Origin: Dyadobacter fermentans
GTDB taxonomy: Bacteria; Bacteroidota; Bacteroidia; Cytophagales; Spirosomataceae
DNA: 64,000 nt
Direction of reading: 5' to 3'
Assembly (NCBI RefSeq): GCF_019924045.1
Contig: NZ_JAHXBN010000006.1
Coordinates: forward strand, 124,001-188,000
A program made the position numbers and the translations under genes. Below, one piece after another: positions 1-64,000 of this stretch (position 1 is the stretch's first letter; the number at the start of each line of letters is the position of its first letter). The notes under the pieces were generated by a model, which did no database searches, had not been told where the DNA came from, and saw only the letters and a list, made by a program, of their open reading frames with translations.

Positions 1-94
1 AATGACGATTATCCCTTGATTCGAGGAAGAGTCTAACTAATTCTTCATCTGTCGAATTATGCTCCGAACAGGAATTGCTCCGTAAATCAACCAT
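1..94 (-). CDS. ECF sigma factor, N-terminal fragment
   Basis: The minus strand opens with an ATG at 94 and runs off the left edge, giving 31 residues that include DEELVRLFLESRDNRH. That stretch resembles the start of region 2 of Bacteroidetes ECF sigma-70 factors, where a D-E-x-L-(V/L)-x-x-F segment precedes the core-binding helix. The frame has no stop up to the window edge. The gene lies downstream of tsf on the same strand but is separated from it by a strong terminator at 164-204, so it probably has its own promoter. The identification rests on a short fragment. The rest of the gene lies outside the window, so the group of sigma factor and any anti-sigma partner cannot be named. Confidence 0.55.
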   Translation of the reverse strand, partial: MVDLRSNSCSEHNSTDEELVRLFLESRDNRH

Positions 95-163
95 TCTGCC
101 TGATGAAATGCCGCCGATAGCGTGTGTAGAAAATTAAATTGCATTTAACTTTCTGTAAATATG

Positions 164-204
164 AAAAAACAACGCCTGGTATACAAATTAGATACCAGGC
201 GTTG
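164..204 (-). terminator. Rho-independent terminator of tsf
   Basis: A perfect 13-bp inverted repeat (CAACGCCTGGTAT at 170-182 and its complement at 192-204) has a 9-base loop. Read on the minus strand it is followed by six T residues (164-169). It lies 27 bases past the tsf stop codon. Confidence 0.9.
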
Positions 205-230
205 TCAATATATTTTGCTGCTGAAAAGGC

Positions 231-1067
231 TTATCCGCCGATCGCTACACGTTTGAATGAGGTTACAGACAAACCTTTTGAAGTTTTCTCAAGCAGCTGA
301 CGGATAGTCAGTGAAGAATCCTTCACGAACTCCTGGTTCAACAGGGTGCTGTCTTTGTAAAACTTCTGAAGTTTACCCTGAGCGATTTTCTCAAGCATTG
401 CCTCAGGCTTACCTTCCGCACGAGCCTGCTCTTTACCCACTTCGATTTCGCGCTCGATAGTAGCAGCGTCGATACCGTCTTTGTCAAGCGCAACCGGCTT
501 CATAGCGGCAATCTGCATTGCTACGTCTTTACCAAGTTCTGCAACATCCGTTCCGTTTACGCCGGCGAATGCTACCAACACACCCAATTTACCGTTTGAG
601 TGGATGTAAGGGACAACTTTGTCAGCTGTTACGTTCTCGTAAGCGCTGATTTCCAGTTTCTCTCCCAGTTTACCTGTCAGTTCAACCATGTGCTCTGACA
701 CAGGACGACCGTCAGCCAAAGTTGCAGCCAAAAGGGCATCTTTGTCAGCGATGTTATCGGCTACTGCTTTGTCAAGGATAGATTGCGCAAGGTTTTTGAA
801 ATCTTCCACGTTCGATACGGGCTCGGTTTCACAAGCCAAAGCAACGAGTTTACCATTGGTACCGTCTTCGCTGATGTTGATCAGCACAGTTCCTTCTGAT
901 ACCGCATTGTCGGCACGTTTTGCAGCAACTTTCTGTCCTTGTTTACGGAGAATATCAACGGCTTTGTCGAAATCGCCATCTGCTTCCTGCAGGGCTTTTT
1001 TACAATCCATCATGCCCGCGCCGGTCATCTGGCGGAGTTTGTTTACATCTTGTGCGGTAATTGCCAT
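231..1067 (-). CDS. tsf: Elongation factor Ts
   Basis: This is EF-Ts, the cytoplasmic guanine nucleotide exchange factor that releases GDP from EF-Tu during translation. The 278-residue protein is of normal length. It begins with the typical UBA-like N-terminal domain (residues 1-45, with TGAGMMDCKKAL and the DGDFDKAVDILRK stretch), followed by the two EF-Tu-binding core subdomains. Its position downstream of rpsB on the same strand is the usual bacterial order. Here, however, rpsB ends in its own strong terminator (1162-1198), so tsf is probably expressed partly from a separate promoter or by read-through. I found no clear TAnnTTTG box in the short gap. The ATG at 1067 is the only sensible start, since the EF-Ts N-terminus is complete from there. 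Confidence 0.97.
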   Translation of the reverse strand: MAITAQDVNKLRQMTGAGMMDCKKALQEADGDFDKAVDILRKQGQKVAAKRADNAVSEGTVLINISEDGTNGKLVALACETEPVSNVEDFKNLAQSILDKAVADNIADKDALLAATLADGRPVSEHMVELTGKLGEKLEISAYENVTADKVVPYIHSNGKLGVLVAFAGVNGTDVAELGKDVAMQIAAMKPVALDKDGIDAATIEREIEVGKEQARAEGKPEAMLEKIAQGKLQKFYKDSTLLNQEFVKDSSLTIRQLLEKTSKGLSVTSFKRVAIGG

Positions 1068-1161
1068 GATCTGATAAGAATTTTGTATTAATGTTTTGTA
1101 TTGAAATGACCTTTAACCGGAGATTATCAATTGGTTAAGGAATCGCATTTCGGAGAATTTT

Positions 1162-1198
1162 AAAAAAATGTAGCCCATAGCAAGAGGCTATGGGCTAC
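1162..1198 (-). terminator. Rho-independent terminator of rpsB
   Basis: A perfect 12-bp stem (GTAGCCCATAGC at 1170-1181 and its complement at 1187-1198) has a 5-base loop. On the minus strand it is followed by a run of seven T residues (1162-1168). It lies between rpsB and tsf and should reduce read-through into tsf. Confidence 0.9.
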
Positions 1199-1249
1199 CG
1201 TATATGTCAAGTATGGCGGGTCATTTGAAATTTACGCCATATTGCCCTT

Positions 1250-2068
1250 TTACTCTTCGTCGGATTCAGCAACTTCTGCTTCTGCGGCAACTTCGGCGCG
1301 AGGGGCTGCCTCTTCACCTTTGTCAGCTGCGCGTTTCGCTTCTTCTTCCTCTACCAGGCGCTGATCGTCTTTGTCTTGTTTGCGTTCCATCAAACCTTCT
1401 TCGATAGCCTTACCGATCGCCAGCGTGATCAACGAGATTGCTTTGTAAGCATCGTCGTTAGATGGGATAGGGAAGTCAACCAATTCAGGGTTTGAGTTGG
1501 TATCGCAGATCGCAAAAATAGGGATGTTCAATCTTTTTGCTTCTGCAACCGCAATGTGCTCGCGTTTTACATCAACGATGAAAAGTGCCGCTGGAAGGCG
1601 AGTAAGGTCCGCTACACCACCTAGTACTCTTTCCAGTTTCTCCTTTTCACGTGTAAGCATCAGGCGTTCTCTTTTCGCAATATTGCTAACCGTGGCTTCG
1701 TCTTTCAGCATCTTCTCGAGAGTCTGCATTTTTTTCAAAGACTTGCGAATCGTGCCAAAGTTTGTCAGCATACCACCCAACCAGCGATCGGTTACGTAAG
1801 GCATTTTAAGGCGTTTCGCCTCTTCCGTTACGATTTCCTGCGCTTGTTTTTTAGTAGCAACAAACATGATCTTACGTCCTGAACGAACGATCTGTTTCAA
1901 CGCAGCTTCCGCTTCGTTCAAGCAGCTCAAAGTTTTGTTCAGGTCAATGATGTGGATCCCGTTCTTCTCCATGAAGATATACGGAGCCATCCGTGGATCC
2001 CACTTGCGGGTAAGGTGACCAAAGTGGACACCTGCATCCAATAGTTCTTTATATTCTATTTGTGCCAT
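1250..2068 (-). CDS. rpsB: 30S ribosomal protein S2
   Basis: Ribosomal protein S2 binds the back of the small subunit between head and body. The protein carries the family hallmarks: ELLDAGVHFGHLTRKWDPRM at the N-terminus, the IIDLNKT segment, the DRWLGGMLTNF segment and the ICDTNSNPELVDFPIPSNDDA segment. The tail after about residue 225 is long, charged and rich in Glu and Ala, a variable extension. Two in-frame ATG codons exist at 2074 and 2068. I chose 2068 because MAQIEYKELL matches the usual S2 N-terminus, while the upstream one adds only Met-Ala. The gene follows rpsI on the same strand, but a repeat element fills most of the gap. A terminator follows at 1162-1198. Confidence 0.96.
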   Translation of the reverse strand: MAQIEYKELLDAGVHFGHLTRKWDPRMAPYIFMEKNGIHIIDLNKTLSCLNEAEAALKQIVRSGRKIMFVATKKQAQEIVTEEAKRLKMPYVTDRWLGGMLTNFGTIRKSLKKMQTLEKMLKDEATVSNIAKRERLMLTREKEKLERVLGGVADLTRLPAALFIVDVKREHIAVAEAKRLNIPIFAICDTNSNPELVDFPIPSNDDAYKAISLITLAIGKAIEEGLMERKQDKDDQRLVEEEEAKRAADKGEEAAPRAEVAAEAEVAESDEE

Positions 2069-2153
2069 TGCCAAATTTGATTTAAAATATTTTTAGACTT
2101 GTTACGCAGCACGAAGCATCGGGCACGATAAGCGACGTCTGGACAATTTTTCT

Positions 2154-2287
2154 GTCATTTGTTGTCATTTGTAGTCAGGTATTGTTCTAATAAACCAGAA
2201 AACAACGAATGACCATTCTTGACTATAAATGACTACACTTGACTCTTCTGACCACCGCATGGCCATTTCTGACCACACATGACCAAT
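2154..2287. repeat. TGAC 10-bp ladder repeat, copy 1
   Basis: The left arm has GTCA at 2154, 2164 and 2174, an exact 10-bp spacing. The right arm has the reverse-complement word TGAC at 2210, 2220, 2230, 2240, 2249, 2270 and 2280, with a TGGC variant at 2260. The segment at 2164-2177 can pair with 2220-2233, with 13 of 14 Watson-Crick pairs plus one G-T. The right arm ends about six bases from the rpsI stop codon. It shares stretches such as ATGACTACACTTGAC with copy 2 (28516-28707). No open reading frame is present. Its role is unknown. Confidence 0.8.
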
Positions 2288-2292
2288 TGATA

Positions 2293-2679
2293 TTAACGTT
2301 TCGAGAACTGGAATCTTCTGCGAGCCTTAGCGCGTCCGTATTTCTTACGCTCAACCATACGTGGGTCACGGGTAAGGAATCCTTCTTTTTTCAATGCGCC
2401 ACGGAATTCGCCGTTGTATTGAACCAGTGCACGTGAAACCGCCATACGGATAGCTTCCGCCTGGCCTGAGATTCCACCACCTCTTACGTTTACTTTGATA
2501 TCGTAACCATTTCCACCTGAGATTGTCGCGAACGGTTGTTGCAACACGATCTGGTGTACTTCAAATGGGAAATATTCTTTGTAATCACGACCGTTTACTT
2601 TAATGTCGCCTTTACCGGGTGTAAGGTAAATACGAGCAACGGCTGTTTTTCTTCTACCTATTGTGTTGATCACTTCCAT
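2293..2679 (-). CDS. rpsI: 30S ribosomal protein S9
   Basis: Ribosomal protein S9 is a small-subunit head protein whose C-terminal tail reaches the P-site tRNA. The 128-residue product has the family pattern throughout: TIGRRKTAVARIYL at the start, VRGGGISGQAEAIRMAVSRAL in the middle and the basic tail ending YGRAKARRRFQFSKR. It starts three bases after the rplM stop codon, so the two genes form the conserved rplM-rpsI operon and are probably translationally coupled. The stop codon is followed almost at once by a copy of the TGAC ladder repeat. There is no ordinary terminator hairpin, so the repeat may take that role. Confidence 0.97.
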   Translation of the reverse strand: MEVINTIGRRKTAVARIYLTPGKGDIKVNGRDYKEYFPFEVHQIVLQQPFATISGGNGYDIKVNVRGGGISGQAEAIRMAVSRALVQYNGEFRGALKKEGFLTRDPRMVERKKYGRAKARRRFQFSKR

Positions 2680-2682
2680 GAA

Positions 2683-3126
2683 TTACAATTGGATTTGCTT
2701 TGGTTGCTGTGCGCTGTGCGGGTGTTCTGCGGCAGCGTAAACAAACAGGTTTGTAAATAAACGACGTCCCAAACGGTTCTTTGGAAGCATGCCTTTCACG
2801 GCTTTCTCGATCACACGCTCAGGGTGTTTTTCGAGCAACTCGCGAGGAGTTTGAAAACGTTGACCTCCTGGGTAACCTGTGTGGCGAACATAAACCTTGT
2901 CCGTCATTTTCTTACCTGTCAACTTGATCTTATCGGCGTTGATAACGATAACGTTATCACCACAATCCACGTGAGGAGTGTAGCTTGCTTTGTGTTTGCC
3001 TCTGATAATTTTAGCAACTTCGCTGGCCAGACGACCAAGAACTGCATTTTCAGCATCCACAACAATCCACTCCTTGTTTACTGTGTTTTTGTTCGCCGAG
3101 ATGGTTTTGTAGCTTAACGTATCCAC
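2683..3126 (-). CDS. rplM: 50S ribosomal protein L13
   Basis: Ribosomal protein L13 is an early assembly protein of the large subunit. The sequence shows [50 protein letters not shown] and the [11 protein letters not shown] motif, all typical of L13. The open frame can be read from a TTG at 3135. I prefer the GTG at 3126 because [13 protein letters not shown] is the form of N-terminus I recall in relatives. It is the first gene of the rplM-rpsI operon. A good Bacteroidetes-type promoter lies upstream at 3199-3229. The tail ([13 protein letters not shown]) is slightly longer than the minimal L13 and ends just before rpsI. Confidence 0.95.
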
Positions 3127-3198
3127 GATTAACAAAAAATTAAATTGATTTTCAATAATTTACACTGTAACAAGACAGTCCATCGCAAAATGGGAGTG

Positions 3199-3229
3199 CA
3201 AATATAGAGTTTAACAAATTGAATTACAA
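3199..3229 (-). promoter_or_regulatory. Probable promoter of rplM-rpsI
   Basis: On the minus strand there is TTG at 3229-3227, then 20 bases, then TATATTTG at 3206-3199. This fits the known Bacteroidetes sigma-A pattern of TTG near -33 and TAnnTTTG near -7. It lies about 73 bases before the rplM start, leaving room for a 5' leader. Confidence 0.6.
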
Positions 3230-3251
3230 GTATGTTTGTGAAATTCATTTG

Positions 3252-3953
3252 TCAATTCCCTAATCCAAAGGCCAATGCGACGTACGGAAGGCCGTAAAGT
3301 TTGGACACATGTCGCTGGTTGTTATCGAGGTAAACGTTGAAACCGTCGCTTTTTTTCGTGGTGTAGGTAAGCCGGGTATAAGCGTAACCGAGCTTCACGC
3401 CCACTCTCCGGGTTGCCATAAAACGCACAAATGCTTCCGACTGCCCGGTGTTCCTGCGCAGGGCTAACGGCAATGCATTGAAGAGCGTAGGTTTGCTGGC
3501 CAGCCACTGATTATAATTGGGTGCACCGGTACCGTTTGTGGGAACATTCTTCTCATAGTACCCATGCCTCTTCGAGCCGTAAGTCAGTCCAAGCAGGTCG
3601 GTATTCACACCGATATCGAGTTTCCAGAAGCTCACGTTCACACCTGCGACAAAGCTGAGCCCATTGACAGAAACGTCCCGGTATTCCAGATAATCCTTGA
3701 TGCCTGCCATGCGCTCGGTGTAGAGGTTTGTCCTACCGTCGTAGAGCCCCCATGCCCTGAAACCGACACCAATCCGCAGCCACGGTAACCGCTGCGAACC
3801 TATTTCCTCGTGATACATGACAGAGGGTGCCCACGAGTTGCTCCCTAAGCTGGCACCGACATCCACACCGGCAGCAATCGGGGAAGTATATTGTGCGTGT
3901 GTGGAAGTGGCATTCAGTAATAAAATGATCAGTAGTCCTTTTAAAATTTTCAT
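3252..3953 (-). CDS. Predicted outer-membrane beta-barrel-like protein
   Basis: I do not recognise a named family. From the ATG at 3953 the 233-residue product begins with a basic start and hydrophobic core (MKILKGLLIILLLNATSTHAQ), a clear signal peptide ending near residue 21. The mature part is rich in glycine, tyrosine and alternating hydrophobic residues. It ends in GLPYVALAFGLGN, like the closing strand of small outer-membrane barrels, though the last residue is Asn, not Phe. The frame is open further upstream to 4031, but that would overlap the divergent gene at 3972 and would bury the signal peptide. Only 18 bases separate this start from that gene. A barrel with unknown ligand is the likeliest reading. 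Confidence 0.6.
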   Translation of the reverse strand: MKILKGLLIILLLNATSTHAQYTSPIAAGVDVGASLGSNSWAPSVMYHEEIGSQRLPWLRIGVGFRAWGLYDGRTNLYTERMAGIKDYLEYRDVSVNGLSFVAGVNVSFWKLDIGVNTDLLGLTYGSKRHGYYEKNVPTNGTGAPNYNQWLASKPTLFNALPLALRRNTGQSEAFVRFMATRRVGVKLGYAYTRLTYTTKKSDGFNVYLDNNQRHVSKLYGLPYVALAFGLGN

Positions 3954-3971
3954 TGCTGAACCCATAGTTAG

Positions 3972-4724
3972 ATGATGAATGCTACAATAATAACTCATAC
4001 CCGAAAGAAATTGCGGGTTATCCGTTTGCAAGCGGTTATATTGCTACTCTGCGGATTATCCGGGGGCAATTTGCTCGCGCAAAGCTCCGATCAGCTGGGA
4101 TTTGTGCCGCTTTTCAACGGTAAAAACCTGAACGGATGGGTTGACGTGAACACCTCCAAAGAAACCTGGAAAGTCAAAAACGGGACATTAATATGCTCCG
4201 GCAAACCGATTGGCGTCATGCGCTCCGACCGGCAATATGAAAACTTCATCCTCGAAGTAGAGTGGAAACATATGGAAGCCGGTGGCAACTCGGGCGTATT
4301 CATTTGGAGCGAGGGTACTCCACAGGAACACGACCCGCTCACCAAGGCCATCGAAGTGCAAATGCTCGAACTCGAATATGCCCCGCAACATAATGCTACC
4401 GAAGACTACGTGCACGGCGAGCTCTTTCCGACCATGGGTATGACCGCCATCCCCGACAATCCGCGCGGCATCCGCAGCAAATCCCTGGAAAAGCGCTGCA
4501 AAGGCAAAGGCGAATGGAACAAATATGTGGTTGTAGCCGTGGATGGTACCGTAAAACTGTCCGTCAATGGCAAATTCGTGAACGGCCTCCGTGCCTCCGA
4601 GCGCAAGAAAGGCTACATCTGCCTCGAAGCCGAAGGCGCCGAAATCCATTTCCGGAACATGCGGATCATGGAATTGCCGGGCGGGATTACTACGCCGGAG
4701 CAAGTGGCACCGGTGGTGCATTGA
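3972..4724 (+). CDS. Secreted DUF1080 (3-keto-disaccharide hydrolase) protein
   Basis: The 250-residue product has a hydrophobic signal segment at about residues 17-37 (ending NLLAQ), so it is probably exported to the periplasm. The mature part is a single DUF1080 domain, a concanavalin-like beta-sandwich now linked to 3-keto-disaccharide hydrolysis. Typical motifs are [13 protein letters not shown] near the start, [12 protein letters not shown], and [16 protein letters not shown] followed by the EVQMLE segment. Family knowledge suggests cleavage of oxidised glycosides, but substrate cannot be read from sequence. No susCD pair or sugar oxidoreductase is adjacent. The start could be the ATG at 3972 or 3975. 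The upstream spacing to the divergent gene is only 18 bases. Confidence 0.85.
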
Positions 4725-4777
4725 TTTGGGAAGTTGCCTTTCTCCGAATATCTTGTTGAAGATTTCAATCTGTTGAC

Positions 4778-5581
4778 ATGAAAATCTCCTTCATAGGCGC
4801 TGGTAACGTCGCCTGGCATCTGGCGCAGGCGTTTGAGGACGCGGGGCATTGGATTTGCGAGGTGTACAGCCGCGACACGCAGAAAGCGCGTCAGCTGGCT
4901 TCTTCTTTATATGATACCAATATCCAGCCCGATCTCAATTTCTCGGAAAGCGAAGCCGAAGTGATCGTAATCGCCGTCACGGATGACGCCATCGAGAGCG
5001 TGATCCAGCGCATTGTGTTGCCCGAAGGCGTCATACTCGTGCACACTTCCGGCACACGCTCTCTGGCTGAATTTCAGAAACTTGTGGAGATTTACAGCGA
5101 CGTATATGTCCACACGGGCGTGTTCTATCCTTTGCAGACATTCACAAAGGACGTCGAAATGGATTACAGCGAGCTCCCGTTCTGCATCGAATCGCGGAAT
5201 GAGCTCATTGAAGGAAAGCTAATGCAGTTGGCGTCGAGTGTGAGCAATAATGTAACCCGGATGGATTCCGACGAACGCTTCATTCTGCATGTAGCAGCTG
5301 TTTTTGCGAGTAATTTCACCAATTACATGCTCACCATCTCCCACGACCTGCTCGAACGGGAGCAACTCAACTTCGATCTGCTGAAACCACTCATTCAAAC
5401 CACTATTTACAAAGCGCTGGCTTCCGAAGACCCCTCGATCGGCCAAACCGGCCCGGCACGGCGAGGTGACTGGAAAACCACCGCACGCCACCTCGAATAT
5501 TTACAGGAGACCAACGAGGATTATACGGAAATATACCGCCTGCTTACCGACAAGATCCGCAACCTCTACATTTCAAAATAA
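4778..5581 (+). CDS. Rossmann-fold DUF2520 oxidoreductase-like protein
   Basis: The product (267 residues) starts with a dinucleotide-binding motif, ISFIGAGNVAWHLAQAF, followed by a Rossmann domain with VIVIAVTDDAIESV and LVHTSGT. The C-terminal half is an all-helical DUF2520 domain, including FYPLQTF and the HVAAVFASNFTNYM helix. The architecture resembles ProC and 6-phosphogluconate dehydrogenase-like enzymes, so NAD(P)-dependent reduction is likely. No substrate has been settled for the family to my knowledge. It is 64 bases upstream of kdsC, and in Bacteroidetes these two families are often neighbours, which hints at a shared transcript. A TATATTTG box inside the gap suggests that kdsC can also be started separately. 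Confidence 0.85.
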   Translation: MKISFIGAGNVAWHLAQAFEDAGHWICEVYSRDTQKARQLASSLYDTNIQPDLNFSESEAEVIVIAVTDDAIESVIQRIVLPEGVILVHTSGTRSLAEFQKLVEIYSDVYVHTGVFYPLQTFTKDVEMDYSELPFCIESRNELIEGKLMQLASSVSNNVTRMDSDERFILHVAAVFASNFTNYMLTISHDLLEREQLNFDLLKPLIQTTIYKALASEDPSIGQTGPARRGDWKTTARHLEYLQETNEDYTEIYRLLTDKIRNLYISK

Positions 5582-5614
5582 TAAGTAGCCGCACCGTCAC
5601 GAAAAAAGTTAGGC

Positions 5615-5622
5615 TATATTTG
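5615..5622 (+). promoter_or_regulatory. Possible -7 promoter box before kdsC
   Basis: TATATTTG matches the Bacteroidetes TAnnTTTG -7 consensus and lies 24 bases before the kdsC ATG. No TTG is seen at the expected -33 spacing, so this is only a partial promoter match. Confidence 0.35.
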
Positions 5623-5645
5623 CAGGATTCACAATTCTGCTATTC

Positions 5646-6167
5646 ATGGATTCGACTTTAACGGAACGTTTCAAGCGCATTACTACCTTCATTTTTGATA
5701 TCGACGGCGTCATGACCGACGGCAGCGTCATTGCCCTGGAAACCGGCGAGCAGCCCCGCATTTTCAACGTGCGAGATGGCTACGGCATCAACCGGGCGAT
5801 CAGAATGGGTTACCGCGTGGCGATCATCTCCGCGCAGAGCCAGGTAGGCGTTCGGAAACGCCTCGAATACCTGGGTGTTTCCGATATCTTCATCGGCACA
5901 TCACCGGACGGCAAACTCCCGGTTTTCAAAAAATACCTGGCCGAAACCGGCCTTACCGAAGACGAAATCGTATTCATGGGCGACGACTTGCCCGATTATG
6001 AGGTCATGCGCACGAGCGTAATGGGCGCGTGCCCCGCCGATTCCGCCGACGAAATCCTTGCTATCGCTGATTATATTTCCCCAAAAAACGGCGGCCGCGG
6101 CGCCGTTCGCGACCTGATCGAACAGGTTATGAAAGTGCAGGGGAAATGGATGGCCTGGTTTGAATAA
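5646..6167 (+). CDS. kdsC: KdsC-type HAD phosphatase (Kdo-8-phosphate phosphatase)
   Basis: This 173-residue protein is a minimal HAD phosphatase without a cap domain, the size and form of KdsC, which removes phosphate from Kdo-8-phosphate for the lipopolysaccharide core. The nucleophile motif is FDIDGVMTDG, with Asp18 and Asp20. The second motif (AIISAQSQ) and the acidic motif GDDLPD are in place, and the C-terminus has the KdsC-specific GGRGAVRDLIE segment. Members of this family form tetramers in which the tail covers the active site. It is 64 bases after the DUF2520 gene. An acyltransferase follows almost at once, which fits an envelope glycan role. A related sugar phosphate as substrate cannot be excluded. 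Confidence 0.88.
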   Translation: MDSTLTERFKRITTFIFDIDGVMTDGSVIALETGEQPRIFNVRDGYGINRAIRMGYRVAIISAQSQVGVRKRLEYLGVSDIFIGTSPDGKLPVFKKYLAETGLTEDEIVFMGDDLPDYEVMRTSVMGACPADSADEILAIADYISPKNGGRGAVRDLIEQVMKVQGKWMAWFE

Positions 6168-6172
6168 AAAGC

Positions 6173-7297
6173 TTGGTGGTGGACAAGAAAAAGCGCTATT
6201 TCCCGAATCTGAACGGTATCCGTGCCATTGCCGCATCGCTGGTGGTATTTCACCACCTCGAACAGGCCAAGCACGCATTGGGCATCGCCAACGTGTACGA
6301 TATGCCCATTATCCAGCATGCAGGAAGGCTTGGTGTGGGGTTGTTCTTCGTATTGAGTGGTTTTCTGATCACCTATTTGCTGCTCGAAGAGCGTGGGCGG
6401 TTCGGGGATGTTGACGCCAAAAAGTTCTATCTGCGCCGCGTATTCCGCATATGGCCTATTTACTTTCTCATCATAGGGTTATCATTCTTCGTTTTTCCCC
6501 ACATTCCGATATTCGATTACCCGGGCATTGAAGAAAAGCTGACCGTAAACCTGCCCGAGCGGCTCACGTTGCTGCTTTTGGTACTGCCCAACTTCGCATT
6601 TGTTCTGTACGATCTGCCCTACTGGTGCGCGCAAACGTGGTCCATCGGCGTGGAAGAGCAATTTTATTACCTCTGGCCGTGGCTGATCAAATATCCTAAA
6701 AAGCGGATCCCGATATTCATTTTCTTCCTCGCATTAACGGCTGGCCTGCTTTACCTCGGACTGGAAATGGTCGACCCGTCGGAAGAAACCCGCAAATCGA
6801 TGATCACCACATTCCTCGGCCAGTTCCGCATTCAGACGATGGCGCTGGGCGGGGTATGCGCTTGGCTGGTTTATAATGATAAATTGAAATTCCTCGGTTT
6901 CATTTTCCGGAAAGACGTGCAGATCATCGCATACACAACCCTGCTTGCATTGTTCTTTTCCGGCGTGCATTTCTTTGGATTCCTCGAAGTATATGCGCTT
7001 TTCTTCGCATTTTTTGTACTGAATGTCTCTTGCAATCCGAATACAATTGTGCATTTGGGGCATCCGGTGATGGATCATCTGGGCAAGATTTCCTACGGGC
7101 TTTACATTTACCACGTAGCGGTGATCGTGGTAATCATTAACCTTCTGACGATGTATTCGCCGAAATGGGAAGGATTGGTTTACCAGGCAGTCCTTTATAT
7201 ACTGAGCTTCGCCGGCTCTGTCGCGGTGGCTACTTTTTCTTTTAATTATATTGAAAAACCACTCCTTGCATACAAGGACCGCAAGTTCGGCCGCTAG
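6173..7297 (+). CDS. Membrane acyltransferase, family 3 (OafA/NodX type)
   Basis: A 374-residue polytopic protein with about ten hydrophobic segments. The N-terminus has the family signature: NLNGIRAIAASLVVFHHLE contains the conserved Arg and His of acyltransferase-3 enzymes, followed by GVGLFFVLSGFLITYLLLEE and the KFYLRRVFRIWPIYF segment. WSIGVEEQFYYLWPW is also typical. Such enzymes move acetyl or other acyl groups across the inner membrane onto sugars of LPS, capsule or peptidoglycan. The frame opens at a TTG (6173), and GTG codons at 6176 and 6179 are equally possible. There is no ATG nearby. It starts only a few bases after kdsC, so the two are probably co-transcribed. The acceptor is unknown. 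Confidence 0.9.
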   Translation: MVVDKKKRYFPNLNGIRAIAASLVVFHHLEQAKHALGIANVYDMPIIQHAGRLGVGLFFVLSGFLITYLLLEERGRFGDVDAKKFYLRRVFRIWPIYFLIIGLSFFVFPHIPIFDYPGIEEKLTVNLPERLTLLLLVLPNFAFVLYDLPYWCAQTWSIGVEEQFYYLWPWLIKYPKKRIPIFIFFLALTAGLLYLGLEMVDPSEETRKSMITTFLGQFRIQTMALGGVCAWLVYNDKLKFLGFIFRKDVQIIAYTTLLALFFSGVHFFGFLEVYALFFAFFVLNVSCNPNTIVHLGHPVMDHLGKISYGLYIYHVAVIVVIINLLTMYSPKWEGLVYQAVLYILSFAGSVAVATFSFNYIEKPLLAYKDRKFGR

Positions 7298-8125
7298 TTA
7301 TTTCACTTTCGGCAGTTCCGACATCGTGTAGAATTTCAAATGCTGCTTGTCCGCCTCGCGCAAAACCGCAGCCAGAAAACTTACGTTAAAACCATATTTG
7401 CCATTCTCAGGCTCGTTGTATAGCGGCTCATGCCCGAAAACCATCAGCGCAGTGCCATTTTCTTTTGCTTCCTGAATCGCCTCCACGATTTCCTCTTCGG
7501 TTACCTCGTCATAGTCGATCATGAGCGCAGCCACTTTTTGCTCACCGTCGAACGCGTAGTAGATTGCATTCATCCACCGGGGTGGCCAGGTGTAAAGCTG
7601 AAAGCCCTTATACTTCCTCCTCGAAATAGCAACATCCCGCAGAATCGTAAAACCCTTTGCCAAAAGCACAGAATCCACAAGATCGTTGTGGTTCCCACCG
7701 GGGTGCGCATAGGAAGTTGGTTTAAAACCTGCCGCATTCATGTGGCGAAGACCCGGTTCGAGCTCGGCTTCAATATACCCTTTCGGTCCGCCGGCAGCCA
7801 TTAATTCAGTAGATTTAGCGTGGACTGTTCCATGGAAACCTATTTCGTGACCCTCTTTTTCAAGCTGTTTCAGCATCGCCACTTCTTCCGTATTCAGACT
7901 ATCGGGGCAAGTAATGAAGAAGGTCGCTTTGGCATTATATTTCTGGAACAATGGCCTGAGTTGGTACCATTCTTTGATGAAATGGTCGTCGAATGAGATG
8001 GCAATGCCGCCCGCGCCAGGCTTTCCGGATGGGCTTCCGCAGCCCCAGAATGCGCTCGCCAGCACGAAGAGCAGTAGCCCCCGCAACCCATTCGGTGCAT
8101 TGGAAGACGTTTGAGTGTATTTCAA
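7298..8125 (-). CDS. Polysaccharide deacetylase family protein (NodB-like), exported
   Basis: The product (275 residues) has an N-terminal hydrophobic segment (residues 14-28) followed by Cys29, so it may be a lipoprotein, although FWGC is an imperfect lipobox. The NodB-homology core shows GIAISFDDH (Asp46, Asp47, the first metal motif), GHEIGFHGTVHAK with the metal-binding histidines, and SYAHPGGNHND. A late FGHEPLY supplies the last conserved His. Known members deacetylate N-acetyl sugars in chitin, peptidoglycan or exopolysaccharide. The start appears to be TTG at 8125, because no ATG precedes the signal segment. It converges with the acyltransferase gene with no bases between the two stop codons. 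Confidence 0.82.
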   Translation of the reverse strand: MKYTQTSSNAPNGLRGLLLFVLASAFWGCGSPSGKPGAGGIAISFDDHFIKEWYQLRPLFQKYNAKATFFITCPDSLNTEEVAMLKQLEKEGHEIGFHGTVHAKSTELMAAGGPKGYIEAELEPGLRHMNAAGFKPTSYAHPGGNHNDLVDSVLLAKGFTILRDVAISRRKYKGFQLYTWPPRWMNAIYYAFDGEQKVAALMIDYDEVTEEEIVEAIQEAKENGTALMVFGHEPLYNEPENGKYGFNVSFLAAVLREADKQHLKFYTMSELPKVK

Positions 8126-8169
8126 AACTTCGGAAATGATCTGTTATTTTCGCTAAATTAATGACACGG

Positions 8170-9390
8170 ATGAAAATACTCCACACCGCCGACTGGCATA
8201 TCGGCAAAAAGCTCGATAACTTTTCCCGCCTCGACGAACAGCGCCTCGTCCTCGAAGAAATCTGCGAAATCGCCGAACGTGAGGCCGTCGACGCGATCAT
8301 CATCGCCGGTGACTTGTTCGACAACTTCAACCCATCGTCCGAAGCGACCGAGCTTTTGTACAGTACATTACACCGCCTTTCGGCCAACGGTACCCGCGCG
8401 GTGATCGCCATCGCCGGCAACCACGATTCCCCCGAGCGCATACAGGTACCCGACGCGCTTGCGAAGGTTTGCGGCATTCTGTTCGTCGGCTTTCCTAATA
8501 CGGAAGTCAAGCCGTTCTGCACACAGGGCAAAGTGGATATAGTCAAAACGGCACCGGGATTTATTGAAATCAAACTACCTAATGCCCCCTTCCCCTTGCG
8601 CGTACTGCACACGCCCTACGCGAACGAGCAGCGTTTGAAAACATTCCTCGGCGTGGAAGAATCGGAAGAAGCATTACGTATTCATTTGCAGGAACATTGG
8701 CAAAACCTGGCCGATCAATATCTCGATGATCAAGGCTTTAACCTGCTGGCAACGCATTTGTTCGTCATGCAAAAGGGCGGCCCCATGCCCGAAGAGCCCG
8801 ACGACGAGCGTCCGATCCTGCACATCGGCGGCGCCCAGGCCATTTACACCGAGAACTTCCCGAAACAGGTGCATTATATTGCATTAGGGCATCTGCACCG
8901 GTTTCATCAGGTCGATAAGATGCCGGCGCCATCCGTATATTCCAGCAGCCCGCTAGCATACAGTTTCTCGGAAGCGAATCAGAACAAGTATGTGATATTG
9001 ATTGAAGCGGAAGCCGGAAAGCTGGTCGGTTATACGCCTATTGAGCTTTTGAAAGGCAAAAAGCTGCGCCGGAAGAGTTTTCATAGCATTGATGAGGCCA
9101 TCGAATGGCTTGGCGAGCATTCAGAAGATTTGATTGAACTGACTATCATTTCTGACAATTATCTGGAAGCATCCGACAAAAAGCGGTTAATGGAAGCGCA
9201 TTCGGGTATTATTCAGATTATTCCTCAGATTAAAAAGAGCGAGGTGGCAGATACGTCGGCGGAAGTTGATCTTTCGCTGAGTATGGAGAAGTTATTTCAA
9301 GAGTATTTCAAAAGCAAAAATAAGGGCCAGGAGCCCTCCGAGGGCTTAATGGAGGTTTTTCGCGAAGTGCTGGGCAGCGAAGCGGAGTAG
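8170..9390 (+). CDS. sbcD: DNA repair exonuclease subunit D (SbcD)
   Basis: This is the Mre11-type nuclease subunit of SbcCD, which opens hairpins and trims DNA ends. Counted from the ATG at 8170, the phosphoesterase motifs are in order: ILHTADWHIGK, IIIAGDLFDNF, IAIAGNHDSPER, LLATHLF and IALGHLHRFH, all carrying metal ligands. The product has 406 residues, normal for SbcD. The ATG at 8161 would add three residues. I prefer 8170 since MKILHTADWH is the usual start. SbcC normally follows at once, but here the next 200 bases hold only hairpins and then a gene on the other strand, so the ATPase partner must be encoded elsewhere or be absent. Confidence 0.93.
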   Translation: MKILHTADWHIGKKLDNFSRLDEQRLVLEEICEIAEREAVDAIIIAGDLFDNFNPSSEATELLYSTLHRLSANGTRAVIAIAGNHDSPERIQVPDALAKVCGILFVGFPNTEVKPFCTQGKVDIVKTAPGFIEIKLPNAPFPLRVLHTPYANEQRLKTFLGVEESEEALRIHLQEHWQNLADQYLDDQGFNLLATHLFVMQKGGPMPEEPDDERPILHIGGAQAIYTENFPKQVHYIALGHLHRFHQVDKMPAPSVYSSSPLAYSFSEANQNKYVILIEAEAGKLVGYTPIELLKGKKLRRKSFHSIDEAIEWLGEHSEDLIELTIISDNYLEASDKKRLMEAHSGIIQIIPQIKKSEVADTSAEVDLSLSMEKLFQEYFKSKNKGQEPSEGLMEVFREVLGSEAE

Positions 9391-9407
9391 CAAGAGCATG
9401 TAGCAAT

Positions 9408-9531
9408 GGCGCGAAGGTCTCCTTCGTGCCTACTATTCGCAGGCCTCCGGCCGGCCCATACCGAAGACGCTTTTGCACAAATGACCGGCCGGAGGCCTAC
9501 GAATAGCGTGTGCAAAGCGTGGAGCTTTGCA
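9408..9531. repeat. Three-hairpin palindromic element
   Basis: Three inverted repeats lie in a row just after sbcD. The first is a 10-bp stem at 9408-9417 and 9421-9430 with a 3-base loop and one G-T pair. The second has 22-base arms at 9433-9454 and 9485-9506 that differ at one position and enclose a 30-base loop; the arms are GC-rich around GGCCTCCGGCCGG. The third is a perfect 8-bp stem (TGCAAAGC at 9511-9518, complement at 9524-9531). There is no T-run, so it is not a simple terminator. It looks like a dispersed palindromic (REP or MITE-like) element, but no second copy is in this window. Confidence 0.7.
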
Positions 9532-9540
9532 TCGTCGCAC

Positions 9541-9577
9541 AAAAAAGCGGGTTACTCCTTTTGGAATAACCCGCTTT
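9541..9577 (-). terminator. Rho-independent terminator of the DksA-like gene
   Basis: A 15-bp stem (9544-9558 with 9563-9577) with one mismatch and a TTTT/AAAA loop is followed on the minus strand by six T residues (9541-9546, overlapping the stem foot). It lies 25 bases beyond the stop codon of the gene at 9603-9986. Confidence 0.88.
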
Positions 9578-9602
9578 CTGTCCTATTTGGTCTTGATGAA
9601 TA

Positions 9603-9986
9603 TCAGCTAGCTCTTTTCAGCTTCGCTTCAATGGTTTGCTGTGTATGCGGCACGATGCGCAGACGCTCTTTTGGGATCAGTTTGCCGGTGTCGATGCAAA
9701 TGCCGTAGGTACCGTTTTTGATGCGGATCAGCGCATTTTCGAGCTGTACCGAATATTTTTGAAGACGCGCGGCCAATTGGCTCAAATTCTCACGTTCACT
9801 GGCATCTGCCCCATCCTCCACTAATTTGGCTGCTCCGGCTGTTACGTCCGTGCCACTATCGTTCTTTTTGCTCAATCCTGTTTTGATGTATTCGAGCTCA
9901 CTTCTTGTCGCTTCCAGCTTCCCACGTATCAGCTCTTCAAACTCCTTTAATTCTTCCTCTGAATATCTTGTTCGTTCTTCTTGCAT
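9603..9986 (-). CDS. TraR/DksA-family protein with degenerate zinc finger
   Basis: The 127-residue product has the DksA layout: an N-terminal coiled-coil (about residues 8-92) followed by a short finger region, RIKNGTYGICIDTGKLIPKERL. In canonical DksA four cysteines bind zinc. Here only Cys97 is left, with Thr100 and the Pro113-His114 pair where the others would be. Bacteroidetes homologues often have this one- or two-Cys form. DksA proteins enter the RNA polymerase secondary channel and, with ppGpp, adjust transcription of ribosomal and amino-acid genes. The coiled-coil tip differs from E. coli DksA, so the same activity cannot be assumed. A TACTTTTG box at 10039-10032 on this strand is a possible -7 element. 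A strong terminator follows. Confidence 0.85.
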   Translation of the reverse strand: MQEERTRYSEEELKEFEELIRGKLEATRSELEYIKTGLSKKNDSGTDVTAGAAKLVEDGADASERENLSQLAARLQKYSVQLENALIRIKNGTYGICIDTGKLIPKERLRIVPHTQQTIEAKLKRAS

Positions 9987-10130
9987 AATCTGAATTGATT
10001 TGTTAGTCTACATCAAGGAGCGTTCAAAGCACAAAAGTACTAGTATTCTGCCTATTTCGGAATAGTATTTAATTAATAACCACTTTCAAATGAGAAACTT
10101 ACTAACACTGACATCAGGGGCTATAATCAA

Positions 10131-10162
10131 CAAAGCCAAAACCTGGGTCGGTAATGGCTTTG
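10131..10162 (-). terminator. Weak terminator-like hairpin after pdhB
   Basis: CAAAGCC at 10131-10137 is complementary to GGCTTTG at 10156-10162. On the minus strand this 7-bp stem with an 18-base loop is followed by TTGATT, a poor T-run. It is the only hairpin seen after the pdhB stop codon. Confidence 0.35.
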
Positions 10163-10179
10163 CTGAGAATCTCTGAAGA

Positions 10180-11160
10180 TTATTTATAAAGCACCGATTT
10201 TACGGCCTCCACTGTGCGCTTCACGCTCGGCAGGATCTCTTCGATCAACGTAGGCGCATAAGGCAGAGGCACGTCGCGGCTGTTCACGCGGATCACCGGC
10301 GCATCCATATAATCAAATGCATGGCGTTGAATATGGTAAGCGAGTTCCGAAGAAATAGCAGCCAACGGCCAGGCTTCTTCCACTACCACACAGCGGTTGG
10401 TTTTCTTAACTGACTCGATCACGGTAGCGTAGTCGATCGGGCGAACAGTGCGCAAATCAACCACTTCTACGTCGATACCTTCTTTTTCCAGTTGAAGCAC
10501 CGCCGGCATGACCACGCGGGGTATCATTTTACCGAAAGAAACGATGGTAACATCTTTACCCTGGCGTTTGATATCGGCTTTGCCCAGTGGAATGAGGTAT
10601 TCTTCCTCAGGTACCGCCATTTTATCACCGTACATCACCTCCGATTCCATGAAAATCACGGGGTTGTTGTCGCGGATGGATGATTTCAAAAGACCTTTCG
10701 CGTCGTAAGGGTTCGAAGGAACGACCACTTTCAGACCGGGGGTGTTGGCAAACCAGTTTTCGAAGTTCTGGGAGTGCTGTGCACCCAGCTGACCTGCATT
10801 ACCGGTAGGTCCGCGGAACACGATCGGGCAACCATACTGGCCGCCTGACATCGAAAGAATTTTCGCCGCACTGTTGATGATCTGGTCGATCGCCACGAGC
10901 GAGAAGTTGAACGTCATGAACTCGACGATCGGGCGCAGGCCGTTTCCGGCAGCACCTACCGCAATCCCCGCAAAGCCAAGCTCCGCGATAGGCGTATCGA
11001 TCACGCGCTCAGGGCCGAACTCATCGAGCATCCCCTGACTCGCCTTATAAGCACCGTTGTATTCCGCAACCTCTTCCCCCATCAAAAAAATACTCTTGTC
11101 AAGGCGCATCTCTTCCGACATAGCGTCGCGAATGGCATCTCTAAATGCTATTTCTTTCAT
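10180..11160 (-). CDS. pdhB: Pyruvate dehydrogenase E1 component, beta subunit
   Basis: A 326-residue thiamine-diphosphate-dependent E1-beta subunit. It has the start REAIRDAMSEEM-like helix, the ThDP-contacting region MGEEVAEYNGAYKASQGML, the conserved glutamate in that motif, GPTGNAGQLGAQHSQ and the C-terminal transketolase domain with VVDLRTVRPID and VVVEEAWP. E1-beta pairs with E1-alpha to decarboxylate pyruvate and acetylate the lipoyl group of E2. The YKASQGM segment fits the pyruvate type better than the branched-chain type. In this window the gene stands alone, with no pdhA or E2 beside it. In Cytophagales these subunits are often scattered, so this is not a sign of damage. Confidence 0.93.
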   Translation of the reverse strand: MKEIAFRDAIRDAMSEEMRLDKSIFLMGEEVAEYNGAYKASQGMLDEFGPERVIDTPIAELGFAGIAVGAAGNGLRPIVEFMTFNFSLVAIDQIINSAAKILSMSGGQYGCPIVFRGPTGNAGQLGAQHSQNFENWFANTPGLKVVVPSNPYDAKGLLKSSIRDNNPVIFMESEVMYGDKMAVPEEEYLIPLGKADIKRQGKDVTIVSFGKMIPRVVMPAVLQLEKEGIDVEVVDLRTVRPIDYATVIESVKKTNRCVVVEEAWPLAAISSELAYHIQRHAFDYMDAPVIRVNSRDVPLPYAPTLIEEILPSVKRTVEAVKSVLYK

Positions 11161-11368
11161 TCGTAATTCTGATAATTATTAATTCTTAGAAGAAACCACC
11201 GCAGCATCATTGCATCTGATCCAGACCGACCTGCGCGGTTACATTAAAAGAGGTTTTGTACACTTATTTCAAAATGATCTGGTAAAATTAGGCAACACTG
11301 GCCAATTCTCAAATTCTTTACCGGAACCATTCTGTTAAAAAATGGGGTAAATGCGGCGCATTCCGGTA

Positions 11369-12244
11369 TTAAATCGGGATCACGTCCACTTCTACCGAAA
11401 GTGTGTGTTTTCCATAGCTGAAAATAATGCCTTTCAGGGGCGGTACATCGCTGTAATCGCGACCCCAGGCTGTAACGATATGGCGCTCGCCGGGCACGAC
11501 ATTGTTCGTCGGATCAAAGTCGCACCAGCCATAATCGGGGATAAAAACCGAGATCCAGGCATGCGAAGCGTCGGAGCCCTGCAATTTGGGTTTTCCCGGC
11601 GGAGGCAGCGTTTCGAGATACCCGCTCACATACCGCGCCGCGAAACCAAAACTGCGGATACAAGCAATGGCGAGGTGCGAAAAATCCTGACAAACACCCT
11701 TTTTAGCAGCCAATACCTCCTTAATGGGCGTATTCACGGTCGAGAAATCAGGCATGAACCTGAATTCAGTGTAAATCTTCTTGCTCAGTTTCGCAATGCA
11801 CTCGTATAATGGCACATGATCATCAAAACAGTCGGCCGCAAATGCCTTTATCTCCGCATCCCATTTCACAAGCGGGCTGGGTAATGTGTATTCCAAAACG
11901 GAAATCTTCGTCGCGCGGTCGCCCGTGAGCCGCTCCCTGGCCTCTCCACTCGTTACCGACGACGGAATGAACAGCGAGCCCGTACGCTCTTTCAAACGTT
12001 CGACGATGGCCGTTGTCAGCACCGTCAGCGTTTTGTGCGGCGAATGCAGGGAAAAATAATGCGTGGTATTTCCGTAAAAATCGACCCGCTCGCTGATCTG
12101 CGCCGGTTCAGGGGTGATCTTAATGCTGAAATCCTGGCAAAGCTGGTCGGGTAGCGTGCGCGGGGTGAGGCACACGAGGCTGTGGTAATTGTTCACGGCC
12201 TCGGCGTACTTATATTCGGTTTTATGGATCAGCCTATACTTCAT
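11369..12244 (-). CDS. Transglutaminase-like cysteine peptidase-fold protein
   Basis: The 291-residue protein has an N-terminal beta domain typical of bacterial transglutaminases (YRLIHKTEYKY ... VCLTPRTLPDQ), then a papain-like core. The catalytic triad is visible: Cys in KKGVCQDFSHLAIACIRSFG, His in SHAWISVFIPDYGW and Asp in CDFDPTNN. Proteins of this type can cleave, link or deamidate amide bonds. The start overlaps the end of the ATP-grasp gene by 11 bases, so translation is probably coupled. It is the last gene of the operon with the ATP-grasp/alpha-E fusion and the DUF2126 protein, families repeatedly predicted to cooperate in making or removing a peptide tag. No signal peptide is visible, so it should act in the cytoplasm. 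Confidence 0.88.
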   Translation of the reverse strand: MKYRLIHKTEYKYAEAVNNYHSLVCLTPRTLPDQLCQDFSIKITPEPAQISERVDFYGNTTHYFSLHSPHKTLTVLTTAIVERLKERTGSLFIPSSVTSGEARERLTGDRATKISVLEYTLPSPLVKWDAEIKAFAADCFDDHVPLYECIAKLSKKIYTEFRFMPDFSTVNTPIKEVLAAKKGVCQDFSHLAIACIRSFGFAARYVSGYLETLPPPGKPKLQGSDASHAWISVFIPDYGWCDFDPTNNVVPGERHIVTAWGRDYSDVPPLKGIIFSYGKHTLSVEVDVIPI

Positions 12245-14792
12245 CCGTATCGTAGTCCATCGGTTCGAAAGAGTGGTGTATCAATGTGTGGCTGAAATAC
12301 TGGTTGGTGAGGTAAATGGATACAGAGCTCACCAGCCTTGCCACCTCTCCGAGCAGGGTGAAGAGCTCGTCCCGCTCGTCGTCGGCGTTGCATTTGCACA
12401 AATCCTGGATGTTCGAAAGTTTAATCAGCGTTGATGCTTTCAATGCAAGCTTTTCCGCCTCGTTCAGCCTTTCCCCATGCGCGGTAGCGGGCAATTCCGC
12501 CAGGTTTTTACCCAGCTCATCGAGCATATAGGTTAATGAATAGGGCAAGCGCGGTTCAAGCAAAATCATGTCCAGCATAGCCTCCACACTCAAATGCGAT
12601 TTATAGATCTGCCGGTAATTCACCAGCATATGATGGTTGATCAGCGTCGCTTCAATCAGCTCATTCTCCACCGCAGCCGTGCGCCCCACGCCAAAATTCG
12701 ACTGGATCACGCTGATTCTCGACAATATCCGCTCAATCAGTTTCCCCGTTTCCAGCAACAAATAGCTGTTATCCCTCGGCATACTTTCGGCAATCACGCC
12801 GAGGAACGTAAACATGTTGTTGAACAACCCGTCGAGCGTGCGCTGGATGTTGGTGCTGTTCATGTGCGAAGCGTTCCGGATTTCATGGTAACCGTTGTCG
12901 ATCAAATCCACGATCCGCCATATTTCCAATTCCCATTGGTTCCGTACCGCACCCACAGCATTCAGGAACGAGCCGATATTCGACGCGACGGTTCCTGCGC
13001 GGCAGTTATCGGAAATCAATGCGATGATTTCCTTGTAAGGGTCATTCAGTTTTTCATCCCCATCCAGAAACCCGGGATAGGTGGATGAAACGTGCGTCAG
13101 CGACTGTAAAAGCACTTTGATATGCTCCTGCTTCGCCGACCCGCCGAAGTTGCGATCGAGGTTGAGCACATTGATCGTAACGTTCATGAACTTGATCACG
13201 GCCATTGCCCGCTCGCAGTAGCGTCCTACCCAGAAAAGGTTTTCGGCGCTACGGCTCGGAAGCGAAACGTGCTTATTCACCGCCGCAGGGGTGTTCAGTA
13301 CAATGCGCTCCTGCGGCTCGTCGGATTTGTCGGAAACGATCCAGGTATCTTTGGAAAAACCACCCTGCTGGTTGGAAATCACAAACCGGTCCTTCACCGC
13401 CGAGCTTCGCGTAAGTCCGCCCTGCATTACGTGGTAACCATTTTCGTCGGCCACCATAAACGCCCGCAGCGCAGCATAGCGCGGCTCTATCACGCCGTTG
13501 ATCAATGAAGGCGTTGTGGAAAGGCTTACCTCCTGCTGCGCGATAAAGTCGTGCGGTCGCTGGATAATCATCTCTTTCAACTTCTCTTTTTCCTCCTTGC
13601 TCTGGGTCCGCCCATAAATCGAGGCGAATTTGGATTTGCGGTTCGCCTTCTTGATGATCAGCTCATCGATATTGTCGAGTACGTAAGCCAATTCTTTCTG
13701 ATGCCCGCACCACCAGGTGGCCACATTAGGCATAATCAACTTTTCGCCGAGAAAATACTGGCATATATTTTCCATGAATGCCAGAAAAGCATGATTTTCA
13801 AGCACGCTCGATCCCGGCGGGTTCATCACCTGCACGTTGCCGAGGCGGATCGCCTGCAAAAGCCCCGGTACACCCAGCCGGGAGTCCTCCCGCAATTCCA
13901 GCGGGTCGCACCATTCGTCGTCGACCCGGCGGACGATCACGTCCACTTTTTGCAAGCCATCGATGGATTTCAGCCATACACTCCCATTACGTACGAGCAG
14001 GTCATCGCCCTGCGCGAGCGTGTAGCCCAGGTACGAGGCCAGGTAGGCATGTTCGAAATAGGCCTCATTGCCCGGCCCCGGGGTGAGGTACACGATATTG
14101 GGCGCGTCGCGGGTTTTGTCCGCCAGCCTGAGTACCGTGTTTTGAATGCTATTAAAAAAAGGCGAGAGCTTGCTTACATACATGCCGTCGGCCAGCTCGG
14201 GCAGTAGCTTGCTCATTACAATGCGGTTTTCGAGCGTGTAGCCCGATCCCGAGGGCGCCTGCGTGCGGCTGTCGAGCACCCACATTTGCCCGTCCGGGCC
14301 CCGCGCCATGTCAGCCGCGAACAACGTCAGCTGCCGCGGGCCGGGGACTTTGATATCAATGCAAGGCCGTAAAAATCCTGTGTTCTCAAAAACGAGCTCC
14401 GCCGGGATGACGGCGTCCTTCACCAGGTTTCTGGGCCCGTATATATCTTTCAAAAGAAGGTCGAGTAATAGGGCCCGCTGCTGTAAACCTTTCGAAATCT
14501 TCTCCCATTCACGATGTTCTATCAGGAAAGGGATCGGGTCGAGCTGCCAGGGGCGGTTCATGCCGTCGGGGCTGCCGTAGACGTTGTAAGTCACACCATT
14601 CTCCCGCAGTTTGCTGATAATCTCCTGATTACGGTTTTGGAGCTCCCGGATGCCCAGCTTTTCCAGCGTGGCGAAAAGCGCCTGCCAATGTGGCTTCAAT
14701 TTTCCGTTGGGGTCCAGCACCTCATCGTAGGAAGTCAGGCCGGCTTGATAGGATTGTAACAGGTTCACGGAAGCCTCGGTAAGCATATTCAA
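12234..14792 (-). CDS. Circularly permuted ATP-grasp ligase fused to alpha-E domain
   Basis: The 852-residue protein joins two families that many bacteria encode separately. Residues 1 to about 480 form a circularly permuted type 2 ATP-grasp domain (former DUF404/DUF407): YNVYGSPDGMNRPWQLDPIP, YLTPGPGNEAYFEHAYLA, the VDVIVRRVDDEWCDPLEL stretch and MNPPGSSVLENHAFLAFM. ATP-grasp enzymes form amide bonds through acyl phosphates. From about residue 520 follows an all-helical alpha-E domain (former DUF403), starting at SAENLFWVGRYCERAMAVIKF. Its function is unknown, though it always travels with these ligases. The operon neighbours are two transglutaminase proteins, one carrying DUF2126. Substrates are not known. 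The ATG at 14792 gives a complete N-terminus, and the next gene upstream ends 21 bases away. Confidence 0.88.
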   Translation of the reverse strand: MNMLTEASVNLLQSYQAGLTSYDEVLDPNGKLKPHWQALFATLEKLGIRELQNRNQEIISKLRENGVTYNVYGSPDGMNRPWQLDPIPFLIEHREWEKISKGLQQRALLLDLLLKDIYGPRNLVKDAVIPAELVFENTGFLRPCIDIKVPGPRQLTLFAADMARGPDGQMWVLDSRTQAPSGSGYTLENRIVMSKLLPELADGMYVSKLSPFFNSIQNTVLRLADKTRDAPNIVYLTPGPGNEAYFEHAYLASYLGYTLAQGDDLLVRNGSVWLKSIDGLQKVDVIVRRVDDEWCDPLELREDSRLGVPGLLQAIRLGNVQVMNPPGSSVLENHAFLAFMENICQYFLGEKLIMPNVATWWCGHQKELAYVLDNIDELIIKKANRKSKFASIYGRTQSKEEKEKLKEMIIQRPHDFIAQQEVSLSTTPSLINGVIEPRYAALRAFMVADENGYHVMQGGLTRSSAVKDRFVISNQQGGFSKDTWIVSDKSDEPQERIVLNTPAAVNKHVSLPSRSAENLFWVGRYCERAMAVIKFMNVTINVLNLDRNFGGSAKQEHIKVLLQSLTHVSSTYPGFLDGDEKLNDPYKEIIALISDNCRAGTVASNIGSFLNAVGAVRNQWELEIWRIVDLIDNGYHEIRNASHMNSTNIQRTLDGLFNNMFTFLGVIAESMPRDNSYLLLETGKLIERILSRISVIQSNFGVGRTAAVENELIEATLINHHMLVNYRQIYKSHLSVEAMLDMILLEPRLPYSLTYMLDELGKNLAELPATAHGERLNEAEKLALKASTLIKLSNIQDLCKCNADDERDELFTLLGEVARLVSSVSIYLTNQYFSHTLIHHSFEPMDYDTDEV

Positions 14793-14813
14793 AATCAGGG
14801 TTATACTGCAAAT

Positions 14814-17800
14814 CTATCGCGATTTCCAGAATTTGCGTAAATCCAGGGTATTGGGATACTCCGGATTGATCAGTTCGATCGGGGTGTCGCCGCGCATTTC
14901 CTTTTTCGTTTCGGCTACAAACCGGGAAACACCCGAGGCCGTTTTCTCGATAACCGGCACCTCGCGGGTAGCCGACGGCGTATGCCCGAACCCCTGGAAC
15001 AAGCTGATTTTGCGTGATTCGGCCTCGAAACTATTGACCGGATAAGTATCAAAACTACGCCCTCCAGGGTGTGAAACGAAATAGGTACAGCCGCCCAATA
15101 TACGGTTATTCCAGGTATCCACAATATCGAAAACCAGTGGCGCGTCGGCCCCGATCGTCGGGTGCAATGCCGACGGCGGGTTCCAGGCTTTGTAGCGGAT
15201 ACCCGCCACATATTCCCCTTTAATTCCCGCGCTCCGGAGCGGCACGCGGCAGCCATTGCAGACCAGAATATGCCTTCCTTCCACAAAACCGCTCACTTTT
15301 ACCTGCAACCTCTCAAGCGAGGAATCCACAAACCGCGCGGTACCCGCATTCGACAATTCTTCTCCTAAAACATGCCAGGGCTCAATGCCCAGGCGCAATT
15401 CAAGCTGAATATTGTCGACCGTGATGCCGCCGTAATGCGGGAAGCGGAACTCGAAGAATGGGTCGAACCAAGAAATATCGAAGTTGTAACCCGCCGCTTT
15501 CAGGTCATTCACTACATCCACCATATCCAGGTAGGCGAAATGCGGCAGCAGGAAGCGGTCGTGGAGCTCGGTACCCCAGCGGATGAGTTTATGTTTGTAA
15601 GGTTCTTTCCAGAACTTCGCGATGAGCGCGCGTATGAGCAGCGTCTGCACGAGGTTCATATGCTTGTGCGGCGGCATATCAAATGCCCGGAATTCAAGAA
15701 TACCCAGCCGTCCACTCGATGAATCGGGCGAATACAGTTTATCCATACAAAACTCCGAGCGGTGGGTATTGCCCGTGATATCAACCAATAAATTCCTGAA
15801 AATGCGGTCGACCATCCAGAACGGCACTTCGCCATGCTCCGGAATCTGGTCAAATGCGATTTCTACTTCATACAATCGCTCGTCGCGCCCTTCGTCGATA
15901 CGTGGCGCCTGGCTGGTGGGGCCGATGAACGGGCCCGCGAAAAGGTAACTCAATGCGGGGTGATGCTGCCAGTAGGTCAAAAGGCTGCGCAGCAAGTCGG
16001 GGCGACGTAGTATCGGGCTGTCGGCCGGTTTGGCGCCACCGATGGTCACGTGGTTACCGCCGCCGGTGCCAGTATGACGGCCATCGACCATGAATTTATC
16101 CGTCCCGAGCCGCGAGAAGAACGCCTCTTCATACAATGCGCTGATGTTATCGACCAGCTCCTGCCAATTTTTCGCCGGATGGATATTCACCTCGATCACC
16201 CCGGGATCGGGCGTAACGATCAGTTTCTGCACCCGATAATCCGACGGCGCCGGATAGCCTTCGATCCGCACCGGCATTTTCAGCTTCTCGGCAGTGGCTT
16301 CAATGGATGCCATCAGATCGAGGTAATGTTCCAGATAATCGGTAGGCGGCAGGAATATGTAGATAATGCCGTCACGTTCTTCCACGCAAATCGCCGTTTT
16401 AATCACCGGCACGTTGAAAAGCAGATTATCCTCCGCCTCTCCTTCCTGCTTTTTCTTCGAATCTTCTTCCTCATCAGCCTGCTGCACATTCAAAGGCAAT
16501 TCATATGCGGGTGCCACCGAACCGTAGCGCGCCTGCACAATGGGCTGGTAATCGGCCAATGCTGGCAAATCCTCAAACGGGCTGCGCTCCACAGGTTGCT
16601 CTCGCCGCTCCTTGGCGATTTCGGGCAGCGAGTTCAATGGCAGCCGGTAACCCATTGCCGAATTACCGGGAATCAGGAAGCAGTTGCCACGGCGGAACTG
16701 CCAGGCCGTACTCGTCCAATGCATCCCGTTCCATCTGACAGGTATCACAAATCCCGCGGGGTTATTCAGCCCCTTTTCGAGCAATTTGGCCAGCGTTCTA
16801 CGCTCCACCGAATCCTTCAAATTCACTTTCAAAGGATCAACATTCACCGGTAGTTTACCCTCTTCCATCGCCCAGTAGATAGGATCCTCGTAGGCCGGGG
16901 TAATGTTGTTGGTATCGAGGCCGAGGTATTTGGTTAATTCATTAGTAAAAACCTCCGCATCTCCGAACGTGAATTTCGTCTGCCCTTCCTTGGCTACCAG
17001 ATCATCGTTTTTCCACATCGGAATACCATCATTCCGCCAGTACAACGCATATTGCCAGCGCGGGAACAATTCGCCCGGATACCATTTACCCTGACCGAAA
17101 TGCAACAGCCCGCCATGGGCAAAGCGGTTTTTAAGTCTTAATGAAAGATCATAAGCCAGTTGCCGCTTCAACGGCCCATCCGCAGCCGTATTCCATTCGG
17201 CCGATTCGTAGTCATCTATGGAAATGAAGGTGGGCTCCCCGCCCATCGTGAGACGCACGTCGTTTTCCTGCAAATCCTTTTCCACATCATAGCCTGCCTG
17301 CATCACCTGCGCCCATTGCTCTTCGGAATAGGGCTTGGTGACGCGCGGGTCTTCATGAATGCGGAAAACCTTGTTGTCAAATTCAAAAGTCACTTCGGCA
17401 ACATCCGTAGCCCCCGAAACCGGAGCTGCACTGGCGTAATCAGGCGTGCAGCAGAGCGGTATGTGGCCTTCGCTGGCAAAAAGTCCGGAAGTAGGGTCCA
17501 GACCGATCCATCCCGCGCCGGGTACGTATGCCTCCGTCCATGCGTGCAGGTCGGTAAAATCGGCCTCAGGCCCGGAAGGCCCGTCGAGCGACTTGATATC
17601 GGAAGTAAGCTGCACCAGGTAGCCCGACACAAACCGTGCCGCGATGCCCAGGTGCCGCAGGATCTGCACCAGCAGCCACGCCGAATCGCGGCAGGAGCCA
17701 CTTTGGATCGTGAGCGTCTGTTCGCAGGTCTGCACCCCCGCTTCCATGCGGATATTGTAGTTAATAGCCTTGTAAAGCTCCTGATTGAGGTATACCAGAA

Positions 17801-18233
17801 AATCGACCGTCTTAATATCCTGCTGAATACTCAGTTTTTGAATAAAATCCATCAAAAGCGGCCCTGCTTCGCGCGGTTCGAGGTAAGGCCCCAGCTCCTT
17901 TTCCAGGGTTTCCTCGTATTTGAAAGGATATTTATCCGCGTAGTCCTCCACAAAAAAGTCGAATGGATTAATCACCTGCATTTTGGCGATTACCTCCACG
18001 TCGATGCCCAGCTCGGTTGCCTTTTCCGGGAACACCACCCGCGCCTGGTAATTTCCGAATGGGTCCTGCTGCCAGTTGATGAAATGGTTTTCAGGCGTAA
18101 TTTTCAGGGAATAGCCCTCGATCGGCGTACGTGAATGCGGCGCGGGGCGCAACCTGAAAATATGCGGTGAAAGTGAAACACTCCGGTCGAACTTATATCT
18201 TGTTTTGTGCGAAATAGCAACTTTTATAGCCAT
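14814..18233 (-). CDS. Transglutaminase domain fused to DUF2126 putative amidoligase
   Basis: A very large protein (1139 residues). Residues 1 to about 300 form a bacterial transglutaminase N-terminal domain and core, with the nucleophile in [19 protein letters not shown], the His in [17 protein letters not shown] and Asp in LDPTSG. The rest is DUF2126, beginning at about residue 320 with [20 protein letters not shown] and holding [37 protein letters not shown] and the [15 protein letters not shown]-like region. Comparative-genomic work has linked DUF2126 to glutamine-synthetase-like carboxylate-amine ligases; I recall this as a prediction without a proven reaction. It is the first gene of its operon. 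The 221 bases upstream, shared with divergent proC, hold the promoter, but no clear TAnnTTTG box was found there. Confidence 0.88.
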   Translation of the reverse strand: [1139 protein letters not shown]

Positions 18234-18454
18234 AATAGGAGTATTATTATAAAATCATATAATTTGGCGCGATGGAAAATACATTACCCTAAACAAATGC
18301 TTTACGCTTATTTTTCAAAATATAAGATTGATGCAAATGAATGAAACAAAATTTTCTTCCAGGCCAATAATCATACCCGTCCGTCCGGGACTGATAATTC
18401 CTTAAAAGTTACGACATTCGCCAAAATCCTTACGATACCATAGTTTAGTCCAAA

Positions 18455-19258
18455 ATGAAAATTGCTATCATCGGCTGCGGCAACATGGGTATGGCCTTCG
18501 CCCGCGCCTTCCTGAAATTTGACCTTGTCAAAAACCAGGACTTTTTACTGGTTGAAAAAAGCGCAGACCGCATGGACAGCCTCACGAGCTTCCAACCGGG
18601 CGTAATCACGGGCATTATCGGCCCGCAGATCGGCGAATACGACCTCATCATCCTTTCAGTGAAGCCGCAGGATTTTCTTTCGGTAGCCGGCGCGCTCAAA
18701 GAAGTCATCAAACCCAGCCAGGTAGTATTGTCGATTATGGCCGGTGTTACCATCGAAGGCATTCAGCATGCGCTGGACCATAAAGCGGTGATCCGTGCGA
18801 TGCCGAACACTCCCGCAATGCTTGGAATGGGCATCACGGCTTATTCGGCATCGCCCGAAGTAGATATGCATCAATTGCGTAAGATAGAAAACCTCATCAA
18901 TGCAACCGGCCGGTCGGTATTCCTCGAAGACGAGGAACAATTGAATGCCGTGACGGCATTGAGCGGCAGCGGCCCGGCTTACTTTTTTTACGTGGTAAAG
19001 GCAATGATCGAAGCCGGCAAGCAAATGGGCTTTGAAGAAAACGTGGCCGCATTGCTCGTGAAACAGACCATGCTGGGCTCCTACCACCTGATCAACACGG
19101 CCGATAAGTCGCTCGATGATCTGATCAAGGCGGTTGCTTCCAAAGGTGGTACTACCGAGGCTGCATTGCGCCAGTTTGAAGCCGGTGAACTTGATAAGAC
19201 ACTTGAAAAAGGCATTTTCGCCGCGCAGGTGCGGTCGACGGAATTGTCGAAAGGATAA
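18455..19258 (+). CDS. proC: Pyrroline-5-carboxylate reductase
   Basis: ProC reduces pyrroline-5-carboxylate to proline with NAD(P)H, the last step of proline synthesis. The 267-residue protein opens with the nucleotide-binding loop IAIIGCGNMGMAFARAF, followed by ILSVKPQDF, LSIMAGVTIEGI, the conserved RAMPNTPAMLGMGITAY and the C-terminal signature NAVTALSGSGPAYFF. KGGTTEAALRQFE near the end closes the active site in the dimer. All parts of the family signature are present and the length is standard. It is divergent from the DUF2126 operon and is followed by a GC-rich hairpin and a DUF1338 gene. proA and proB are not adjacent. Confidence 0.95.
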   Translation: MKIAIIGCGNMGMAFARAFLKFDLVKNQDFLLVEKSADRMDSLTSFQPGVITGIIGPQIGEYDLIILSVKPQDFLSVAGALKEVIKPSQVVLSIMAGVTIEGIQHALDHKAVIRAMPNTPAMLGMGITAYSASPEVDMHQLRKIENLINATGRSVFLEDEEQLNAVTALSGSGPAYFFYVVKAMIEAGKQMGFEENVAALLVKQTMLGSYHLINTADKSLDDLIKAVASKGGTTEAALRQFEAGELDKTLEKGIFAAQVRSTELSKG

Positions 19259-19263
19259 AAAGC

Positions 19264-19299
19264 CTCGCGCGGGCGCATACAATTGTGCGTCCGCGCGAG
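19264..19299 (+). other. GC-rich hairpin between proC and the DUF1338 gene
   Basis: CTCGCGCGGGCGCA (19264-19277) is complementary to 19286-19299 apart from one G-T pair, with an 8-base loop. There is no T-run after it, so it may slow polymerase or protect the proC mRNA end, but it is not a standard terminator. Confidence 0.5.
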
Positions 19300-19331
19300 C
19301 GACACTTCACAATCATCAAACTTTGAAAAAT

Positions 19332-20243
19332 ATGGGAACGTCAGCCAGTAAACTCGCTACTCTCGACATCGTTCTGAATGGATTAATGCGCCGTTACAAA
19401 GAGCGTGTGCCCGATGTGGGCATTATTCTTGACGCGATGGTCACCGATGGCGTCGTTCAAAGCGCCGATGCCATCGAGAACGACCATATCGCATTCCGCA
19501 CAATGGGGGTGCCGCAGCTGGGCGTGCGATCTTTCGAGAAAATTTTCCTGCATTACGGCTATGAAAAGCGCGACCATTACTTTTTCGAAGGCAAAAAGCT
19601 CGACGCCTGGTGGTATGCCCCGCCCCGCGAAACCGACCCGCGCATTTTCGTGAGCGAGCTCCGCGTCGGCGACCTCTCGGAGGAAAGCCAACGCATTATC
19701 CGCAGCTACACTGACGAAGTTACCACTGATCCCGCCGATTCCCTCGACCTCGATGATGGCGAAGCCGTAGACGCATTCCTGCACCAGCCATTATGGCGCA
19801 CGCCGACGGTTTCCGACTACCAATCGCTGCTCAAAGAAAGTGAATACGCCGCCTGGGTGATCTACAACCGCTATTACCTCAACCATTTTACGATCAGCGT
19901 CCATAACTTACCCGAAGGCTTCAATACCGTTGCCCGATTCAATGAGTTTTTGGAAAAACACGGCATTAAGCTGAATACTTCTGGCGGTAAAATTAAAGTA
20001 AGCCCCGATGGCGGGTTATTGCAAAGCGCTACGGTTGCGGAAATGCTGGATGCGGAGTTTGCCAATGGTGAAAAGCTGCGTATTTCCGGCTCATATGTAG
20101 AATTTGCCGAAAGGAAAGTGTTGCCGAAGTTCGTCGATCTTCCAGCGGGTGAAATCAAGAGAAAACACCGCCGGGATGGCTTTGAGGCAGGTAATGCGGA
20201 TAAAATTTTTGAGAGTACTTATACTACGCAGACGGGGCGTTAG
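19332..20243 (+). CDS. DUF1338 protein, 2-oxoadipate dioxygenase/decarboxylase type
   Basis: The 303-residue protein belongs to DUF1338 (YdcJ/HglS/FLO7 family). These are metal-dependent enzymes of vicinal-oxygen-chelate-like fold. Characterised members turn 2-oxoadipate plus oxygen into D-2-hydroxyglutarate in lysine breakdown. Visible family features are IENDHIAFRTMG, in which the conserved His acts as metal ligand, the HYGYEKRDHYFFEGKKLDAWW segment, RIFVSELRV, and NHFTISVHNLPEGF with a further His. The longer open frame from 19134 overlaps proC; the ATG at 19332 gives the normal N-terminus MGTSASKLATLD. No other lysine-degradation gene is next to it, so the substrate is assigned from family alone. 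Its end overlaps the convergent DUF2442 gene by four bases. Confidence 0.85.
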   Translation: MGTSASKLATLDIVLNGLMRRYKERVPDVGIILDAMVTDGVVQSADAIENDHIAFRTMGVPQLGVRSFEKIFLHYGYEKRDHYFFEGKKLDAWWYAPPRETDPRIFVSELRVGDLSEESQRIIRSYTDEVTTDPADSLDLDDGEAVDAFLHQPLWRTPTVSDYQSLLKESEYAAWVIYNRYYLNHFTISVHNLPEGFNTVARFNEFLEKHGIKLNTSGGKIKVSPDGGLLQSATVAEMLDAEFANGEKLRISGSYVEFAERKVLPKFVDLPAGEIKRKHRRDGFEAGNADKIFESTYTTQTGR

Positions 20244-20536
20244 GCCGGAGTTGAGTTTTGGAAAAGGACGTCCGGGCAGAAATCGAGCGGCGCAGGAATG
20301 ATCTTGCCATCATAATCGACCATTTCTGCTAATCCATCCCAGTAGATCGTACGCCCGTCGGTTTGAGCCTGCTTGAAAGTATTCCTATCGAGAATTTTCT
20401 TGAAAATGCTTCCTTCTTTTTCAGCATATTCTTGAAGAAAACTGCCGAAATCGACCGATCTGACGATTCCATCAGTCCAGAGTGCCTTGATTACAAACGG
20501 CTCGATTGACAATATTTCTTTAATTCTCGGATTCAT
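20240..20536 (-). CDS. DUF2442 domain protein
   Basis: A 98-residue protein with the DUF2442 pattern: EILSIEPFVIKALWTDGIVRSVDF, the central FKQAQTDGRTIYWDG, and ending with the usual proline-rich PAPLDFCPDVLF. DUF2442 proteins are small alpha/beta proteins. They are often found beside DUF4160 proteins, and that pairing has been read as a possible toxin-antitoxin-like module, though their action is unproven. No DUF4160 partner is present on either side, so this copy is an orphan. It converges with the DUF1338 gene, overlapping by four bases. The 83 bases between it and the next upstream gene stop show nothing remarkable. Confidence 0.75.
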   Translation of the reverse strand: MNPRIKEILSIEPFVIKALWTDGIVRSVDFGSFLQEYAEKEGSIFKKILDRNTFKQAQTDGRTIYWDGLAEMVDYDGKIIPAPLDFCPDVLFQNSTPA

Positions 20537-20619
20537 TATTGCAGTGGCCTGATCTTTCGCAGCCTTCCATTATCCTTAGCTGTTTACGAAGCAAGTAGTG
20601 TGTGAAAACTAAATGCTAT

Positions 20620-22557
20620 TTACTCATTAACAAGCAAATGCACAACCCGGAGCGCATTCCCTTCACTCTTCTCATTTTTCTCCGTTGAAATCGTCAAATG
20701 CAACTTGTGCTTACCTGCTGATAGTTCATCGGCCAGCATGAGATACCAGGGTAAATGCAGCTGGTTGCTCCAAGGCGTGTAAGTATCGAGCGTTTGCGGC
20801 TTTTTGCCGTCGATGGTGTAGGTGATTTTGCCGGCGTCGGGTCCTGAAATGATAGCGATACCGACGCCGCGCCCTTTGAACTCGAAATCCAGCGACGAAC
20901 CGGCCGTTTCGCTGACCAGCATCGGTACATTCACAAATCCGGGCCTGGTCGAGAACTTCACCTTCGGTTTCCAGTCGGGATCGAGCGTGAAGCCTTTGAG
21001 ATTTTTAGCTTCTTCCAGCCTATGGTAGCTCCCTTTCTCGTAGCTAAAACGGTCCATCGCAGCAGGAAGCTTTATTGCACCAGTGGCAGGAGATTCCATT
21101 TTCAGCATTTCCTTGATGGTTTGAGCATAAATTTCCTGGCCATACGGCGACGGGTGCAGGTCTTTGAAATCATATTTCCAGGTGAATTCACCAGCCTTAA
21201 TACGGTCGTACACCTCTCTGGCGAGGTTAATGTAAACGGCCCCATAATATTTTGCCACGCGCTCGTGCACACCTACCTCCACAGGTTCCTTGCCGGCTTC
21301 ATAGTCGTCATTCTTTTTAGGCTCTGCAAAAGCCATCATCACCACATTCGCTGTCGGATTGGCTGCATACATCTGTCTCAAAATACCGTCCAATGCCCTT
21401 ACCTGCGCTTTTTCGCTGAAACCGTTCCCTCGGTCGTTTACGGCTGCCTCTACAAAAAGTAAGTCGGGCGTTCCTTTCGCGAGCACGTCGCGGCTGAAAC
21501 GCATGGAATGCGGCGTGCTGCCCAGCGATGGAATGCCGGCAGCGATGAATGTGAATTCAGTGTCGGGAAAATGCTCCTGCAAATATTGAGAGGTTTTATC
21601 GCGCCAGCCCGGGTTGTGGGTGATGGAGCCGCCGAGGAATGCGACAGTCCCTTTTCTCGTAGTCCTGAACTTCTCAAATGCATTGCCCAGGCCTTTATTC
21701 AAAGTAATATAAGGTGTATGCAACAGCGGTTTTTGAACCGGCACGCTATTCTCTTCGATAAAATTGGCGAAGAATTCGGGATGCTCGATCGGGAAGTGAT
21801 GGCCTTCCAGCGTCTGCTCACCGCGCGTCATCGGGTACACGCTTACAGGCCCGCCCAATGCGAGGTAATTTCTGACGAGCAGATCCGTATTTTCAGCAAC
21901 CGGCGCATGTTCGTCTTTTAATCCTACCACATGGACGATTGGCACTTTGTAGGATGCTAACCCGGCCAGGTCGTTCAGCGGGATGTCGGTAAAACTGGCG
22001 GCCTGCTCTTCGTTCATGTTAAAAATTTGCTTCCAGGCCTCCCAGTCTTTGGGCGAGCCTTTGCCTTTTCCATTGCCGCCGGGCCAGCTTTTCGGATCGG
22101 CAACGGGTGCCTCGGCGTAAATGCAGCTTACTTTATCAGGATTCCGCTTCGCCCAGCCGTACACATACAACCCGCCGCGGCTTACGCCTTCCAATGCCAC
22201 TTTCGGGGCGAAATGCTTTTCCTTTACGAGGTAATCATAAAATCCGTCCCAAACCTGCATGGCTTTGGGATGCGCAAACATATCGTTGGTGTTGACGTAC
22301 GCCACATGAAACCCGCGTGAGAGCAAAATACTGTCCATATCGGTGTGCCATGTGGGGAAATGTGCCCGCCATACCCACGGGTTGCCGTCGATCGCCTTTT
22401 TAGGTTTTACATACCACGCATTGCGGTCCTGAAATGTGAATTCTACTTTTTCAAAACCTTTCCACTGACTCGTTTTTTCGGGGGTTTGGGCTGAAATATA
22501 GGCCGCCGACAGTACCAATACGGCCAGCAGGTTCCATGCGAAGCTTTTCGTGTTCAT
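20620..22557 (-). CDS. Secreted alpha/beta-hydrolase and SGNH-esterase fusion
   Basis: I chose the ATG at 22557 because it opens a clean signal peptide (MNTKSFAWNLLAVLVLSAAY, cut near residue 23); the longer frame adds 15 residues in front. The 645-residue product has three parts. About residues 30-275 form an alpha/beta hydrolase with the nucleophile elbow EGVSRGG (Ser126), a late Asp in GLKDEHAP and His in EGHHFPIEHP. About 295-480 form an SGNH/GDSL esterase with AFLGGSITHNPGW, VEAAVNDRG and DLHPSPYGQEI. The last part is a beta-rich domain with a possible carbohydrate-binding role. Two esterase folds in one chain suggest stepwise removal of acyl groups from a plant or algal polysaccharide. 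The substrate is unknown. Confidence 0.85.
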   Translation of the reverse strand: MNTKSFAWNLLAVLVLSAAYISAQTPEKTSQWKGFEKVEFTFQDRNAWYVKPKKAIDGNPWVWRAHFPTWHTDMDSILLSRGFHVAYVNTNDMFAHPKAMQVWDGFYDYLVKEKHFAPKVALEGVSRGGLYVYGWAKRNPDKVSCIYAEAPVADPKSWPGGNGKGKGSPKDWEAWKQIFNMNEEQAASFTDIPLNDLAGLASYKVPIVHVVGLKDEHAPVAENTDLLVRNYLALGGPVSVYPMTRGEQTLEGHHFPIEHPEFFANFIEENSVPVQKPLLHTPYITLNKGLGNAFEKFRTTRKGTVAFLGGSITHNPGWRDKTSQYLQEHFPDTEFTFIAAGIPSLGSTPHSMRFSRDVLAKGTPDLLFVEAAVNDRGNGFSEKAQVRALDGILRQMYAANPTANVVMMAFAEPKKNDDYEAGKEPVEVGVHERVAKYYGAVYINLAREVYDRIKAGEFTWKYDFKDLHPSPYGQEIYAQTIKEMLKMESPATGAIKLPAAMDRFSYEKGSYHRLEEAKNLKGFTLDPDWKPKVKFSTRPGFVNVPMLVSETAGSSLDFEFKGRGVGIAIISGPDAGKITYTIDGKKPQTLDTYTPWSNQLHLPWYLMLADELSAGKHKLHLTISTEKNEKSEGNALRVVHLLVNE

Positions 22558-22658
22558 AGCCTTCAAAAGCACGCATGCGGCCCATTTTACCGGGAGGCGC
22601 ATCTGCTTTGGTATGATATTTTAAATATTTATCCTGAAAACAATCTTGAAAAAGACTT

Positions 22659-22943
22659 ATGGATAAGATCGAGAAGTTTAAGACCATGGAGAAAATCCTG
22701 CGCGAGATCGAGGATTTGAAAAACAGCGAAACTGCCGTGATCAAGAAGATTGGTCAGATTGAAACAGAAAACATGAACGTCAACGTCCAGAACCTCGACA
22801 AATCACTGAACGAGATTTACGACGGTGTCTATAAAAATCTCCAGAATGTGGAAAACCTTCAAAACTCGTTCACAGAAACGGTAGCCGATTTCAGAAGCAA
22901 GAACAACATCACCGAAGAAATGTTGATGGAACTAAGAGAATAA
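22659..22943 (+). CDS. Small coiled-coil protein of unknown function
   Basis: The 94-residue product is charged and helical, without a signal peptide or membrane segment. Heptad-like spacing of Leu, Ile and Val over nearly the whole length (FKTMEKILREIEDLKN, then NLDKSLNEIYDGVYKNLQNVENL) predicts a coiled-coil. I do not recognise the family. It stands alone between the divergent esterase fusion (102 bases upstream) and the convergent mraY, and it ends in its own strong terminator at 22975-23008, which supports a real, separately transcribed gene. Confidence 0.7.
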   Translation: MDKIEKFKTMEKILREIEDLKNSETAVIKKIGQIETENMNVNVQNLDKSLNEIYDGVYKNLQNVENLQNSFTETVADFRSKNNITEEMLMELRE

Positions 22944-22974
22944 ATTACCCCGATATCATCAGACTAAAAACCGC

Positions 22975-23008
22975 AAAAAGCTCCGATTCGCATGAATTGG
23001 AGCTTTTT
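22975..23008 (+). terminator. Rho-independent terminator of the coiled-coil gene
   Basis: A 15-base stem (22975-22989 with 22994-23008, one mismatch) and a GCAT loop end in TTTTT. The A-rich left foot means it could also work on the minus strand. Confidence 0.88.
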
Positions 23009-23012
23009 GGTT

Positions 23013-23123
23013 GAAGGGAGGAAGGAGAAAAGGGAGGAAGGAGGAAGGAAAAAAGAAAGGACTGACTATAAGAATCCCTTTCCTCCCCTTCCTCCATCCT
23101 CCCTTTTCCTCCCTTTCTCCCTT
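23013..23123. repeat. Polypurine/polypyrimidine inverted repeat
   Basis: Bases 23013-23060 are only A and G, in GGAGGAAGG-like words, and 23075-23123 are only C and T in the complementary order. They are separated by 15 mixed bases. The arms are roughly complementary over about 48 bases and form a long imperfect hairpin that abuts the mraY stop codon. Such tracts can also form triplex DNA. No reading frame is supported here. Confidence 0.8.
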
Positions 23124-24338
23124 CTACCGTAACTTTAACGTAGCAAGCGTCAAAATCGCCAGGATGATACCGACAATCCAGAAGCGCGTTACGATTTTCG
23201 CTTCGTGAATGCCTTTTTTCTGGTAATGGTGGTGCAGCGGCGACATCAGGAATATCCTTCGCCCTTCGCCGTATTTCTTTTTCGTGTATTTAAAATAACT
23301 GACCTGTAATATCACCGACGCATTCTCGACAATGAAAATCCCGCACATAACCGGGATCAGCCACTCTTTACGGATCGCCAGCGCTACCACGGCAATCACC
23401 CCGCCGAGCATCAAACTACCCGTATCACCCATAAATACCTGTGCAGGGTACGCATTGTACCATAAAAACCCGACACAGGCCCCTATGAACGCCGCACAGA
23501 ATATTACCAGCTCTCCCGAATTGGGGATGTACATGATGTTCAGGTATTGCGAGAATTTGGTGTTACCCGACAAATACGCCAGCACACCGAGCGTCAATGC
23601 GATAATGCCCGACACACCTGCCGCAAGACCGTCGATACCGTCGGTAATGTTAGCGCCATTGGAAATCGCGGTGATGATAAAAATCGCGATAATGGTGTAG
23701 ATAACCCAGGTATATTCTTCGGGCAGCCAGCCGAAAAGCAGCGCCTTGTAGTCGAATTCATTGTTCTTGATGAAAGGAATGGTGGTTACCGTCGGGTGGA
23801 TAATGTCGCGGTAGCGCTGCACCTCGCCCAGACTGGAACTGAGCACGGGCTGGTCGTACACGCGGATTTTGACATTATCATTAAAAGAAAGTGTAATACC
23901 GACGATCAGACCCAAGCCCACCTGGCCGACGATCTTGAAACGTCCTGCGAGTCCATCTTTGTTATTCCTGAATTTTTTGAGATAATCGTCCAAAAACCCG
24001 ATACCTCCTGTCCAGACAGCCGTAATGAGCAACAGAACGATGTATACATTGCTCAATTTTGCAAACAGCAAAACGGGGATCAGCAACGACGCCAGGATAA
24101 TGAACCCACCCATGGTAGGCGTTCCCGCTTTCTCCATCTGGCCTGCCAGCCCAAGGTCACGGATCGACTCGCCCATTTGCTTTCTCCGAAGCAGATTAAT
24201 AATCGACTTTCCGTAGGCAGCAGCGATAAACAGCGACAAAACCGTCGCGCCCAACGCCCTGAACGAGATATACTGGAATACCCCGGCCCCGGGAATGTTG
24301 AATTGTTTGTCTAAATAATCGAAGAGATAATAGAGCAT
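23124..24338 (-). CDS. mraY: Phospho-N-acetylmuramoyl-pentapeptide-transferase
   Basis: MraY makes lipid I by moving phospho-MurNAc-pentapeptide from UDP to undecaprenyl phosphate in the inner membrane. The 404-residue protein has about ten membrane segments and the expected motifs: KAGTPTMGG, the first aspartate pair in [13 protein letters not shown], the magnesium-site loop [15 protein letters not shown] and the [10 protein letters not shown] loop at the cytoplasmic face. It is longer than the E. coli enzyme by about 45 residues, mostly an insertion around 145-190, as seen in other Bacteroidetes. It follows murE by 71 bases. It is the last gene of this cell-wall block; murD, expected next, is replaced by the polypurine repeat and a convergent gene. 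Confidence 0.96.
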
Positions 24339-24409
24339 GAAAAAGCGTGTTGGGATGACGGCTGCAAAATTGGTTTTTTTAATAGACTACGCCAAAAGCA
24401 TAGTGATTT

Positions 24410-25885
24410 TTAATTGCCCGCCCGTTTTGCGAACACTTCCATCAGCACTTCTTTGTCATCAAAATGGTGTTTAACGCCTTTCACGTCCTGGTAATTCTCG
24501 TGTCCTTTACCGGCGATGAGAATAATGTCGCCCTGCGCCGCTTCGAGCCCTGCTTTGAGAATAGCCTCGTGGCGGTCTTCGATTACCGTCGTTTTTTTGT
24601 AATCCAATGGTGGCACGCCTTTCCGCATCTGGTCGAGGATGTCCATCGGGTCTTCAAAACGTGGGTTATCCGATGTCAGGATTACGCGGTTGCTGTACCG
24701 ACAGGCGATTTCTGCCATTTTGGGACGTTTCTCTGCATCGCGGTTACCGCCGCAGCCCACCACTGTTATCACTTGCTCGTTACCCTGCCGCAAATGCGTG
24801 ATCGTTTCGAGCACGTTTTCCAAGGCATCGGGTGTGTGGGCGTAATCTACAATGCCTACGATATGATCTGCGGAATGGAATTGCTCGAAGCGTCCCGGAG
24901 GGCTTTTCAGGTTGGAAAGTTCGGTTAAAACGGCCTCTTCTTTCTCGCCCAAAAGCACCGCTGCACCATATACTGCAAGCAGGTTGTAAGCATTGAAACG
25001 GCCGATCACGCGAAACCAGACTTCCTGGTTATTAATCTCCATATGCATCCCTGCGAGCGTATCCGAGATGATTTTACCTTTAAAAGTCGCGAGCGTTTGG
25101 AGAGAATACGTTTCGATACGCGCTTTGGTGTTTTGCACCATCACATTTCCACGGCGGTCATCGATGTTAATTAATGCAAATGCGGATTTAGGCAATGCAT
25201 CGAAAAAGCCCTTCTTGGCTTTGATATAGTTATCGAAAGTTTTGTGAAAGTCGAGGTGGTCGTGCGTAATATTGGTAAAAATCCCACCCGCGAAATGCAG
25301 CCCGGTAATGCGGTGCTGCGCCACCGAATGCGAGCTCACCTCCATAAACACGTGGCTGCAATTCCTGGCTGCCATTTGCGCCAGTAACGCATTCAACGCA
25401 ACGGCGTCAGGCGTGGTGTGTGTAGAAGGGATAACCTCGTCTTCGATCTGGTTCTGGACCGTCGACAGCAATCCGCAGCGGTAGCCCAATGCCCGAAAAA
25501 GCTGGAACAGGAATGTGGCTACGGAAGTTTTCCCGTTGGTACCGGTTACCCCCACGAGTTTCACTTTTTTGGAAGGATACCCGTAGAATGCGGCGGCCAT
25601 CAGTCCCATGGCCGCGGCAGAATCCTCCACCTGAATATAGGTTACATCTTCCCTTACATTTTCAGGCAGCTCCTCGCACAGGATGGCCGTTGCGCCGAGC
25701 TCGGCGGCTGTGTGGATAAACTGGTGACCGTCTACCTGTGTGCCGCGCAATGCCACAAAAAGGCTTCCCGGCATTACTCTTCTGGAATCCAGAATGATAT
25801 TCTTGACCTTGACGTCGGCATAGCCATGAATAATAGCGCCTTTAACTTCGCCGAGCAGGCTGCTCAGCACTTGTTCGTTTTCCAT
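24410..25885 (-). CDS. murE: UDP-MurNAc-tripeptide synthetase (meso-DAP adding)
   Basis: MurE adds the third residue to UDP-MurNAc-L-Ala-D-Glu in the cytoplasm. The 491-residue protein has the three Mur-ligase domains: an N-terminal UDP-binding domain, the ATP loop LVGVTGTNGKTSVATFLFQ, ITHDHLDFHKTFDNY in the central domain, and the C-terminal domain with FHSADHIVGIVDYAHTPDAL. The DNPR motif in TSDNPRFEDPM is the known marker for meso-diaminopimelate in contrast to lysine enzymes, so the peptidoglycan should be of DAP type. It starts six bases after the ftsI stop codon, a close operon join. The next gene, mraY, follows by 71 bases. Confidence 0.96.
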   Translation of the reverse strand: MENEQVLSSLLGEVKGAIIHGYADVKVKNIILDSRRVMPGSLFVALRGTQVDGHQFIHTAAELGATAILCEELPENVREDVTYIQVEDSAAAMGLMAAAFYGYPSKKVKLVGVTGTNGKTSVATFLFQLFRALGYRCGLLSTVQNQIEDEVIPSTHTTPDAVALNALLAQMAARNCSHVFMEVSSHSVAQHRITGLHFAGGIFTNITHDHLDFHKTFDNYIKAKKGFFDALPKSAFALINIDDRRGNVMVQNTKARIETYSLQTLATFKGKIISDTLAGMHMEINNQEVWFRVIGRFNAYNLLAVYGAAVLLGEKEEAVLTELSNLKSPPGRFEQFHSADHIVGIVDYAHTPDALENVLETITHLRQGNEQVITVVGCGGNRDAEKRPKMAEIACRYSNRVILTSDNPRFEDPMDILDQMRKGVPPLDYKKTTVIEDRHEAILKAGLEAAQGDIILIAGKGHENYQDVKGVKHHFDDKEVLMEVFAKRAGN

Positions 25886-25891
25886 GAAGGA

Positions 25892-28036
25892 TTATTGTAA
25901 TGTAAGCAGGATTGTCTTGCTTCCTGATTTATTGCTGCCCGGCGGTAGCGATTGCTCCACCACCTTGCCCGAGCCTTTGAATGTTACCCTGAAACCCTTG
26001 TTTTCCAATAAATACAGAGCATCCCGCATCGACATGCCTTGCAGGTTGGGCACATCGCGCGAGTCGACTTCGCGCGGGTTCCATTTGGTTTTACCCTTTT
26101 TATAGAGCGATGCCGCCGCATATTCGCTTTCTTCCGGTGCCGGCGTCATGTTCAGTGATTTGCTGATCACATTCAGGTCGCTGGTAATGCCCGCCCATTT
26201 CACATCCTCCGATTTCTCAGGAACCGAATCCCTTACCGGTTTCTGAATGGCCACGTCGTAGGCATAAATGCGGTCGGCCACTTCCTTAAACACAGGCGCA
26301 GCCACACTTCCAGCGTAACGGGTGTAATCGGCGCCGGTGCTTTTGGGGTTATCGATGATTACGATGCAACTGTATTTGGGCTTATCGGCCGGGAAGTAGC
26401 CTGCAAATGAGGTATAGTTCTTACCCTCGGTATAAACCCCGTTGATCAGCTTCCGTGCGGTACCTGTTTTCCCGGCAATCTGGTACAAATCACTTTTGAT
26501 GTGCTTTGCCAAACCTGCGTTCACGACGCCTTCGAGCATCTTCTTCACTTTTCGAATAGTCTCAGGTGATGCGATCGGCTTTTCCTCCACATAAGGCGGG
26601 ATTTTGTCTTCTATTTCCTCCGCATTCCGGATCTCGCGCACAATCATCGGCCGCACCCAATAACCATTGTTCGCCACGGCATTGTAGAATGCGAGCGTTT
26701 GCAGAGGCGTCATTTGCATTTCATAGCCATGCGCCATGAAGTACATCGAATAACTGCTCCATTGCTTCGACTTGCGGTCGCGGATCAACGGCGGCTTTTC
26801 GCCCTTCATATGAATGCCGGTGGGCTGGGTGAGGTGGAATTGTTTAAGGTAGCTCAGGTATTTGTCGGGCTTATTGGCAAAATACCGTTGCATAAGCTGC
26901 ACAATGCCAATGTTCGAAGATTTTTCCAAAACCTGCGAGGCGGTGATGGTGCCAAAGCCTCCTCGGTGCGCGTCGCGGATAATATGGTTGCGGAATTTCA
27001 TGGCGCCATCGCCGGTATTCACCGTCACCTGATCGGGGTCCATGTGGGTTTCTTCCAGCAAGGCCATCATCGTCGCCAGCTTGAAAGTCGAGCCAGGGTC
27101 GTTGCTGCCTGCCAAAGCGTAATTAAAGACCTCCTCATATTTACCCGGACCGCGCTTGGTAAGGTTGGCCATGGCTTTAATTTCACCCGTAGCCACCTCC
27201 ATAATGATCACCGAACCGAAATCCGCGTCCATTTCGAGCAGCTTCCGGCGCAGTGCGATCTCCGTACGCTCCTGGTAGTTCATATCGAGCGTGGTGTAAA
27301 TGTCCCTTCCGGCTGCGGGCTGCACATTCAATGCATCTCCTACCGGGATTTTCAGGCCACCTTCGACCTTCTCCACCCAGCCGATACCCGGGCGCCCTTC
27401 GAGCTGCTTGTCAAAACTTGCTTCCAGGCCGATATACCCGCGTCCACTTTTCGGATCGATCCCCCCAATGGTCCGGTCAGCCATCGGGCTGAACGGCTTG
27501 TAGCGCTTATAAATCGTCTCGAACTTGCCGCCGCCGCCTTTACGGTCCTTGGCAAAAAACGGCCACTTTTTAAGCCGCTCGCGCTCCAAATGCGTGATTT
27601 CCTTGCTTTTCAGGCGCAGGTACCGCTTGCTTTTGCTCACGCGATAACGCATGATCTTACTCTTGTAACCTTCGGCGGTGTTTTCCTTGAAGTTTTTGGC
27701 AAGCAGCGACGCCAGCTCGTCGATGTGGTTATAGAAATAGGCAGAGTCCGCCACCTTTGTATCAAAACCGACATAATAATAGGGCAACGAGGTAGCGAGC
27801 AAGCTATTGTCGCTCGCGTAGATGTTCCCGCGCATGGCCGGGATCGTGTCCAGTTTCAGGTCGTTCTTTTCTGAATACTCTGCCCAGGTTTTCCCCTTGA
27901 AAGTATCGTAATACTGTACCCGTATCAGCTTCACGAAAACCATGATCGCCAATACAAACAGCAACCAGCCGACCAAACGGGCTCGGTTGATCAGCGCTTT
28001 TTTATTGTTCTGACCGCTTTCGACTTCGTTTTTCAT
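25892..28036 (-). CDS. ftsI: Division transpeptidase FtsI/PBP3 with PASTA domain
   Basis: A class B penicillin-binding protein of 714 residues. A single membrane anchor (VGWLLFVLAIMVFVKLIRV, about residues 24-42) is followed by the pedestal domain and the transpeptidase domain. The nucleophile motif is GSTFK with Ser316 and Lys319, then SSNIG and the KTG triad in IAGKTGTARK. Residues from about 655 form one PASTA domain (VPNLQGMSMRDALYLLENKG ... SLPPGSNKSG), which in other bacteria senses peptidoglycan. The location between ftsL-like and murE genes identifies it as the septal enzyme. It should act with FtsW at the division site. The ftsL-like stop is 22 bases upstream, fitting one transcript. 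Confidence 0.94.
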   Translation of the reverse strand: MKNEVESGQNNKKALINRARLVGWLLFVLAIMVFVKLIRVQYYDTFKGKTWAEYSEKNDLKLDTIPAMRGNIYASDNSLLATSLPYYYVGFDTKVADSAYFYNHIDELASLLAKNFKENTAEGYKSKIMRYRVSKSKRYLRLKSKEITHLERERLKKWPFFAKDRKGGGGKFETIYKRYKPFSPMADRTIGGIDPKSGRGYIGLEASFDKQLEGRPGIGWVEKVEGGLKIPVGDALNVQPAAGRDIYTTLDMNYQERTEIALRRKLLEMDADFGSVIIMEVATGEIKAMANLTKRGPGKYEEVFNYALAGSNDPGSTFKLATMMALLEETHMDPDQVTVNTGDGAMKFRNHIIRDAHRGGFGTITASQVLEKSSNIGIVQLMQRYFANKPDKYLSYLKQFHLTQPTGIHMKGEKPPLIRDRKSKQWSSYSMYFMAHGYEMQMTPLQTLAFYNAVANNGYWVRPMIVREIRNAEEIEDKIPPYVEEKPIASPETIRKVKKMLEGVVNAGLAKHIKSDLYQIAGKTGTARKLINGVYTEGKNYTSFAGYFPADKPKYSCIVIIDNPKSTGADYTRYAGSVAAPVFKEVADRIYAYDVAIQKPVRDSVPEKSEDVKWAGITSDLNVISKSLNMTPAPEESEYAAASLYKKGKTKWNPREVDSRDVPNLQGMSMRDALYLLENKGFRVTFKGSGKVVEQSLPPGSNKSGSKTILLTLQ

Positions 28037-28058
28037 GAGGCGTTGAGAAAAAAACGGC

Positions 28059-28472
28059 TTATTCTTCGTCTTCTTTTAAAATGATTTTCTTGGGCGGGGT
28101 AAGGTTCTCCACCAATCCTTCGGCCTGTACTTTCTCCACCACCACCGATTGCTTCCCCGCCCGCTCATACTCGGCATGAATGGAGGTATACTCCGCTTTC
28201 AGGTCGTCGACCTCCTTTTTGAGCTTAATGCTTTTCCGCACATAATCCTCCGACTGGAACCCGATCCGCTCGTAAGCGACGAGCAATATGATCACCCAGC
28301 CGAAATAGTAAAAGTACTTCACCGGCAAACGCTCTTCCTGCCCCGGCAGCTTCTCGCCAAACACTTTATCGAGTGGCAAAAACTTATTCAGCCAGTTGAA
28401 CAGCGAATATTCCCGCTTCCGTTTGGGCGGTTTTGGCGGTACCGGCTTTGGGCGTTTTCTATTTTCAGCCAT
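28059..28472 (-). CDS. FtsL-like division protein
   Basis: A 137-residue protein between rsmH and ftsI, the usual place of ftsL. It has a cytoplasmic N-terminal tail rich in Pro, Lys and Arg (MAENRKRPKPVPPKPPKRKR), one membrane segment (YFYYFGWVIILLVAYERIG, about residues 53-71) and a periplasmic coiled-coil with heptads (RKSIKLKKEVDDLKAEYTS). The layout fits FtsL, which bridges FtsQ/FtsB and the FtsW-FtsI synthase, and Bacteroidetes forms diverge strongly in sequence. The assignment is therefore by topology and position. The 249 bases upstream of it, between this gene and rsmH, are mostly a TGAC ladder repeat. Confidence 0.8.
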   Translation of the reverse strand: MAENRKRPKPVPPKPPKRKREYSLFNWLNKFLPLDKVFGEKLPGQEERLPVKYFYYFGWVIILLVAYERIGFQSEDYVRKSIKLKKEVDDLKAEYTSIHAEYERAGKQSVVVEKVQAEGLVENLTPPKKIILKEDEE

Positions 28473-28515
28473 GTTTTGTTCGACGTTACATTAAGTATTG
28501 GTCGGATTGCATTTA

Positions 28516-28707
28516 GTCATGTGCGGTCAGGAGGTTGTCATTTGTGGTCAGGAATTGTAAAATATTCTCTCTTAAATATTATTAACTACCGCTGTCTAAT
28601 CTTGACTATAAATGGCCATACCTGACCGCGCGGTGGACCGCAACACCTGACTATCAATGACTACACTTGACCATAACTGACTATACTTGACAATACCTGA
28701 CCCCTCC
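28516..28707. repeat. TGAC 10-bp ladder repeat, copy 2
   Basis: The left arm has GTCA at 28516, 28526, 28537 and 28547. The right arm has TGAC at 28603, 28623, 28648, 28658, 28668, 28678, 28688 and 28698, with a TGGC at 28613. The spacing is exactly 10 bp except for a 25-bp step (28623-28648) that contains the GC-rich core TGACCGCGCGGTGGACCGCA. Copy 3 has the same core and the same 25-bp step. The two arms are separated by an AT-rich stretch. It ends 15 to 20 bases from the rsmH stop codon and lies inside the presumed rsmH-ftsL transcript. Confidence 0.82.
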
Positions 28708-28721
28708 GCAATCCGGTACCA

Positions 28722-29639
28722 TCATGCCTTGGTCGCGATCCGCAACTTCGCGCTCCGGGCGCGCGGGTTTACGGCTACCTCCTCGGCAGTTGCTTCAATG
28801 GGCTTGCGAGTGACGCTTTTCAACGGTTTGATCTCGTTCCCATAAAAGTCCTTTTCTACTTCTCCGTAAAACTTCCCTTTCTGAATATAATTTTTCACCA
28901 GCCTGTCTTCCAGCGAATGGTACGACATCACCACCAGCCTGCCGTCGGGCGCGAGCACCTCGGGTACCTGCGTGAGGAACTCTTCCAGTACTGCCAACTC
29001 ATCGTTCACCTCGATCCGCAATGCCTGGAACACCTGCGCGAAGTACTTGTTTTCACGGTGCTTGGGCGCATAGCGCATGAGAATACTTTTCAGGTCGTTA
29101 ACGGTTTCGATGGGCGTATTGTATCTGGCGGCAATGATCGCCTCTGCGGCGGTGCGGGCATTGGTCACTTCTCCGTACATCCCCAAAATCCGTTGCAATT
29201 CTCCTGCCGAACGTGTTTTAAGCACTTCACGGGCCGTTTTTTCGGTATTAGGGTTCATCCGCATGTCCAGGTCGGCGTCAAAACGGGTAGAAAACCCCCG
29301 CTCGGGCGTGTTGATCTGGTGCGACGAAACACCCAGATCGGCCAGGATCCCGTTCACCTGGGGTGCTTTGTTCAGTTTCAAATACCGTTTGAGGTGCCGG
29401 AAATTCGCCGGGATGAATGTAAACCGCTCATCATCCTTGAACTCCAGCGCATTGGCAACCGCATCGGGGTCCTGATCGAAAACCAGCAGGCGGCCGGTAG
29501 TAAGTCTTTCCAAAATGGCCCGCGAATGCCCGCCGCCACCGAAAGTAACGTCGACATAAATGCCATCAGGCTGTATTTGAAGGCCTTCCAGACACTCGGA
29601 CAACATGACGGGAACGTGGTAGGTACTAGGCGAATCCAT
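28722..29639 (-). CDS. rsmH: 16S rRNA (cytosine1402-N4)-methyltransferase
   Basis: RsmH (MraW) methylates N4 of C1402 in the decoding centre of 16S rRNA. The 305-residue product shows YHVPVMLSECLEGLQI at the start, the SAM-binding loop YVDVTFGGGGHSRAIL, LADLGVSSHQINTPERGFS, the inserted helical domain, and the C-terminal VMSYHSLEDRLVKNYIQKG. It is the first gene of the division block. In most bacteria mraZ stands before it. Here the 140 bases upstream are followed by a gene on the other strand, so mraZ is missing at this place. A TAAGTTTG box at 29696-29689 is a possible -7 element. Confidence 0.95.
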   Translation of the reverse strand: MDSPSTYHVPVMLSECLEGLQIQPDGIYVDVTFGGGGHSRAILERLTTGRLLVFDQDPDAVANALEFKDDERFTFIPANFRHLKRYLKLNKAPQVNGILADLGVSSHQINTPERGFSTRFDADLDMRMNPNTEKTAREVLKTRSAGELQRILGMYGEVTNARTAAEAIIAARYNTPIETVNDLKSILMRYAPKHRENKYFAQVFQALRIEVNDELAVLEEFLTQVPEVLAPDGRLVVMSYHSLEDRLVKNYIQKGKFYGEVEKDFYGNEIKPLKSVTRKPIEATAEEVAVNPRARSAKLRIATKA

Positions 29640-29688
29640 TTGTTAAAAGCAATGTACTGAGGAACTATTTCCGGCAATCCGGCAGTTA

Positions 29689-29696
29689 CAAACTTA
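29689..29696 (-). promoter_or_regulatory. Possible -7 promoter box of rsmH
   Basis: On the minus strand TAAGTTTG fits TAnnTTTG and lies 50 bases before the rsmH start. No TTG is found at the expected -33 distance, so support is partial. Confidence 0.35.
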
Positions 29697-29779
29697 GCAA
29701 TTTTCAAGCGTAGGAATCACGCCCGCGCGGGGAATTAATTTTAGCACCACTAATGTCTTTAAACACCATTTAATTGAAT

Positions 29780-31027
29780 ATGAGACTCCTGTTATTGTTT
29801 GGAATACTTTCATCTTTTATCATCTCAACGAGTTTTCCAGCATTCTCCGACACTCCCGTAAAATCGGGCATCTGGCGGGCCACGCTCACACGAGACAAGC
29901 AAAAGCTGCCCCTGATACTCGATATTTCGCAGAATCCCGACGGCAAAACGCTCACTGTGCACATTATCAACGGAACGGAAAAGCTCAAAATGGACAGCAG
30001 CTATTTCCAGAACGACTCCCTGGTGATCCCGATGATGATGTTCGACGCCAAGATTATCGCCAAATCCACCGGCGACGAGCTGAAAGGCACCTATTACCGC
30101 TATGCCAACGGCGCGGTGGCTGGGTCATTGCCCTTCGAAGCCGAGCAGGGCGAAAATTATAAGTTTTTCAAAAAAGGCGAAGCCAAAAGCAGCCGTAATG
30201 TAAGCGGCAAATGGGCCACCACCTTTAAGAACCCCGCTACCGGCGACGAATCGTTTGCAGTAGGAAATTTCACCCAGCAAGGTACCGACGTAACCGGCTC
30301 GTTTCTGACGCCAACAGGCGACTACCGCTTCCTGACCGGCAGCGTAAATGGCGACAGCCTTTATTTATCCACATTCGACGGTTCATTTGCCATGCTTTTC
30401 AAAGCAGGCTTCCAGCCCGACGGCTCCCTGAGCGGCAACCAGTGGTCGGGTGTAAAAGCATTCAAAACCTGGACAGCCAAGCCGGACCCAAACGCGAAAC
30501 TGCCCGACGCTACTAAAATGACATTTCTCAAACCAGGCTTCGAAAGCGTGGATTTTGAGTTAAAAGATACCAAAGGCAAAACGTGGACATTGAAAGATCC
30601 GCGTTTCGCCGGTAAGCCGGTCATTATCCAGATCATGGGCTCATGGTGCCCCAACTGTATGGACGAAACCAATTACCTCGCTCCATGGTACAAAAAGAAC
30701 AAGAATCGTGGCGTTGAGATTATCGGACTATCTTTCGAGCGCAATGACAAGCCCGAGATCGCCAATCCTAAAATCGACAAGATGGTGAACCGCTTCGGCA
30801 TCGACTACCCGGTAGTACTTGCAGGTACCAGCTCCGATGCTTCCACGGCGAAAGCATTGCCGATGCTGAACAAAGTAATGTCCTACCCGACCACAATTTT
30901 CATCGACAAGCACGGTAAAGTGCGCGAGATACATACCGGCTTCAACGGTCCGGGTACCGGCCATTATTACGACGAGTTCGTGACTGATTTCAACACCTTA
31001 ATGGATAAGCTTATCAGCGAGAAATAA
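29780..31027 (+). CDS. Exported TlpA-like thioredoxin-fold protein
   Basis: The 415-residue product has a signal peptide (MRLLLLFGILSSFIISTSF, cut before about residue 24). A beta-rich N-terminal region with repeated GKW and GSF turns spans about 28-230. A TlpA/AhpC-TSA type thioredoxin domain follows from about 255, with GSWCPNCMDE as the active site (Cys290 and Cys293) and a cis-proline loop in MSYPTTIFIDKHGKV. Proteins like this work in the periplasm in thiol-disulfide exchange; many reduce apocytochromes or protect from oxidative stress. The N-terminal part resembles the DUF4369-like regions of Bacteroidetes TlpA proteins, but I could not assign it. I chose the ATG at 29780 over the TTG six bases upstream. 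A terminator follows. Confidence 0.87.
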   Translation: MRLLLLFGILSSFIISTSFPAFSDTPVKSGIWRATLTRDKQKLPLILDISQNPDGKTLTVHIINGTEKLKMDSSYFQNDSLVIPMMMFDAKIIAKSTGDELKGTYYRYANGAVAGSLPFEAEQGENYKFFKKGEAKSSRNVSGKWATTFKNPATGDESFAVGNFTQQGTDVTGSFLTPTGDYRFLTGSVNGDSLYLSTFDGSFAMLFKAGFQPDGSLSGNQWSGVKAFKTWTAKPDPNAKLPDATKMTFLKPGFESVDFELKDTKGKTWTLKDPRFAGKPVIIQIMGSWCPNCMDETNYLAPWYKKNKNRGVEIIGLSFERNDKPEIANPKIDKMVNRFGIDYPVVLAGTSSDASTAKALPMLNKVMSYPTTIFIDKHGKVREIHTGFNGPGTGHYYDEFVTDFNTLMDKLISEK

Positions 31028-31045
31028 CAGGCAAAACAAGAGAGG

Positions 31046-31078
31046 CACACCGTCACATTGCGAGGCGGTGTGTTTTTT
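31046..31078 (+). terminator. Rho-independent terminator of the TlpA gene
   Basis: CACACCG (31046-31052) pairs with CGGTGTG (31066-31072) and is followed by six T residues. It sits 19 bases after the stop codon. Confidence 0.85.
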
Positions 31079-31094
31079 ATTGACCGCAAATTAG

Positions 31095-31131
31095 TATGCT
31101 TGCATAATAGTAAGCACATTGCTTACATTTG
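31095..31131 (+). promoter_or_regulatory. MarR-operon promoter with two palindromes
   Basis: A good promoter match is TTG at 31100-31102, 21 bases, then TACATTTG at 31124-31131. Two inverted repeats overlap it: TATGC-TT-GCATA at 31095-31106 covers the -33 region, and GTAAGC-ACATT-GCTTAC at 31110-31126 covers the spacer and touches the -7 box. This layout fits autoregulation by the MarR protein encoded 40 bases downstream. Confidence 0.6.
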
Positions 31132-31171
31132 TGATAAGGGCATTACCTGATACCAATAGCTTTTTGAAACG

Positions 31172-31639
31172 ATGCGCAAGGAAAAAACAATCGATTTCCA
31201 GATCAAATGGGCCTGGCATTCCATATCACGGATGTACAACGCCTATGCCGCCCGTTTTGACACGACGATGGCCGTCGGGTATGTCCTGCTGAATATCGAC
31301 ATCGAAAACGGCACGCCGGCGACTAAAATAGCTCCTTTGCTAGGTATGGAGCCGCGCAGCCTGGTGCGGATGCTGAAAAACCTTGAAGAAAAGGGCCTCA
31401 TTCGCCGGGAAGTGAGTAAAGACGACAAGCGTTTCGTCCGCATTGTGCTCACCGAGCTCGGCAAAGAGAAACGCGAGCTCGCACGCGAGGGCGTGATTTC
31501 GTTCAACACGATGATCCGCGATAAAATACCGCTGGATAAGCTGGTCGTGTTTTTTGACGTCATTAAAGATATAAACCGATTGGTGGAAGAAGAGAACCAG
31601 AAACTCAAAGCCGGTGAGGTCACCGAAGATCTGGAATAG
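31172..31639 (+). CDS. MarR-family transcriptional regulator
   Basis: A 155-residue winged-helix protein. The DNA-binding part shows ATKIAPLLGMEPRSLVRMLKNL (helix-turn-helix) followed by the wing GLIRREVSKDDKRFVRIVLTELG, with the Asp-Arg pair common in MarR wings. Helices at both ends should form the dimer. MarR proteins usually repress neighbouring genes and let go on binding a small aromatic or acyl ligand. The next gene, 36 bases downstream on the same strand, encodes a fatty-acid beta-oxidation enzyme, so the likely effector is an acyl-CoA. That role is an inference from position. Two palindromes overlap its promoter, supporting autoregulation. Confidence 0.92.
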   Translation: MRKEKTIDFQIKWAWHSISRMYNAYAARFDTTMAVGYVLLNIDIENGTPATKIAPLLGMEPRSLVRMLKNLEEKGLIRREVSKDDKRFVRIVLTELGKEKRELAREGVISFNTMIRDKIPLDKLVVFFDVIKDINRLVEEENQKLKAGEVTEDLE

Positions 31640-31675
31640 CCATCAATCCCATCCTGAAAACCAACCTGAGTAAAA

Positions 31676-34081
31676 ATGAATCGTTCCATTCGTAAAGTAG
31701 CTGTTCTTGGTTCAGGCATTATGGGCTCGCGCATTGCGTGCCATTTTGCCAATATAGGCGTTGAAGTACTCCTGCTGGACATCGTTCCGAAAGACCTTAC
31801 CGATGCCGAAAAAGCGAAAGGCATCACGACAGACCATCCCGCGTTTCGGAACCGGATCGTGAATGATTCGTTCCAGGCGACGCTCAAGGCCACACCGGCG
31901 TCGTTGTACAGCCCCGCATTCGCGTCGAGGATCAAGCTCGGCAACTTTGATGATAACCTGGCCGATATCAAAAATTACGATTGGGTAATAGAGGTGGTGG
32001 TAGAAAGGCTGGATATCAAGAAAAGCCTTTATGAAAAGGTAGACGCGCTCCGCAAGCCCGGTACGCTCGTTACTTCCAATACTTCGGGGATTCCCATTCA
32101 TTTAATGGCGGAAGGCCGGAGCGAGGATTTTCGCAAGAATTTCGCCGGAACGCACTTCTTCAACCCGCCGCGCTACCTGCGCCTGCTGGAAATCATTCCC
32201 ACGGCCGACACCGACCCAAGCGTGGTGGATTTCCTGATGCATTACGGTGAGCTTTTTCTGGGAAAAACGACGGTGCTCTGCAAAGACACGCCGGGCTTCA
32301 TTGCCAACCGGTTGGGCATTTACGCATTAATACAAACCATTCGCGTGGCCGAAGAAATGGGGCTTAGCGTGGATGAAGTGGATAAACTGACCGGCCCCGT
32401 TGCCGGAAGGCCGAAATCGGGTACTTACCGGCTTTCGGATGTCGTAGGACTCGATACGACGGTACATGTGGCCAATAACCTCTATGCGTCCGGTGAGGGT
32501 AAGGATGAATCGCGCGATGCGTTTGTACTGCCGGAGATCATGCAAAAGGTGTTTGATAACAAATGGCTCGGTGATAAAACGGGGCAAGGTTTCTATAAAA
32601 AGATCAAAGACGAAAAAGGCAAGTCGGTGATCCTGGCGCTGGATTTTAAAACTTTGGAATACGTGCCGTCGGGCAAGGTGAAATTCGAAACACTGGAAGG
32701 CACCAAGAATATCAGCGACGTGTATAAACGCTTCGGTGCGCTGGTAGCGGGTAAAGACAAGGCAGGTGAGTTTTACAGAAAGACATTCGCCGATGTGTTC
32801 AAATACGCCACATTCCGCATTCCTGAAATCTCCGACGAAATATTCCGCATCGACCAGGCCATTACCGCCGGATTTGGCTGGCAATATGGCCTTTTCGAAA
32901 CCTGGGACGCCATCGGTGTGAAAAATATGCTGGCGATCATGGAATCGCTGGATTTGAAACCCGCTGCCTGGGTTTACGAAATGCTCGCGGCAGGGAATGA
33001 GTCGTTCTATAAAGTCGAGCATGGCAAGCGGCTGTATTATGATATTCCTTCGAGATCCTACAAACGCATTCCGGGACAGGACAGCTTCATTTTGCTGAGC
33101 AATCTTTCCAACAATATAGTTTGGAAAAACGCCGGCGCGAACCTCTACGACATCGGCGACGGCATCCTGAACCTCGAATTCAAGTCCAAAATGAATACCA
33201 TGGGCTCGGAAGTGATCGAAGGCATTCAGAAAGGCATCGGTCTCGCGGAAAAGGATTTTCGTGGATTGGTGATCGGGAATGAGGCGGTGGAAGCATTTTC
33301 TGCGGGAGCGAACCTGGCGATGTTGTTTATGTACGCCGTCGAGCAGGAATTTGACGAAATCAACCTCGTAATTTCACAGTTCCAGCAAACCATGATGCGG
33401 GCGCGGTACTCATCGGTGCCCGTAGTGGTGGCGCCTCACACGCTTGCGCTCGGGGGCGGTTGCGAGCTTACATTACACGCGGACAAGGTGGTCGCTCACG
33501 CGGAAACCTACATTGGTCTCGTCGAGTTTGGTGTGGGATTAATCCCCGCCGGCGGTGGTACCAAGGAAATGGCGTTGCGCTGCTCGGATATGTACCAGGC
33601 AGGCGACCCTGAATTGAATATCCTGCAAAATGCATTTATGAACATTGCGCAGGCGAAAGTATCCACGTCCGCGCATGAGGCGAAAGCGATGAATTACTTG
33701 CAGGACAAGGACCAGATCGTGCTCAACCGCTCCCGGTTGATCGCAGAAGCGAAACAGGCGGCGATTGATTTGGCAGAAAACGGCTATACCCAACCCAAAC
33801 CACGCCACGACATCAAAGTACAGGGAAAAACGGGCATTGCATTGTTCCTGGCGGGCATTACCCAAATGCGCCTCGCGAATTACATCACCGACCACGACGC
33901 TAAAATCGCGGGTAAACTGGCGTATGTGATCAACGGTGGTGATTTGAGCTACCCGCAGCTGGTTTCGGAACAATACCTGATCGACCTTGAACGCGAAGCC
34001 TTTCTTTCCTTGTGCGGGGAGAAAAAGACACTGGAAAGAATGCAGGGGCTCCTTAACGGTGGAAAACCGCCCAGAAACTGA
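31676..34081 (+). CDS. fadN: 3-Hydroxyacyl-CoA dehydrogenase/enoyl-CoA hydratase fusion
   Basis: The 801-residue protein is of the FadN type, with the dehydrogenase first and hydratase last (the reverse of E. coli FadB). The NAD-binding loop is VAVLGSGIMGSRIACHFANIG; HFFNPPRYLRLLEIIPT and KDTPGFIANRLG follow. A duplicate dehydrogenase C-domain extends to about residue 450. The enoyl-CoA hydratase part shows the oxyanion-hole region AFSAGANLAMLF and PHTLALGGGCELTLHADK, with the acidic region VEFGVGLIPAGGGTKE. It catalyses the two middle steps of beta-oxidation. The MarR gene is 36 bases upstream. The thiolase and acyl-CoA dehydrogenase that usually follow are not adjacent here. Confidence 0.92.
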   Translation: MNRSIRKVAVLGSGIMGSRIACHFANIGVEVLLLDIVPKDLTDAEKAKGITTDHPAFRNRIVNDSFQATLKATPASLYSPAFASRIKLGNFDDNLADIKNYDWVIEVVVERLDIKKSLYEKVDALRKPGTLVTSNTSGIPIHLMAEGRSEDFRKNFAGTHFFNPPRYLRLLEIIPTADTDPSVVDFLMHYGELFLGKTTVLCKDTPGFIANRLGIYALIQTIRVAEEMGLSVDEVDKLTGPVAGRPKSGTYRLSDVVGLDTTVHVANNLYASGEGKDESRDAFVLPEIMQKVFDNKWLGDKTGQGFYKKIKDEKGKSVILALDFKTLEYVPSGKVKFETLEGTKNISDVYKRFGALVAGKDKAGEFYRKTFADVFKYATFRIPEISDEIFRIDQAITAGFGWQYGLFETWDAIGVKNMLAIMESLDLKPAAWVYEMLAAGNESFYKVEHGKRLYYDIPSRSYKRIPGQDSFILLSNLSNNIVWKNAGANLYDIGDGILNLEFKSKMNTMGSEVIEGIQKGIGLAEKDFRGLVIGNEAVEAFSAGANLAMLFMYAVEQEFDEINLVISQFQQTMMRARYSSVPVVVAPHTLALGGGCELTLHADKVVAHAETYIGLVEFGVGLIPAGGGTKEMALRCSDMYQAGDPELNILQNAFMNIAQAKVSTSAHEAKAMNYLQDKDQIVLNRSRLIAEAKQAAIDLAENGYTQPKPRHDIKVQGKTGIALFLAGITQMRLANYITDHDAKIAGKLAYVINGGDLSYPQLVSEQYLIDLEREAFLSLCGEKKTLERMQGLLNGGKPPRN

Positions 34082-34152
34082 TCGGGAATTATTGTTTCAC
34101 CAAATTATGTTTCATCTTTACGGTTGCTGACCCAAAAGTACATTGATCAACA

Positions 34153-34596
34153 ATGATTTCGAAAAAAGCTAAATACGCGCTCAAGGCCCTCAAAGTTCTG
34201 GCGGAACAATATGGAAAAGGACCGGTATTGATCTCTTACATTGCTGAAAAAGAGAAGATTCCGAAAAAATTCCTGGAAGCGATCCTGCTCGACTTGCGGA
34301 ACAACGGCGTACTGCAAAGCCAAAAAGGAAAAGGCGGCGGTTATCTGCTTCGTGTACCTCCCGGGGAAGTTAATTTCTCGAAGGTGTTGCGGATCATCGA
34401 CGGCCCTATCGCCCCTGCGCTGTGCGTTTCCATGTTCTTTTATGGCAAATGCGATGACTGCAAGGATGAAGAAACATGCAGCTTGCGCACCGTTCTCGAA
34501 AGATGGAGAGATGCCAACCTGGCTGTTTTGGACAAAACAACGCTGAATGACCTGTTGCAGGCTGAAAACGCCGCGTCAACCGACATTCTATCGTAA
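34153..34596 (+). CDS. Rrf2-family transcriptional regulator with four cysteines
   Basis: The 147-residue protein has the Rrf2 winged-helix fold: ISKKAKYALKALKVLAEQYG at the start, PVLISYIAEKEKIPKKFLEAIL as recognition helix region, and LQSQKGKGGGYLL as wing. Four cysteines follow at positions 91, 100, 103 and 109 (spacing C-x8-C-x2-C-x5-C). IscR and NsrR use three cysteines in this same region to hold an iron-sulfur cluster, so a redox-, iron- or NO-sensitive cluster is plausible, although the spacing is not that of IscR. Bacteroidetes have similar unnamed Rrf2 proteins. There is no isc or suf operon next to it. The end overlaps the convergent membrane-protein gene by nine bases. Confidence 0.88.
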   Translation: MISKKAKYALKALKVLAEQYGKGPVLISYIAEKEKIPKKFLEAILLDLRNNGVLQSQKGKGGGYLLRVPPGEVNFSKVLRIIDGPIAPALCVSMFFYGKCDDCKDEETCSLRTVLERWRDANLAVLDKTTLNDLLQAENAASTDILS

Positions 34597-36237
34597 GGCG
34601 GCCGACTGCTGGCCCGCGCCATGCGGAGTCGCCCGCCGATCGTTGCGGATGTAAAGCCGCACATCGTCATATTCGCCCAGCAAAGTGTAGTGATTACGGA
34701 TATATTGGTTTAACTCAGGGTAGCTTTCGATGCCCTGAGTTTTTTTGTCCTGTACCCAATGGCTGTTCTTGCCCACCGCGTCGACGACAAATGCCGGTTT
34801 GGTCCTTTCCAGGTCCGCCATGTAGCGCTTACGATAGGTATCCCGCATCGGATGCTCAAAAATCGACCGTTCGGAGTGGTTCTCGGCCGTTCCCTGCGCT
34901 AGCTGGGCTTCTACATAATAAGAGCAATTCCAGCCCCAAACGACCATATAGTCGCCTTCTTTCTTCCGTTTCAGGATTTGGGTTACCACCGGGCTTTGCT
35001 GCAATGTCGTTTTGCCTACCGAATCGAATGCATTCAACCGGCGCTCTTTCACAAAATGCAGCGCGTCATAGCCGCCAAACCACAGCACAATGATCGCTGG
35101 AAATGCAAGTGACCAGCTTTCAACAGCCGAAAAGCCGTAGGCAGCCAGCAATGTCCAGGGAATAATGCAGAAATTGAGGTAATGGATAAAATCGTTACCC
35201 GACTTGGTAGCGGCGTAAATGCTCGCCAGAACAAGGGACAAAATGGTGAACGGCACATGGAAATCCATTTTCCCGGGCACGTAAAGCCGCACGATCCTGA
35301 TCAACCCGATCACGATCGGAACGGTCAATGCTAGGCTGAAAAATTGAAAATCCGTCGATAAGGAAACGATTTTATAGAACTGAGCGGGAATTTCTGTGAA
35401 AGTGCTCCCGCCGGCGTAAATCGCATTTCCCAGTACATAAAAATCGATGAGATCGTCGAAAACACCGAACGCCAGGGTGAATGCGAGAAAAAAAAGCGGT
35501 ACGGTAAGCCCTCCTAAAATCAATGCGCCGGCAGGTTTGAACTCACCATATCTTTGAAAACGGCCGAACAATACCCAGAATGCCGACAAGACGATCACAG
35601 CCACTATCGGTACAGCTTGCAATTTCCCGAAAGGAACCGCTCCCGCCGCCAACCCAAGCAGATAAAGCCCGCCCGTCGAAGGCGCCGTTTTCGGATCGAG
35701 GCGCGAGAGTTGGTACAGACAAAATGCGAGCAGCAGTACCGGAAGCTGTTCACTCGAATAATGTACAAAATCGATTTCCTGCGTAAAGGCCACGAAGAGC
35801 AGCGGAACGATGGAAACGCCGCGCGCTATGGTTCCGCCAAACCAGTTTTTCAATGCAGAAAACAGCAAAAGCCACGCTCCTGCAACGCAAAGCAAGCCCA
35901 TCAAACGGGCGGCAGTATAATCGATCCGGAAACCCAGTAGTTTGGGAAGTACGAGCAGATAGTTATCCAGCGGGCCGATGGTCGTGCCATCAACCGACCG
36001 CCAATACACCGGATCCTGCAAAAGCGTAATCGCGTGGCTAAGCATCTGGCTCTCGTCCTGGTTGAGCTCACGGTTGAAAACGATCACCGGCAACCGCATC
36101 ATCACAAGCAACACCACTCCTAATGACAGGTACGCCCGGTTGGAGAGTGACTTATTTTGTGAGGCAAAAATGACAACGCCTGCCAATAAATAGCCCAGGA
36201 ACCAATAAACGGGCGGAGAATTGTCGAAGCTCAACAT
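34588..36237 (-). CDS. Polytopic membrane protein, GT39/PMT-like
   Basis: A 549-residue membrane protein with about eleven hydrophobic segments and a soluble C-terminal tail of about 140 residues. The first loop contains FNRELNQDESQML; an acidic Asp-Glu pair in the first periplasmic loop is the catalytic mark of GT-C enzymes such as PMT and ArnT. No strong family signature beyond that is visible. GT-C enzymes use a polyprenyl-phosphate sugar. The gene is five bases from a GT2 gene, whose DPM1/GtrB-like product could make such a donor. The pair thus resembles a donor synthase and transferase. The assignment as a transferase is inference. Confidence 0.7.
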   Translation of the reverse strand: MLSFDNSPPVYWFLGYLLAGVVIFASQNKSLSNRAYLSLGVVLLVMMRLPVIVFNRELNQDESQMLSHAITLLQDPVYWRSVDGTTIGPLDNYLLVLPKLLGFRIDYTAARLMGLLCVAGAWLLLFSALKNWFGGTIARGVSIVPLLFVAFTQEIDFVHYSSEQLPVLLLAFCLYQLSRLDPKTAPSTGGLYLLGLAAGAVPFGKLQAVPIVAVIVLSAFWVLFGRFQRYGEFKPAGALILGGLTVPLFFLAFTLAFGVFDDLIDFYVLGNAIYAGGSTFTEIPAQFYKIVSLSTDFQFFSLALTVPIVIGLIRIVRLYVPGKMDFHVPFTILSLVLASIYAATKSGNDFIHYLNFCIIPWTLLAAYGFSAVESWSLAFPAIIVLWFGGYDALHFVKERRLNAFDSVGKTTLQQSPVVTQILKRKKEGDYMVVWGWNCSYYVEAQLAQGTAENHSERSIFEHPMRDTYRKRYMADLERTKPAFVVDAVGKNSHWVQDKKTQGIESYPELNQYIRNHYTLLGEYDDVRLYIRNDRRATPHGAGQQSAALR

Positions 36238-36241
36238 ACGA

Positions 36242-37189
36242 TTAGCTAAAAGACTCTACTTTCTCGACAAAATCGCGGTAGTGAACGGCGGGAATAAAAT
36301 GCTGCTGCGATCGGTACTGCAACACCATAAACACCAGAAACAGCGAAATAAGGAAGGATTGCAGCATGAGGATCATGAGCGTACTACCTAACGTCGATGC
36401 CCAACCGGGCGTAGCATTCCCGATCAGTTTCAGGAAAAGAATGAAGAATATAAACCCAATGGCGACGGCAGACATGAAGATCGAGAAGATCAGAATGCGC
36501 ACCGCGGTGGTGTCGACCATGACCGAGATGGCACTCAGACCGTGCAGTACAAGTGACACGAAATTCATTTTACTCTCGCCGGCCAGCCTCTTGGCGCGGT
36601 TGGTGAGCACCGAATCGTAAGGAATACGCGATTTGATCACGCCTCCCGGATAGTTGTTCCAGATTTCGGAAACACGAACGAGGTTCTGCAAACGGCTTTG
36701 TGGCACCAGGCTGAAATTGCCGAAAGTGATCACCTTGCCCGTCAGCAACTTGAAAACATATTTGTAAATCACATAGAAAAAACGGAACAGAAAGCCTTCG
36801 GTGCGCTTGTTGCGCTCCGCAAAAATGATCTTGTCTGGCTCCTCTACCGACCTTTCCGCCAGCTTGTTAATATCACCCGGCGCATCCTCTCCATCCGCAT
36901 CCATCACGATCACCTTATCTGCCTTCATATTTTCGGCGGCATACGACAACCCGATCGCAATCGCTTTCTGGTGGCCGAGGTTGCGGTATAGCCGCAACAC
37001 TTTCAGCTCCTTTCCACCGAAAGCCGCAAACGGCGCTGTTCTCGCGCGCGAAGAGCAATCGTCGACGATGAGCAGTGTAGTATTTTGAAGAAGCGGGGTA
37101 TTTAAATCCGCATTAATCTTTTGAATCAGCAGATTAAGTGCCTCCCAGTCATTGAATTGGGGGATAATAATGACGTAATTTTCTGGCAT
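36242..37189 (-). CDS. GT2 glycosyltransferase with two C-terminal membrane segments
   Basis: The 315-residue protein has a GT-A catalytic domain (1 to about 230): YVIIIPQFNDWEALNLLIQKI, LLIVDDCSS, VIVMDADGEDAPGDI (the DxD metal motif) and later FAERNKRTEGF. Two hydrophobic segments follow (about 232-258 and 268-292). This form matches the dolichyl-phosphate mannose synthase, GtrB and ArnC group, which attach a sugar to polyprenyl phosphate on the cytoplasmic face. Between the catalytic domain and its neighbours it sits five bases before the GT39-like gene and 53 bases after the epimerase gene. The three may make and use an undecaprenyl-linked sugar. Which sugar is not visible. Confidence 0.87.
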   Translation of the reverse strand: MPENYVIIIPQFNDWEALNLLIQKINADLNTPLLQNTTLLIVDDCSSRARTAPFAAFGGKELKVLRLYRNLGHQKAIAIGLSYAAENMKADKVIVMDADGEDAPGDINKLAERSVEEPDKIIFAERNKRTEGFLFRFFYVIYKYVFKLLTGKVITFGNFSLVPQSRLQNLVRVSEIWNNYPGGVIKSRIPYDSVLTNRAKRLAGESKMNFVSLVLHGLSAISVMVDTTAVRILIFSIFMSAVAIGFIFFILFLKLIGNATPGWASTLGSTLMILMLQSFLISLFLVFMVLQYRSQQHFIPAVHYRDFVEKVESFS

Positions 37190-37203
37190 GGGAGAGAGTT
37201 ACG

Positions 37204-37233
37204 AAAGCCCCCGGAAAGAATTCCGGAGGCTTT
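37204..37233 (-). other. Hairpin between epimerase and GT2 genes
   Basis: AAAGCCCCCGGAA (37204-37216) pairs with 37221-37233 except at one position, with an AGAA loop. No T-run follows on the minus strand, so this may be an attenuating or mRNA-processing hairpin within the operon. Confidence 0.45.
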
Positions 37234-37242
37234 AAGTGTGAT

Positions 37243-38319
37243 TTAAACCGTTTTTACGCCCAATCGCGACGAGATTCCGTCGTGGATCTGGGTGAGTGTT
37301 TCCACCAGGCCGTATTCCCAGTTCCAGTCCGGGTAATGCGATTTGAATTTCGAAAGGTCACTCACATACCAGATATGGTCTCCGATACGGTTAGTCTCTG
37401 AGTAAGAATAAGAAAGTTTGTTTCCCGTAATCTGCTCGCACAACGCGATCGCTTCAAGCATCGAGCAGTTGGCAAAACGACCACCACCGGCGTTATAAAC
37501 TTCGCCCGGGCGCGGGTTTTGGTAATAATGCCAGAACATGTTCACCAGGTCGTGGCTATGGATATTGTCGCGTACCTGCTTGCCTTTGTATCCGAAAATC
37601 GTGTAATGCGTTCCGGTAATGGCACATTTCATCAGGTAAGCCAGGAAGCCGTGCAGCTGTGCGCCCGAGTGGTTAGGACCTGTGAGGCATCCTCCGCGGA
37701 AAACAGCCGTTTTCATGCCGAAATAACGGCCGTATTCCTGTACCATAATATCGGCAGCTACTTTGGAAGCCCCGAAAATGGAGTGCTTCGTGTGGTCGAT
37801 GCTATGGTTTTCGTCGATACCGTTCTCGAAATACGGGTGGTTCTCATCGATTTCCCAACGAGTTTCGAGCTCTACCAATGGCAGGTAGTTAGGATTATCC
37901 CCATAAACCTTGTTGGTAGACGTGAAAATAAACACTGCCTCAGGTGCATGCAGGCGGGTCATTTCAAGCATGTTCAATGTACCTACCGCATTCACACCGA
38001 AATCGGTGAACGGCTCGCGGGCCGCCCAGTCGTGGCTTGGCTGCGCTGCCGCGTGAACGATCATCTTAATGTCCGTTCCGTACTCCTTGAAAATAGGTTC
38101 CAGTTGGCTTACCTCGCGAATATCCGCAGCATAGTGCTTGTAGTTCCCGAAAGCCTCTTCGATACGGTTACGGTTCCATTCGGTGTTTCCATCCGCACCG
38201 AAGAAGTACTGACGAAGGTTGTTATCAACTCCGATGACCAGATCAAACTTGCCAGCCAAAAAAGCAACTGACTCACTTCCAATTAGTCCGGCGGAGCCGG
38301 TGACCAAAGCTATGTTCAT
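37243..38319 (-). CDS. SDR sugar-nucleotide epimerase (CDP-paratose 2-epimerase-like)
   Basis: The 358-residue protein is an extended short-chain dehydrogenase with the NAD loop [13 protein letters not shown], the Asp in [22 protein letters not shown] and the Ser-Thr pair in [10 protein letters not shown]. In place of the YxxxK motif it reads IFGASK, with Phe182 where the catalytic Tyr should be and Lys186 kept. I recall the same LFGASK form in related epimerases annotated as CDP-paratose 2-epimerase, so the change may be a family trait. The motif [21 protein letters not shown] is typical of this group. C2 epimerisation could still run without the Tyr base. The gene leads the glycan block with GT2 and the GT39-like protein. 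Confidence 0.83.
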
Positions 38320-38500
38320 GTTTTGAATACTTTTTAATCGCTTATTTCTTTCTAAAATTTCGGCTTCGCCCTGCCTCGAATACGTAAAGTAAATTAAAAA
38401 TGTTCAATCGTCACAACTTCACTTAGTCAATGGGCAGAATCCAGAAGGATAATACGCGTAATGCAATATTAAAATTGTTCAATAACTAAAAAAATAGGGC

Positions 38501-38533
38501 AAAAAAAAGATATCCCCATTTCGTGGGGATATC
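38501..38533 (-). terminator. Rho-independent terminator of the small lipoprotein gene
   Basis: A perfect 10-bp stem GATATCCCCA (38509-38518) with its complement at 38524-38533 is followed on the minus strand by eight T residues (38501-38508). Confidence 0.9.
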
Positions 38534-38559
38534 TCGTATATTTTCTCAATGAATGGTTG

Positions 38560-38814
38560 CTATTCTTTCACCAGCGAGCTAGGAATTTTACCACCGTAAA
38601 GTTTCGCGCGGATGTCGTTTACGCGGGCGTCGAGCTCAGGCTTCGCATCATACTTGAATGACATCTGACGCGGCAGGGAATCAGGGCTTACACCGTACAC
38701 CCACTCATTACCGGCGTTCACATCTTTCTGGTCCTTGTGGTTATACTTTTGGTATTCGCAAGAAGAAAGAAGCACCACACACGCAGCAAAAGCAACTATT
38801 TTATTGAATTTCAT
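38560..38814 (-). CDS. Small predicted lipoprotein
   Basis: The 84-residue product has a lipoprotein signal peptide (MKFNKIVAFAACVVLLSSC; lipobox LSSC with Cys19 as the lipid site). The mature part of 65 residues is polar, with a Tyr-rich start (EYQKYNHKDQKD) and a basic C-terminus. No family is recognised. Asp and Asn residues follow the lipidated Cys only at some distance, so surface or outer-membrane location cannot be judged. It has its own promoter (38842-38873) and terminator (38501-38533), so it is a monocistronic, real gene and may be strongly expressed. Confidence 0.8.
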   Translation of the reverse strand: MKFNKIVAFAACVVLLSSCEYQKYNHKDQKDVNAGNEWVYGVSPDSLPRQMSFKYDAKPELDARVNDIRAKLYGGKIPSSLVKE

Positions 38815-38841
38815 TTCTTTGATCGTTCATAGTATTGTGCG

Positions 38842-38873
38842 CAAAAATAACCGCCAATTTCATAACCACCAAA
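38842..38873 (-). promoter_or_regulatory. Promoter of the small lipoprotein gene
   Basis: On the minus strand TTTG at 38873-38870, 20 bases, then TATTTTTG at 38849-38842 match the Bacteroidetes promoter pattern. The -7 box is 28 bases before the start codon. Confidence 0.6.
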
Positions 38874-38891
38874 TTGCGGGCGGCTGAAATA

Positions 38892-40625
38892 TTATTTTTT
38901 TAACTCGGCCAATTCGTCGCGCACAAACTGCATCAGCTCAGCGATATGCCGCTCCGAGAAATCGAACGGAATATTGGCCGCCTGGTAAATTTCACCGATC
39001 GTAGCGGTGTAACCCAGCTTCAATGCGTCGAGGTAGCCCTTCAAACCTTTCGCGGCGTCCTCCCGGTAGTTTTTCCAAACGCCAATCGCCCCGAGTTGCG
39101 CAATGCCGTACTCAATGTAATAGAATGGCACTTCATAAATGTGCAGCTGGCGCTGCCAAAGGTATTTTTTGAAGTTTTCCAATCCCGACCAGTCCATCAC
39201 CGTATCCGTAAACTCTTCGTAAATGCGCACCCACGCCTCGGTACGCTGCTCCGGCGTGTGCTGCGGGTTCTCGTACATCCAGTGTTGAAACTTATCCACT
39301 GTCGCTACCCAGGGCAATGTTTCGATAATAGACTCCAAATGCGTGATTTTCGCACGTTTAAGATCTTCCTCATTCTCGAAAAATTCGTCCCAGAAATCCA
39401 TCGTGATCAGCTCCATCGACATCGAGGCCAGCTCAGCCACTTCCGAAGGCGTGTGTTTGAAGGAATTCAAGGCCAGGTCACGCGTCACGAGCGAATGCAC
39501 CGCGTGCCCCCCCTCATGCAGGAGCGTAACCATATCGCGCAGGTTAGAAGTCGCATTCATGAAGATAAACGGCACACCAATTTCATCGAGCGGATAGTTA
39601 TAACCGCCCGGCGCCTTGCCCTTCCGCGATTCGAGGTCGAGGTGCTTCATGGTTTTCATAATGCGCAGGCAGTCTCCCAGGAACGGATCGAGGCGCGAGA
39701 ACGCGCGGATCGTTTTATCCAAAAGCTCTTCACCCGTTTCAAATGGCTTCAACGGCGGTAACCCTTTCGGATCAACCTTCGTATCCCACGGACGGAGCAC
39801 ATCCAACTGCAATGCAGCTTTGCGCTCTGCTGCCATCTCATTCAAAATCGGCACGACAGCCTTCTTCACCGAGCCGTGGAAGTTGAAGCAATCCTGGGGC
39901 GTATAATCGAACCGGCCCATTGCGGCGAACATATAGTCACGATAGTTGCTGAAACCGGCATTACGGCCCACAGTGTCACGCAGGGTTACGAGCTTGTTCA
40001 GCAATTCATCCAGCTTGTCGTGATCCTCATACCGGCGCCCGCTGATCGCGCGCCATGCCTCCTCGCGCACATGGCGGTCGGTAGATTGCAAACGGTCGGC
40101 GGCGCGTTGCAGGGTCATTTCCTCCCCATCGAGGGTAACGGTCATCGCACCGGCAATAGCGCCATACTTGCGCTCTTCGGTCTGCATTTCGGTGATAACC
40201 GGGATATTCTCTTCGCGGAAAATCTCGATCGCCTTCTTCATCCCCCGCAACGTGATCGCGAAGCCGGGCTCGGTCAGCTCACTCAAGAATGGGTTATCGA
40301 CGATCTTCTTGTCGAGTGCATTGCCGTATTCCGCCAGTTTCGGCTGAATTTCGGTGATAAAGAACTGCAATGCATTAATGAGGCCGGTATTGGCCGTATC
40401 GCAAGTCTGGCGGATGTAGCGCCATGCGAAATTTTCGGAGAGGTATGATTCAATTTCGCTCCGGTCCGAAAACCATTGTTTCAAATCTTCCAGAGAGTTG
40501 ATTTCCCTGTTTTTCAAATTCTCGAAGAACGGCTGAACATCATCCCATTTCTTCAAATCAAATTCTTCCCCAATAAAAGGCCGTTTCGCCCGGGTTGGTA
40601 TATGAAGTGTTTCCTGATTGGACAT
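38892..40625 (-). CDS. pepF: M3-family oligoendopeptidase (PepF-like)
   Basis: A 577-residue zinc metallopeptidase. The active site is LLHEGGHAVHS: His370, Glu371 and His374, with the third ligand Glu in the later ELASMSMELI helix. The N-terminal half is the helical oligoendopeptidase F domain, and the whole length is covered by the M3 fold. PepF enzymes cut cytoplasmic oligopeptides of about 7-17 residues and no signal peptide is present. It follows the DUF433 gene by 30 bases. A TAAATTTG box at 40658-40651 on this strand, overlapping the end of that gene, may be the -7 element of a separate promoter. Confidence 0.92.
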   Translation of the reverse strand: MSNQETLHIPTRAKRPFIGEEFDLKKWDDVQPFFENLKNREINSLEDLKQWFSDRSEIESYLSENFAWRYIRQTCDTANTGLINALQFFITEIQPKLAEYGNALDKKIVDNPFLSELTEPGFAITLRGMKKAIEIFREENIPVITEMQTEERKYGAIAGAMTVTLDGEEMTLQRAADRLQSTDRHVREEAWRAISGRRYEDHDKLDELLNKLVTLRDTVGRNAGFSNYRDYMFAAMGRFDYTPQDCFNFHGSVKKAVVPILNEMAAERKAALQLDVLRPWDTKVDPKGLPPLKPFETGEELLDKTIRAFSRLDPFLGDCLRIMKTMKHLDLESRKGKAPGGYNYPLDEIGVPFIFMNATSNLRDMVTLLHEGGHAVHSLVTRDLALNSFKHTPSEVAELASMSMELITMDFWDEFFENEEDLKRAKITHLESIIETLPWVATVDKFQHWMYENPQHTPEQRTEAWVRIYEEFTDTVMDWSGLENFKKYLWQRQLHIYEVPFYYIEYGIAQLGAIGVWKNYREDAAKGLKGYLDALKLGYTATIGEIYQAANIPFDFSERHIAELMQFVRDELAELKK

Positions 40626-40655
40626 ATAAAAGGTACTTTGTTTAAAAACGCAAAT

Positions 40656-40847
40656 TTATAATTGAAAGGTTAATGCAGCTTGAATGCATTCACGACTAAA
40701 GCTAGGATACATCGTCATTAAGTCTGAATACGTCGCACCCTCCCGCAGCTTTTTTTGAATCAATTCAACTGTTAATCGGGTTCCTTTAATCACCGGTTTT
40801 CCCAGCATGACGCCCGGATCAGAGATAATACATTCTTGACGCTTCAT
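40656..40847 (-). CDS. DUF433 protein (VapB-like antitoxin family), orphan
   Basis: A 63-residue protein with the DUF433 pattern: IISDPGVMLGKPVIKGTRLTVELIQKKLREGATYSDLMTMYP. The motif GKPxIKGTR is the hallmark. DUF433 is a winged-helix-like domain often encoded beside a DUF5615 PIN-like toxin, and some members act as antitoxins. No toxin gene is present: the next gene downstream is pepF, 30 bases away, and the gene upstream is the symporter. The C-terminus is shorter than usual by about ten residues, ending right after the last predicted helix. It may be a remnant or a free regulator. Confidence 0.8.
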   Translation of the reverse strand: MKRQECIISDPGVMLGKPVIKGTRLTVELIQKKLREGATYSDLMTMYPSFSRECIQAALTFQL

Positions 40848-40868
40848 TTTAAGAATAGCTTCTGAATA

Positions 40869-42140
40869 CTACAACTTCGTCTGTTCCGGCTGCGTTACGT
40901 CGCTCAAATTATCGGTAACAACATTCTCCGTCTCCTGGATATTGTTAAACGCATATTCCATTTTGCTGCGGTCGAACTCTTTTTCATCATTGGCGAGCCA
41001 GATGGTGGCTACGCCGTTACCGATGAAGTTGGTAATGGCGCGGGCCTCCGACATGAAACGGTCGACGCCCAGCAGAAGTGCCAACCCTTCGACAGGGATT
41101 ACTTTAATGGCCGTCAAAGTGGAGGCGAGAACCACAAAACCGCTGCCGGTTACACCTGCGGCGCCTTTCGAGGTCACCATCAAAATGCCGATCAGCGATA
41201 GTATCTGCCCCATATTCAAATGCACGTTGAAAACCTGCGCGAGGAAAATCGTCGCCATGGAAAGGTAAATGGTTGTTCCGTCGAGATTAAAGGAATATCC
41301 TGCGGGTACGACAAGTCCTACCACCGGTTTCGAACACCCCATTCGTTCCAACTTGGCCATTAGGGAAGGCAAGCCCGCTTCGGAAGAAGAAGTACCGAGT
41401 ACGATCAGCAGCTCTTCCCTTATGTATTTCAAAAAACGCCACAGGCTGATTTTGTAAGTTCTTAAAATCAACCCCAAAACCCCGAAAATGAAGACAGCCA
41501 TCGTGGCATAAACCGTCCCCATAAGCTTGGCGAGCGGCAGCAGCGTGTGAATGCCGTATTTCCCGATCGTGAACGCCATTCCTCCGAATGCACCGATCGG
41601 CGCGAAAATCATCACGAGATGTAATGCCTTGAAGACGTATTTGGACACAAAATTCAGGCCTTCGACAATGCGCTGCTTTGCTTCAATACGGCTCAGTACC
41701 GACCCAAAAAGCAATGCGAAAAGCAAAACCTGCAAAGTCACATTATCGAAGAAAAATTGAAGCCAGCTGAAATCGTGTGCTTTACCGGCATATTTGGAAA
41801 TATCCCCCTTTTCGAGTGAATCAGTAACTACTCCGTGACCGGGGCGGATGATATTAGCGACGATAATACCTACGACAAGCGCGAGGGTCGTTACTACTTC
41901 AAAGTAGAGCAATGCTTTGGCACCCACTTTTCCCACCTTTTTCAAGTCGCCCATACCCACAATGCCCAAAGTGATGGTCAGGAAAATGATCGGGTTAATA
42001 AAAAGCTTCACCACCGAAATGAAACCTTCGCCGAGGATCTTCATTTCGACCGCCTTTTCGGGGAGATAGTGGCCGAGCAAGGCACCGGCAGTAATGGCGG
42101 TAAGGACCCAGAAGGTCAGGTTGGTAACAAGCTTTTTCAA
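40869..42140 (-). CDS. Dicarboxylate/amino acid:cation symporter
   Basis: The 423-residue protein belongs to the DAACS family (GltP/DctA), elevator-type transporters that bring in C4-dicarboxylates, glutamate or aspartate with H+ or Na+. The re-entrant loop 1 motif appears as GTSSSEAGLPSLMAKLERMG. Membrane helix 7 has FNLDGTTIYLS and hairpin 2 has SKGAAGVTGSGFVVLAS, with the final helix signature around VDRFMSEARAITNFIGNGVA. I placed the start at TTG 42140 because the protein then opens LKKLVTNLTFWVLTA like relatives; the open frame reaches 42194. It is 21 bases upstream of the DUF433 gene. The region before it is shared with the divergent heme operon. Confidence 0.9.
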   Translation of the reverse strand: MKKLVTNLTFWVLTAITAGALLGHYLPEKAVEMKILGEGFISVVKLFINPIIFLTITLGIVGMGDLKKVGKVGAKALLYFEVVTTLALVVGIIVANIIRPGHGVVTDSLEKGDISKYAGKAHDFSWLQFFFDNVTLQVLLFALLFGSVLSRIEAKQRIVEGLNFVSKYVFKALHLVMIFAPIGAFGGMAFTIGKYGIHTLLPLAKLMGTVYATMAVFIFGVLGLILRTYKISLWRFLKYIREELLIVLGTSSSEAGLPSLMAKLERMGCSKPVVGLVVPAGYSFNLDGTTIYLSMATIFLAQVFNVHLNMGQILSLIGILMVTSKGAAGVTGSGFVVLASTLTAIKVIPVEGLALLLGVDRFMSEARAITNFIGNGVATIWLANDEKEFDRSKMEYAFNNIQETENVVTDNLSDVTQPEQTKL

Positions 42141-42272
42141 AGGCGTTCGGGTAACAGGAATGAAACAGATCGTGTCGGGCGTCGCCCACAGCAATCGGGC
42201 AACTTATCAATTTACAATAATAAGAAGTCTGCCAGACGATTCCGGGAAGGCGGAAGTAAATTTTTATCAATT

Positions 42273-42307
42273 ATTTATACTTGGTCTAAATTAATACCAT
42301 ATATTTG
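42273..42307 (+). promoter_or_regulatory. Heme-operon promoter with operator-like palindrome
   Basis: TATATTTG at 42300-42307 is a full -7 match, with TTG at 42281-42283, a rather short 16-base spacer. An inverted repeat ATTTATAC (42273-42280) TTG GTCTAAAT (42284-42291), 7 of 8 positions matching, covers the -33 region. Its form, ATTTAGAC-like half-sites, resembles metal-dependent (Fur/DtxR-type) operators, which fits iron control of heme uptake. Confidence 0.5.
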
Positions 42308-42317
42308 CCACAGACAA

Positions 42318-42701
42318 ATGCCAGGCATTCACATCCATGATCATCGACAGGCTATGCAGGAGGATTCGCATACATACAATTCGCTACGGATTTTGAGCCA
42401 CACCGGCAAGGGGTACATCGGACAGTGCCATTGCTGCACGCATTTCAATTTCGCCTACGGCAATGTGCTGTTTGTGTTCACAGAGGACGGCTTGCGGGGC
42501 TTTCAATCCATTTTGTACGACCAATACCACCTGCAAAGCATCGGTGAAGCACTTCCGCACGGCAAAACCCATTTGTTACCGTCGCCCATCCCGAATTTCA
42601 TGCTCTCTTTCGACGATACCGAGCTCGAAGAGATTCGCACAATGTTCCAGGAAGCACTGCTGGTGCTGGAAGTGGATAAAATATTTTCCTATAAAAAGTA
42701 A
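42318..42701 (+). CDS. Small DUF6686-like protein of the heme operon
   Basis: The 127-residue product is the first gene of the heme operon and lies eight bases before hmuT. It resembles the DUF6686 family, which I recognise with moderate certainty from the pattern in which a short Cys/His motif is followed by a FGN.FVF-like stretch. Here the motif is GQCHCCTHFNFAYGNVLFVF, with Cys37, Cys39, Cys40 and His42. Such a cluster could hold heme, iron or zinc; this is inference. There is no signal peptide, so it should be cytoplasmic. The frame stays open upstream to 41835, but that part is antisense to the symporter gene. ATG 42318 or 42351 are the plausible starts. Confidence 0.65.
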   Translation: MPGIHIHDHRQAMQEDSHTYNSLRILSHTGKGYIGQCHCCTHFNFAYGNVLFVFTEDGLRGFQSILYDQYHLQSIGEALPHGKTHLLPSPIPNFMLSFDDTELEEIRTMFQEALLVLEVDKIFSYKK

Positions 42702-42709
42702 CCCCTGAA

Positions 42710-43540
42710 ATGACGCCAGTTTCGAGATTCTTTATTTGTTTGATACTAATCCTGTCGACGGCGGGCTCCGGTCATGCGAAAGCGCTCCGGATCGTTTCGG
42801 CGAACGGGACCCTGAGTGAAATCCTCGTAGGACTTGGTTTGGAAAAACAGATCGTCGGCGTGGACGTGACGAGCACCTTCCCCACTTCTCTTGAAAAACT
42901 TCCGAAAATCGGCCATAACCGCACCATTGCCGCCGAGGGCATCCTTGCATTGAATCCCGACGTAATCATTTACACCAATCAGAGCATGCTATCGCCGGCG
43001 GTGGTGAGACAACTGAACAGCAGCGGCAAAAAACTCGTCGAATTCAAGCATGAGTATTCGAAAGAAGGCGCAATCAAGCTGATCCGCGAAGTGGGCACCT
43101 ATTTCAATGCGAATGCACAGGCCGAAAAAATGATTAAGGTATTGCAATCCGATCTGGCGAAGATCCCAGCCCCGGCCAGTCCCAAAAAATTACTCTTCAT
43201 CTACGCCCGCGGAGCGGGGACATTAATGGTTTCTGGCACGGGCACATCGCTGGACAAAATGTTCGCACTGGCCGGACATAAGAACGCGGTAAGTGGTTTC
43301 ACCGATTTCAAACCGTTGACCGCCGAGTCGCTCATCGCGGCTAACCCCGACGTACTGGTGCTGTTTTCCAGCGGACTCGAAAGCCTGGAAGGCATGGACG
43401 GCCTGCTGAAAGTACCCGGCGTTGCCAACACCAATGCGGGCAAAAACCGTAGGATCGTAACCATGGACGGCCAGCTCCTCACCGGCTTCGGGCCGCGTGT
43501 CGGCAAGGCAGCCATTGAACTTTCTCAAAAAGTGAAATAA
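42710..43540 (+). CDS. hmuT: Heme ABC transporter substrate-binding protein
   Basis: HmuT is the periplasmic heme-binding protein that feeds HmuUV. The 276-residue protein has a signal peptide (about 1-24) and a TroA/BtuF-type fold with two lobes and a linking helix. Family segments are LRIVSANGTLSEILVGLGLEKQIVGVDVTSTFP, the NPDVIIYTNQS segment and NPDVLVLFSSGLESLEG. A possible heme-ligand Tyr is in LLFIYARGAG. It is six bases upstream of the permease gene, so the two are tightly coupled. The lead position of the DUF6686-like gene is a less common addition to the hmuTUV order. Confidence 0.9.
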   Translation: MTPVSRFFICLILILSTAGSGHAKALRIVSANGTLSEILVGLGLEKQIVGVDVTSTFPTSLEKLPKIGHNRTIAAEGILALNPDVIIYTNQSMLSPAVVRQLNSSGKKLVEFKHEYSKEGAIKLIREVGTYFNANAQAEKMIKVLQSDLAKIPAPASPKKLLFIYARGAGTLMVSGTGTSLDKMFALAGHKNAVSGFTDFKPLTAESLIAANPDVLVLFSSGLESLEGMDGLLKVPGVANTNAGKNRRIVTMDGQLLTGFGPRVGKAAIELSQKVK

Positions 43541-43546
43541 CAGGCC

Positions 43547-44653
43547 ATGCTGACAGAAACGGTAAACGAGCGGGAAATAACGAAAACGGAGACATTCCAA
43601 AAGCACATTCTGCCTTCTTCGACGGGCAAAATGGTATGGATACTGGGCTCAATCCTGCTGGCATGCACGATTTTCGCGGCCTGTACCGGCGCATTATCCA
43701 TTTCCGTAAGCGAGTTATGGCGGATCGTCGCATTCAAACTCGGCTGGATTTCCGAAATGCAGGTGGAAGAACAAAAATCAATCGTTTTCTGGATCATCCG
43801 CTTGCCGCGGGTATGCCTGGCAGTGCTGATAGGCGCTGGGCTGGGTATTGCGGGCGCGTCGCTGCAAGGGCTTTTCCGCAATCCGATCGCCGACGCCACA
43901 CTCATTGGTGTCACTTCCGGCGCATCGCTTTTCGCCGTGTTTGTCATTATACTCAACGTTAAATACTTCGGAATGTTGAACGAGCTCGCCGGCGCATACA
44001 GCATTTCGTTTGTCGCCTTCGTCGGTGCGGCCTGCACAACATTACTCGTGTACCAGCTTTCAAAACTCACCGGCGACGGCGGCGTCACCACATTGCTGCT
44101 TTGCGGGATCGCGATCAACGCATTCGTGGGAGCGATGACAGGCCTGATGACCTACCTCGCCGACGACGCGCAGCTACGGAGCATTACCTTCTGGAACCTC
44201 GGCAGCCTCGGCGGCGCCAACTGGACGTCGGTTATGGCCGTAGGACCGTTTGTAGCGATTTCGATTTTTTTCATGCCTTATCTTTCCAAAGCATTGAACC
44301 TGCTCGTGCTGGGCGAAAGCCAGGCCGCCAGCCTCGGTGTGAATATGAAGACATTGAAGCAAAAGGTGATTATCCTCGCAACGATGGGCGTAGGCGCATC
44401 TGTGGCTGTTGCGGGAACGATCGGCTTTGTCGGATTGGTAGTACCACATATTATACGCACACTGTTCGGGCCAAACCACCGGACGTTAATTATCGGATCG
44501 GCATTGTCGGGTGCTATTGTGCTCACGCTGGCCGACACCCTCTCCCGCACCATCGTAGCGCCGTCGGAGCTCCCGATCGGCATTCTCACGGCCATGCTGG
44601 GCACGCCGTTCTTCATTTATATTTTGTGGGAACAAAAACGCAAGCGGCTATGA
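43547..44653 (+). CDS. hmuU: Heme ABC transporter permease
   Basis: A 368-residue membrane protein of the FecCD/BtuC family with about ten helices. The N-terminal 25 residues are polar (KTETFQKHILPSS). Family marks are RLPRVCLAVLIGAGLGIAGASLQGLFRNPIADATLIG and the gate and coupling region GFVGLVVPHIIRTLFGPNHR. As a homodimer with two HmuV subunits it carries heme from HmuT into the cytoplasm. The last codons overlap the hmuV start (ATGA, stop TGA), so translation is coupled. Confidence 0.92.
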   Translation: MLTETVNEREITKTETFQKHILPSSTGKMVWILGSILLACTIFAACTGALSISVSELWRIVAFKLGWISEMQVEEQKSIVFWIIRLPRVCLAVLIGAGLGIAGASLQGLFRNPIADATLIGVTSGASLFAVFVIILNVKYFGMLNELAGAYSISFVAFVGAACTTLLVYQLSKLTGDGGVTTLLLCGIAINAFVGAMTGLMTYLADDAQLRSITFWNLGSLGGANWTSVMAVGPFVAISIFFMPYLSKALNLLVLGESQAASLGVNMKTLKQKVIILATMGVGASVAVAGTIGFVGLVVPHIIRTLFGPNHRTLIIGSALSGAIVLTLADTLSRTIVAPSELPIGILTAMLGTPFFIYILWEQKRKRL

Positions 44654-45447
44654 TCGAGGTCAGGAATGCGGGATTTGAGGTAAGGGGCCGGAAACTGCTT
44701 GAAAATGTCAGCTTTTCGGTCAAACCCGGTGAGTTCTGGGCGATCGTGGGCGCTAATGGTGCCGGAAAATCGACATTGATCAAACTGCTTTCGGCGGAGC
44801 ACGATGTCACGTCGGGCGCAGTACATTTCCACGACCGCGACCTTCGGCAATACAAGCTGAAAGAACTGGCCCGAAAACGGGCGGTGCTAGCCCAGAAAAA
44901 TAATATCACACTCTCGTTCACCACGCAGGAAATTGTATTGATGGGCCGCTATCCATTTTACGACGCCGATCCTACGCAGCGCGACCTGGCGATCGTCGAT
45001 ATGTGCCTGAAAAAAGTGGGTATCGGCTATCTGAAAGACCGCCTTTACCCGACATTATCCGGCGGGGAACAGCAGCGCGTACAACTCGCCCGTGCGCTGG
45101 CCCAAGTGTGGGAGATCGACAGCGGCCTGCTCCTGCTCGACGAGCCTACTACCGGAATGGACCTTTTGCATCAATACGAGACATTCCAACTGGCGAAGGA
45201 GCTTACCCGTAAAAACTTCGCGGTAATTGCCGTGATTCATGACCTGAACCAGGCTTTGCAATACGCCGACCGCGTACTGATGCTCAAAAATGGGCATATG
45301 CATGCCATTGGCCTGCCCGAAAACGTATTGACTGAACAAGCCATCCAGGAAGCCTTCGGATTACCGGTACAAATTATCCAGCCGGAAATGACGCCCTACC
45401 CTGTCATCGTGCCCCAGGTGGCACCTGTTTCGTACCATTTACCCTGA
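44650..45447 (+). CDS. hmuV: Heme ABC transporter ATPase
   Basis: The 265-residue ATPase drives the HmuTUV importer. Its start is the ATG at 44650, inside the end of hmuU; the longer open frame upstream is a shadow of hmuU. Motifs are complete: Walker A GANGAGKST, the Q-loop near LAQKNN, the signature LSGGEQQRVQLARAL, Walker B LLLLDEPTTGMD and the switch His in IAVIHDLNQAL. The GRYP and LSF motifs before the signature are typical of heme and cobalamin importers. It is followed 25 bases later by hmuS. Confidence 0.93.
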   Translation: MIEVRNAGFEVRGRKLLENVSFSVKPGEFWAIVGANGAGKSTLIKLLSAEHDVTSGAVHFHDRDLRQYKLKELARKRAVLAQKNNITLSFTTQEIVLMGRYPFYDADPTQRDLAIVDMCLKKVGIGYLKDRLYPTLSGGEQQRVQLARALAQVWEIDSGLLLLDEPTTGMDLLHQYETFQLAKELTRKNFAVIAVIHDLNQALQYADRVLMLKNGHMHAIGLPENVLTEQAIQEAFGLPVQIIQPEMTPYPVIVPQVAPVSYHLP

Positions 45448-45472
45448 TTAATAACTATTAAAATACCCAAAG

Positions 45473-46519
45473 ATGAAGTCAACCCTTTCACCGGACAGAA
45501 CTGAATTGAAAGAACGCTGGGCAGAATACAAGCTCGCCAATCCCAAATCACGCATCCGTGACGACGCCAAAGCGCTGGGCACCTCGGAAGCCGAACTCCT
45601 TGCTACCGGCCTCGGCACTCATGTGCAGCTCCTCGACGGCGATTTCAGGGAGCTGATCAAGGAAATGGGCTCGCTCGGGCACGTGATGGCGCTCACGCGT
45701 AACGACCACGTCGTGCACGAGCGCAAGGGTGTGTACGAGAAAATATCGTTCAATAACCACGTGGGCCTCGTGCTGGGCGAGGATATCGACCTGCGCCTGT
45801 TCCTGGGCGATTGGAAATTCGGCTTCGCGGTGTCCGAAAACGAGCGTTACAGCCTGCAATTCTTCAACAGCTTCGGCGAGGCGGCGCATAAAATTTACCT
45901 GACAGAAAAGAGCGACAAAAAGGCCTACGACGCGCTGGTGACCAAATACCTCGCAGCCGATCAGGACGTAAACCTGTTTGTCAGCGAGAAGAAAGAGAAA
46001 GTAGCCGAGCCCGACGAGGCCACAGACTTCGATCAAGCCGCATTCCAGCAGGAATGGCTTGCATTGAAAGATACCCACGACTTTTTCACGCTGCTGCGGA
46101 AGCACAAACTTTCGAGAAAGCAGGCGTTGCGCAATGCACCCGAAGGCTATGCCCACCGCATTAAGCCGGAGAGCATGAAGCTGCTCTTCGACGCGATTTC
46201 GGAGACCGGACTGCCCATTATGGTGTTTGTTTCGAACCCGAACTGCATTCAGATCCATACTGGCCCGATCAAAAAGATCTTCGTGATGGGCCCATGGTTG
46301 AATGTAATGGATCCGGAGTTCAATCTGCATTTGCGGGAGGATGCCATCGACGAAGCCTGGGTGGTACGGAAGCCTACCGAAGACGGCATCGTGACCGGCA
46401 TCGAGCTCATCGATAAGGATGGGGTGATGTTCAACCAGTTCTTCGGCAAGCGTAAGCCGGGAATCCCTGAACTGGCCGAATGGCCTGCGCTGATCGAGCA
46501 GCATTCGATCAAATTTTGA
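45473..46519 (+). CDS. hmuS: Hemin-degrading/transport factor
   Basis: A 348-residue protein of the HemS/ChuS family with two repeated halves, each a split-barrel heme-binding domain. Known homologues accept heme from the importer and open or hand on the porphyrin ring to free iron. The N-terminal half has NPKSRIRDDAKALGTSEAELLATGLG and LGHVMALTRNDHVVHERKG. The second half (from about 190) has DTHDFFTLLRKHKLSRKQALRNAPEGYA and the NPNCIQIHTGPIKKIFVMGPWLNV segment, which supplies a likely heme-contact His. It is the last gene of the operon; a terminator is at 46576-46607. No heme outer-membrane receptor (hmuR) is in the window. Confidence 0.92.
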   Translation: MKSTLSPDRTELKERWAEYKLANPKSRIRDDAKALGTSEAELLATGLGTHVQLLDGDFRELIKEMGSLGHVMALTRNDHVVHERKGVYEKISFNNHVGLVLGEDIDLRLFLGDWKFGFAVSENERYSLQFFNSFGEAAHKIYLTEKSDKKAYDALVTKYLAADQDVNLFVSEKKEKVAEPDEATDFDQAAFQQEWLALKDTHDFFTLLRKHKLSRKQALRNAPEGYAHRIKPESMKLLFDAISETGLPIMVFVSNPNCIQIHTGPIKKIFVMGPWLNVMDPEFNLHLREDAIDEAWVVRKPTEDGIVTGIELIDKDGVMFNQFFGKRKPGIPELAEWPALIEQHSIKF

Positions 46520-46575
46520 CCAAAAGCATTTGTACAAGCATATTAAGATTAAATTTCGCCATAGTAATCAGAAAT

Positions 46576-46607
46576 TGCCGGCTTCATTAGTGAGCCGGTA
46601 TTTTTTT
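46576..46607 (+). terminator. Rho-independent terminator of the heme operon
   Basis: CCGGCT (46578-46583) pairs with AGCCGG (46593-46598), with extra T-A and G-T pairs at the foot, and seven T residues follow at 46601-46607. It closes the hmu operon 56 bases after the hmuS stop. Confidence 0.85.
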
Positions 46608-46794
46608 GTCATGAATTTTCAAATCACTTTTCAAGAAAAATTAAATTTTGCAAACTTTCTCAAAACTACAAATTTTTAAATATTTCATTTTCAACAAATT
46701 ATACATTTTAATTTGCAAACTTTTTTACTTAAAATCTACAATACGTATCTTTGAAATACTCATTTTTCCTCTCAAAACATTCTGATACCACCTA
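46608..46794 (+). promoter_or_regulatory. AT-rich leader of nrdJ with -7 box
   Basis: This stretch is unusually rich in A and T. The word TTGCAAACTT occurs twice, near 46648 and 46713. TATCTTTG at 46746-46753 matches the -7 box of Bacteroidetes promoters and is 41 bases before the nrdJ start. A TTG at the -33 distance is missing. I see no cobalamin-riboswitch B12 box, and no NrdR-like palindrome was recognised. Confidence 0.45.
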
Positions 46795-49347
46795 ATGGAA
46801 TCCATAAAATCTTCACAATCAGAAAGAACCTACACCAGTGAGGAAGCCTTTCAGGCTTCGCTGGAATATTTCAGGGGCGACGATCTTGCGGCCCGCGTTT
46901 GGGTGAATAAATATGCATTGAAAGATTCGTTCGGAGCCATCTATGAAGCGACACCTAACGACATGCACCGCCGCATTGCGTCGGAGATCGCGCGCATCGA
47001 GCAGCGCTATCCAAATCCGCTGAGCGAAGCCGAGATTTTCGATCTGATCAAAGATTTCAAATACATTATCCCGCAAGGCAGCCCTATGACGGGCATTGGT
47101 AACCCTTATCAGATCGCCTCGCTTTCCAATTGCTTTGTAATCGGCAACAATGGCGTCTCAGACTCCTATGGCGGCATCATGAAGACCGACCAGGAGCAGG
47201 TGCAGCTCATGAAACGCCGCGGTGGCGTAGGGCACGACCTATCCCACATTCGCCCGAAAGGCTCGCCTGTGAAGAACTCCGCACTTACATCGACGGGCAT
47301 TGTGCCGTTTATGGAGCGCTTCTCCAACTCCACCCGCGAAGTGGCGCAGGATGGCCGCAGGGGCGCATTGATGCTCTCGGTTTCCATCAAGCATCCCGAT
47401 TCCGAAAGCTTCATCGACGCCAAAATGGAGCAAGGAAAGGTTACCGGCGCCAACGTTTCGGTGCGGATCGACGATGAGTTCATGAAAGCAGTCGACGCAG
47501 GAACCGCTTACCGCCAGCAATATCCCGTCAAAAGCGATAGTCCTTCGCATATCAAAGACATCGACGCGACGGCGCTCTGGAAGAAAATCGTGCATAATGC
47601 ATGGCAGTCGGCCGAGCCGGGCATCCTCTTCTGGGACACAATCATCCGCGAATCGGTACCCGATTGCTACGCCGATCTTGGTTACCAGACCATTTCGACC
47701 AACCCGTGCGGAGAAATCCCGCTTTGCGCCTACGATTCCTGCCGCTTGCTAGCCATTAACCTCTTCTCGTACGTTGAGGATGCATTCACTCCCAAGGCAA
47801 AATTCAATTGGGAGCTGTTCAAAAAACATATTGCAGCGGCGCAGCGCATGATGGACGACATTATCGACCTCGAACTCGAAAAGATCGATGCAATTCTGCA
47901 AAAAATTGATGAAGACCCGGAAGACGCCGAAGTGAAGAGGGTAGAGCGCAATCTTTGGCTGAATATCCAGACAAAAGCCAAAGAAGGTCGCCGCACCGGC
48001 ATTGGTATTACTGCCGAAGGTGACATGCTGGCTGCATTGGGCCTACGCTACGGCAGCGACGAAGGCAATGCATTTGCCGTGGAAATCCATAAAACGGTTG
48101 CGCTGGAAGCTTACCGCGGATCGGTTCACACCGCCAAAGAACGCGGCCCATTCACCATTTTCGACTCGGAAAGGGAGAAAAACAACCCGTTTATCAACCG
48201 CCTGAAAGAAGCCGACGCACAGCTTTATTACGAAATGCTGGAATACGGCCGCCGGAATATTGCATTGCTGACGATCGCACCAACAGGCACAACGAGCTTG
48301 ATGTCGCAAACCACCTCAGGTATCGAGCCGGTTTTCCTTCCTGTTTATAAAAGAAGAAGAAAGGTAAACCCGAACGACAAGGACGTTCGCGTGGACTTTG
48401 TCGACGAGGTAGGCGATTCGTGGGAAGAATATGTGGTTTTCCATCACCGTTTTAAGGAATGGATGGAGGTGAATGGCCTCGATACCACCAAAAATTACGC
48501 GCAAAAGGACCTCGACGAGCTGGTTAAAAAATCGCCTTACTACAAAGCCACTTCCAACGATGTGGATTACCTGAAAAAGGTAAAAATGCAGGGCGCAATC
48601 CAGCAGTGGGTCGACCACTCGATCAGCGTGACCATCAACATGCCTAACGACGTGACCGAAGAGCTCGTAGGCGAATGCTACATGGAGGCCTGGAAAGCGG
48701 GCTGCAAAGGCGTTACGGTGTATCGCGACGGCTCACGTTCAGGCGTTTTGATCGCCAATACGGAGAAAAAAGAAGAACCGAAAGACGGCAGCCCGATGCC
48801 ATTCCCGACCGAGCGCCCGCAAACGCTGGAAGCGGATGTGGTACGTTTTCAGAACAAAAAGGATAAATGGATTGCATTTATCGGTCTGATCGACGGGCGG
48901 CCATACGAGATTTTCACCGGTTTTGCGGACGACGAAGATGGTATCCTGATCCCTCGCTGGGTCAATGAAGGTTTGATTATCAAAAACCGGGAAGCCGACG
49001 GCAGCTCTCGCTATGATTTTCAATACAAAAATACGCGCGGCTATAAAACGACGATCGAAGGGCTATCCTACAAATTCAATCCTGAATACTGGAACTACGC
49101 GAAGCTCATTTCCAGCACATTGCGCCACGGAATGCCGATCGAAAAAGTGGTAGACCTGATCAGCAGCCTACAACTCGACGAGGCGATCAACACCTGGAAA
49201 GCCGGCGTTGCGCGCGCATTGAAACGTTACATTCCGGACGGTACCGAAGCAGCGAAGCAAAAATGCCAAAACTGCGGCTCGACAAATTTGCTGTACCAGG
49301 AAGGGTGTTTGACGTGCAAGGATTGCGGCTCGTCGAAATGCGGATAA
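46795..49347 (+). CDS. nrdJ: Adenosylcobalamin-dependent ribonucleotide reductase (class II)
   Basis: The 850-residue enzyme reduces ribonucleotides to deoxyribonucleotides with a B12-derived radical. Active-site residues are Cys113 in SLSNCFVIGNN and the triad in NPCGEIPL (Asn303, Cys305, Glu307). The second disulfide-partner Cys sits in the NPCGEIP to ICAYDSCRLLAINLF region. The ATP-cone is absent at the N-terminus. The TSCPD-like region lies at about 690-800 and the C-terminus is a zinc ribbon (CQNCGSTN ... CLTCKDCGSSKCG) that delivers electrons. The enzyme is monomeric or dimeric and oxygen-indifferent. Class II is common in Cytophagales. It should make the cell depend on cobalamin for this route. 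Confidence 0.95.
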   Translation: MESIKSSQSERTYTSEEAFQASLEYFRGDDLAARVWVNKYALKDSFGAIYEATPNDMHRRIASEIARIEQRYPNPLSEAEIFDLIKDFKYIIPQGSPMTGIGNPYQIASLSNCFVIGNNGVSDSYGGIMKTDQEQVQLMKRRGGVGHDLSHIRPKGSPVKNSALTSTGIVPFMERFSNSTREVAQDGRRGALMLSVSIKHPDSESFIDAKMEQGKVTGANVSVRIDDEFMKAVDAGTAYRQQYPVKSDSPSHIKDIDATALWKKIVHNAWQSAEPGILFWDTIIRESVPDCYADLGYQTISTNPCGEIPLCAYDSCRLLAINLFSYVEDAFTPKAKFNWELFKKHIAAAQRMMDDIIDLELEKIDAILQKIDEDPEDAEVKRVERNLWLNIQTKAKEGRRTGIGITAEGDMLAALGLRYGSDEGNAFAVEIHKTVALEAYRGSVHTAKERGPFTIFDSEREKNNPFINRLKEADAQLYYEMLEYGRRNIALLTIAPTGTTSLMSQTTSGIEPVFLPVYKRRRKVNPNDKDVRVDFVDEVGDSWEEYVVFHHRFKEWMEVNGLDTTKNYAQKDLDELVKKSPYYKATSNDVDYLKKVKMQGAIQQWVDHSISVTINMPNDVTEELVGECYMEAWKAGCKGVTVYRDGSRSGVLIANTEKKEEPKDGSPMPFPTERPQTLEADVVRFQNKKDKWIAFIGLIDGRPYEIFTGFADDEDGILIPRWVNEGLIIKNREADGSSRYDFQYKNTRGYKTTIEGLSYKFNPEYWNYAKLISSTLRHGMPIEKVVDLISSLQLDEAINTWKAGVARALKRYIPDGTEAAKQKCQNCGSTNLLYQEGCLTCKDCGSSKCG

Positions 49348-49358
49348 TTTTTTAATTT

Positions 49359-49416
49359 TGAATGATTGAATGATTGAATAGACAACTATTCGGTCATTCA
49401 ATCATTCAGTCATTCA
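49359..49416. repeat. GAATGATT inverted repeat after nrdJ
   Basis: The left part (49359-49380) repeats the 8-base unit TGAATGAT in tandem. The right part (49387-49416) repeats the complement ATTCAATC/ATTCAGTC in the other direction. They form an imperfect stem of about 22 bp with a short loop 12 bases after the nrdJ stop. A run of T is before it, on the left, and not after it. It may act as a terminator hairpin or a slipped-strand repeat. Confidence 0.7.
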
Positions 49417-49492
49417 GAACTTACTATACTCAAGCTCCTCATTTACCCACTTGCCTGCCCGGTTCAAAGCATTCACGCTTTAAACCGACACC

Positions 49493-49723
49493 ATGGTTAT
49501 TTCGCAAATCCTGATCAGGTACCGCAGAGATAATGCGCTTTCTCAGAAACAAATGTCCGATTTACTCGGCGTTTCGCAGGTAGGTTATCACAAATGGGAA
49601 ACCGGCACCACCAAAATTGAAATGGAGCATTACTGCCGCATAGCGACGCTATGTGAAGTGAGTTTGCTGGATCTTCTCCCGCGCGACTGGCAGGAGAAGA
49701 TCAGGGATGAATTGGGAGTATAA
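49493..49723 (+). CDS. Small HTH (XRE-type) DNA-binding protein
   Basis: A 76-residue protein with one Cro/C1-type helix-turn-helix that takes nearly the whole chain: LIRYRRDNALSQKQMSDLLGVSQVGYHKWETGTTKIEMEHYCRIA, with Gln-Ser-Val contacts in the recognition helix. There is no second domain, so dimerisation and ligand binding are not evident. It lies six bases from the convergent purB gene end. No toxin gene is next to it, so it need not be an antitoxin. Its targets are unknown. Confidence 0.85.
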   Translation: MVISQILIRYRRDNALSQKQMSDLLGVSQVGYHKWETGTTKIEMEHYCRIATLCEVSLLDLLPRDWQEKIRDELGV

Positions 49724-49728
49724 CTTCC

Positions 49729-51084
49729 TTAAAAAGTATCTTCTACAACGCCCAGGTAGTTAAATGGGCTCAATGCGCGAAGCTCTTCCCGTATTTTTTC
49801 AGACACGTCCAGTGTTTCGATGAAACGCGAGATCGAATCGTGGGTGATTTTTTCGTTGGTACGTGTCAGCTCTTTCAATGCCTCGTAAGGCTTCGGATAG
49901 CTTTCGCGGCGGAGGATCGTCTGGATTGCTTCGGATACAACCGCCCAGTTCTCTTCCAGCTCCGCTTTCAATACCTCGCCGTTCAATTCCACTTTGCCCA
50001 AGCCTTTCAACAGGGAGTTCAGCGCGATGGCCAAATGCGCGATAGGCACACCGATGTTACGCAACACCGTAGAGTCGGTAAGGTCACGTTGCAGGCGGGA
50101 AATGGGCAGTTTGGAAGCAAAATGCTCGAACAATGCGGATGCAAGACCGAGGTTACCTTCCGAGTTTTCGAAGTCGATCGGGTTCACCTTGTGCGGCATG
50201 GCCGATGAACCAACTTCGCCGGCTTTGATCTTCTGTTTGAAATAACCCATTGAAATGTACGTCCACATGTCACGGTTAAGATCTGTGAGGATCGTATTGA
50301 GGCGTTTCAGGCAGTCGAAAGTAGCAGCCAGGTTATCGTAGTGCTCAATCTGTGTCGTGTGGCGGCTTCTTTTCAGTCCTAATCCTTCCACAAAATGGTG
50401 GCCGAATGCCATCCAGTCCTGTTTCGGATAAGCAACGTGGTGCGCGTTGAAGTTACCGGTAGCCCCACCGAATTTCGCCGAATGCGGGATTTTATCGAGC
50501 ATTTCGAGCTGGCGTTCCAGGCGCTCCACAAAAACCAGAAATTCTTTACCTACGCGTGTAGGCGACGCAGGTTGCCCGTGCGTGAACGCGAGCATCGGCA
50601 CGTTTTTCCATTCAATCGACATGCGTTTCAACACAAAAAGCACCTGACGGAACAATGGCTTGATCTGCCGCTCCATCGCGTCTTTGAGCGAAAGCGGGAT
50701 CGCCGTGTTGTTAATATCCTGGGAAGTGAGACCGAAGTGGATAAATTCCTGGTAAGATTCGATGCCCAGCTTCTCGAATTGCTCCTTAATGAAGTACTCG
50801 ACAGCCTTCACATCGTGGTTGGTCACCTTTTCGATGTCCTTTATATGCAGCGCGTCTGCCTCGCTGAAATCCTCATAGATTTTGCGCAGTGACGCGTATT
50901 TTTTCTTGTCAAATTCTGATAGCTGAGGGAGGGGAATTTCGCAGAGTGCAATGAAATACTCGATTTCCACATACACCCGGTAGTAAATCAGGGCATATTC
51001 CGAGAAATAAGCCGAAAGTTCAGATACTTGTTTGTAATAACGGCCATCAACCGGAGAGATCGCCGTAAGCTGATTTAATGACAT
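49729..51084 (-). CDS. purB: Adenylosuccinate lyase
   Basis: PurB catalyses two fumarate-releasing steps of purine synthesis (SAICAR to AICAR and adenylosuccinate to AMP). The 451-residue protein fits the long E. coli-like type, with LTAISPVDGRYYKQVSEL at the start, VTNHDVKAVEYFIKEQF, HFGLTSQDINNTA and the signature loop GEVGSSAMPHKVNPIDFENSEGN, whose Ser is catalytic. I preferred the ATG at 51084 (MSLNQLTAISP) over the one nine bases upstream. A TAACTTTG box at 51121-51114 is a possible -7 element. No other pur gene is adjacent. Confidence 0.95.
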   Translation of the reverse strand: MSLNQLTAISPVDGRYYKQVSELSAYFSEYALIYYRVYVEIEYFIALCEIPLPQLSEFDKKKYASLRKIYEDFSEADALHIKDIEKVTNHDVKAVEYFIKEQFEKLGIESYQEFIHFGLTSQDINNTAIPLSLKDAMERQIKPLFRQVLFVLKRMSIEWKNVPMLAFTHGQPASPTRVGKEFLVFVERLERQLEMLDKIPHSAKFGGATGNFNAHHVAYPKQDWMAFGHHFVEGLGLKRSRHTTQIEHYDNLAATFDCLKRLNTILTDLNRDMWTYISMGYFKQKIKAGEVGSSAMPHKVNPIDFENSEGNLGLASALFEHFASKLPISRLQRDLTDSTVLRNIGVPIAHLAIALNSLLKGLGKVELNGEVLKAELEENWAVVSEAIQTILRRESYPKPYEALKELTRTNEKITHDSISRFIETLDVSEKIREELRALSPFNYLGVVEDTF

Positions 51085-51238
51085 GATTTTCAATACAAAA
51101 ATTGATTATCAGGCAAAGTTAGCAGAATTCACGGTCCTAAAATGGTAAAACAGGAATGAAAAATTCTTTTTGGGATTGGAAATAGAAATTATAAAACTAT
51201 TCGCATATTCGTTTACTAACCTTGATTATACAAAGCAC

Positions 51239-51979
51239 ATGCAGCCTTCGCCTTTCATTGGAGAATTAGTCGGAACAATGGTCCTTATTTTGTTAGGCAA
51301 CGGCGTCGTCGCCAATGTCGTATTGAAAAAAACCAAAGGCGAAAGCGGTGGCTGGATCGTCATCACAGCAGGATGGGCGTTTGCGGTGATGTTCGGGGTG
51401 TTCACAGCCAATGCATTCGGCAGCGCGGCAGCACATTTGAACCCCGCGGTAACCGTGGGCTTTGCGGTACTTCAAAATGATTACAGCCTTATCTCGACTT
51501 TCATCCCCGCTCAGCTGCTTGGTGCATTCCTGGGGGCTGTGCTGGTTTGGCTGCAATATCTGCCGCATTGGGGCGCTACCGAAGACGGCGGATCTAAACT
51601 GGCCTGTTTTTCAACCGGACCGGCTATTAAAAGTACCGGGGCTAATTTTCTGAGTGAATTTATCGCGACTATGATATTGATCGTCGGCATTGTAGCTATC
51701 GGCTACGCCGGTACCTCCGATCCCGAAAAAGGCGGCATTCCCTCGGGAGTAGCACCTTATCTGGTGGGTATGCTGGTTTGGAGCATCGGCCTATCGCTCG
51801 GCGGTACTACCGGCTATGCGATCAACCCCGTACGCGACCTCGGCCCGCGCATTGCGCACGCTATCCTGCCCATTCCAAACAAAGGAAGCTCCGATTGGGG
51901 TTACGGCTGGATCCCCGTTGTGGCCCCCATCGCGGGAGCCATCATCGGTGGACTGATTCTGCGTAGCTTCTCTTTTTAA
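51239..51979 (+). CDS. Aquaglyceroporin (MIP family, GlpF-like)
   Basis: The 246-residue protein has six membrane helices and two pore loops. Loop B reads AAHLNPAVTVG with the normal NPA box. Loop E reads GYAINPVRDLGPR, so its box is NPV, with Asp after the pore Arg. That Asp is a mark of the glycerol-conducting (GlpF) branch, and the NPV change is found in some glycerol facilitators. It starts with MQPSPFIGELVGTMVLILLGNG, so I use the ATG at 51239, not the 23-codon longer frame. Glycerol or another small polyol is the probable cargo. No glpK or glpD is adjacent. It converges with the macroglobulin gene, one base between stop codons. Confidence 0.9.
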   Translation: MQPSPFIGELVGTMVLILLGNGVVANVVLKKTKGESGGWIVITAGWAFAVMFGVFTANAFGSAAAHLNPAVTVGFAVLQNDYSLISTFIPAQLLGAFLGAVLVWLQYLPHWGATEDGGSKLACFSTGPAIKSTGANFLSEFIATMILIVGIVAIGYAGTSDPEKGGIPSGVAPYLVGMLVWSIGLSLGGTTGYAINPVRDLGPRIAHAILPIPNKGSSDWGYGWIPVVAPIAGAIIGGLILRSFSF

Positions 51980-51980
51980 T

Positions 51981-54900
51981 CTATTCTACCGTGATTTTGC
52001 CGCCGCCCGAGTAGCTGCGGTATTCACCCCGGTACATCGCGTCGGCAGCGGCCGGCCCGATTGTAAATGTGCCTTTGGCTACGATTCTCACCTGATAGTA
52101 GAATGTCCTCGGCTGGCCATCGGCATTGGTGAAGAAATGAATGCGGTCGTCGCGGATGTCGTAATATTCCGGAACGGCTGCATTCGTAATCCATGGCATG
52201 TCACGCGGCTCAGTGATCCTTGGGTTTTCTATCTCGAAGCCAGCGGGCAGCAGGTCGGTAACGACTACGTCTTCCACCGGCAACCCGTTGTTGCTGTTAA
52301 GCGTCAGTTTCACCACCACGAGGTCGTTCTGATGGAAAGTTTGCACCGGCGCTCCATTGCGTGTCAGGAACTGGCGGCGAATGCTGATGCCCTGGTCTTC
52401 CTCCACATAACTACCCGTGGCCGACATACCGTCCGTCTGCGCGAACCAATACAGATCGCCTTTACCTTGCGTTTTGACCACCAGTTTCTGGTTCAAAATG
52501 CCTTTTGAGATCTTCAATTCCTTACCCGAAAACTGACCGAGCGACTTGCCATTTGCGGAAACAGAAGCTGTTACCGTCGAATTGGAAGTCTTTTTGGCCA
52601 GTTTACCCAAAGCCAGCACCGCAAATGCCGCTTCCTGTGTATTCAAATACGAAGCCGATTGAATGGCCAGAGAAAGCTGTCGGCCCAACACCGGGATTTG
52701 GGCATTGGAAGGGTCGGATTCTATTAATGTATTCAAAACCAAAGACATATTCCGCAACGGGGATGAATAGCTGTTATCGTAATAATGTCCCGCATTCTCG
52801 GCCACATATTTTTTAGGCAGCAGTGCATTAAAACTCCGCGCATCGCCCGCGAGCTGAAATGCTCCTGCGAGCAGATATTGGGAATCCTGCGTGAGCAAAT
52901 GCGGGTTTTGTTTGTAATAATTCATCGAAGCGCGGTTCGGATGGCCGTTTAATGCAAGCACATAAAGCGAATAAATGGCTTCACGACGCGCAACGGTCTT
53001 TTTCGTCTGCGTACCTTTCGGCTGTCCCTCGTACGCCAATCCGTTGTTCGTACTCGCGATCACGACTTCCTTATTGGCCGTCGAGCCGCTTTGCGCTGTC
53101 AGATATTCCACCGCGCGACTCAGCGTTTTGGCATTGACCTCAAAACCTGCCCGCCGCGCTTCTTCCAGAAAATGCACCGCGTAGGCAGTAGCCCACCAGT
53201 CTTCCAGCTGCGCCCCCGGCCACATGCCCATACCTCCGTTGAAAAGCTGCTGCGATTCCACTTTACGAATGGCTTGCTGCACATTGGTCATCGGATTAAA
53301 ATCACTTTCTCCCCCTCTGACCGTATAAACCGGTGCAGCCATTGCCTTGGTAAGGTCCGCGAAATAAATCTGAGGGAATGCCTTGGAAACGGTCTGTTCC
53401 AGGCAACCATAAGGATAGCCGAGCAATGTTGATAATGCCTTTCCGCCACCTTGTACCAACGGCGAGCGGCTCAATACGATCTGACTGCTGCTTGTGGCAG
53501 GGATAAACGACGATTTAAGGTCGATCAGCCCTTGTTTATCGCCAGCAATAAGGCCCGATGTACTGGTTTTCAGCAATGGCGATGCCGGACGAACCGTAAT
53601 TTCGGTCTGATTGACGAATGTTTCTTTAAACGCATTCACTTTCACCACTACCTTTCCGATACCGATGGCCGTAGCAGCTTTCACGGCAAACATCGCGCGA
53701 CTTTCTTTTCCTGCGGGTATATTAATGTTTTGAGTAACCGGTGCAGCACCTGCCGCAAGCGGGCCGGATAGCTGGATAGAAACAGTCGCCGTAGTCGCTT
53801 TGGCTTCGGTGTTGCTGATATTGACAGGTAGTACCAATTCGTCTCCCGGGCTCAGGAAACGCGGCAGACCGGCGCTGATCACGATCGGGTCTGCAACTTT
53901 CATATTTTTGGTAGCCGAACCGAATGCATTATCCTTATAAGCGACAGCCATAATGCGCAGGTCTCCGCTGAACTGCGGGATATTGACATCGAAAGTCACG
54001 TCGCCGCTGCCATTCGCTTTTAGCTGGCCGCTCCAAAACGATACCAGCTCCGTACGGCCATTACTCAGCGGATTGATTCGCCTTTCGAGGTCATAACCAT
54101 CACCGCCGGAGCTCGATGTACCGGAAATCGTCAGTTCAGGAAAAAGTTGGGCGTACAAATCGTGACTGGAAACTTCCAACGCCCGTTTTTGATAAAAATG
54201 CCCGTGAATATCCGGCGTTTTGGAGTTTTTGATCTGCAAAATACCTTCATCGACCACGGCCAGCGTCACTTCCGCATTCGGTTCGGTTTTGATCCGGATC
54301 TGCTGCTTCATTTTCGAGCGCGATTTTTCAACGGCAGCGATAGCGACGTTCAGTTTCCTATCGGGATCTTCGACCAAAATAGCCTGGAAACCGTGCGCGA
54401 CCGTCAAGGGCATATCCGACGCGTCCAGCGGCCGGATGAGCGTCGCCGTTACGAATACATTGGGCAAATGCTCTTCTTTGATTTTGAATGTCAGTTCGGC
54501 TGCCTTTTTCTCGGTCGCCAGAATATGCTGTTCGAGCACATTGTTGCGCTCCACGGTTACGAGTAGCCGTCCGTCAAACGGGGTTTTGAACAATACCTTT
54601 GCCGACTCACCGGTTTTGTACTGATCCTTGTCGGTTTCCATCAACACCCGGCCTTCATTGCTTACTTCAAAAGACGAATACTGGGTATAACCGTAGCCGT
54701 AAGCATAGAAATTCGCGAGCGTGTAATGCGCCGCGCCAGGGCGTCGCACGCGCACCTCATACTCGCCCGAAACCGTGGGCACATATCGGAATGTGCCTTT
54801 CCCGCCGGATAGCGTCAGTTTGTTGGAATATACCAACTTCTCACTCTTGCGCGAGGTGTATTGCAAACGGTCATATTTCTTCTCCACGACAGTCTGGTAT

Positions 54901-57440
54901 TCCAGCCGCACCACTTCGATGCTTGCCACGGCACCATTCTGCAATGCACCGCTCTTGCCTACGCCCACGATATCCACCGGAACCGGCGCATTGGTGCCGA
55001 CATAAGCATCCGGCAGACGGATACCGTAAAATACCGGCTGCGTGTACACGTCGAAACGCTGTAACCTGTTGACAGGCCGTCCGTTTTCATCGAAAACCGT
55101 TACGTAAATCTTGCCTTCGAGCACGCCGATATCCTGTAAGCCGGATAACAATGTAAACTGCTCATTCGCCTGCCCTTGCTCATTAGTCGTACCCTGGCGG
55201 CTATCGCGCTCGAAAGTAGTCTCGGCGGGGATATCGAATGTGTATTCCGGGAAACCTTTGGCCGAAAAGCCTTTCCGCTGCAACTGGAAATCCATTTCAT
55301 AGGTGCGATTGCTTGCTGGCGGGCCAAACAAATTGGTAGCGGTGGCGGTAAGCGCCACTTTCTGACCTGAAACGTAATCTTTGGCAGCACCGCTGAGATC
55401 CACTTTAATGCGATCGGGCATAAACTCCTCCACGCTCACGGCCTGGGAACCGAGCAGCACTTCGTTGGCATTGTACACTTCCAGGATGTAAGTACCTGTG
55501 AGTACACCGGCATCGAGCGGGATTTCCGATTCTACGGCACCCTGGTCATTGGTCGTCTTACGCCATGTGCGGAATTCACGGCCATTCGGAGTGAGCAAAC
55601 GCAGTTTCAGAGGCACTTTGCCTGCGGTCTTCCAATCCTGCGTCCGCAGCACGGTGTTGAAATGCAGGGTTTCACCCGGCCGGTAAATATCGCGCTGCCC
55701 GTAGATGAAAACCTGATAACCCGATACATTATCCCGCAAGCCTTCCACATCAAACCGTGAGGTAAGCACCTGTGTATCTTCGAGTAACAGGTAATTAAAA
55801 TCATCCTCCGAGCTCGCCGTAATCATTGCAATCTTGAATCCCGGCGCCTTTTCGCTTAGCTTATCGACATGCGCAATGCCCTCGCCATCGGTTTTAACCG
55901 TATGTACCGTCTGATTATTCGAGCTGACGAGCGTCAATTCAAGGTCTTTGATCGGGTCATTGGTTTTAATGGAATTGGCAAAAACCCAGAGCTCATCCTT
56001 GCCCTGCTTGGCGATGAGGCCGATATCCGAAATGGAAACCAGCTTGGTAGCACCGAGGTATGCTTCCTCCTCGGAATTCACGGCCACCAGGTATACTCCC
56101 TGCCGTTTGTTGTCGTCCGGCAATGCGATATTCAAAGCCGATATGCCCTTGTTTTTGGATAGATTTTCAGTTTCAACCGTCTTATTGACAATCACATCGC
56201 TCAACTGACTTTCGCGGTCGTCGCTGTAATTGAAATTGCCGGTCGGCTGCCAGTCGTCACCCACGTACGCATAGTCGCTCCAACGGTTGTTATGGATGTA
56301 ATGCAGGATATTATTGGCATAAAGCTTCGAAATGCGGACCTGAACTTTCGGTACGTTCACGATATTCACCCCGATATTGCGCGAGCTTTTGGACGACAAG
56401 TACAGCCCCTTTTTATTCGCGAACGAGATTGCCGCGGGCATTTTGCCAAAAAACAGGTCGCGCGAGGTCTCTTCTTCCAAATTCTGCCCCAGGATCCCTT
56501 TCAGCGATTGTTTGAGCTGTAATACATACGTTTCCGTCTCGTTAAAAGCGCCACGAATGATAAAACCATTCTCGGTTATTTCAGTTTCTGCCGCCGCTTC
56601 GGGGTTGATCGTAAAGCTATTGGCAATGCTCTCCTTGTCGAGCTCCTGCGTGGTCACGATCCGCGCGTAGCCCGCATTGTTTTCAAAACCGGTTTTAATA
56701 TCCACCACTTCCAGGTGTAATGGCGACGGAACGCTTACTGTTCTCGACAATGGCTCCTGGCTGCTGTATGAAGTGTTCTGTACCTTTACGCCCTTCTCGA
56801 TCGCGATATTGACCGGCGTTTCATTGTTATCTGCTGTTCCAACCTTTGCAAATGCCAATGTAACCGATGACTCCTCTTGTGAAGGCAAAACCCTGTATTC
56901 CAATGCCTGACTTCCTGACAAAACCTTCAACTTCTCGGCCACATTCTGCCCATTTACAGGGTAATTGAAATGCAATCTCAGCCGCGCTTCCTGCCGCCCC
57001 GATTCCTGTGACAATGTCCACCAGCTTTCGGTTTCTACCAGCTGTAAATAAGGTGTGTGAAAAGCAATCGGATCCTGGGAAAGCTTATATTTCTTATCCT
57101 TATCCGTCTTTTCAGTGATCAGTTCCGTCAGCTGCGCCTTGTAGGATGTAGCCGCTCCAAACCCTGCGACGGGCGAGAACACGAGCTCGTTCGGCGCGGT
57201 CCATTTAAATTTCCCACGAACAGCCGGCTCGAACGTCACATATTGTGTAGAATCCCAGTTGTTCAGCTCGGCCGTCGAAACGAGGTCCTTGTTGAAAGTG
57301 AATACCAGGTTTTGCGATTGTCCTACCTCCTCAGTGAAGTTGGTACCCGCCACGCGGACTTCATTGAAGGAAGAACAGCTACTGAAAACCCAGACAAAAA
57401 AGAGGAAGCAAAAAGAACTTAGGATGGCAGTCTTTTTCAT
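51981..57440 (-). CDS. Alpha-2-macroglobulin family lipoprotein with thioester
   Basis: A very long protein (1819 residues) with a lipoprotein signal (lipobox FSSC, Cys22). It is built of many beta-sandwich MG domains; the A2M_N region is near 560-650 (GQRDIYRPGETLHFNTVLR), the bait-region-bearing part near 950-1090, and the A2M domain near 1150-1250 (RTELVSFWSGQLKANGSGDVTFDVNIPQF). The thioester motif YPYGCLEQ is intact (Cys1346, Gln1349), followed by the helical thioester domain. Bacterial A2M proteins trap proteases in the periplasm by covalent bonding. In E. coli YfhM works with PBP1C; no pbpC is next to this gene. It is preceded by the ispH terminator, so it has its own promoter. Confidence 0.92.
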   Translation of the reverse strand: MKKTAILSSFCFLFFVWVFSSCSSFNEVRVAGTNFTEEVGQSQNLVFTFNKDLVSTAELNNWDSTQYVTFEPAVRGKFKWTAPNELVFSPVAGFGAATSYKAQLTELITEKTDKDKKYKLSQDPIAFHTPYLQLVETESWWTLSQESGRQEARLRLHFNYPVNGQNVAEKLKVLSGSQALEYRVLPSQEESSVTLAFAKVGTADNNETPVNIAIEKGVKVQNTSYSSQEPLSRTVSVPSPLHLEVVDIKTGFENNAGYARIVTTQELDKESIANSFTINPEAAAETEITENGFIIRGAFNETETYVLQLKQSLKGILGQNLEEETSRDLFFGKMPAAISFANKKGLYLSSKSSRNIGVNIVNVPKVQVRISKLYANNILHYIHNNRWSDYAYVGDDWQPTGNFNYSDDRESQLSDVIVNKTVETENLSKNKGISALNIALPDDNKRQGVYLVAVNSEEEAYLGATKLVSISDIGLIAKQGKDELWVFANSIKTNDPIKDLELTLVSSNNQTVHTVKTDGEGIAHVDKLSEKAPGFKIAMITASSEDDFNYLLLEDTQVLTSRFDVEGLRDNVSGYQVFIYGQRDIYRPGETLHFNTVLRTQDWKTAGKVPLKLRLLTPNGREFRTWRKTTNDQGAVESEIPLDAGVLTGTYILEVYNANEVLLGSQAVSVEEFMPDRIKVDLSGAAKDYVSGQKVALTATATNLFGPPASNRTYEMDFQLQRKGFSAKGFPEYTFDIPAETTFERDSRQGTTNEQGQANEQFTLLSGLQDIGVLEGKIYVTVFDENGRPVNRLQRFDVYTQPVFYGIRLPDAYVGTNAPVPVDIVGVGKSGALQNGAVASIEVVRLEYQTVVEKKYDRLQYTSRKSEKLVYSNKLTLSGGKGTFRYVPTVSGEYEVRVRRPGAAHYTLANFYAYGYGYTQYSSFEVSNEGRVLMETDKDQYKTGESAKVLFKTPFDGRLLVTVERNNVLEQHILATEKKAAELTFKIKEEHLPNVFVTATLIRPLDASDMPLTVAHGFQAILVEDPDRKLNVAIAAVEKSRSKMKQQIRIKTEPNAEVTLAVVDEGILQIKNSKTPDIHGHFYQKRALEVSSHDLYAQLFPELTISGTSSSGGDGYDLERRINPLSNGRTELVSFWSGQLKANGSGDVTFDVNIPQFSGDLRIMAVAYKDNAFGSATKNMKVADPIVISAGLPRFLSPGDELVLPVNISNTEAKATTATVSIQLSGPLAAGAAPVTQNINIPAGKESRAMFAVKAATAIGIGKVVVKVNAFKETFVNQTEITVRPASPLLKTSTSGLIAGDKQGLIDLKSSFIPATSSSQIVLSRSPLVQGGGKALSTLLGYPYGCLEQTVSKAFPQIYFADLTKAMAAPVYTVRGGESDFNPMTNVQQAIRKVESQQLFNGGMGMWPGAQLEDWWATAYAVHFLEEARRAGFEVNAKTLSRAVEYLTAQSGSTANKEVVIASTNNGLAYEGQPKGTQTKKTVARREAIYSLYVLALNGHPNRASMNYYKQNPHLLTQDSQYLLAGAFQLAGDARSFNALLPKKYVAENAGHYYDNSYSSPLRNMSLVLNTLIESDPSNAQIPVLGRQLSLAIQSASYLNTQEAAFAVLALGKLAKKTSNSTVTASVSANGKSLGQFSGKELKISKGILNQKLVVKTQGKGDLYWFAQTDGMSATGSYVEEDQGISIRRQFLTRNGAPVQTFHQNDLVVVKLTLNSNNGLPVEDVVVTDLLPAGFEIENPRITEPRDMPWITNAAVPEYYDIRDDRIHFFTNADGQPRTFYYQVRIVAKGTFTIGPAAADAMYRGEYRSYSGGGKITVE

Positions 57441-57454
57441 AGGAAAGCAGATAT

Positions 57455-57489
57455 AAAAAACGGATGATTTTTGTAACCAAAACCATCCG
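57455..57489 (-). terminator. Rho-independent terminator of ispH
   Basis: CGGATG (57461-57466) pairs with CATCCG (57484-57489), and inner T/A-rich bases extend the stem. On the minus strand six T residues (57455-57460) follow. It separates ispH from the macroglobulin gene. Confidence 0.8.
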
Positions 57490-57581
57490 CCTAAATTAAA
57501 CTATACAAGTTAATTCGCTCTTAATAACCTCTTTCAAATGATTCAACGGTGCTCCTGCCAAATTTAGCGGTAACCGTTGCT

Positions 57582-58805
57582 TCAAAATGCCTGCATTACC
57601 TCTTCGATCGGCCTTGCCCCTTCGAAAAATGAAAGCAACCGCAGGAGAATTCCTTCTACCACCGCATCCGGGCACGACGCCCCGCACGTGAGCATGATAC
57701 GCACAGGAGTTTTTTCCGGAATGTAGTTTTCCGTCACGATTTCCTCCTTTTTATGGAGGTCAAAATGGCGGATCAGCTGCCTGTCAAGAATCTTGTTAAC
57801 CGATTCGATGAAATAGGTCGGGAACTTCTGTTCACACAGCTCGACCAAATGTGAAGTATTGGAACTGTTATAGCCGCCTGCCACCACCACCAGGTCGGCA
57901 TCGTGCGTGAGCAATGCGTAAGTAGCGTCCTGGTTATCGTTCGTCGCGTAGCATAATGTGTCGCGCGTGTTCGCGAAGCGGTCTTCCACCTGCTCGGGGC
58001 GCAGGCTGTAATGCCGGATCATCACATTTTTGAGGTAATCGGCAATGCCTTGCGTGTCGGAGGCCAGCATAGTCGTCTGGTTCACAACACCGATCCGCCG
58101 CAAATCTTTTGCAGGATCGAAACCTTCGGAATATTGATTTTTAAAATCCTCAAAAAACTGTGAAGCCGGCCTGGTCCCGGTCATATATTCTGCCAAGATC
58201 TGCGCTTGCTTCATATTCTCCACCACGACCGTCGGCGCATTTTGCTTGCTATGCGAAAATGTTGCACGGGTTTCTTCGTGGTTGGGCTTGCCATGGACTA
58301 CAATGGTGTAATCCTTCTCGCCGATCTGTGCCGCTCGGTTCCATACCTTTTCCACGAAAGGGCACGTCGTGTCATAGACATACGCATTTACGCCCAGTTC
58401 CGATAGTTTTTGCTGATTCTCCACGGTGGTGCCAAATGCGGGAACGATCACAATATCTTCCGCGGTAAGCGCCTCCCAGCCGATCAGCTGGTTGCCTTTG
58501 GTATCCATGATGAACTGCACGCCGCGCTCGACGAGATCTCTATTCACATCCGGGTTATGGATCATCTCACTCAGAAGGAAGATCCGCTTGCCCGGGTTTT
58601 CGGCAATGGCCTTGTAGGCAATATCGATCGCATTCTCTACCCCGTAACAAAAACCGAAATGACGCGCAATGAGAAATTGTACCGGTCCGAAGTCAAGCAC
58701 GGTGGGGGAATAATCCCTTTTCAGCTTATCGTTCTTACGGCGGAATTCCTTGATTGGCGTGATAATGCGGCTCCGGTAAAAATCGGGGATATTGAAAGTT
58801 TTCAT
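57582..58805 (-). CDS. ispH: 4-Hydroxy-3-methylbut-2-enyl diphosphate reductase
   Basis: IspH is the iron-sulfur enzyme for the last step of the MEP route, making IPP and DMAPP. The three cluster ligands are present: Cys53 in HFGFCYGVENAID, Cys in TTCPFVEKVW, and Cys in MLTCGASCPDAVVEGIL. At 407 residues it is about 90 longer than the E. coli form. The extra material is an N-terminal 40-residue stretch and an insert in the middle, a version seen across Bacteroidetes. The protein lacks a signal peptide. A good promoter lies at 58838-58867, and a terminator ends the message. The MEP route implies that dxs and ispC to ispG exist elsewhere. Confidence 0.93.
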   Translation of the reverse strand: MKTFNIPDFYRSRIITPIKEFRRKNDKLKRDYSPTVLDFGPVQFLIARHFGFCYGVENAIDIAYKAIAENPGKRIFLLSEMIHNPDVNRDLVERGVQFIMDTKGNQLIGWEALTAEDIVIVPAFGTTVENQQKLSELGVNAYVYDTTCPFVEKVWNRAAQIGEKDYTIVVHGKPNHEETRATFSHSKQNAPTVVVENMKQAQILAEYMTGTRPASQFFEDFKNQYSEGFDPAKDLRRIGVVNQTTMLASDTQGIADYLKNVMIRHYSLRPEQVEDRFANTRDTLCYATNDNQDATYALLTHDADLVVVAGGYNSSNTSHLVELCEQKFPTYFIESVNKILDRQLIRHFDLHKKEEIVTENYIPEKTPVRIMLTCGASCPDAVVEGILLRLLSFFEGARPIEEVMQAF

Positions 58806-58837
58806 GTACTAAAATCGGTAGATTGCATTAGGCAGTG

Positions 58838-58867
58838 CAAAGATATACCTGCCTTTTCTAAGAACAA
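58838..58867 (-). promoter_or_regulatory. Promoter of ispH
   Basis: On the minus strand TTG at 58867-58865, 19 bases, then TATCTTTG at 58845-58838 match the Bacteroidetes TTG/TAnnTTTG pattern in sequence and spacing. The -7 box is 33 bases before the ispH start. Confidence 0.65.
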
Positions 58868-58984
58868 CACGGTGTCCCCCTTTGTTCGATATGCGGCATT
58901 TTGAAAATATTTTTAAAATGAAGTGCAACATGCCGAAGAATCGGTTGTCTTTGATTCAGAACGTTCAAAATATAAACCTTCTGC

Positions 58985-59548
58985 TTGAAAACACAAATTT
59001 ACCCCGACCGGCACGTCGAACTGGTAGAGCGTTGTAAACTCGGAGAGCGCAAAGCGCAATACGAGCTTTATAAACATTACTCAAAAGCCATGTTCAACAT
59101 CTGCATGCGGATACTGAACCACTTGGGAGAGGCTGAGGACGCTTTGCAGGAGGCTTTCGTGGATGCATTCACGAACCTCCACCAGTTCAGGCAGCAGTCG
59201 ACGTTTGGGGCATGGTTGAAGCAAATCGTGGTCAATAAGGCTATCAACCACATGCGGAGCAGGAAGGTAAAATGGGTGGAAATCGACGAATTCCACGAGA
59301 CATTAGAGCAAAGTGACCGGAATGAGGATTCTTTCGGACTGGATGAGAGCGACACGACGCTCGAAATAGAAAGGGTCCGCAACGCGGTACAGAAATTGCC
59401 GGATGGTTACCGGGTGGTGCTTAGCCTGTATTTGTTCGAAGGCTACGATCACGAAGAAATCGGCGAAGTGCTGGGGATCAGCGAAACCACCTCCCGGACA
59501 CAATATATGAGGGCCAAGCGTAAGCTGACCGAGATGCTGGTTCGGTAA
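58985..59548 (+). CDS. ECF-type RNA polymerase sigma factor
   Basis: The 187-residue protein has sigma region 2 (MFNICMRILNHLGEAEDALQEAFVDAFTNLHQFRQQSTFGAWLKQIVVNKA, split here by function into core-binding and -10-binding parts) and region 4 (LPDGYRVVLSLYLFEGYDHEEIGEVLGISETTSRTQYMRAKRKL), joined by an acidic linker. No extra domain is present. It starts at a TTG (58985), with no ATG near. ECF factors direct polymerase to stress or envelope promoters and are held by an anti-sigma factor. The gene at 59796, 247 bases downstream, encodes a single-pass membrane protein that could be that partner. A TGAC ladder repeat fills the gap. Confidence 0.93.
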   Translation: MKTQIYPDRHVELVERCKLGERKAQYELYKHYSKAMFNICMRILNHLGEAEDALQEAFVDAFTNLHQFRQQSTFGAWLKQIVVNKAINHMRSRKVKWVEIDEFHETLEQSDRNEDSFGLDESDTTLEIERVRNAVQKLPDGYRVVLSLYLFEGYDHEEIGEVLGISETTSRTQYMRAKRKLTEMLVR

Positions 59549-59565
59549 TGGAGCCGTCGGTTGTG

Positions 59566-59700
59566 GTCATGTGTAGTCAGGAAGTAGTCATGTATGGTCA
59601 GGAAATAGTCAGGTGTGGTCGGGGATAGTCAAATGAGAGAGAAACAACAAATGACAATGCTTGACCGCGCGGCGGACCGCAAAACATGACAATACCTGAC
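59566..59700. repeat. TGAC 10-bp ladder repeat, copy 3
   Basis: The left arm has GTCA at 59566, 59576, 59587, 59597, 59608 and 59628, with a GTCG at 59618. Steps are 10 or 11 bp. The right arm has TGAC at 59652, 59662, 59687 and 59697. The 25-bp step from 59662 to 59687 holds TGACCGCGCGGCGGACCGCA, nearly identical to copy 2. The copy begins 18 bases after the sigma-factor stop codon and lies between it and its probable anti-sigma gene. Confidence 0.82.
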
Positions 59701-59795
59701 AACAAATTAAATTTTGCAAAACAGGAATTACGATACTTACCTAAAACTCTTACGGATTTGAGACTATTATTTACACTTGACAAGTTAATTAATCT

Positions 59796-60404
59796 ATGAA
59801 AAATTCTTCTGATAAAAAGGATCGATTGGAGCGGTTTGTGCGTGATAACAGGGATGGATTTGATACTTTCTTACCGCAGGATTCTTTATGGAGCCAGATT
59901 GAGAGCCAATTACACAACGAGATTCCGATAGTACCTGAGAAATCGAAAAAAAAAATCAGGCGTCTGAGTAACCCCTATTTCGACTGGCGCATTGCCGCGG
60001 GGGTATTCCTGGCGCTCGGGATCGGGTTTCTGGTTTACCTCAATAACGAGTATGGCATCACCCGTGATCCGAACGTGGCCCTGAAAGTTCCCGCATATGC
60101 CCGCGAATTCAATCAATACAATGTTGCAATAGACCAAAAAAGGGAGGAGATCATCAAGCTGGCCCGGAACAATCCGGAGCTCTACAAGGATTTCTCCGCT
60201 GATTTGGAAAGTCTGGAATCGAACTATAAAAACCTTCGATCCAACTTGTCGAACGCCCCTAACCAGGAAGCACTGCTCGAAGCAATGGTTCAGAACCTGC
60301 AATTACAGGTGAATCTGCTGAACCAACAACTGGAAATTTTGCAACGCATTAACAAAGTGAAAAATGATAACGATAAAGAAAATAGCCCAGCTCCTGTTAT
60401 TTAG
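59796..60404 (+). CDS. Single-pass membrane protein, probable anti-sigma factor
   Basis: The 202-residue protein has a cytoplasmic part of about 64 residues (DRLERFVRDNRDGFDTFLPQDSLWSQI), one membrane segment at about 65-83 (RIAAGVFLALGIGFLVYL), and a periplasmic part with long coiled-coils (QKREEIIKLARNN; later LQLQVNLLNQQLEILQRINKV). The topology and the position after an ECF sigma gene match class I anti-sigma factors of Bacteroidetes, in which the N-terminal part would hold the sigma factor. No zinc anti-sigma motif (HxxxCxxC) is present. The identification is by context. It overlaps the next gene by 41 bases. Confidence 0.7.
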   Translation: MKNSSDKKDRLERFVRDNRDGFDTFLPQDSLWSQIESQLHNEIPIVPEKSKKKIRRLSNPYFDWRIAAGVFLALGIGFLVYLNNEYGITRDPNVALKVPAYAREFNQYNVAIDQKREEIIKLARNNPELYKDFSADLESLESNYKNLRSNLSNAPNQEALLEAMVQNLQLQVNLLNQQLEILQRINKVKNDNDKENSPAPVI

Positions 60405-61428
60405 TGTGATTGCTGCACTCCCACAGGTAGCCAGCGCAGCCCTCGATCCCGACGATTCCGAACAGAATGGACTGATAGAGAAGCGAAGGAATATTGTAAA
60501 AGTGTTCGACGTCAAAAAGAGCGACGCGCTCGAAGTAGATAATCAATTCGGCCTCGTAAAAGTGAATCTGTGGGCCAAGGAAGAGATTAAAGTGGAGATC
60601 GTCGTTACCGCCAACGCGCCCTCCGACAGCCGCGCCGCCGAATACCTGAGCTCGGTGAATGTCGACGAAAAACGCGTCAAGAACGTCATCAGCCTCACTA
60701 CCCGCATTGATCGCAACCAATTCGGCAACAATGGCTGGAACAAGGGCAAGGGTGATAAGAATTTCATCCAGATCGATTACACGATCTACATGCCGAAGGA
60801 GAATTCGCTGACCGTTCGCAACAAATTCGGGAATACCGATATCCCTTCGTTCTACGCCCCGCTGACCGTCGATTCCAAGCACGGTAATTTTATGGCCATG
60901 CTCCTCGAAAACCCGGACAATGTGATCGATATCCAGTTTGGAAGCGCCAAAATCGGCAAAATGGATGGCGGAAAGCTGGATTGCCAGTATGCCAACGTAA
61001 AACTCGACCAGGCCAAGAAAGTATGGCTGAGTAACAAATTCGGCGAACTGATGATCGGAGATGTCGTAAATCTGGATGCCGCGATCGATTACTCAGGCGC
61101 TAAAATCGGTACGATCCGTGGTACCGGTAAAATCAAGCTCAACTATTCGGGTAATTTCAAAATTGACGAGCTGATGCATTCAGCTCAGAATGTGGATATC
61201 CAGGCACAGTACTCTTCGATTGTGCTGCCGGCCGAGTCTAATCAGTTCAATGTAAGTGTAACGTATGGTAAATTCAGTTACCCGACGGAGAACGTCAATT
61301 TCTCGATGCAACCGGACAAAGATGGTCGCCCCGACAAAATGAAGCATTATCAGGGAAAGGTAGGTTCCGGCGGAGGGGCCAAGATTACTGTTACCTCGGT
61401 CTTCGGTGACGTAAAAATGAAGAATTAA
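60364..61428 (+). CDS. Secreted DUF4097-like beta-repeat protein
   Basis: The 354-residue protein has a signal peptide (1-26, ending VASA). The rest is made of short repeated beta turns containing Asn-Lys-Phe-Gly or Tyr-Gly (VDNQFGLVKVN, VRNKFGNTDI, LSNKFGELMIGD, VSVTYGKFSYP), as in DUF4097 adhesin-like right-handed beta proteins. There is no membrane anchor or lipobox. It starts within the last 41 bases of the anti-sigma gene, so the two are translationally coupled. The arrangement sigma, anti-sigma and exported beta protein is frequent in Bacteroidetes. The protein may sense or protect the envelope, though no function is known. Confidence 0.75.
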   Translation: MITIKKIAQLLLFSVIAALPQVASAALDPDDSEQNGLIEKRRNIVKVFDVKKSDALEVDNQFGLVKVNLWAKEEIKVEIVVTANAPSDSRAAEYLSSVNVDEKRVKNVISLTTRIDRNQFGNNGWNKGKGDKNFIQIDYTIYMPKENSLTVRNKFGNTDIPSFYAPLTVDSKHGNFMAMLLENPDNVIDIQFGSAKIGKMDGGKLDCQYANVKLDQAKKVWLSNKFGELMIGDVVNLDAAIDYSGAKIGTIRGTGKIKLNYSGNFKIDELMHSAQNVDIQAQYSSIVLPAESNQFNVSVTYGKFSYPTENVNFSMQPDKDGRPDKMKHYQGKVGSGGGAKITVTSVFGDVKMKN

Positions 61429-61436
61429 ACCCTCCC

Positions 61437-62987
61437 CTATTCTTCGAGAAGTACATTATACCTGAAATCCAGCGGATCGAAGGCATTAACCAGCTTCTGA
61501 ATGAACTGAGGGTCATTAATATAAAAATTCAGCAGATTATCATACCGTTCCTGGGCGATTCCGTTCGGGAACAGTTTGTTTTTAAGCGTCAGTAATTGCT
61601 CGATCTCCGATTCGTGATTACGTTCCTCAGCGCGGATAATGCGTTTTTCGAGGTGCTTCAATGAATTCAAAAGGCGTGTCTGCTCGGCTTTTACAGCACC
61701 GTGCATGGTTTGGTCCACCTCCGTTGCTTTGGCGAGAATCTGGTCAAAAATGGCGTTGAATGCGTCTTTCTGCTCGTCCAGGTTCAACTCGTGCTCGGTA
61801 TTGCGTTCGATGAATGTCTTACGCAATGCGATTTCGTCCAGGAACAGATCTTTGTAATCGATTTTCAGCTTCTGCGCCTTCTTGTACTGATGACCGTTCA
61901 TGTACAATGCAAAATTCCGAGGCATCAGCATCGGGTAAGGCACACCGAAATGATCGAAGACGCCTTTCAGCTGCATCCAATAGGGCACTTCTGACGGCCC
62001 GCCTATATACGCAAGGTTGGGTAAAATCACTTCTTCATACAATGGCCGCAAGATTACATTCGGACTGAAACGCTCCGGATTGGTTTCTGCCAGCGCCAGT
62101 AGTTCCGCTTCACTGAATTCCAGCTCGGTATTGAGCACCTTAAACACCTCTCCCTCGCGCACAATGCGTTCACGCAGGTTGTCGTCGAGGTAGAAGAAAT
62201 TGATTTCGCGCGCGTGCAGGGGAGTGTGGTAGCCGAGCGCATTCAACCGGGAAGTGGTTTCTGTAACGATCTTCTCCGAAATGGAGTCTTTCAGTTCTTC
62301 CTGAATGACCGGCAGGAAGTGCCGTTTCAAATCTGCATGGTCGGCATCGAGGCTGACCAGCCCGTAACGTCCGAAGAGCTCGTGCATATAACATCGCACG
62401 GCGTCGGCTAATGTATTGTTTTCCAGATAAGCCTTAGCAAAAAGCAGCGGTTTATCCGGCAACTGCTTCAAAATACCTGCCAATTCCCTGGGATTCAGCT
62501 TCCCTACGGCTCCTTTATGTTCGCCAGTCCACTTGTGCGTCTGCCCGAAAAGATGGAATGAAGCGATTTCTTCAAAATCATGGTCTTCCGTAGCCATCCA
62601 ATAAAGCGGCACGAAATTGTACTCCGGATACTTCGCCTTTAATGCCTCCGCAAGTTTGATGATCGTGACGATCTTATAGATTATATACAGCGGGCCAGTG
62701 AAGATATTCAGCTGGTGGCCGGTCGTTACAGTAAATGTATTCTCTTGTAGTAAAACCGAAAAATCGGGCAGGTAAGGCAGGCCGCGGTATTGCTTGGTGA
62801 GCACATCCACCAGCGTTTTGCGCTTGTCGACAGAGAAGCCTTTTTTATTCAAAATAGCCTTTTCCGCATTCTCCAGTGTCGGGAAGATGCTGTAAAAAGA
62901 TTCAAGCGTAGGTTTCTGATCGAGGTAATCGAGTAGTAATGCAGGAAACTGGCCTGTGGTACGCAGATCCACGGAATGCAAAGTCAT
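61437..62987 (-). CDS. bshC: Bacillithiol biosynthesis cysteine-adding enzyme
   Basis: BshC joins cysteine to glucosaminyl-malate to complete bacillithiol, the low-molecular-weight thiol of Firmicutes and many Bacteroidetes. The 516-residue protein shows TTGQFPALLLDYL near the start, the HxGH-like FTVTTGHQLNIFTGPLYIIYK, the second motif WMATEDHDFEEIASF, and GGPSEVPYWMQLKGVFDHFGVPYPMLMPRNF. A long coiled-coil (about 430-490, EQTRLLNSLKHLEKRIIRAEE) is also typical. The ATG at 62987 matches the family N-terminus; the frame continues upstream to a TTG at 63050. The gene converges with the DUF4097-like gene, eight bases apart. The bshA and bshB genes are elsewhere. Confidence 0.93.
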   Translation of the reverse strand: MTLHSVDLRTTGQFPALLLDYLDQKPTLESFYSIFPTLENAEKAILNKKGFSVDKRKTLVDVLTKQYRGLPYLPDFSVLLQENTFTVTTGHQLNIFTGPLYIIYKIVTIIKLAEALKAKYPEYNFVPLYWMATEDHDFEEIASFHLFGQTHKWTGEHKGAVGKLNPRELAGILKQLPDKPLLFAKAYLENNTLADAVRCYMHELFGRYGLVSLDADHADLKRHFLPVIQEELKDSISEKIVTETTSRLNALGYHTPLHAREINFFYLDDNLRERIVREGEVFKVLNTELEFSEAELLALAETNPERFSPNVILRPLYEEVILPNLAYIGGPSEVPYWMQLKGVFDHFGVPYPMLMPRNFALYMNGHQYKKAQKLKIDYKDLFLDEIALRKTFIERNTEHELNLDEQKDAFNAIFDQILAKATEVDQTMHGAVKAEQTRLLNSLKHLEKRIIRAEERNHESEIEQLLTLKNKLFPNGIAQERYDNLLNFYINDPQFIQKLVNAFDPLDFRYNVLLEE

Positions 62988-63143
62988 GAAAGGTGGTTTT
63001 TCAGTAGCTAGTAGAGAATCCAACGTATTTATTTTTGCTATTTGACTCAAAAAAGAAACCTACTATCTAACGAGAAAGGCGCCGTTTTTGGTTTCCCAAA
63101 ATTGCGCATTTTGACCGATAATCGAAAACCTTTTGCCAAGATA

Positions 63144-63175
63144 CAAAAAAGCCGCATCTGAGTCAGATACGGCTT
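63144..63175 (-). terminator. Rho-independent terminator of the acyl-CoA dehydrogenase gene
   Basis: The bases 63149-63161 and 63163-63175 are complementary with one mismatch, so the true loop uses the middle few bases of the hairpin. On the minus strand T residues at 63144-63150 follow. It is 64 bases after the stop codon at 63239. Confidence 0.85.
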
Positions 63176-63238
63176 TCAAACGTGTACATTTTGGTTTTCA
63201 GTTGTAGCAGGTTATTCGCCTGAGATATTTATGGTTTT

Positions 63239-64000
63239 TTAAAAGACATAGTCATTTTTGGCTATCAGCTCGTCGGCAATGCGGCGGCGTGCGTCTTTGA
63301 GGTTCATTGGTTCGATCTTCGTAAATCTTTTCAGTCCCATCAGCATTACACGGAGCTCATCGCTCTCGGCAAAGCTGGTAATGGCAGAACGACCGGCATT
63401 ATTCGCTTTTTCGACGGCGCGGTTCAGGTAAATAAGCGCTATATCCTTCTGCAATGCATTCGCCTCTTCGCCCAGCAGACCGATTCGTTTCTCCACCCGC
63501 AATAACACCGATTCGGCCACATAAATTTCAATTACCATATCCGCGAGGTTCATGATAATCTCCTGTTCCTCAGAAAGTTTCATCATAAACTTCTGTACCG
63601 CTGCACCGGCAACCATCAACGCGGCCTTTTTCAGGTTTTTGATCGCTTTTTTCTCCGCAGCAAACAACGTTTCGTCCTCATCGGAACTAAAATCGGGAAT
63701 CGATAAAATTTCCTTACCCACTGCCATGGCCGGCCCCATCAGGTCGAGCTGGCCTTTCATTGCGCGTTTCAGCAGCATATCCACCACCAACAGGCGGTTA
63801 ATCTCATTGGTACCTTCAAAAATCCGGTTGATCCGGCTATCGCGATAGGCGCGATCCATGGGAGCATCGGCCGAGAAACCCATCCCTCCATATACCTGTA
63901 CACCTTCGTCCACCACAAAATCCAGCACTTCCGACCCATGCACCTTCATGATCGCACACTCAATCGCAAATTCTTCCAGGGCCTTCAATTTCGCCTCGGC
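63239..64000 (-). CDS. Acyl-CoA dehydrogenase, C-terminal part
   Basis: Only the last 254 residues are in the window; the frame stays open to base 64000. An apparent start at 63988 is a TTG inside the chain (AEAKLKALEEFAIECA). The segment DEGVQVYGGMGFSADAPMDRAYRDSRINRIFEGTNEINRLLVVDMLLKR is the FAD-binding end of acyl-CoA dehydrogenases, where the Arg-Ile-Phe-Glu-Gly motif carries the substrate-proximal residues. The following 170 residues form an additional helical domain typical of the long (about 600-residue) family found in Bacteroidetes. It removes hydrogen from acyl-CoA in fatty-acid oxidation. It is far from fadN at 31676, and a terminator lies behind it. Confidence 0.9.
   Translation of the reverse strand, partial: AEAKLKALEEFAIECAIMKVHGSEVLDFVVDEGVQVYGGMGFSADAPMDRAYRDSRINRIFEGTNEINRLLVVDMLLKRAMKGQLDLMGPAMAVGKEILSIPDFSSDEDETLFAAEKKAIKNLKKAALMVAGAAVQKFMMKLSEEQEIIMNLADMVIEIYVAESVLLRVEKRIGLLGEEANALQKDIALIYLNRAVEKANNAGRSAITSFAESDELRVMLMGLKRFTKIEPMNLKDARRRIADELIAKNDYVF

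Follow-up and report, generated by a model that had tools for sequence, protein, structure and literature searches.

Ladders of TGAC words behind genes of Dyadobacter as probable gene-less copies of a two-part element with IVP proteins

To our knowledge, the four-helix IVP/S23 proteins have no settled function. Among short intergenic repeats, STRR are built of heptamers. The same is true of the TAACTGA sets, which in the passages cited here are direct repeats of one 7-bp word lying mostly upstream of starts in a Beggiatoaceae genome (PMC4679880). IVS elements of 23S rRNA with an S23/IVP frame have been termed selfish in the cited part of PMC4990558. The locus described here lies behind rpsI in a stretch of 64,000 nucleotides of Dyadobacter fermentans (the window; NCBI RefSeq contig NZ_JAHXBN010000006.1, positions 124,001 to 188,000). 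We think it probable that positions 2154-2283 are a dispersed copy, without the gene, of an element made of two parts, a ladder of short repeats and an IVP gene whose product acts in trans.

The element consists of two outward-facing arms between rpsI, whose minus-strand stop lies at 2293, and rpsB (Table 1). A query with the rpsI gene found a match in 39 of 39 genomes. An earlier note, made by a model from the letters of this DNA, had described three ladders in the window, the first directly behind rpsI; all three are present, at 2154-2283, 28516-28701 and 59566-59700, and every GTCA and TGAC word was found where the note had placed it, although two units had been overlooked, a TGAC at 2249, 9 bp after its predecessor, and at 2260 a decayed TGGC. 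At lag 10 no 4-mer of the window is in greater excess than TGAC (11 pairs versus 0.4 at control lags). The claim that the words keep to one face of the helix over 130 bp did not hold up, as 36 bp separate the innermost word of the left arm from that of the right (2174 to 2210), a step of 9 bp occurs, and over 70 inter-arm gaps no residue modulo 10 was favoured (p=.27). A search of Rfam with positions 1050-3300 gave two matches, both below the gathering score, the better one to a microRNA family (E 0.037). The block at 2105-2144 before rpsB resembles a leader RNA, with no Rfam match at the gathering score. Inside the second and the third ladder, directly after a TGAC at both places, there is a 15-bp GC-rich insert, CGCGCGGYGGACCGC (28627-28641 and 59666-59680), which is also found in the rpsI ladders of three other genomes (G012, G014 and G023); the three copies present in contig C9 and the window taken together are all inside ladders.

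Table 1. Positions of the ladder elements and neighbouring features (window coordinates unless a contig is given)
Feature	Position	Strand	Remarks
Left arm	2154..2177	-	GTCA three times, as minus-strand TGAC units pointing outward: 2154, 2164, 2174
Centre between arms	2178..2209	no strand	differs among the loci compared
Right arm	2210..2283	+	TGAC at 2210, 2220, 2230, 2240, 2249, 2270, 2280; decayed TGGC at 2260
rpsI	2293..2679	-	stop codon 9 bp from the ladder
rpsB	1250..2068	-	ladder upstream of the gene, same direction as rpsI; name by eye
Block before rpsB	2105..2144	-	in the 25 congeners compared, with small changes; delimits the element on one side
Second ladder element of the window	28516..28701	no strand	arms -4, +2, +6
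Third ladder element of the window	59566..59700	no strand	arms -6, +2, +2
GACC 7-bp ladders, examples	C9:975089-975254, 786165-786336 (G000)		

The genome-wide search for inverted 10-bp arrays that the earlier note had proposed showed that the step is kept across the genome and that the frequency is not that of chance: three TGAC words in a row at 10-bp steps occur 836 times in the own genome (421+415) and the reversed pattern not once, and the inverted form of the ladder gave 71 matches versus 0 for its reversed control. The anatomy was studied on 105 distinct elements from 1.81 Mb of Dyadobacter DNA, comprising contig C9 of the own genome, the window, four stretches of C17 and 70 eight-kb loci chosen for their ladders; the same DNA reversed yielded one element. 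This choice of loci inflates the rates in the set but not the relative preferences. Ten of the 80 loci picked by the ladder pattern came from records that do not bear the name Dyadobacter, and were kept out of the anatomy, arm and turnover analyses. Spacing within the arrays is 10 bp in 1031 of 1186 steps, 20 bp in 77 and 11 bp in 35. The unit, as derived from 1031 copies, is a non-palindromic 10-bp sequence with the consensus TGAC-H-A-Y-W-C-M, much alike in the four genomes compared: position 5 is A, C or T at frequencies of.32,.36 and.31 (G,.01), and is followed by A (.97), C or T, mostly A or T, C (.82), and finally C, A or T. As the step is 10.0 rather than 10.5, long arrays would drift around B-DNA. 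Sixty of the 105 elements have the plain outward layout (-+), and 33 run in one direction only.

Three elements of C9 (762963-763050, 1038428-1038451 and 1097658-1097681) have largely the same centre and flanking purine/pyrimidine tracts. Apart from this one small subfamily, an unsystematic look revealed no copying of whole elements between loci, so that transposition of the ladder elements is conjectural.

Genes in the anatomy set were called by a simple script, and spacers of 60 bp or more were counted. The elements are intergenic and lie at a median distance of 13 bp from a stop codon. Convergent spacers carry 30 elements (over 106 spacers), codirectional spacers 61 (over 470) and divergent spacers 8 (over 175), the remaining elements being located at locus edges (5) or inside a gene (1); the preference for convergent over divergent spacers has p=3e-8, and within codirectional spacers 47 elements lie closer to the stop than to the start, and 14 the other way round. 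In C9 alone, the unbiased part of the set, the preference for spacer type was not significant. Intrinsic terminators were found at 1/50 and 5/48 of the ladder-bearing ends versus 103/411 and 53/158 of the others. When leftover spacer length was matched, the deficit persisted in codirectional spacers (1 versus 6.7 expected), and was accounted for in convergent ones (5 versus 6.3). Eight ladder-bearing ends have orthologues in 800 kb of the ladder-free genome G020, and one of these has a terminator. Replacement of terminators by ladders was rejected as an explanation, the deficit being explained by the short leftover spacer in the convergent and only partly so in the codirectional case.

The position at gene ends, the paucity of intrinsic terminators there and the strong predicted folding (-42.5 kcal/mol and z -4.1 for the rpsI element) would all suit an RNA hairpin formed by the two arms and working as a bidirectional terminator or a 3'-end stabiliser. 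We regard this reading as quite unlikely. The pairing of 2164-2177 with 2220-2233 suggested by the earlier note folds on paper, but arms swapped between loci fold about equally well: in 39 elements the folding energy was -44.0 kcal/mol with the own arm, -44.9 with a foreign arm (p=.83) and -21 with a shuffled arm. At the freest position of the unit, 66 of 211 in-register pairs have the same base in both arms (.31), compared with.25-.40 off register, so that there is no sign of co-evolution; arm lengths likewise lend no support to selection for a hairpin. The single-direction elements, which make up nearly a third of the set, show no significant preference of sense (13 versus 5, p=.096), the convergent terminator deficit reflects leftover length, as seen above, and 10 of 25 congeners have no TGAC ladder at rpsI.

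Exchange between loci finds little support either. Similarity of a unit to those of the opposite arm (.538), of other loci of the genome (.546) and of other genomes (.536) is about the same, and only the similarity within the same run stands out (.588). In four genomes, loci shared no more unit pairs than shuffled controls did; for shared triplets SG02 was at the edge (2 seen, with a shuffled mean of 0.2 and a maximum of 2), and exchange between loci was accordingly set aside. Units inside and outside showed no difference of the kind that telomere-like growth from the centre would leave. The arms thus look like independent samples of a single consensus common to the genus. This speaks for a sequence-specific, trans-acting factor: the consensus seems to be kept neither by base pairing nor by copying, but by something that reads every locus. 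An oligomeric protein along the DNA had been proposed in the earlier note; of this proposal the sequence-specific factor survives as the best reading, whereas the argument from helical phase falls, given the unphased arms and the IVP ladders with 7- and 8-bp steps described below. Helical phasing is unnecessary as an explanation, the step being 7 or 8 bp in related families.

The units themselves turn over fast. Within arms, identity peaks at steps of two and four units, and orthologous units have a similarity of.52-.64 versus.51 for random ones (15 pairs with about 74-94% flank identity), or, at rpsI, of.50-.75 versus.40 (9 pairs); the orthologous pairs were drawn from the available loci, most of which had been chosen for a ladder. 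Turnover of this kind, the two- and four-unit periodicity and the lack of a ladder in 9 of 36 congeners could be expected of a functionless, minisatellite-like filler, expanded by slippage where it does no harm and owing its shared consensus to a recent origin. This is the least probable of the readings that we weighed: a position occupied almost evenly by A, C and T with 1% G, in a consensus that hardly differs between four genomes, is not what filler predicts, there is no consensus particular to a locus, 15 of 25 congeners retain a ladder at rpsI in spite of changed units, and filler would not match its word to a clade of proteins.

A candidate for the trans-acting factor came from the complete form of the element. 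Among five ladder loci inspected outside the class, two (L348 and L350) have a gene for a four-helix protein between the arms, and a profile search of 41 Dyadobacter genomes with PF05635 gave a match in 36. The coordinates of the IVP genes coincide with ladder matches, as in G002, where arms at 22587-22632 and 23125-23150 of contig C2 enclose a gene at 22706-23020. Fifty IVP loci were collected, 30 as the best match of 30 genomes and 20 added by E-value and coordinates. Seventeen Dyadobacter loci form one clade and adjoin the same gene, by eye a prfB. Of these 17, a sample that was not blind, 15 have the IVP gene between outward TGAC ladders, GTCA upstream and TGAC downstream; exact 10-bp TGAC pairs were present on both sides in 14 of these 15, the upstream arm being decayed in the own genome. 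In the other two (L389 and L398, a nested pair) GAAC, the word that flanks the IVP of G015 and G367, recurs every 10 bp on either side. Two loci picked by the ladder pattern alone (L107 and L113) also proved to have an IVP gene between outward TGAC ladders. The complete form of the own genome (G000:C124:26511-26825, locus L388), likewise next to a gene taken by eye for prfB, is on a contig other than that of the window, and hence was invisible to the earlier note.

The IVP of the own genome scores 101.2 bits against PF05635 (cut-off 33.8) and 98.7 bits against TIGR02436 (cut-off 24). By sequence, a solved relative is 2gsc (E 1e-4), better scores being partial matches to designed TPR proteins. 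The protein is conserved and under constraint: six pairs, of which some have a high dS, gave dN/dS values of 0.40, 0.10, 0.06, 0.04, 0.03 and 0.08, five of the six being at most 0.10. Relatives are numerous: one clade member alone retrieves 1001 protein clusters at E<=1e-15. No paper linking IVP genes with such arrays was found in the open-access literature.

Clade, word and period correspond. In a tree of 48 IVPs, in which several long branches were flagged, the 19 proteins with 10-bp ladders, including two from outside the class, group together as a single branch (100/99), within which the GAAC pair is nested (100/99); the others comprise 17 with 7- or 8-bp flanks and 12 with none at threshold. 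The period labels require 10 changes on this tree versus a shuffled mean of 25.1, a number as low being reached in 0 of 200 shuffles. Four of the 50 loci (L362, L382, L392 and L404) had been dropped by a crude reading-frame filter. A periodic flank (7, 8 or 10 bp) or a TGAC ladder accompanies 34 of 46 Dyadobacter IVPs versus 45 of 400 random C9 genes (p=2e-19). Among the 30 best-match loci, which were not chosen by hand, 18 show a flank that is periodic at 7 or 8 bp, one (L384) has a TGAC ladder, and 11 are without a periodic flank at threshold. One of the other words is GACC, which at 7-bp steps flanks the IVP genes L378 (G002) and L383 (G034), and which forms inverted ladders, with arms in the opposite orientation (+-), 118 times in the own genome versus 0 times reversed; no GACC word was found within the DNA examined around the three IVPs of that genome. 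A genome of another family of the order (G038) seems to have a ladder word of its own, and in it reversed controls match often (91 for CCAG at 7-bp steps, 14 for the reversed ladder control).

The single consensus shared by loci with independent arms and the strict 10-bp step could also be due to an ordinary host DNA-binding protein that polymerizes head to tail, one protomer per 10 bp, and marks the ends of genes, as a road-block or a boundary, with the IVP gene located at such a site by chance. BldC on 9-bp direct repeats and RdfS, at about 10 bp per protomer, set a precedent for such binding in the passages cited (PMC5859096, PMC11963761), where they are winged-helix proteins acting at promoters or att sites. 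We consider this reading unlikely, because it leaves unexplained both the presence of a single IVP clade between the ladders, in Dyadobacter as well as outside the class, and the 7- and 8-bp ladders around other IVPs.

Ladders also go together with the gene across genomes. In the comparison 14 genomes with an intact IVP of the TGAC clade, the own included, had 12 to 729 ladder matches, and the 7 in which its absence was established had 0, 0, 0, 0, 0, 8 and 50, significantly fewer (p=.001); G015, whose IVP has the GAAC word and which had 0 TGAC ladder matches, and the unclassified congeners were left out. The 50 matches belong to a genome with no IVP match (G009) and the 8 to one with a single IVP of another clade (G036), which shows that ladders can outlive the IVP gene or do without it. 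Of the unclassified congeners, G001, with 93 ladder matches, has the IVP beside its ladder in two pieces, and G011, with 409, has one weak IVP match.

The ladder pattern was found in 28 of 59 genomes searched, namely in the own genome (729 matches) and in 27 of 36 congeners (up to 616), and in none of the 22 genomes from outside the genus. In the order, 20 of 341 genomes, including the own, match a four-unit pattern, two of them with exact tandems of a single unit; in the phylum, 5 of 296 do, the own genome and four outside its class. One Thermodesulfobacteriota MAG has a ladder and 147 others of that phylum have none. A Spirosoma panaciterrae genome has 39 three-unit matches, and in another genus of the family an outward TGAC ladder lies between ribosomal protein genes, by eye rpsM and rpsK (L353, G265:C3:63500-64700). 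Phages were rejected as carriers: of four viral contigs with the pattern, three have single-unit tandems (L340, L341, L343) and one near-identical units (L342), and no IVP relative was confirmed in viral contigs. One IVP on a plasmid (Pseudanabaena) has no clear ladder.

The rpsI site shows what may occupy one and the same place. Between rpsI and the block before rpsB, 25 congeners, the own genome included, have a TGAC ladder in 15 cases, another inverted element in 6 (G003, G010, G013, G015, G017, G022) and a near-empty spacer in 4 (G007, G008, G009, G020). The six other elements have a 7-bp periodicity, with a lag-7 identity of.35-.55; it is weak in G003 (.37), where other lags are equal or better. 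Two TGAC ladders tested at this site had lag-10 identities of.53 and.58. The flanks of G003 and the own genome are 92-96% identical, and yet the two genomes have different kinds of element at rpsI.

In the mechanism that we favour, the complete element is composed of ladder arm, IVP gene and ladder arm, and the IVP (PF05635, TIGR02436, a four-helix bundle) would act in trans on TGAC-H-A-Y-W-C-M arrays, probably by binding the units, as DNA or as RNA. Different IVP clades have their own word and period (10, 8 or 7 bp). The arrays are located right behind stop codons, where inserts harm least, and gain or lose whole units, in many cases two at a time, while the shared partner would hold them to one consensus. 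The protein may aid the spread or the persistence of the element, as RAYT does for REP, or as proposed for S23 and IVS. On the wider proposition our judgement is evenly balanced: that IVP/S23 proteins are sequence-specific partners of genome-wide ladders with a word and period particular to the clade, that word and protein change together, as from TGAC to GAAC within a single clade, that gene-less copies spread behind genes, and that the IVS would then be one particular member of a broader class of selfish elements which join a gene to repeats. A partnership of IVP and ladder would give this long-puzzling family a first clue to its function, which would become directly testable through a readable cognate DNA or RNA word for each clade; if true, it would also explain many unexplained intergenic repeats in these bacteria.

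Compared with the 23S rRNA IVS, as these appear in the cited part of the source, the complete form is likewise short, with inverted ends that enclose an S23/IVP gene, the copies in the window being gene-less. Unlike the IVS, the ladders are not inserted in a 23S rRNA helix: the window element is between rpsI and rpsB, the 17 IVPs of the clade are beside prfB (by eye), and ladders follow many protein genes. Their ends, moreover, are arrays of short degenerate units, present in many copies per genome, most of those seen without the gene. With the TAACTGA sets the ladders have in common that many sets of short intergenic repeats occur sporadically across phyla, Bacteroidetes among them, according to the passages cited (PMC4679880); they differ in being inverted, degenerate, of 10 bp, tied to IVP genes and placed behind stops, as the codirectional spacers illustrate. 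The RAYT itself was rejected as the partner of the ladders, since 40 of 41 congeners have Y1_Tnp (PF01797), whether or not they have ladders, and by eye it does not track the ladder counts. The REP/BIME repeats and their RAYT, as portrayed in the portions of the papers cited (PMC3733652, PMC1525189), are similar in that the repeats are dispersed behind genes, in convergent and codirectional spacers, and flank the cognate gene. The ladders are, however, made of 10-bp non-palindromic units and not of palindromes of 20-40 bp with a GTAG or CGTC tag, and their putative partner is an IVP and not a Y1 transposase; if our reading is true, a partnership like that of RAYT and REP would be made up here of unrelated parts.
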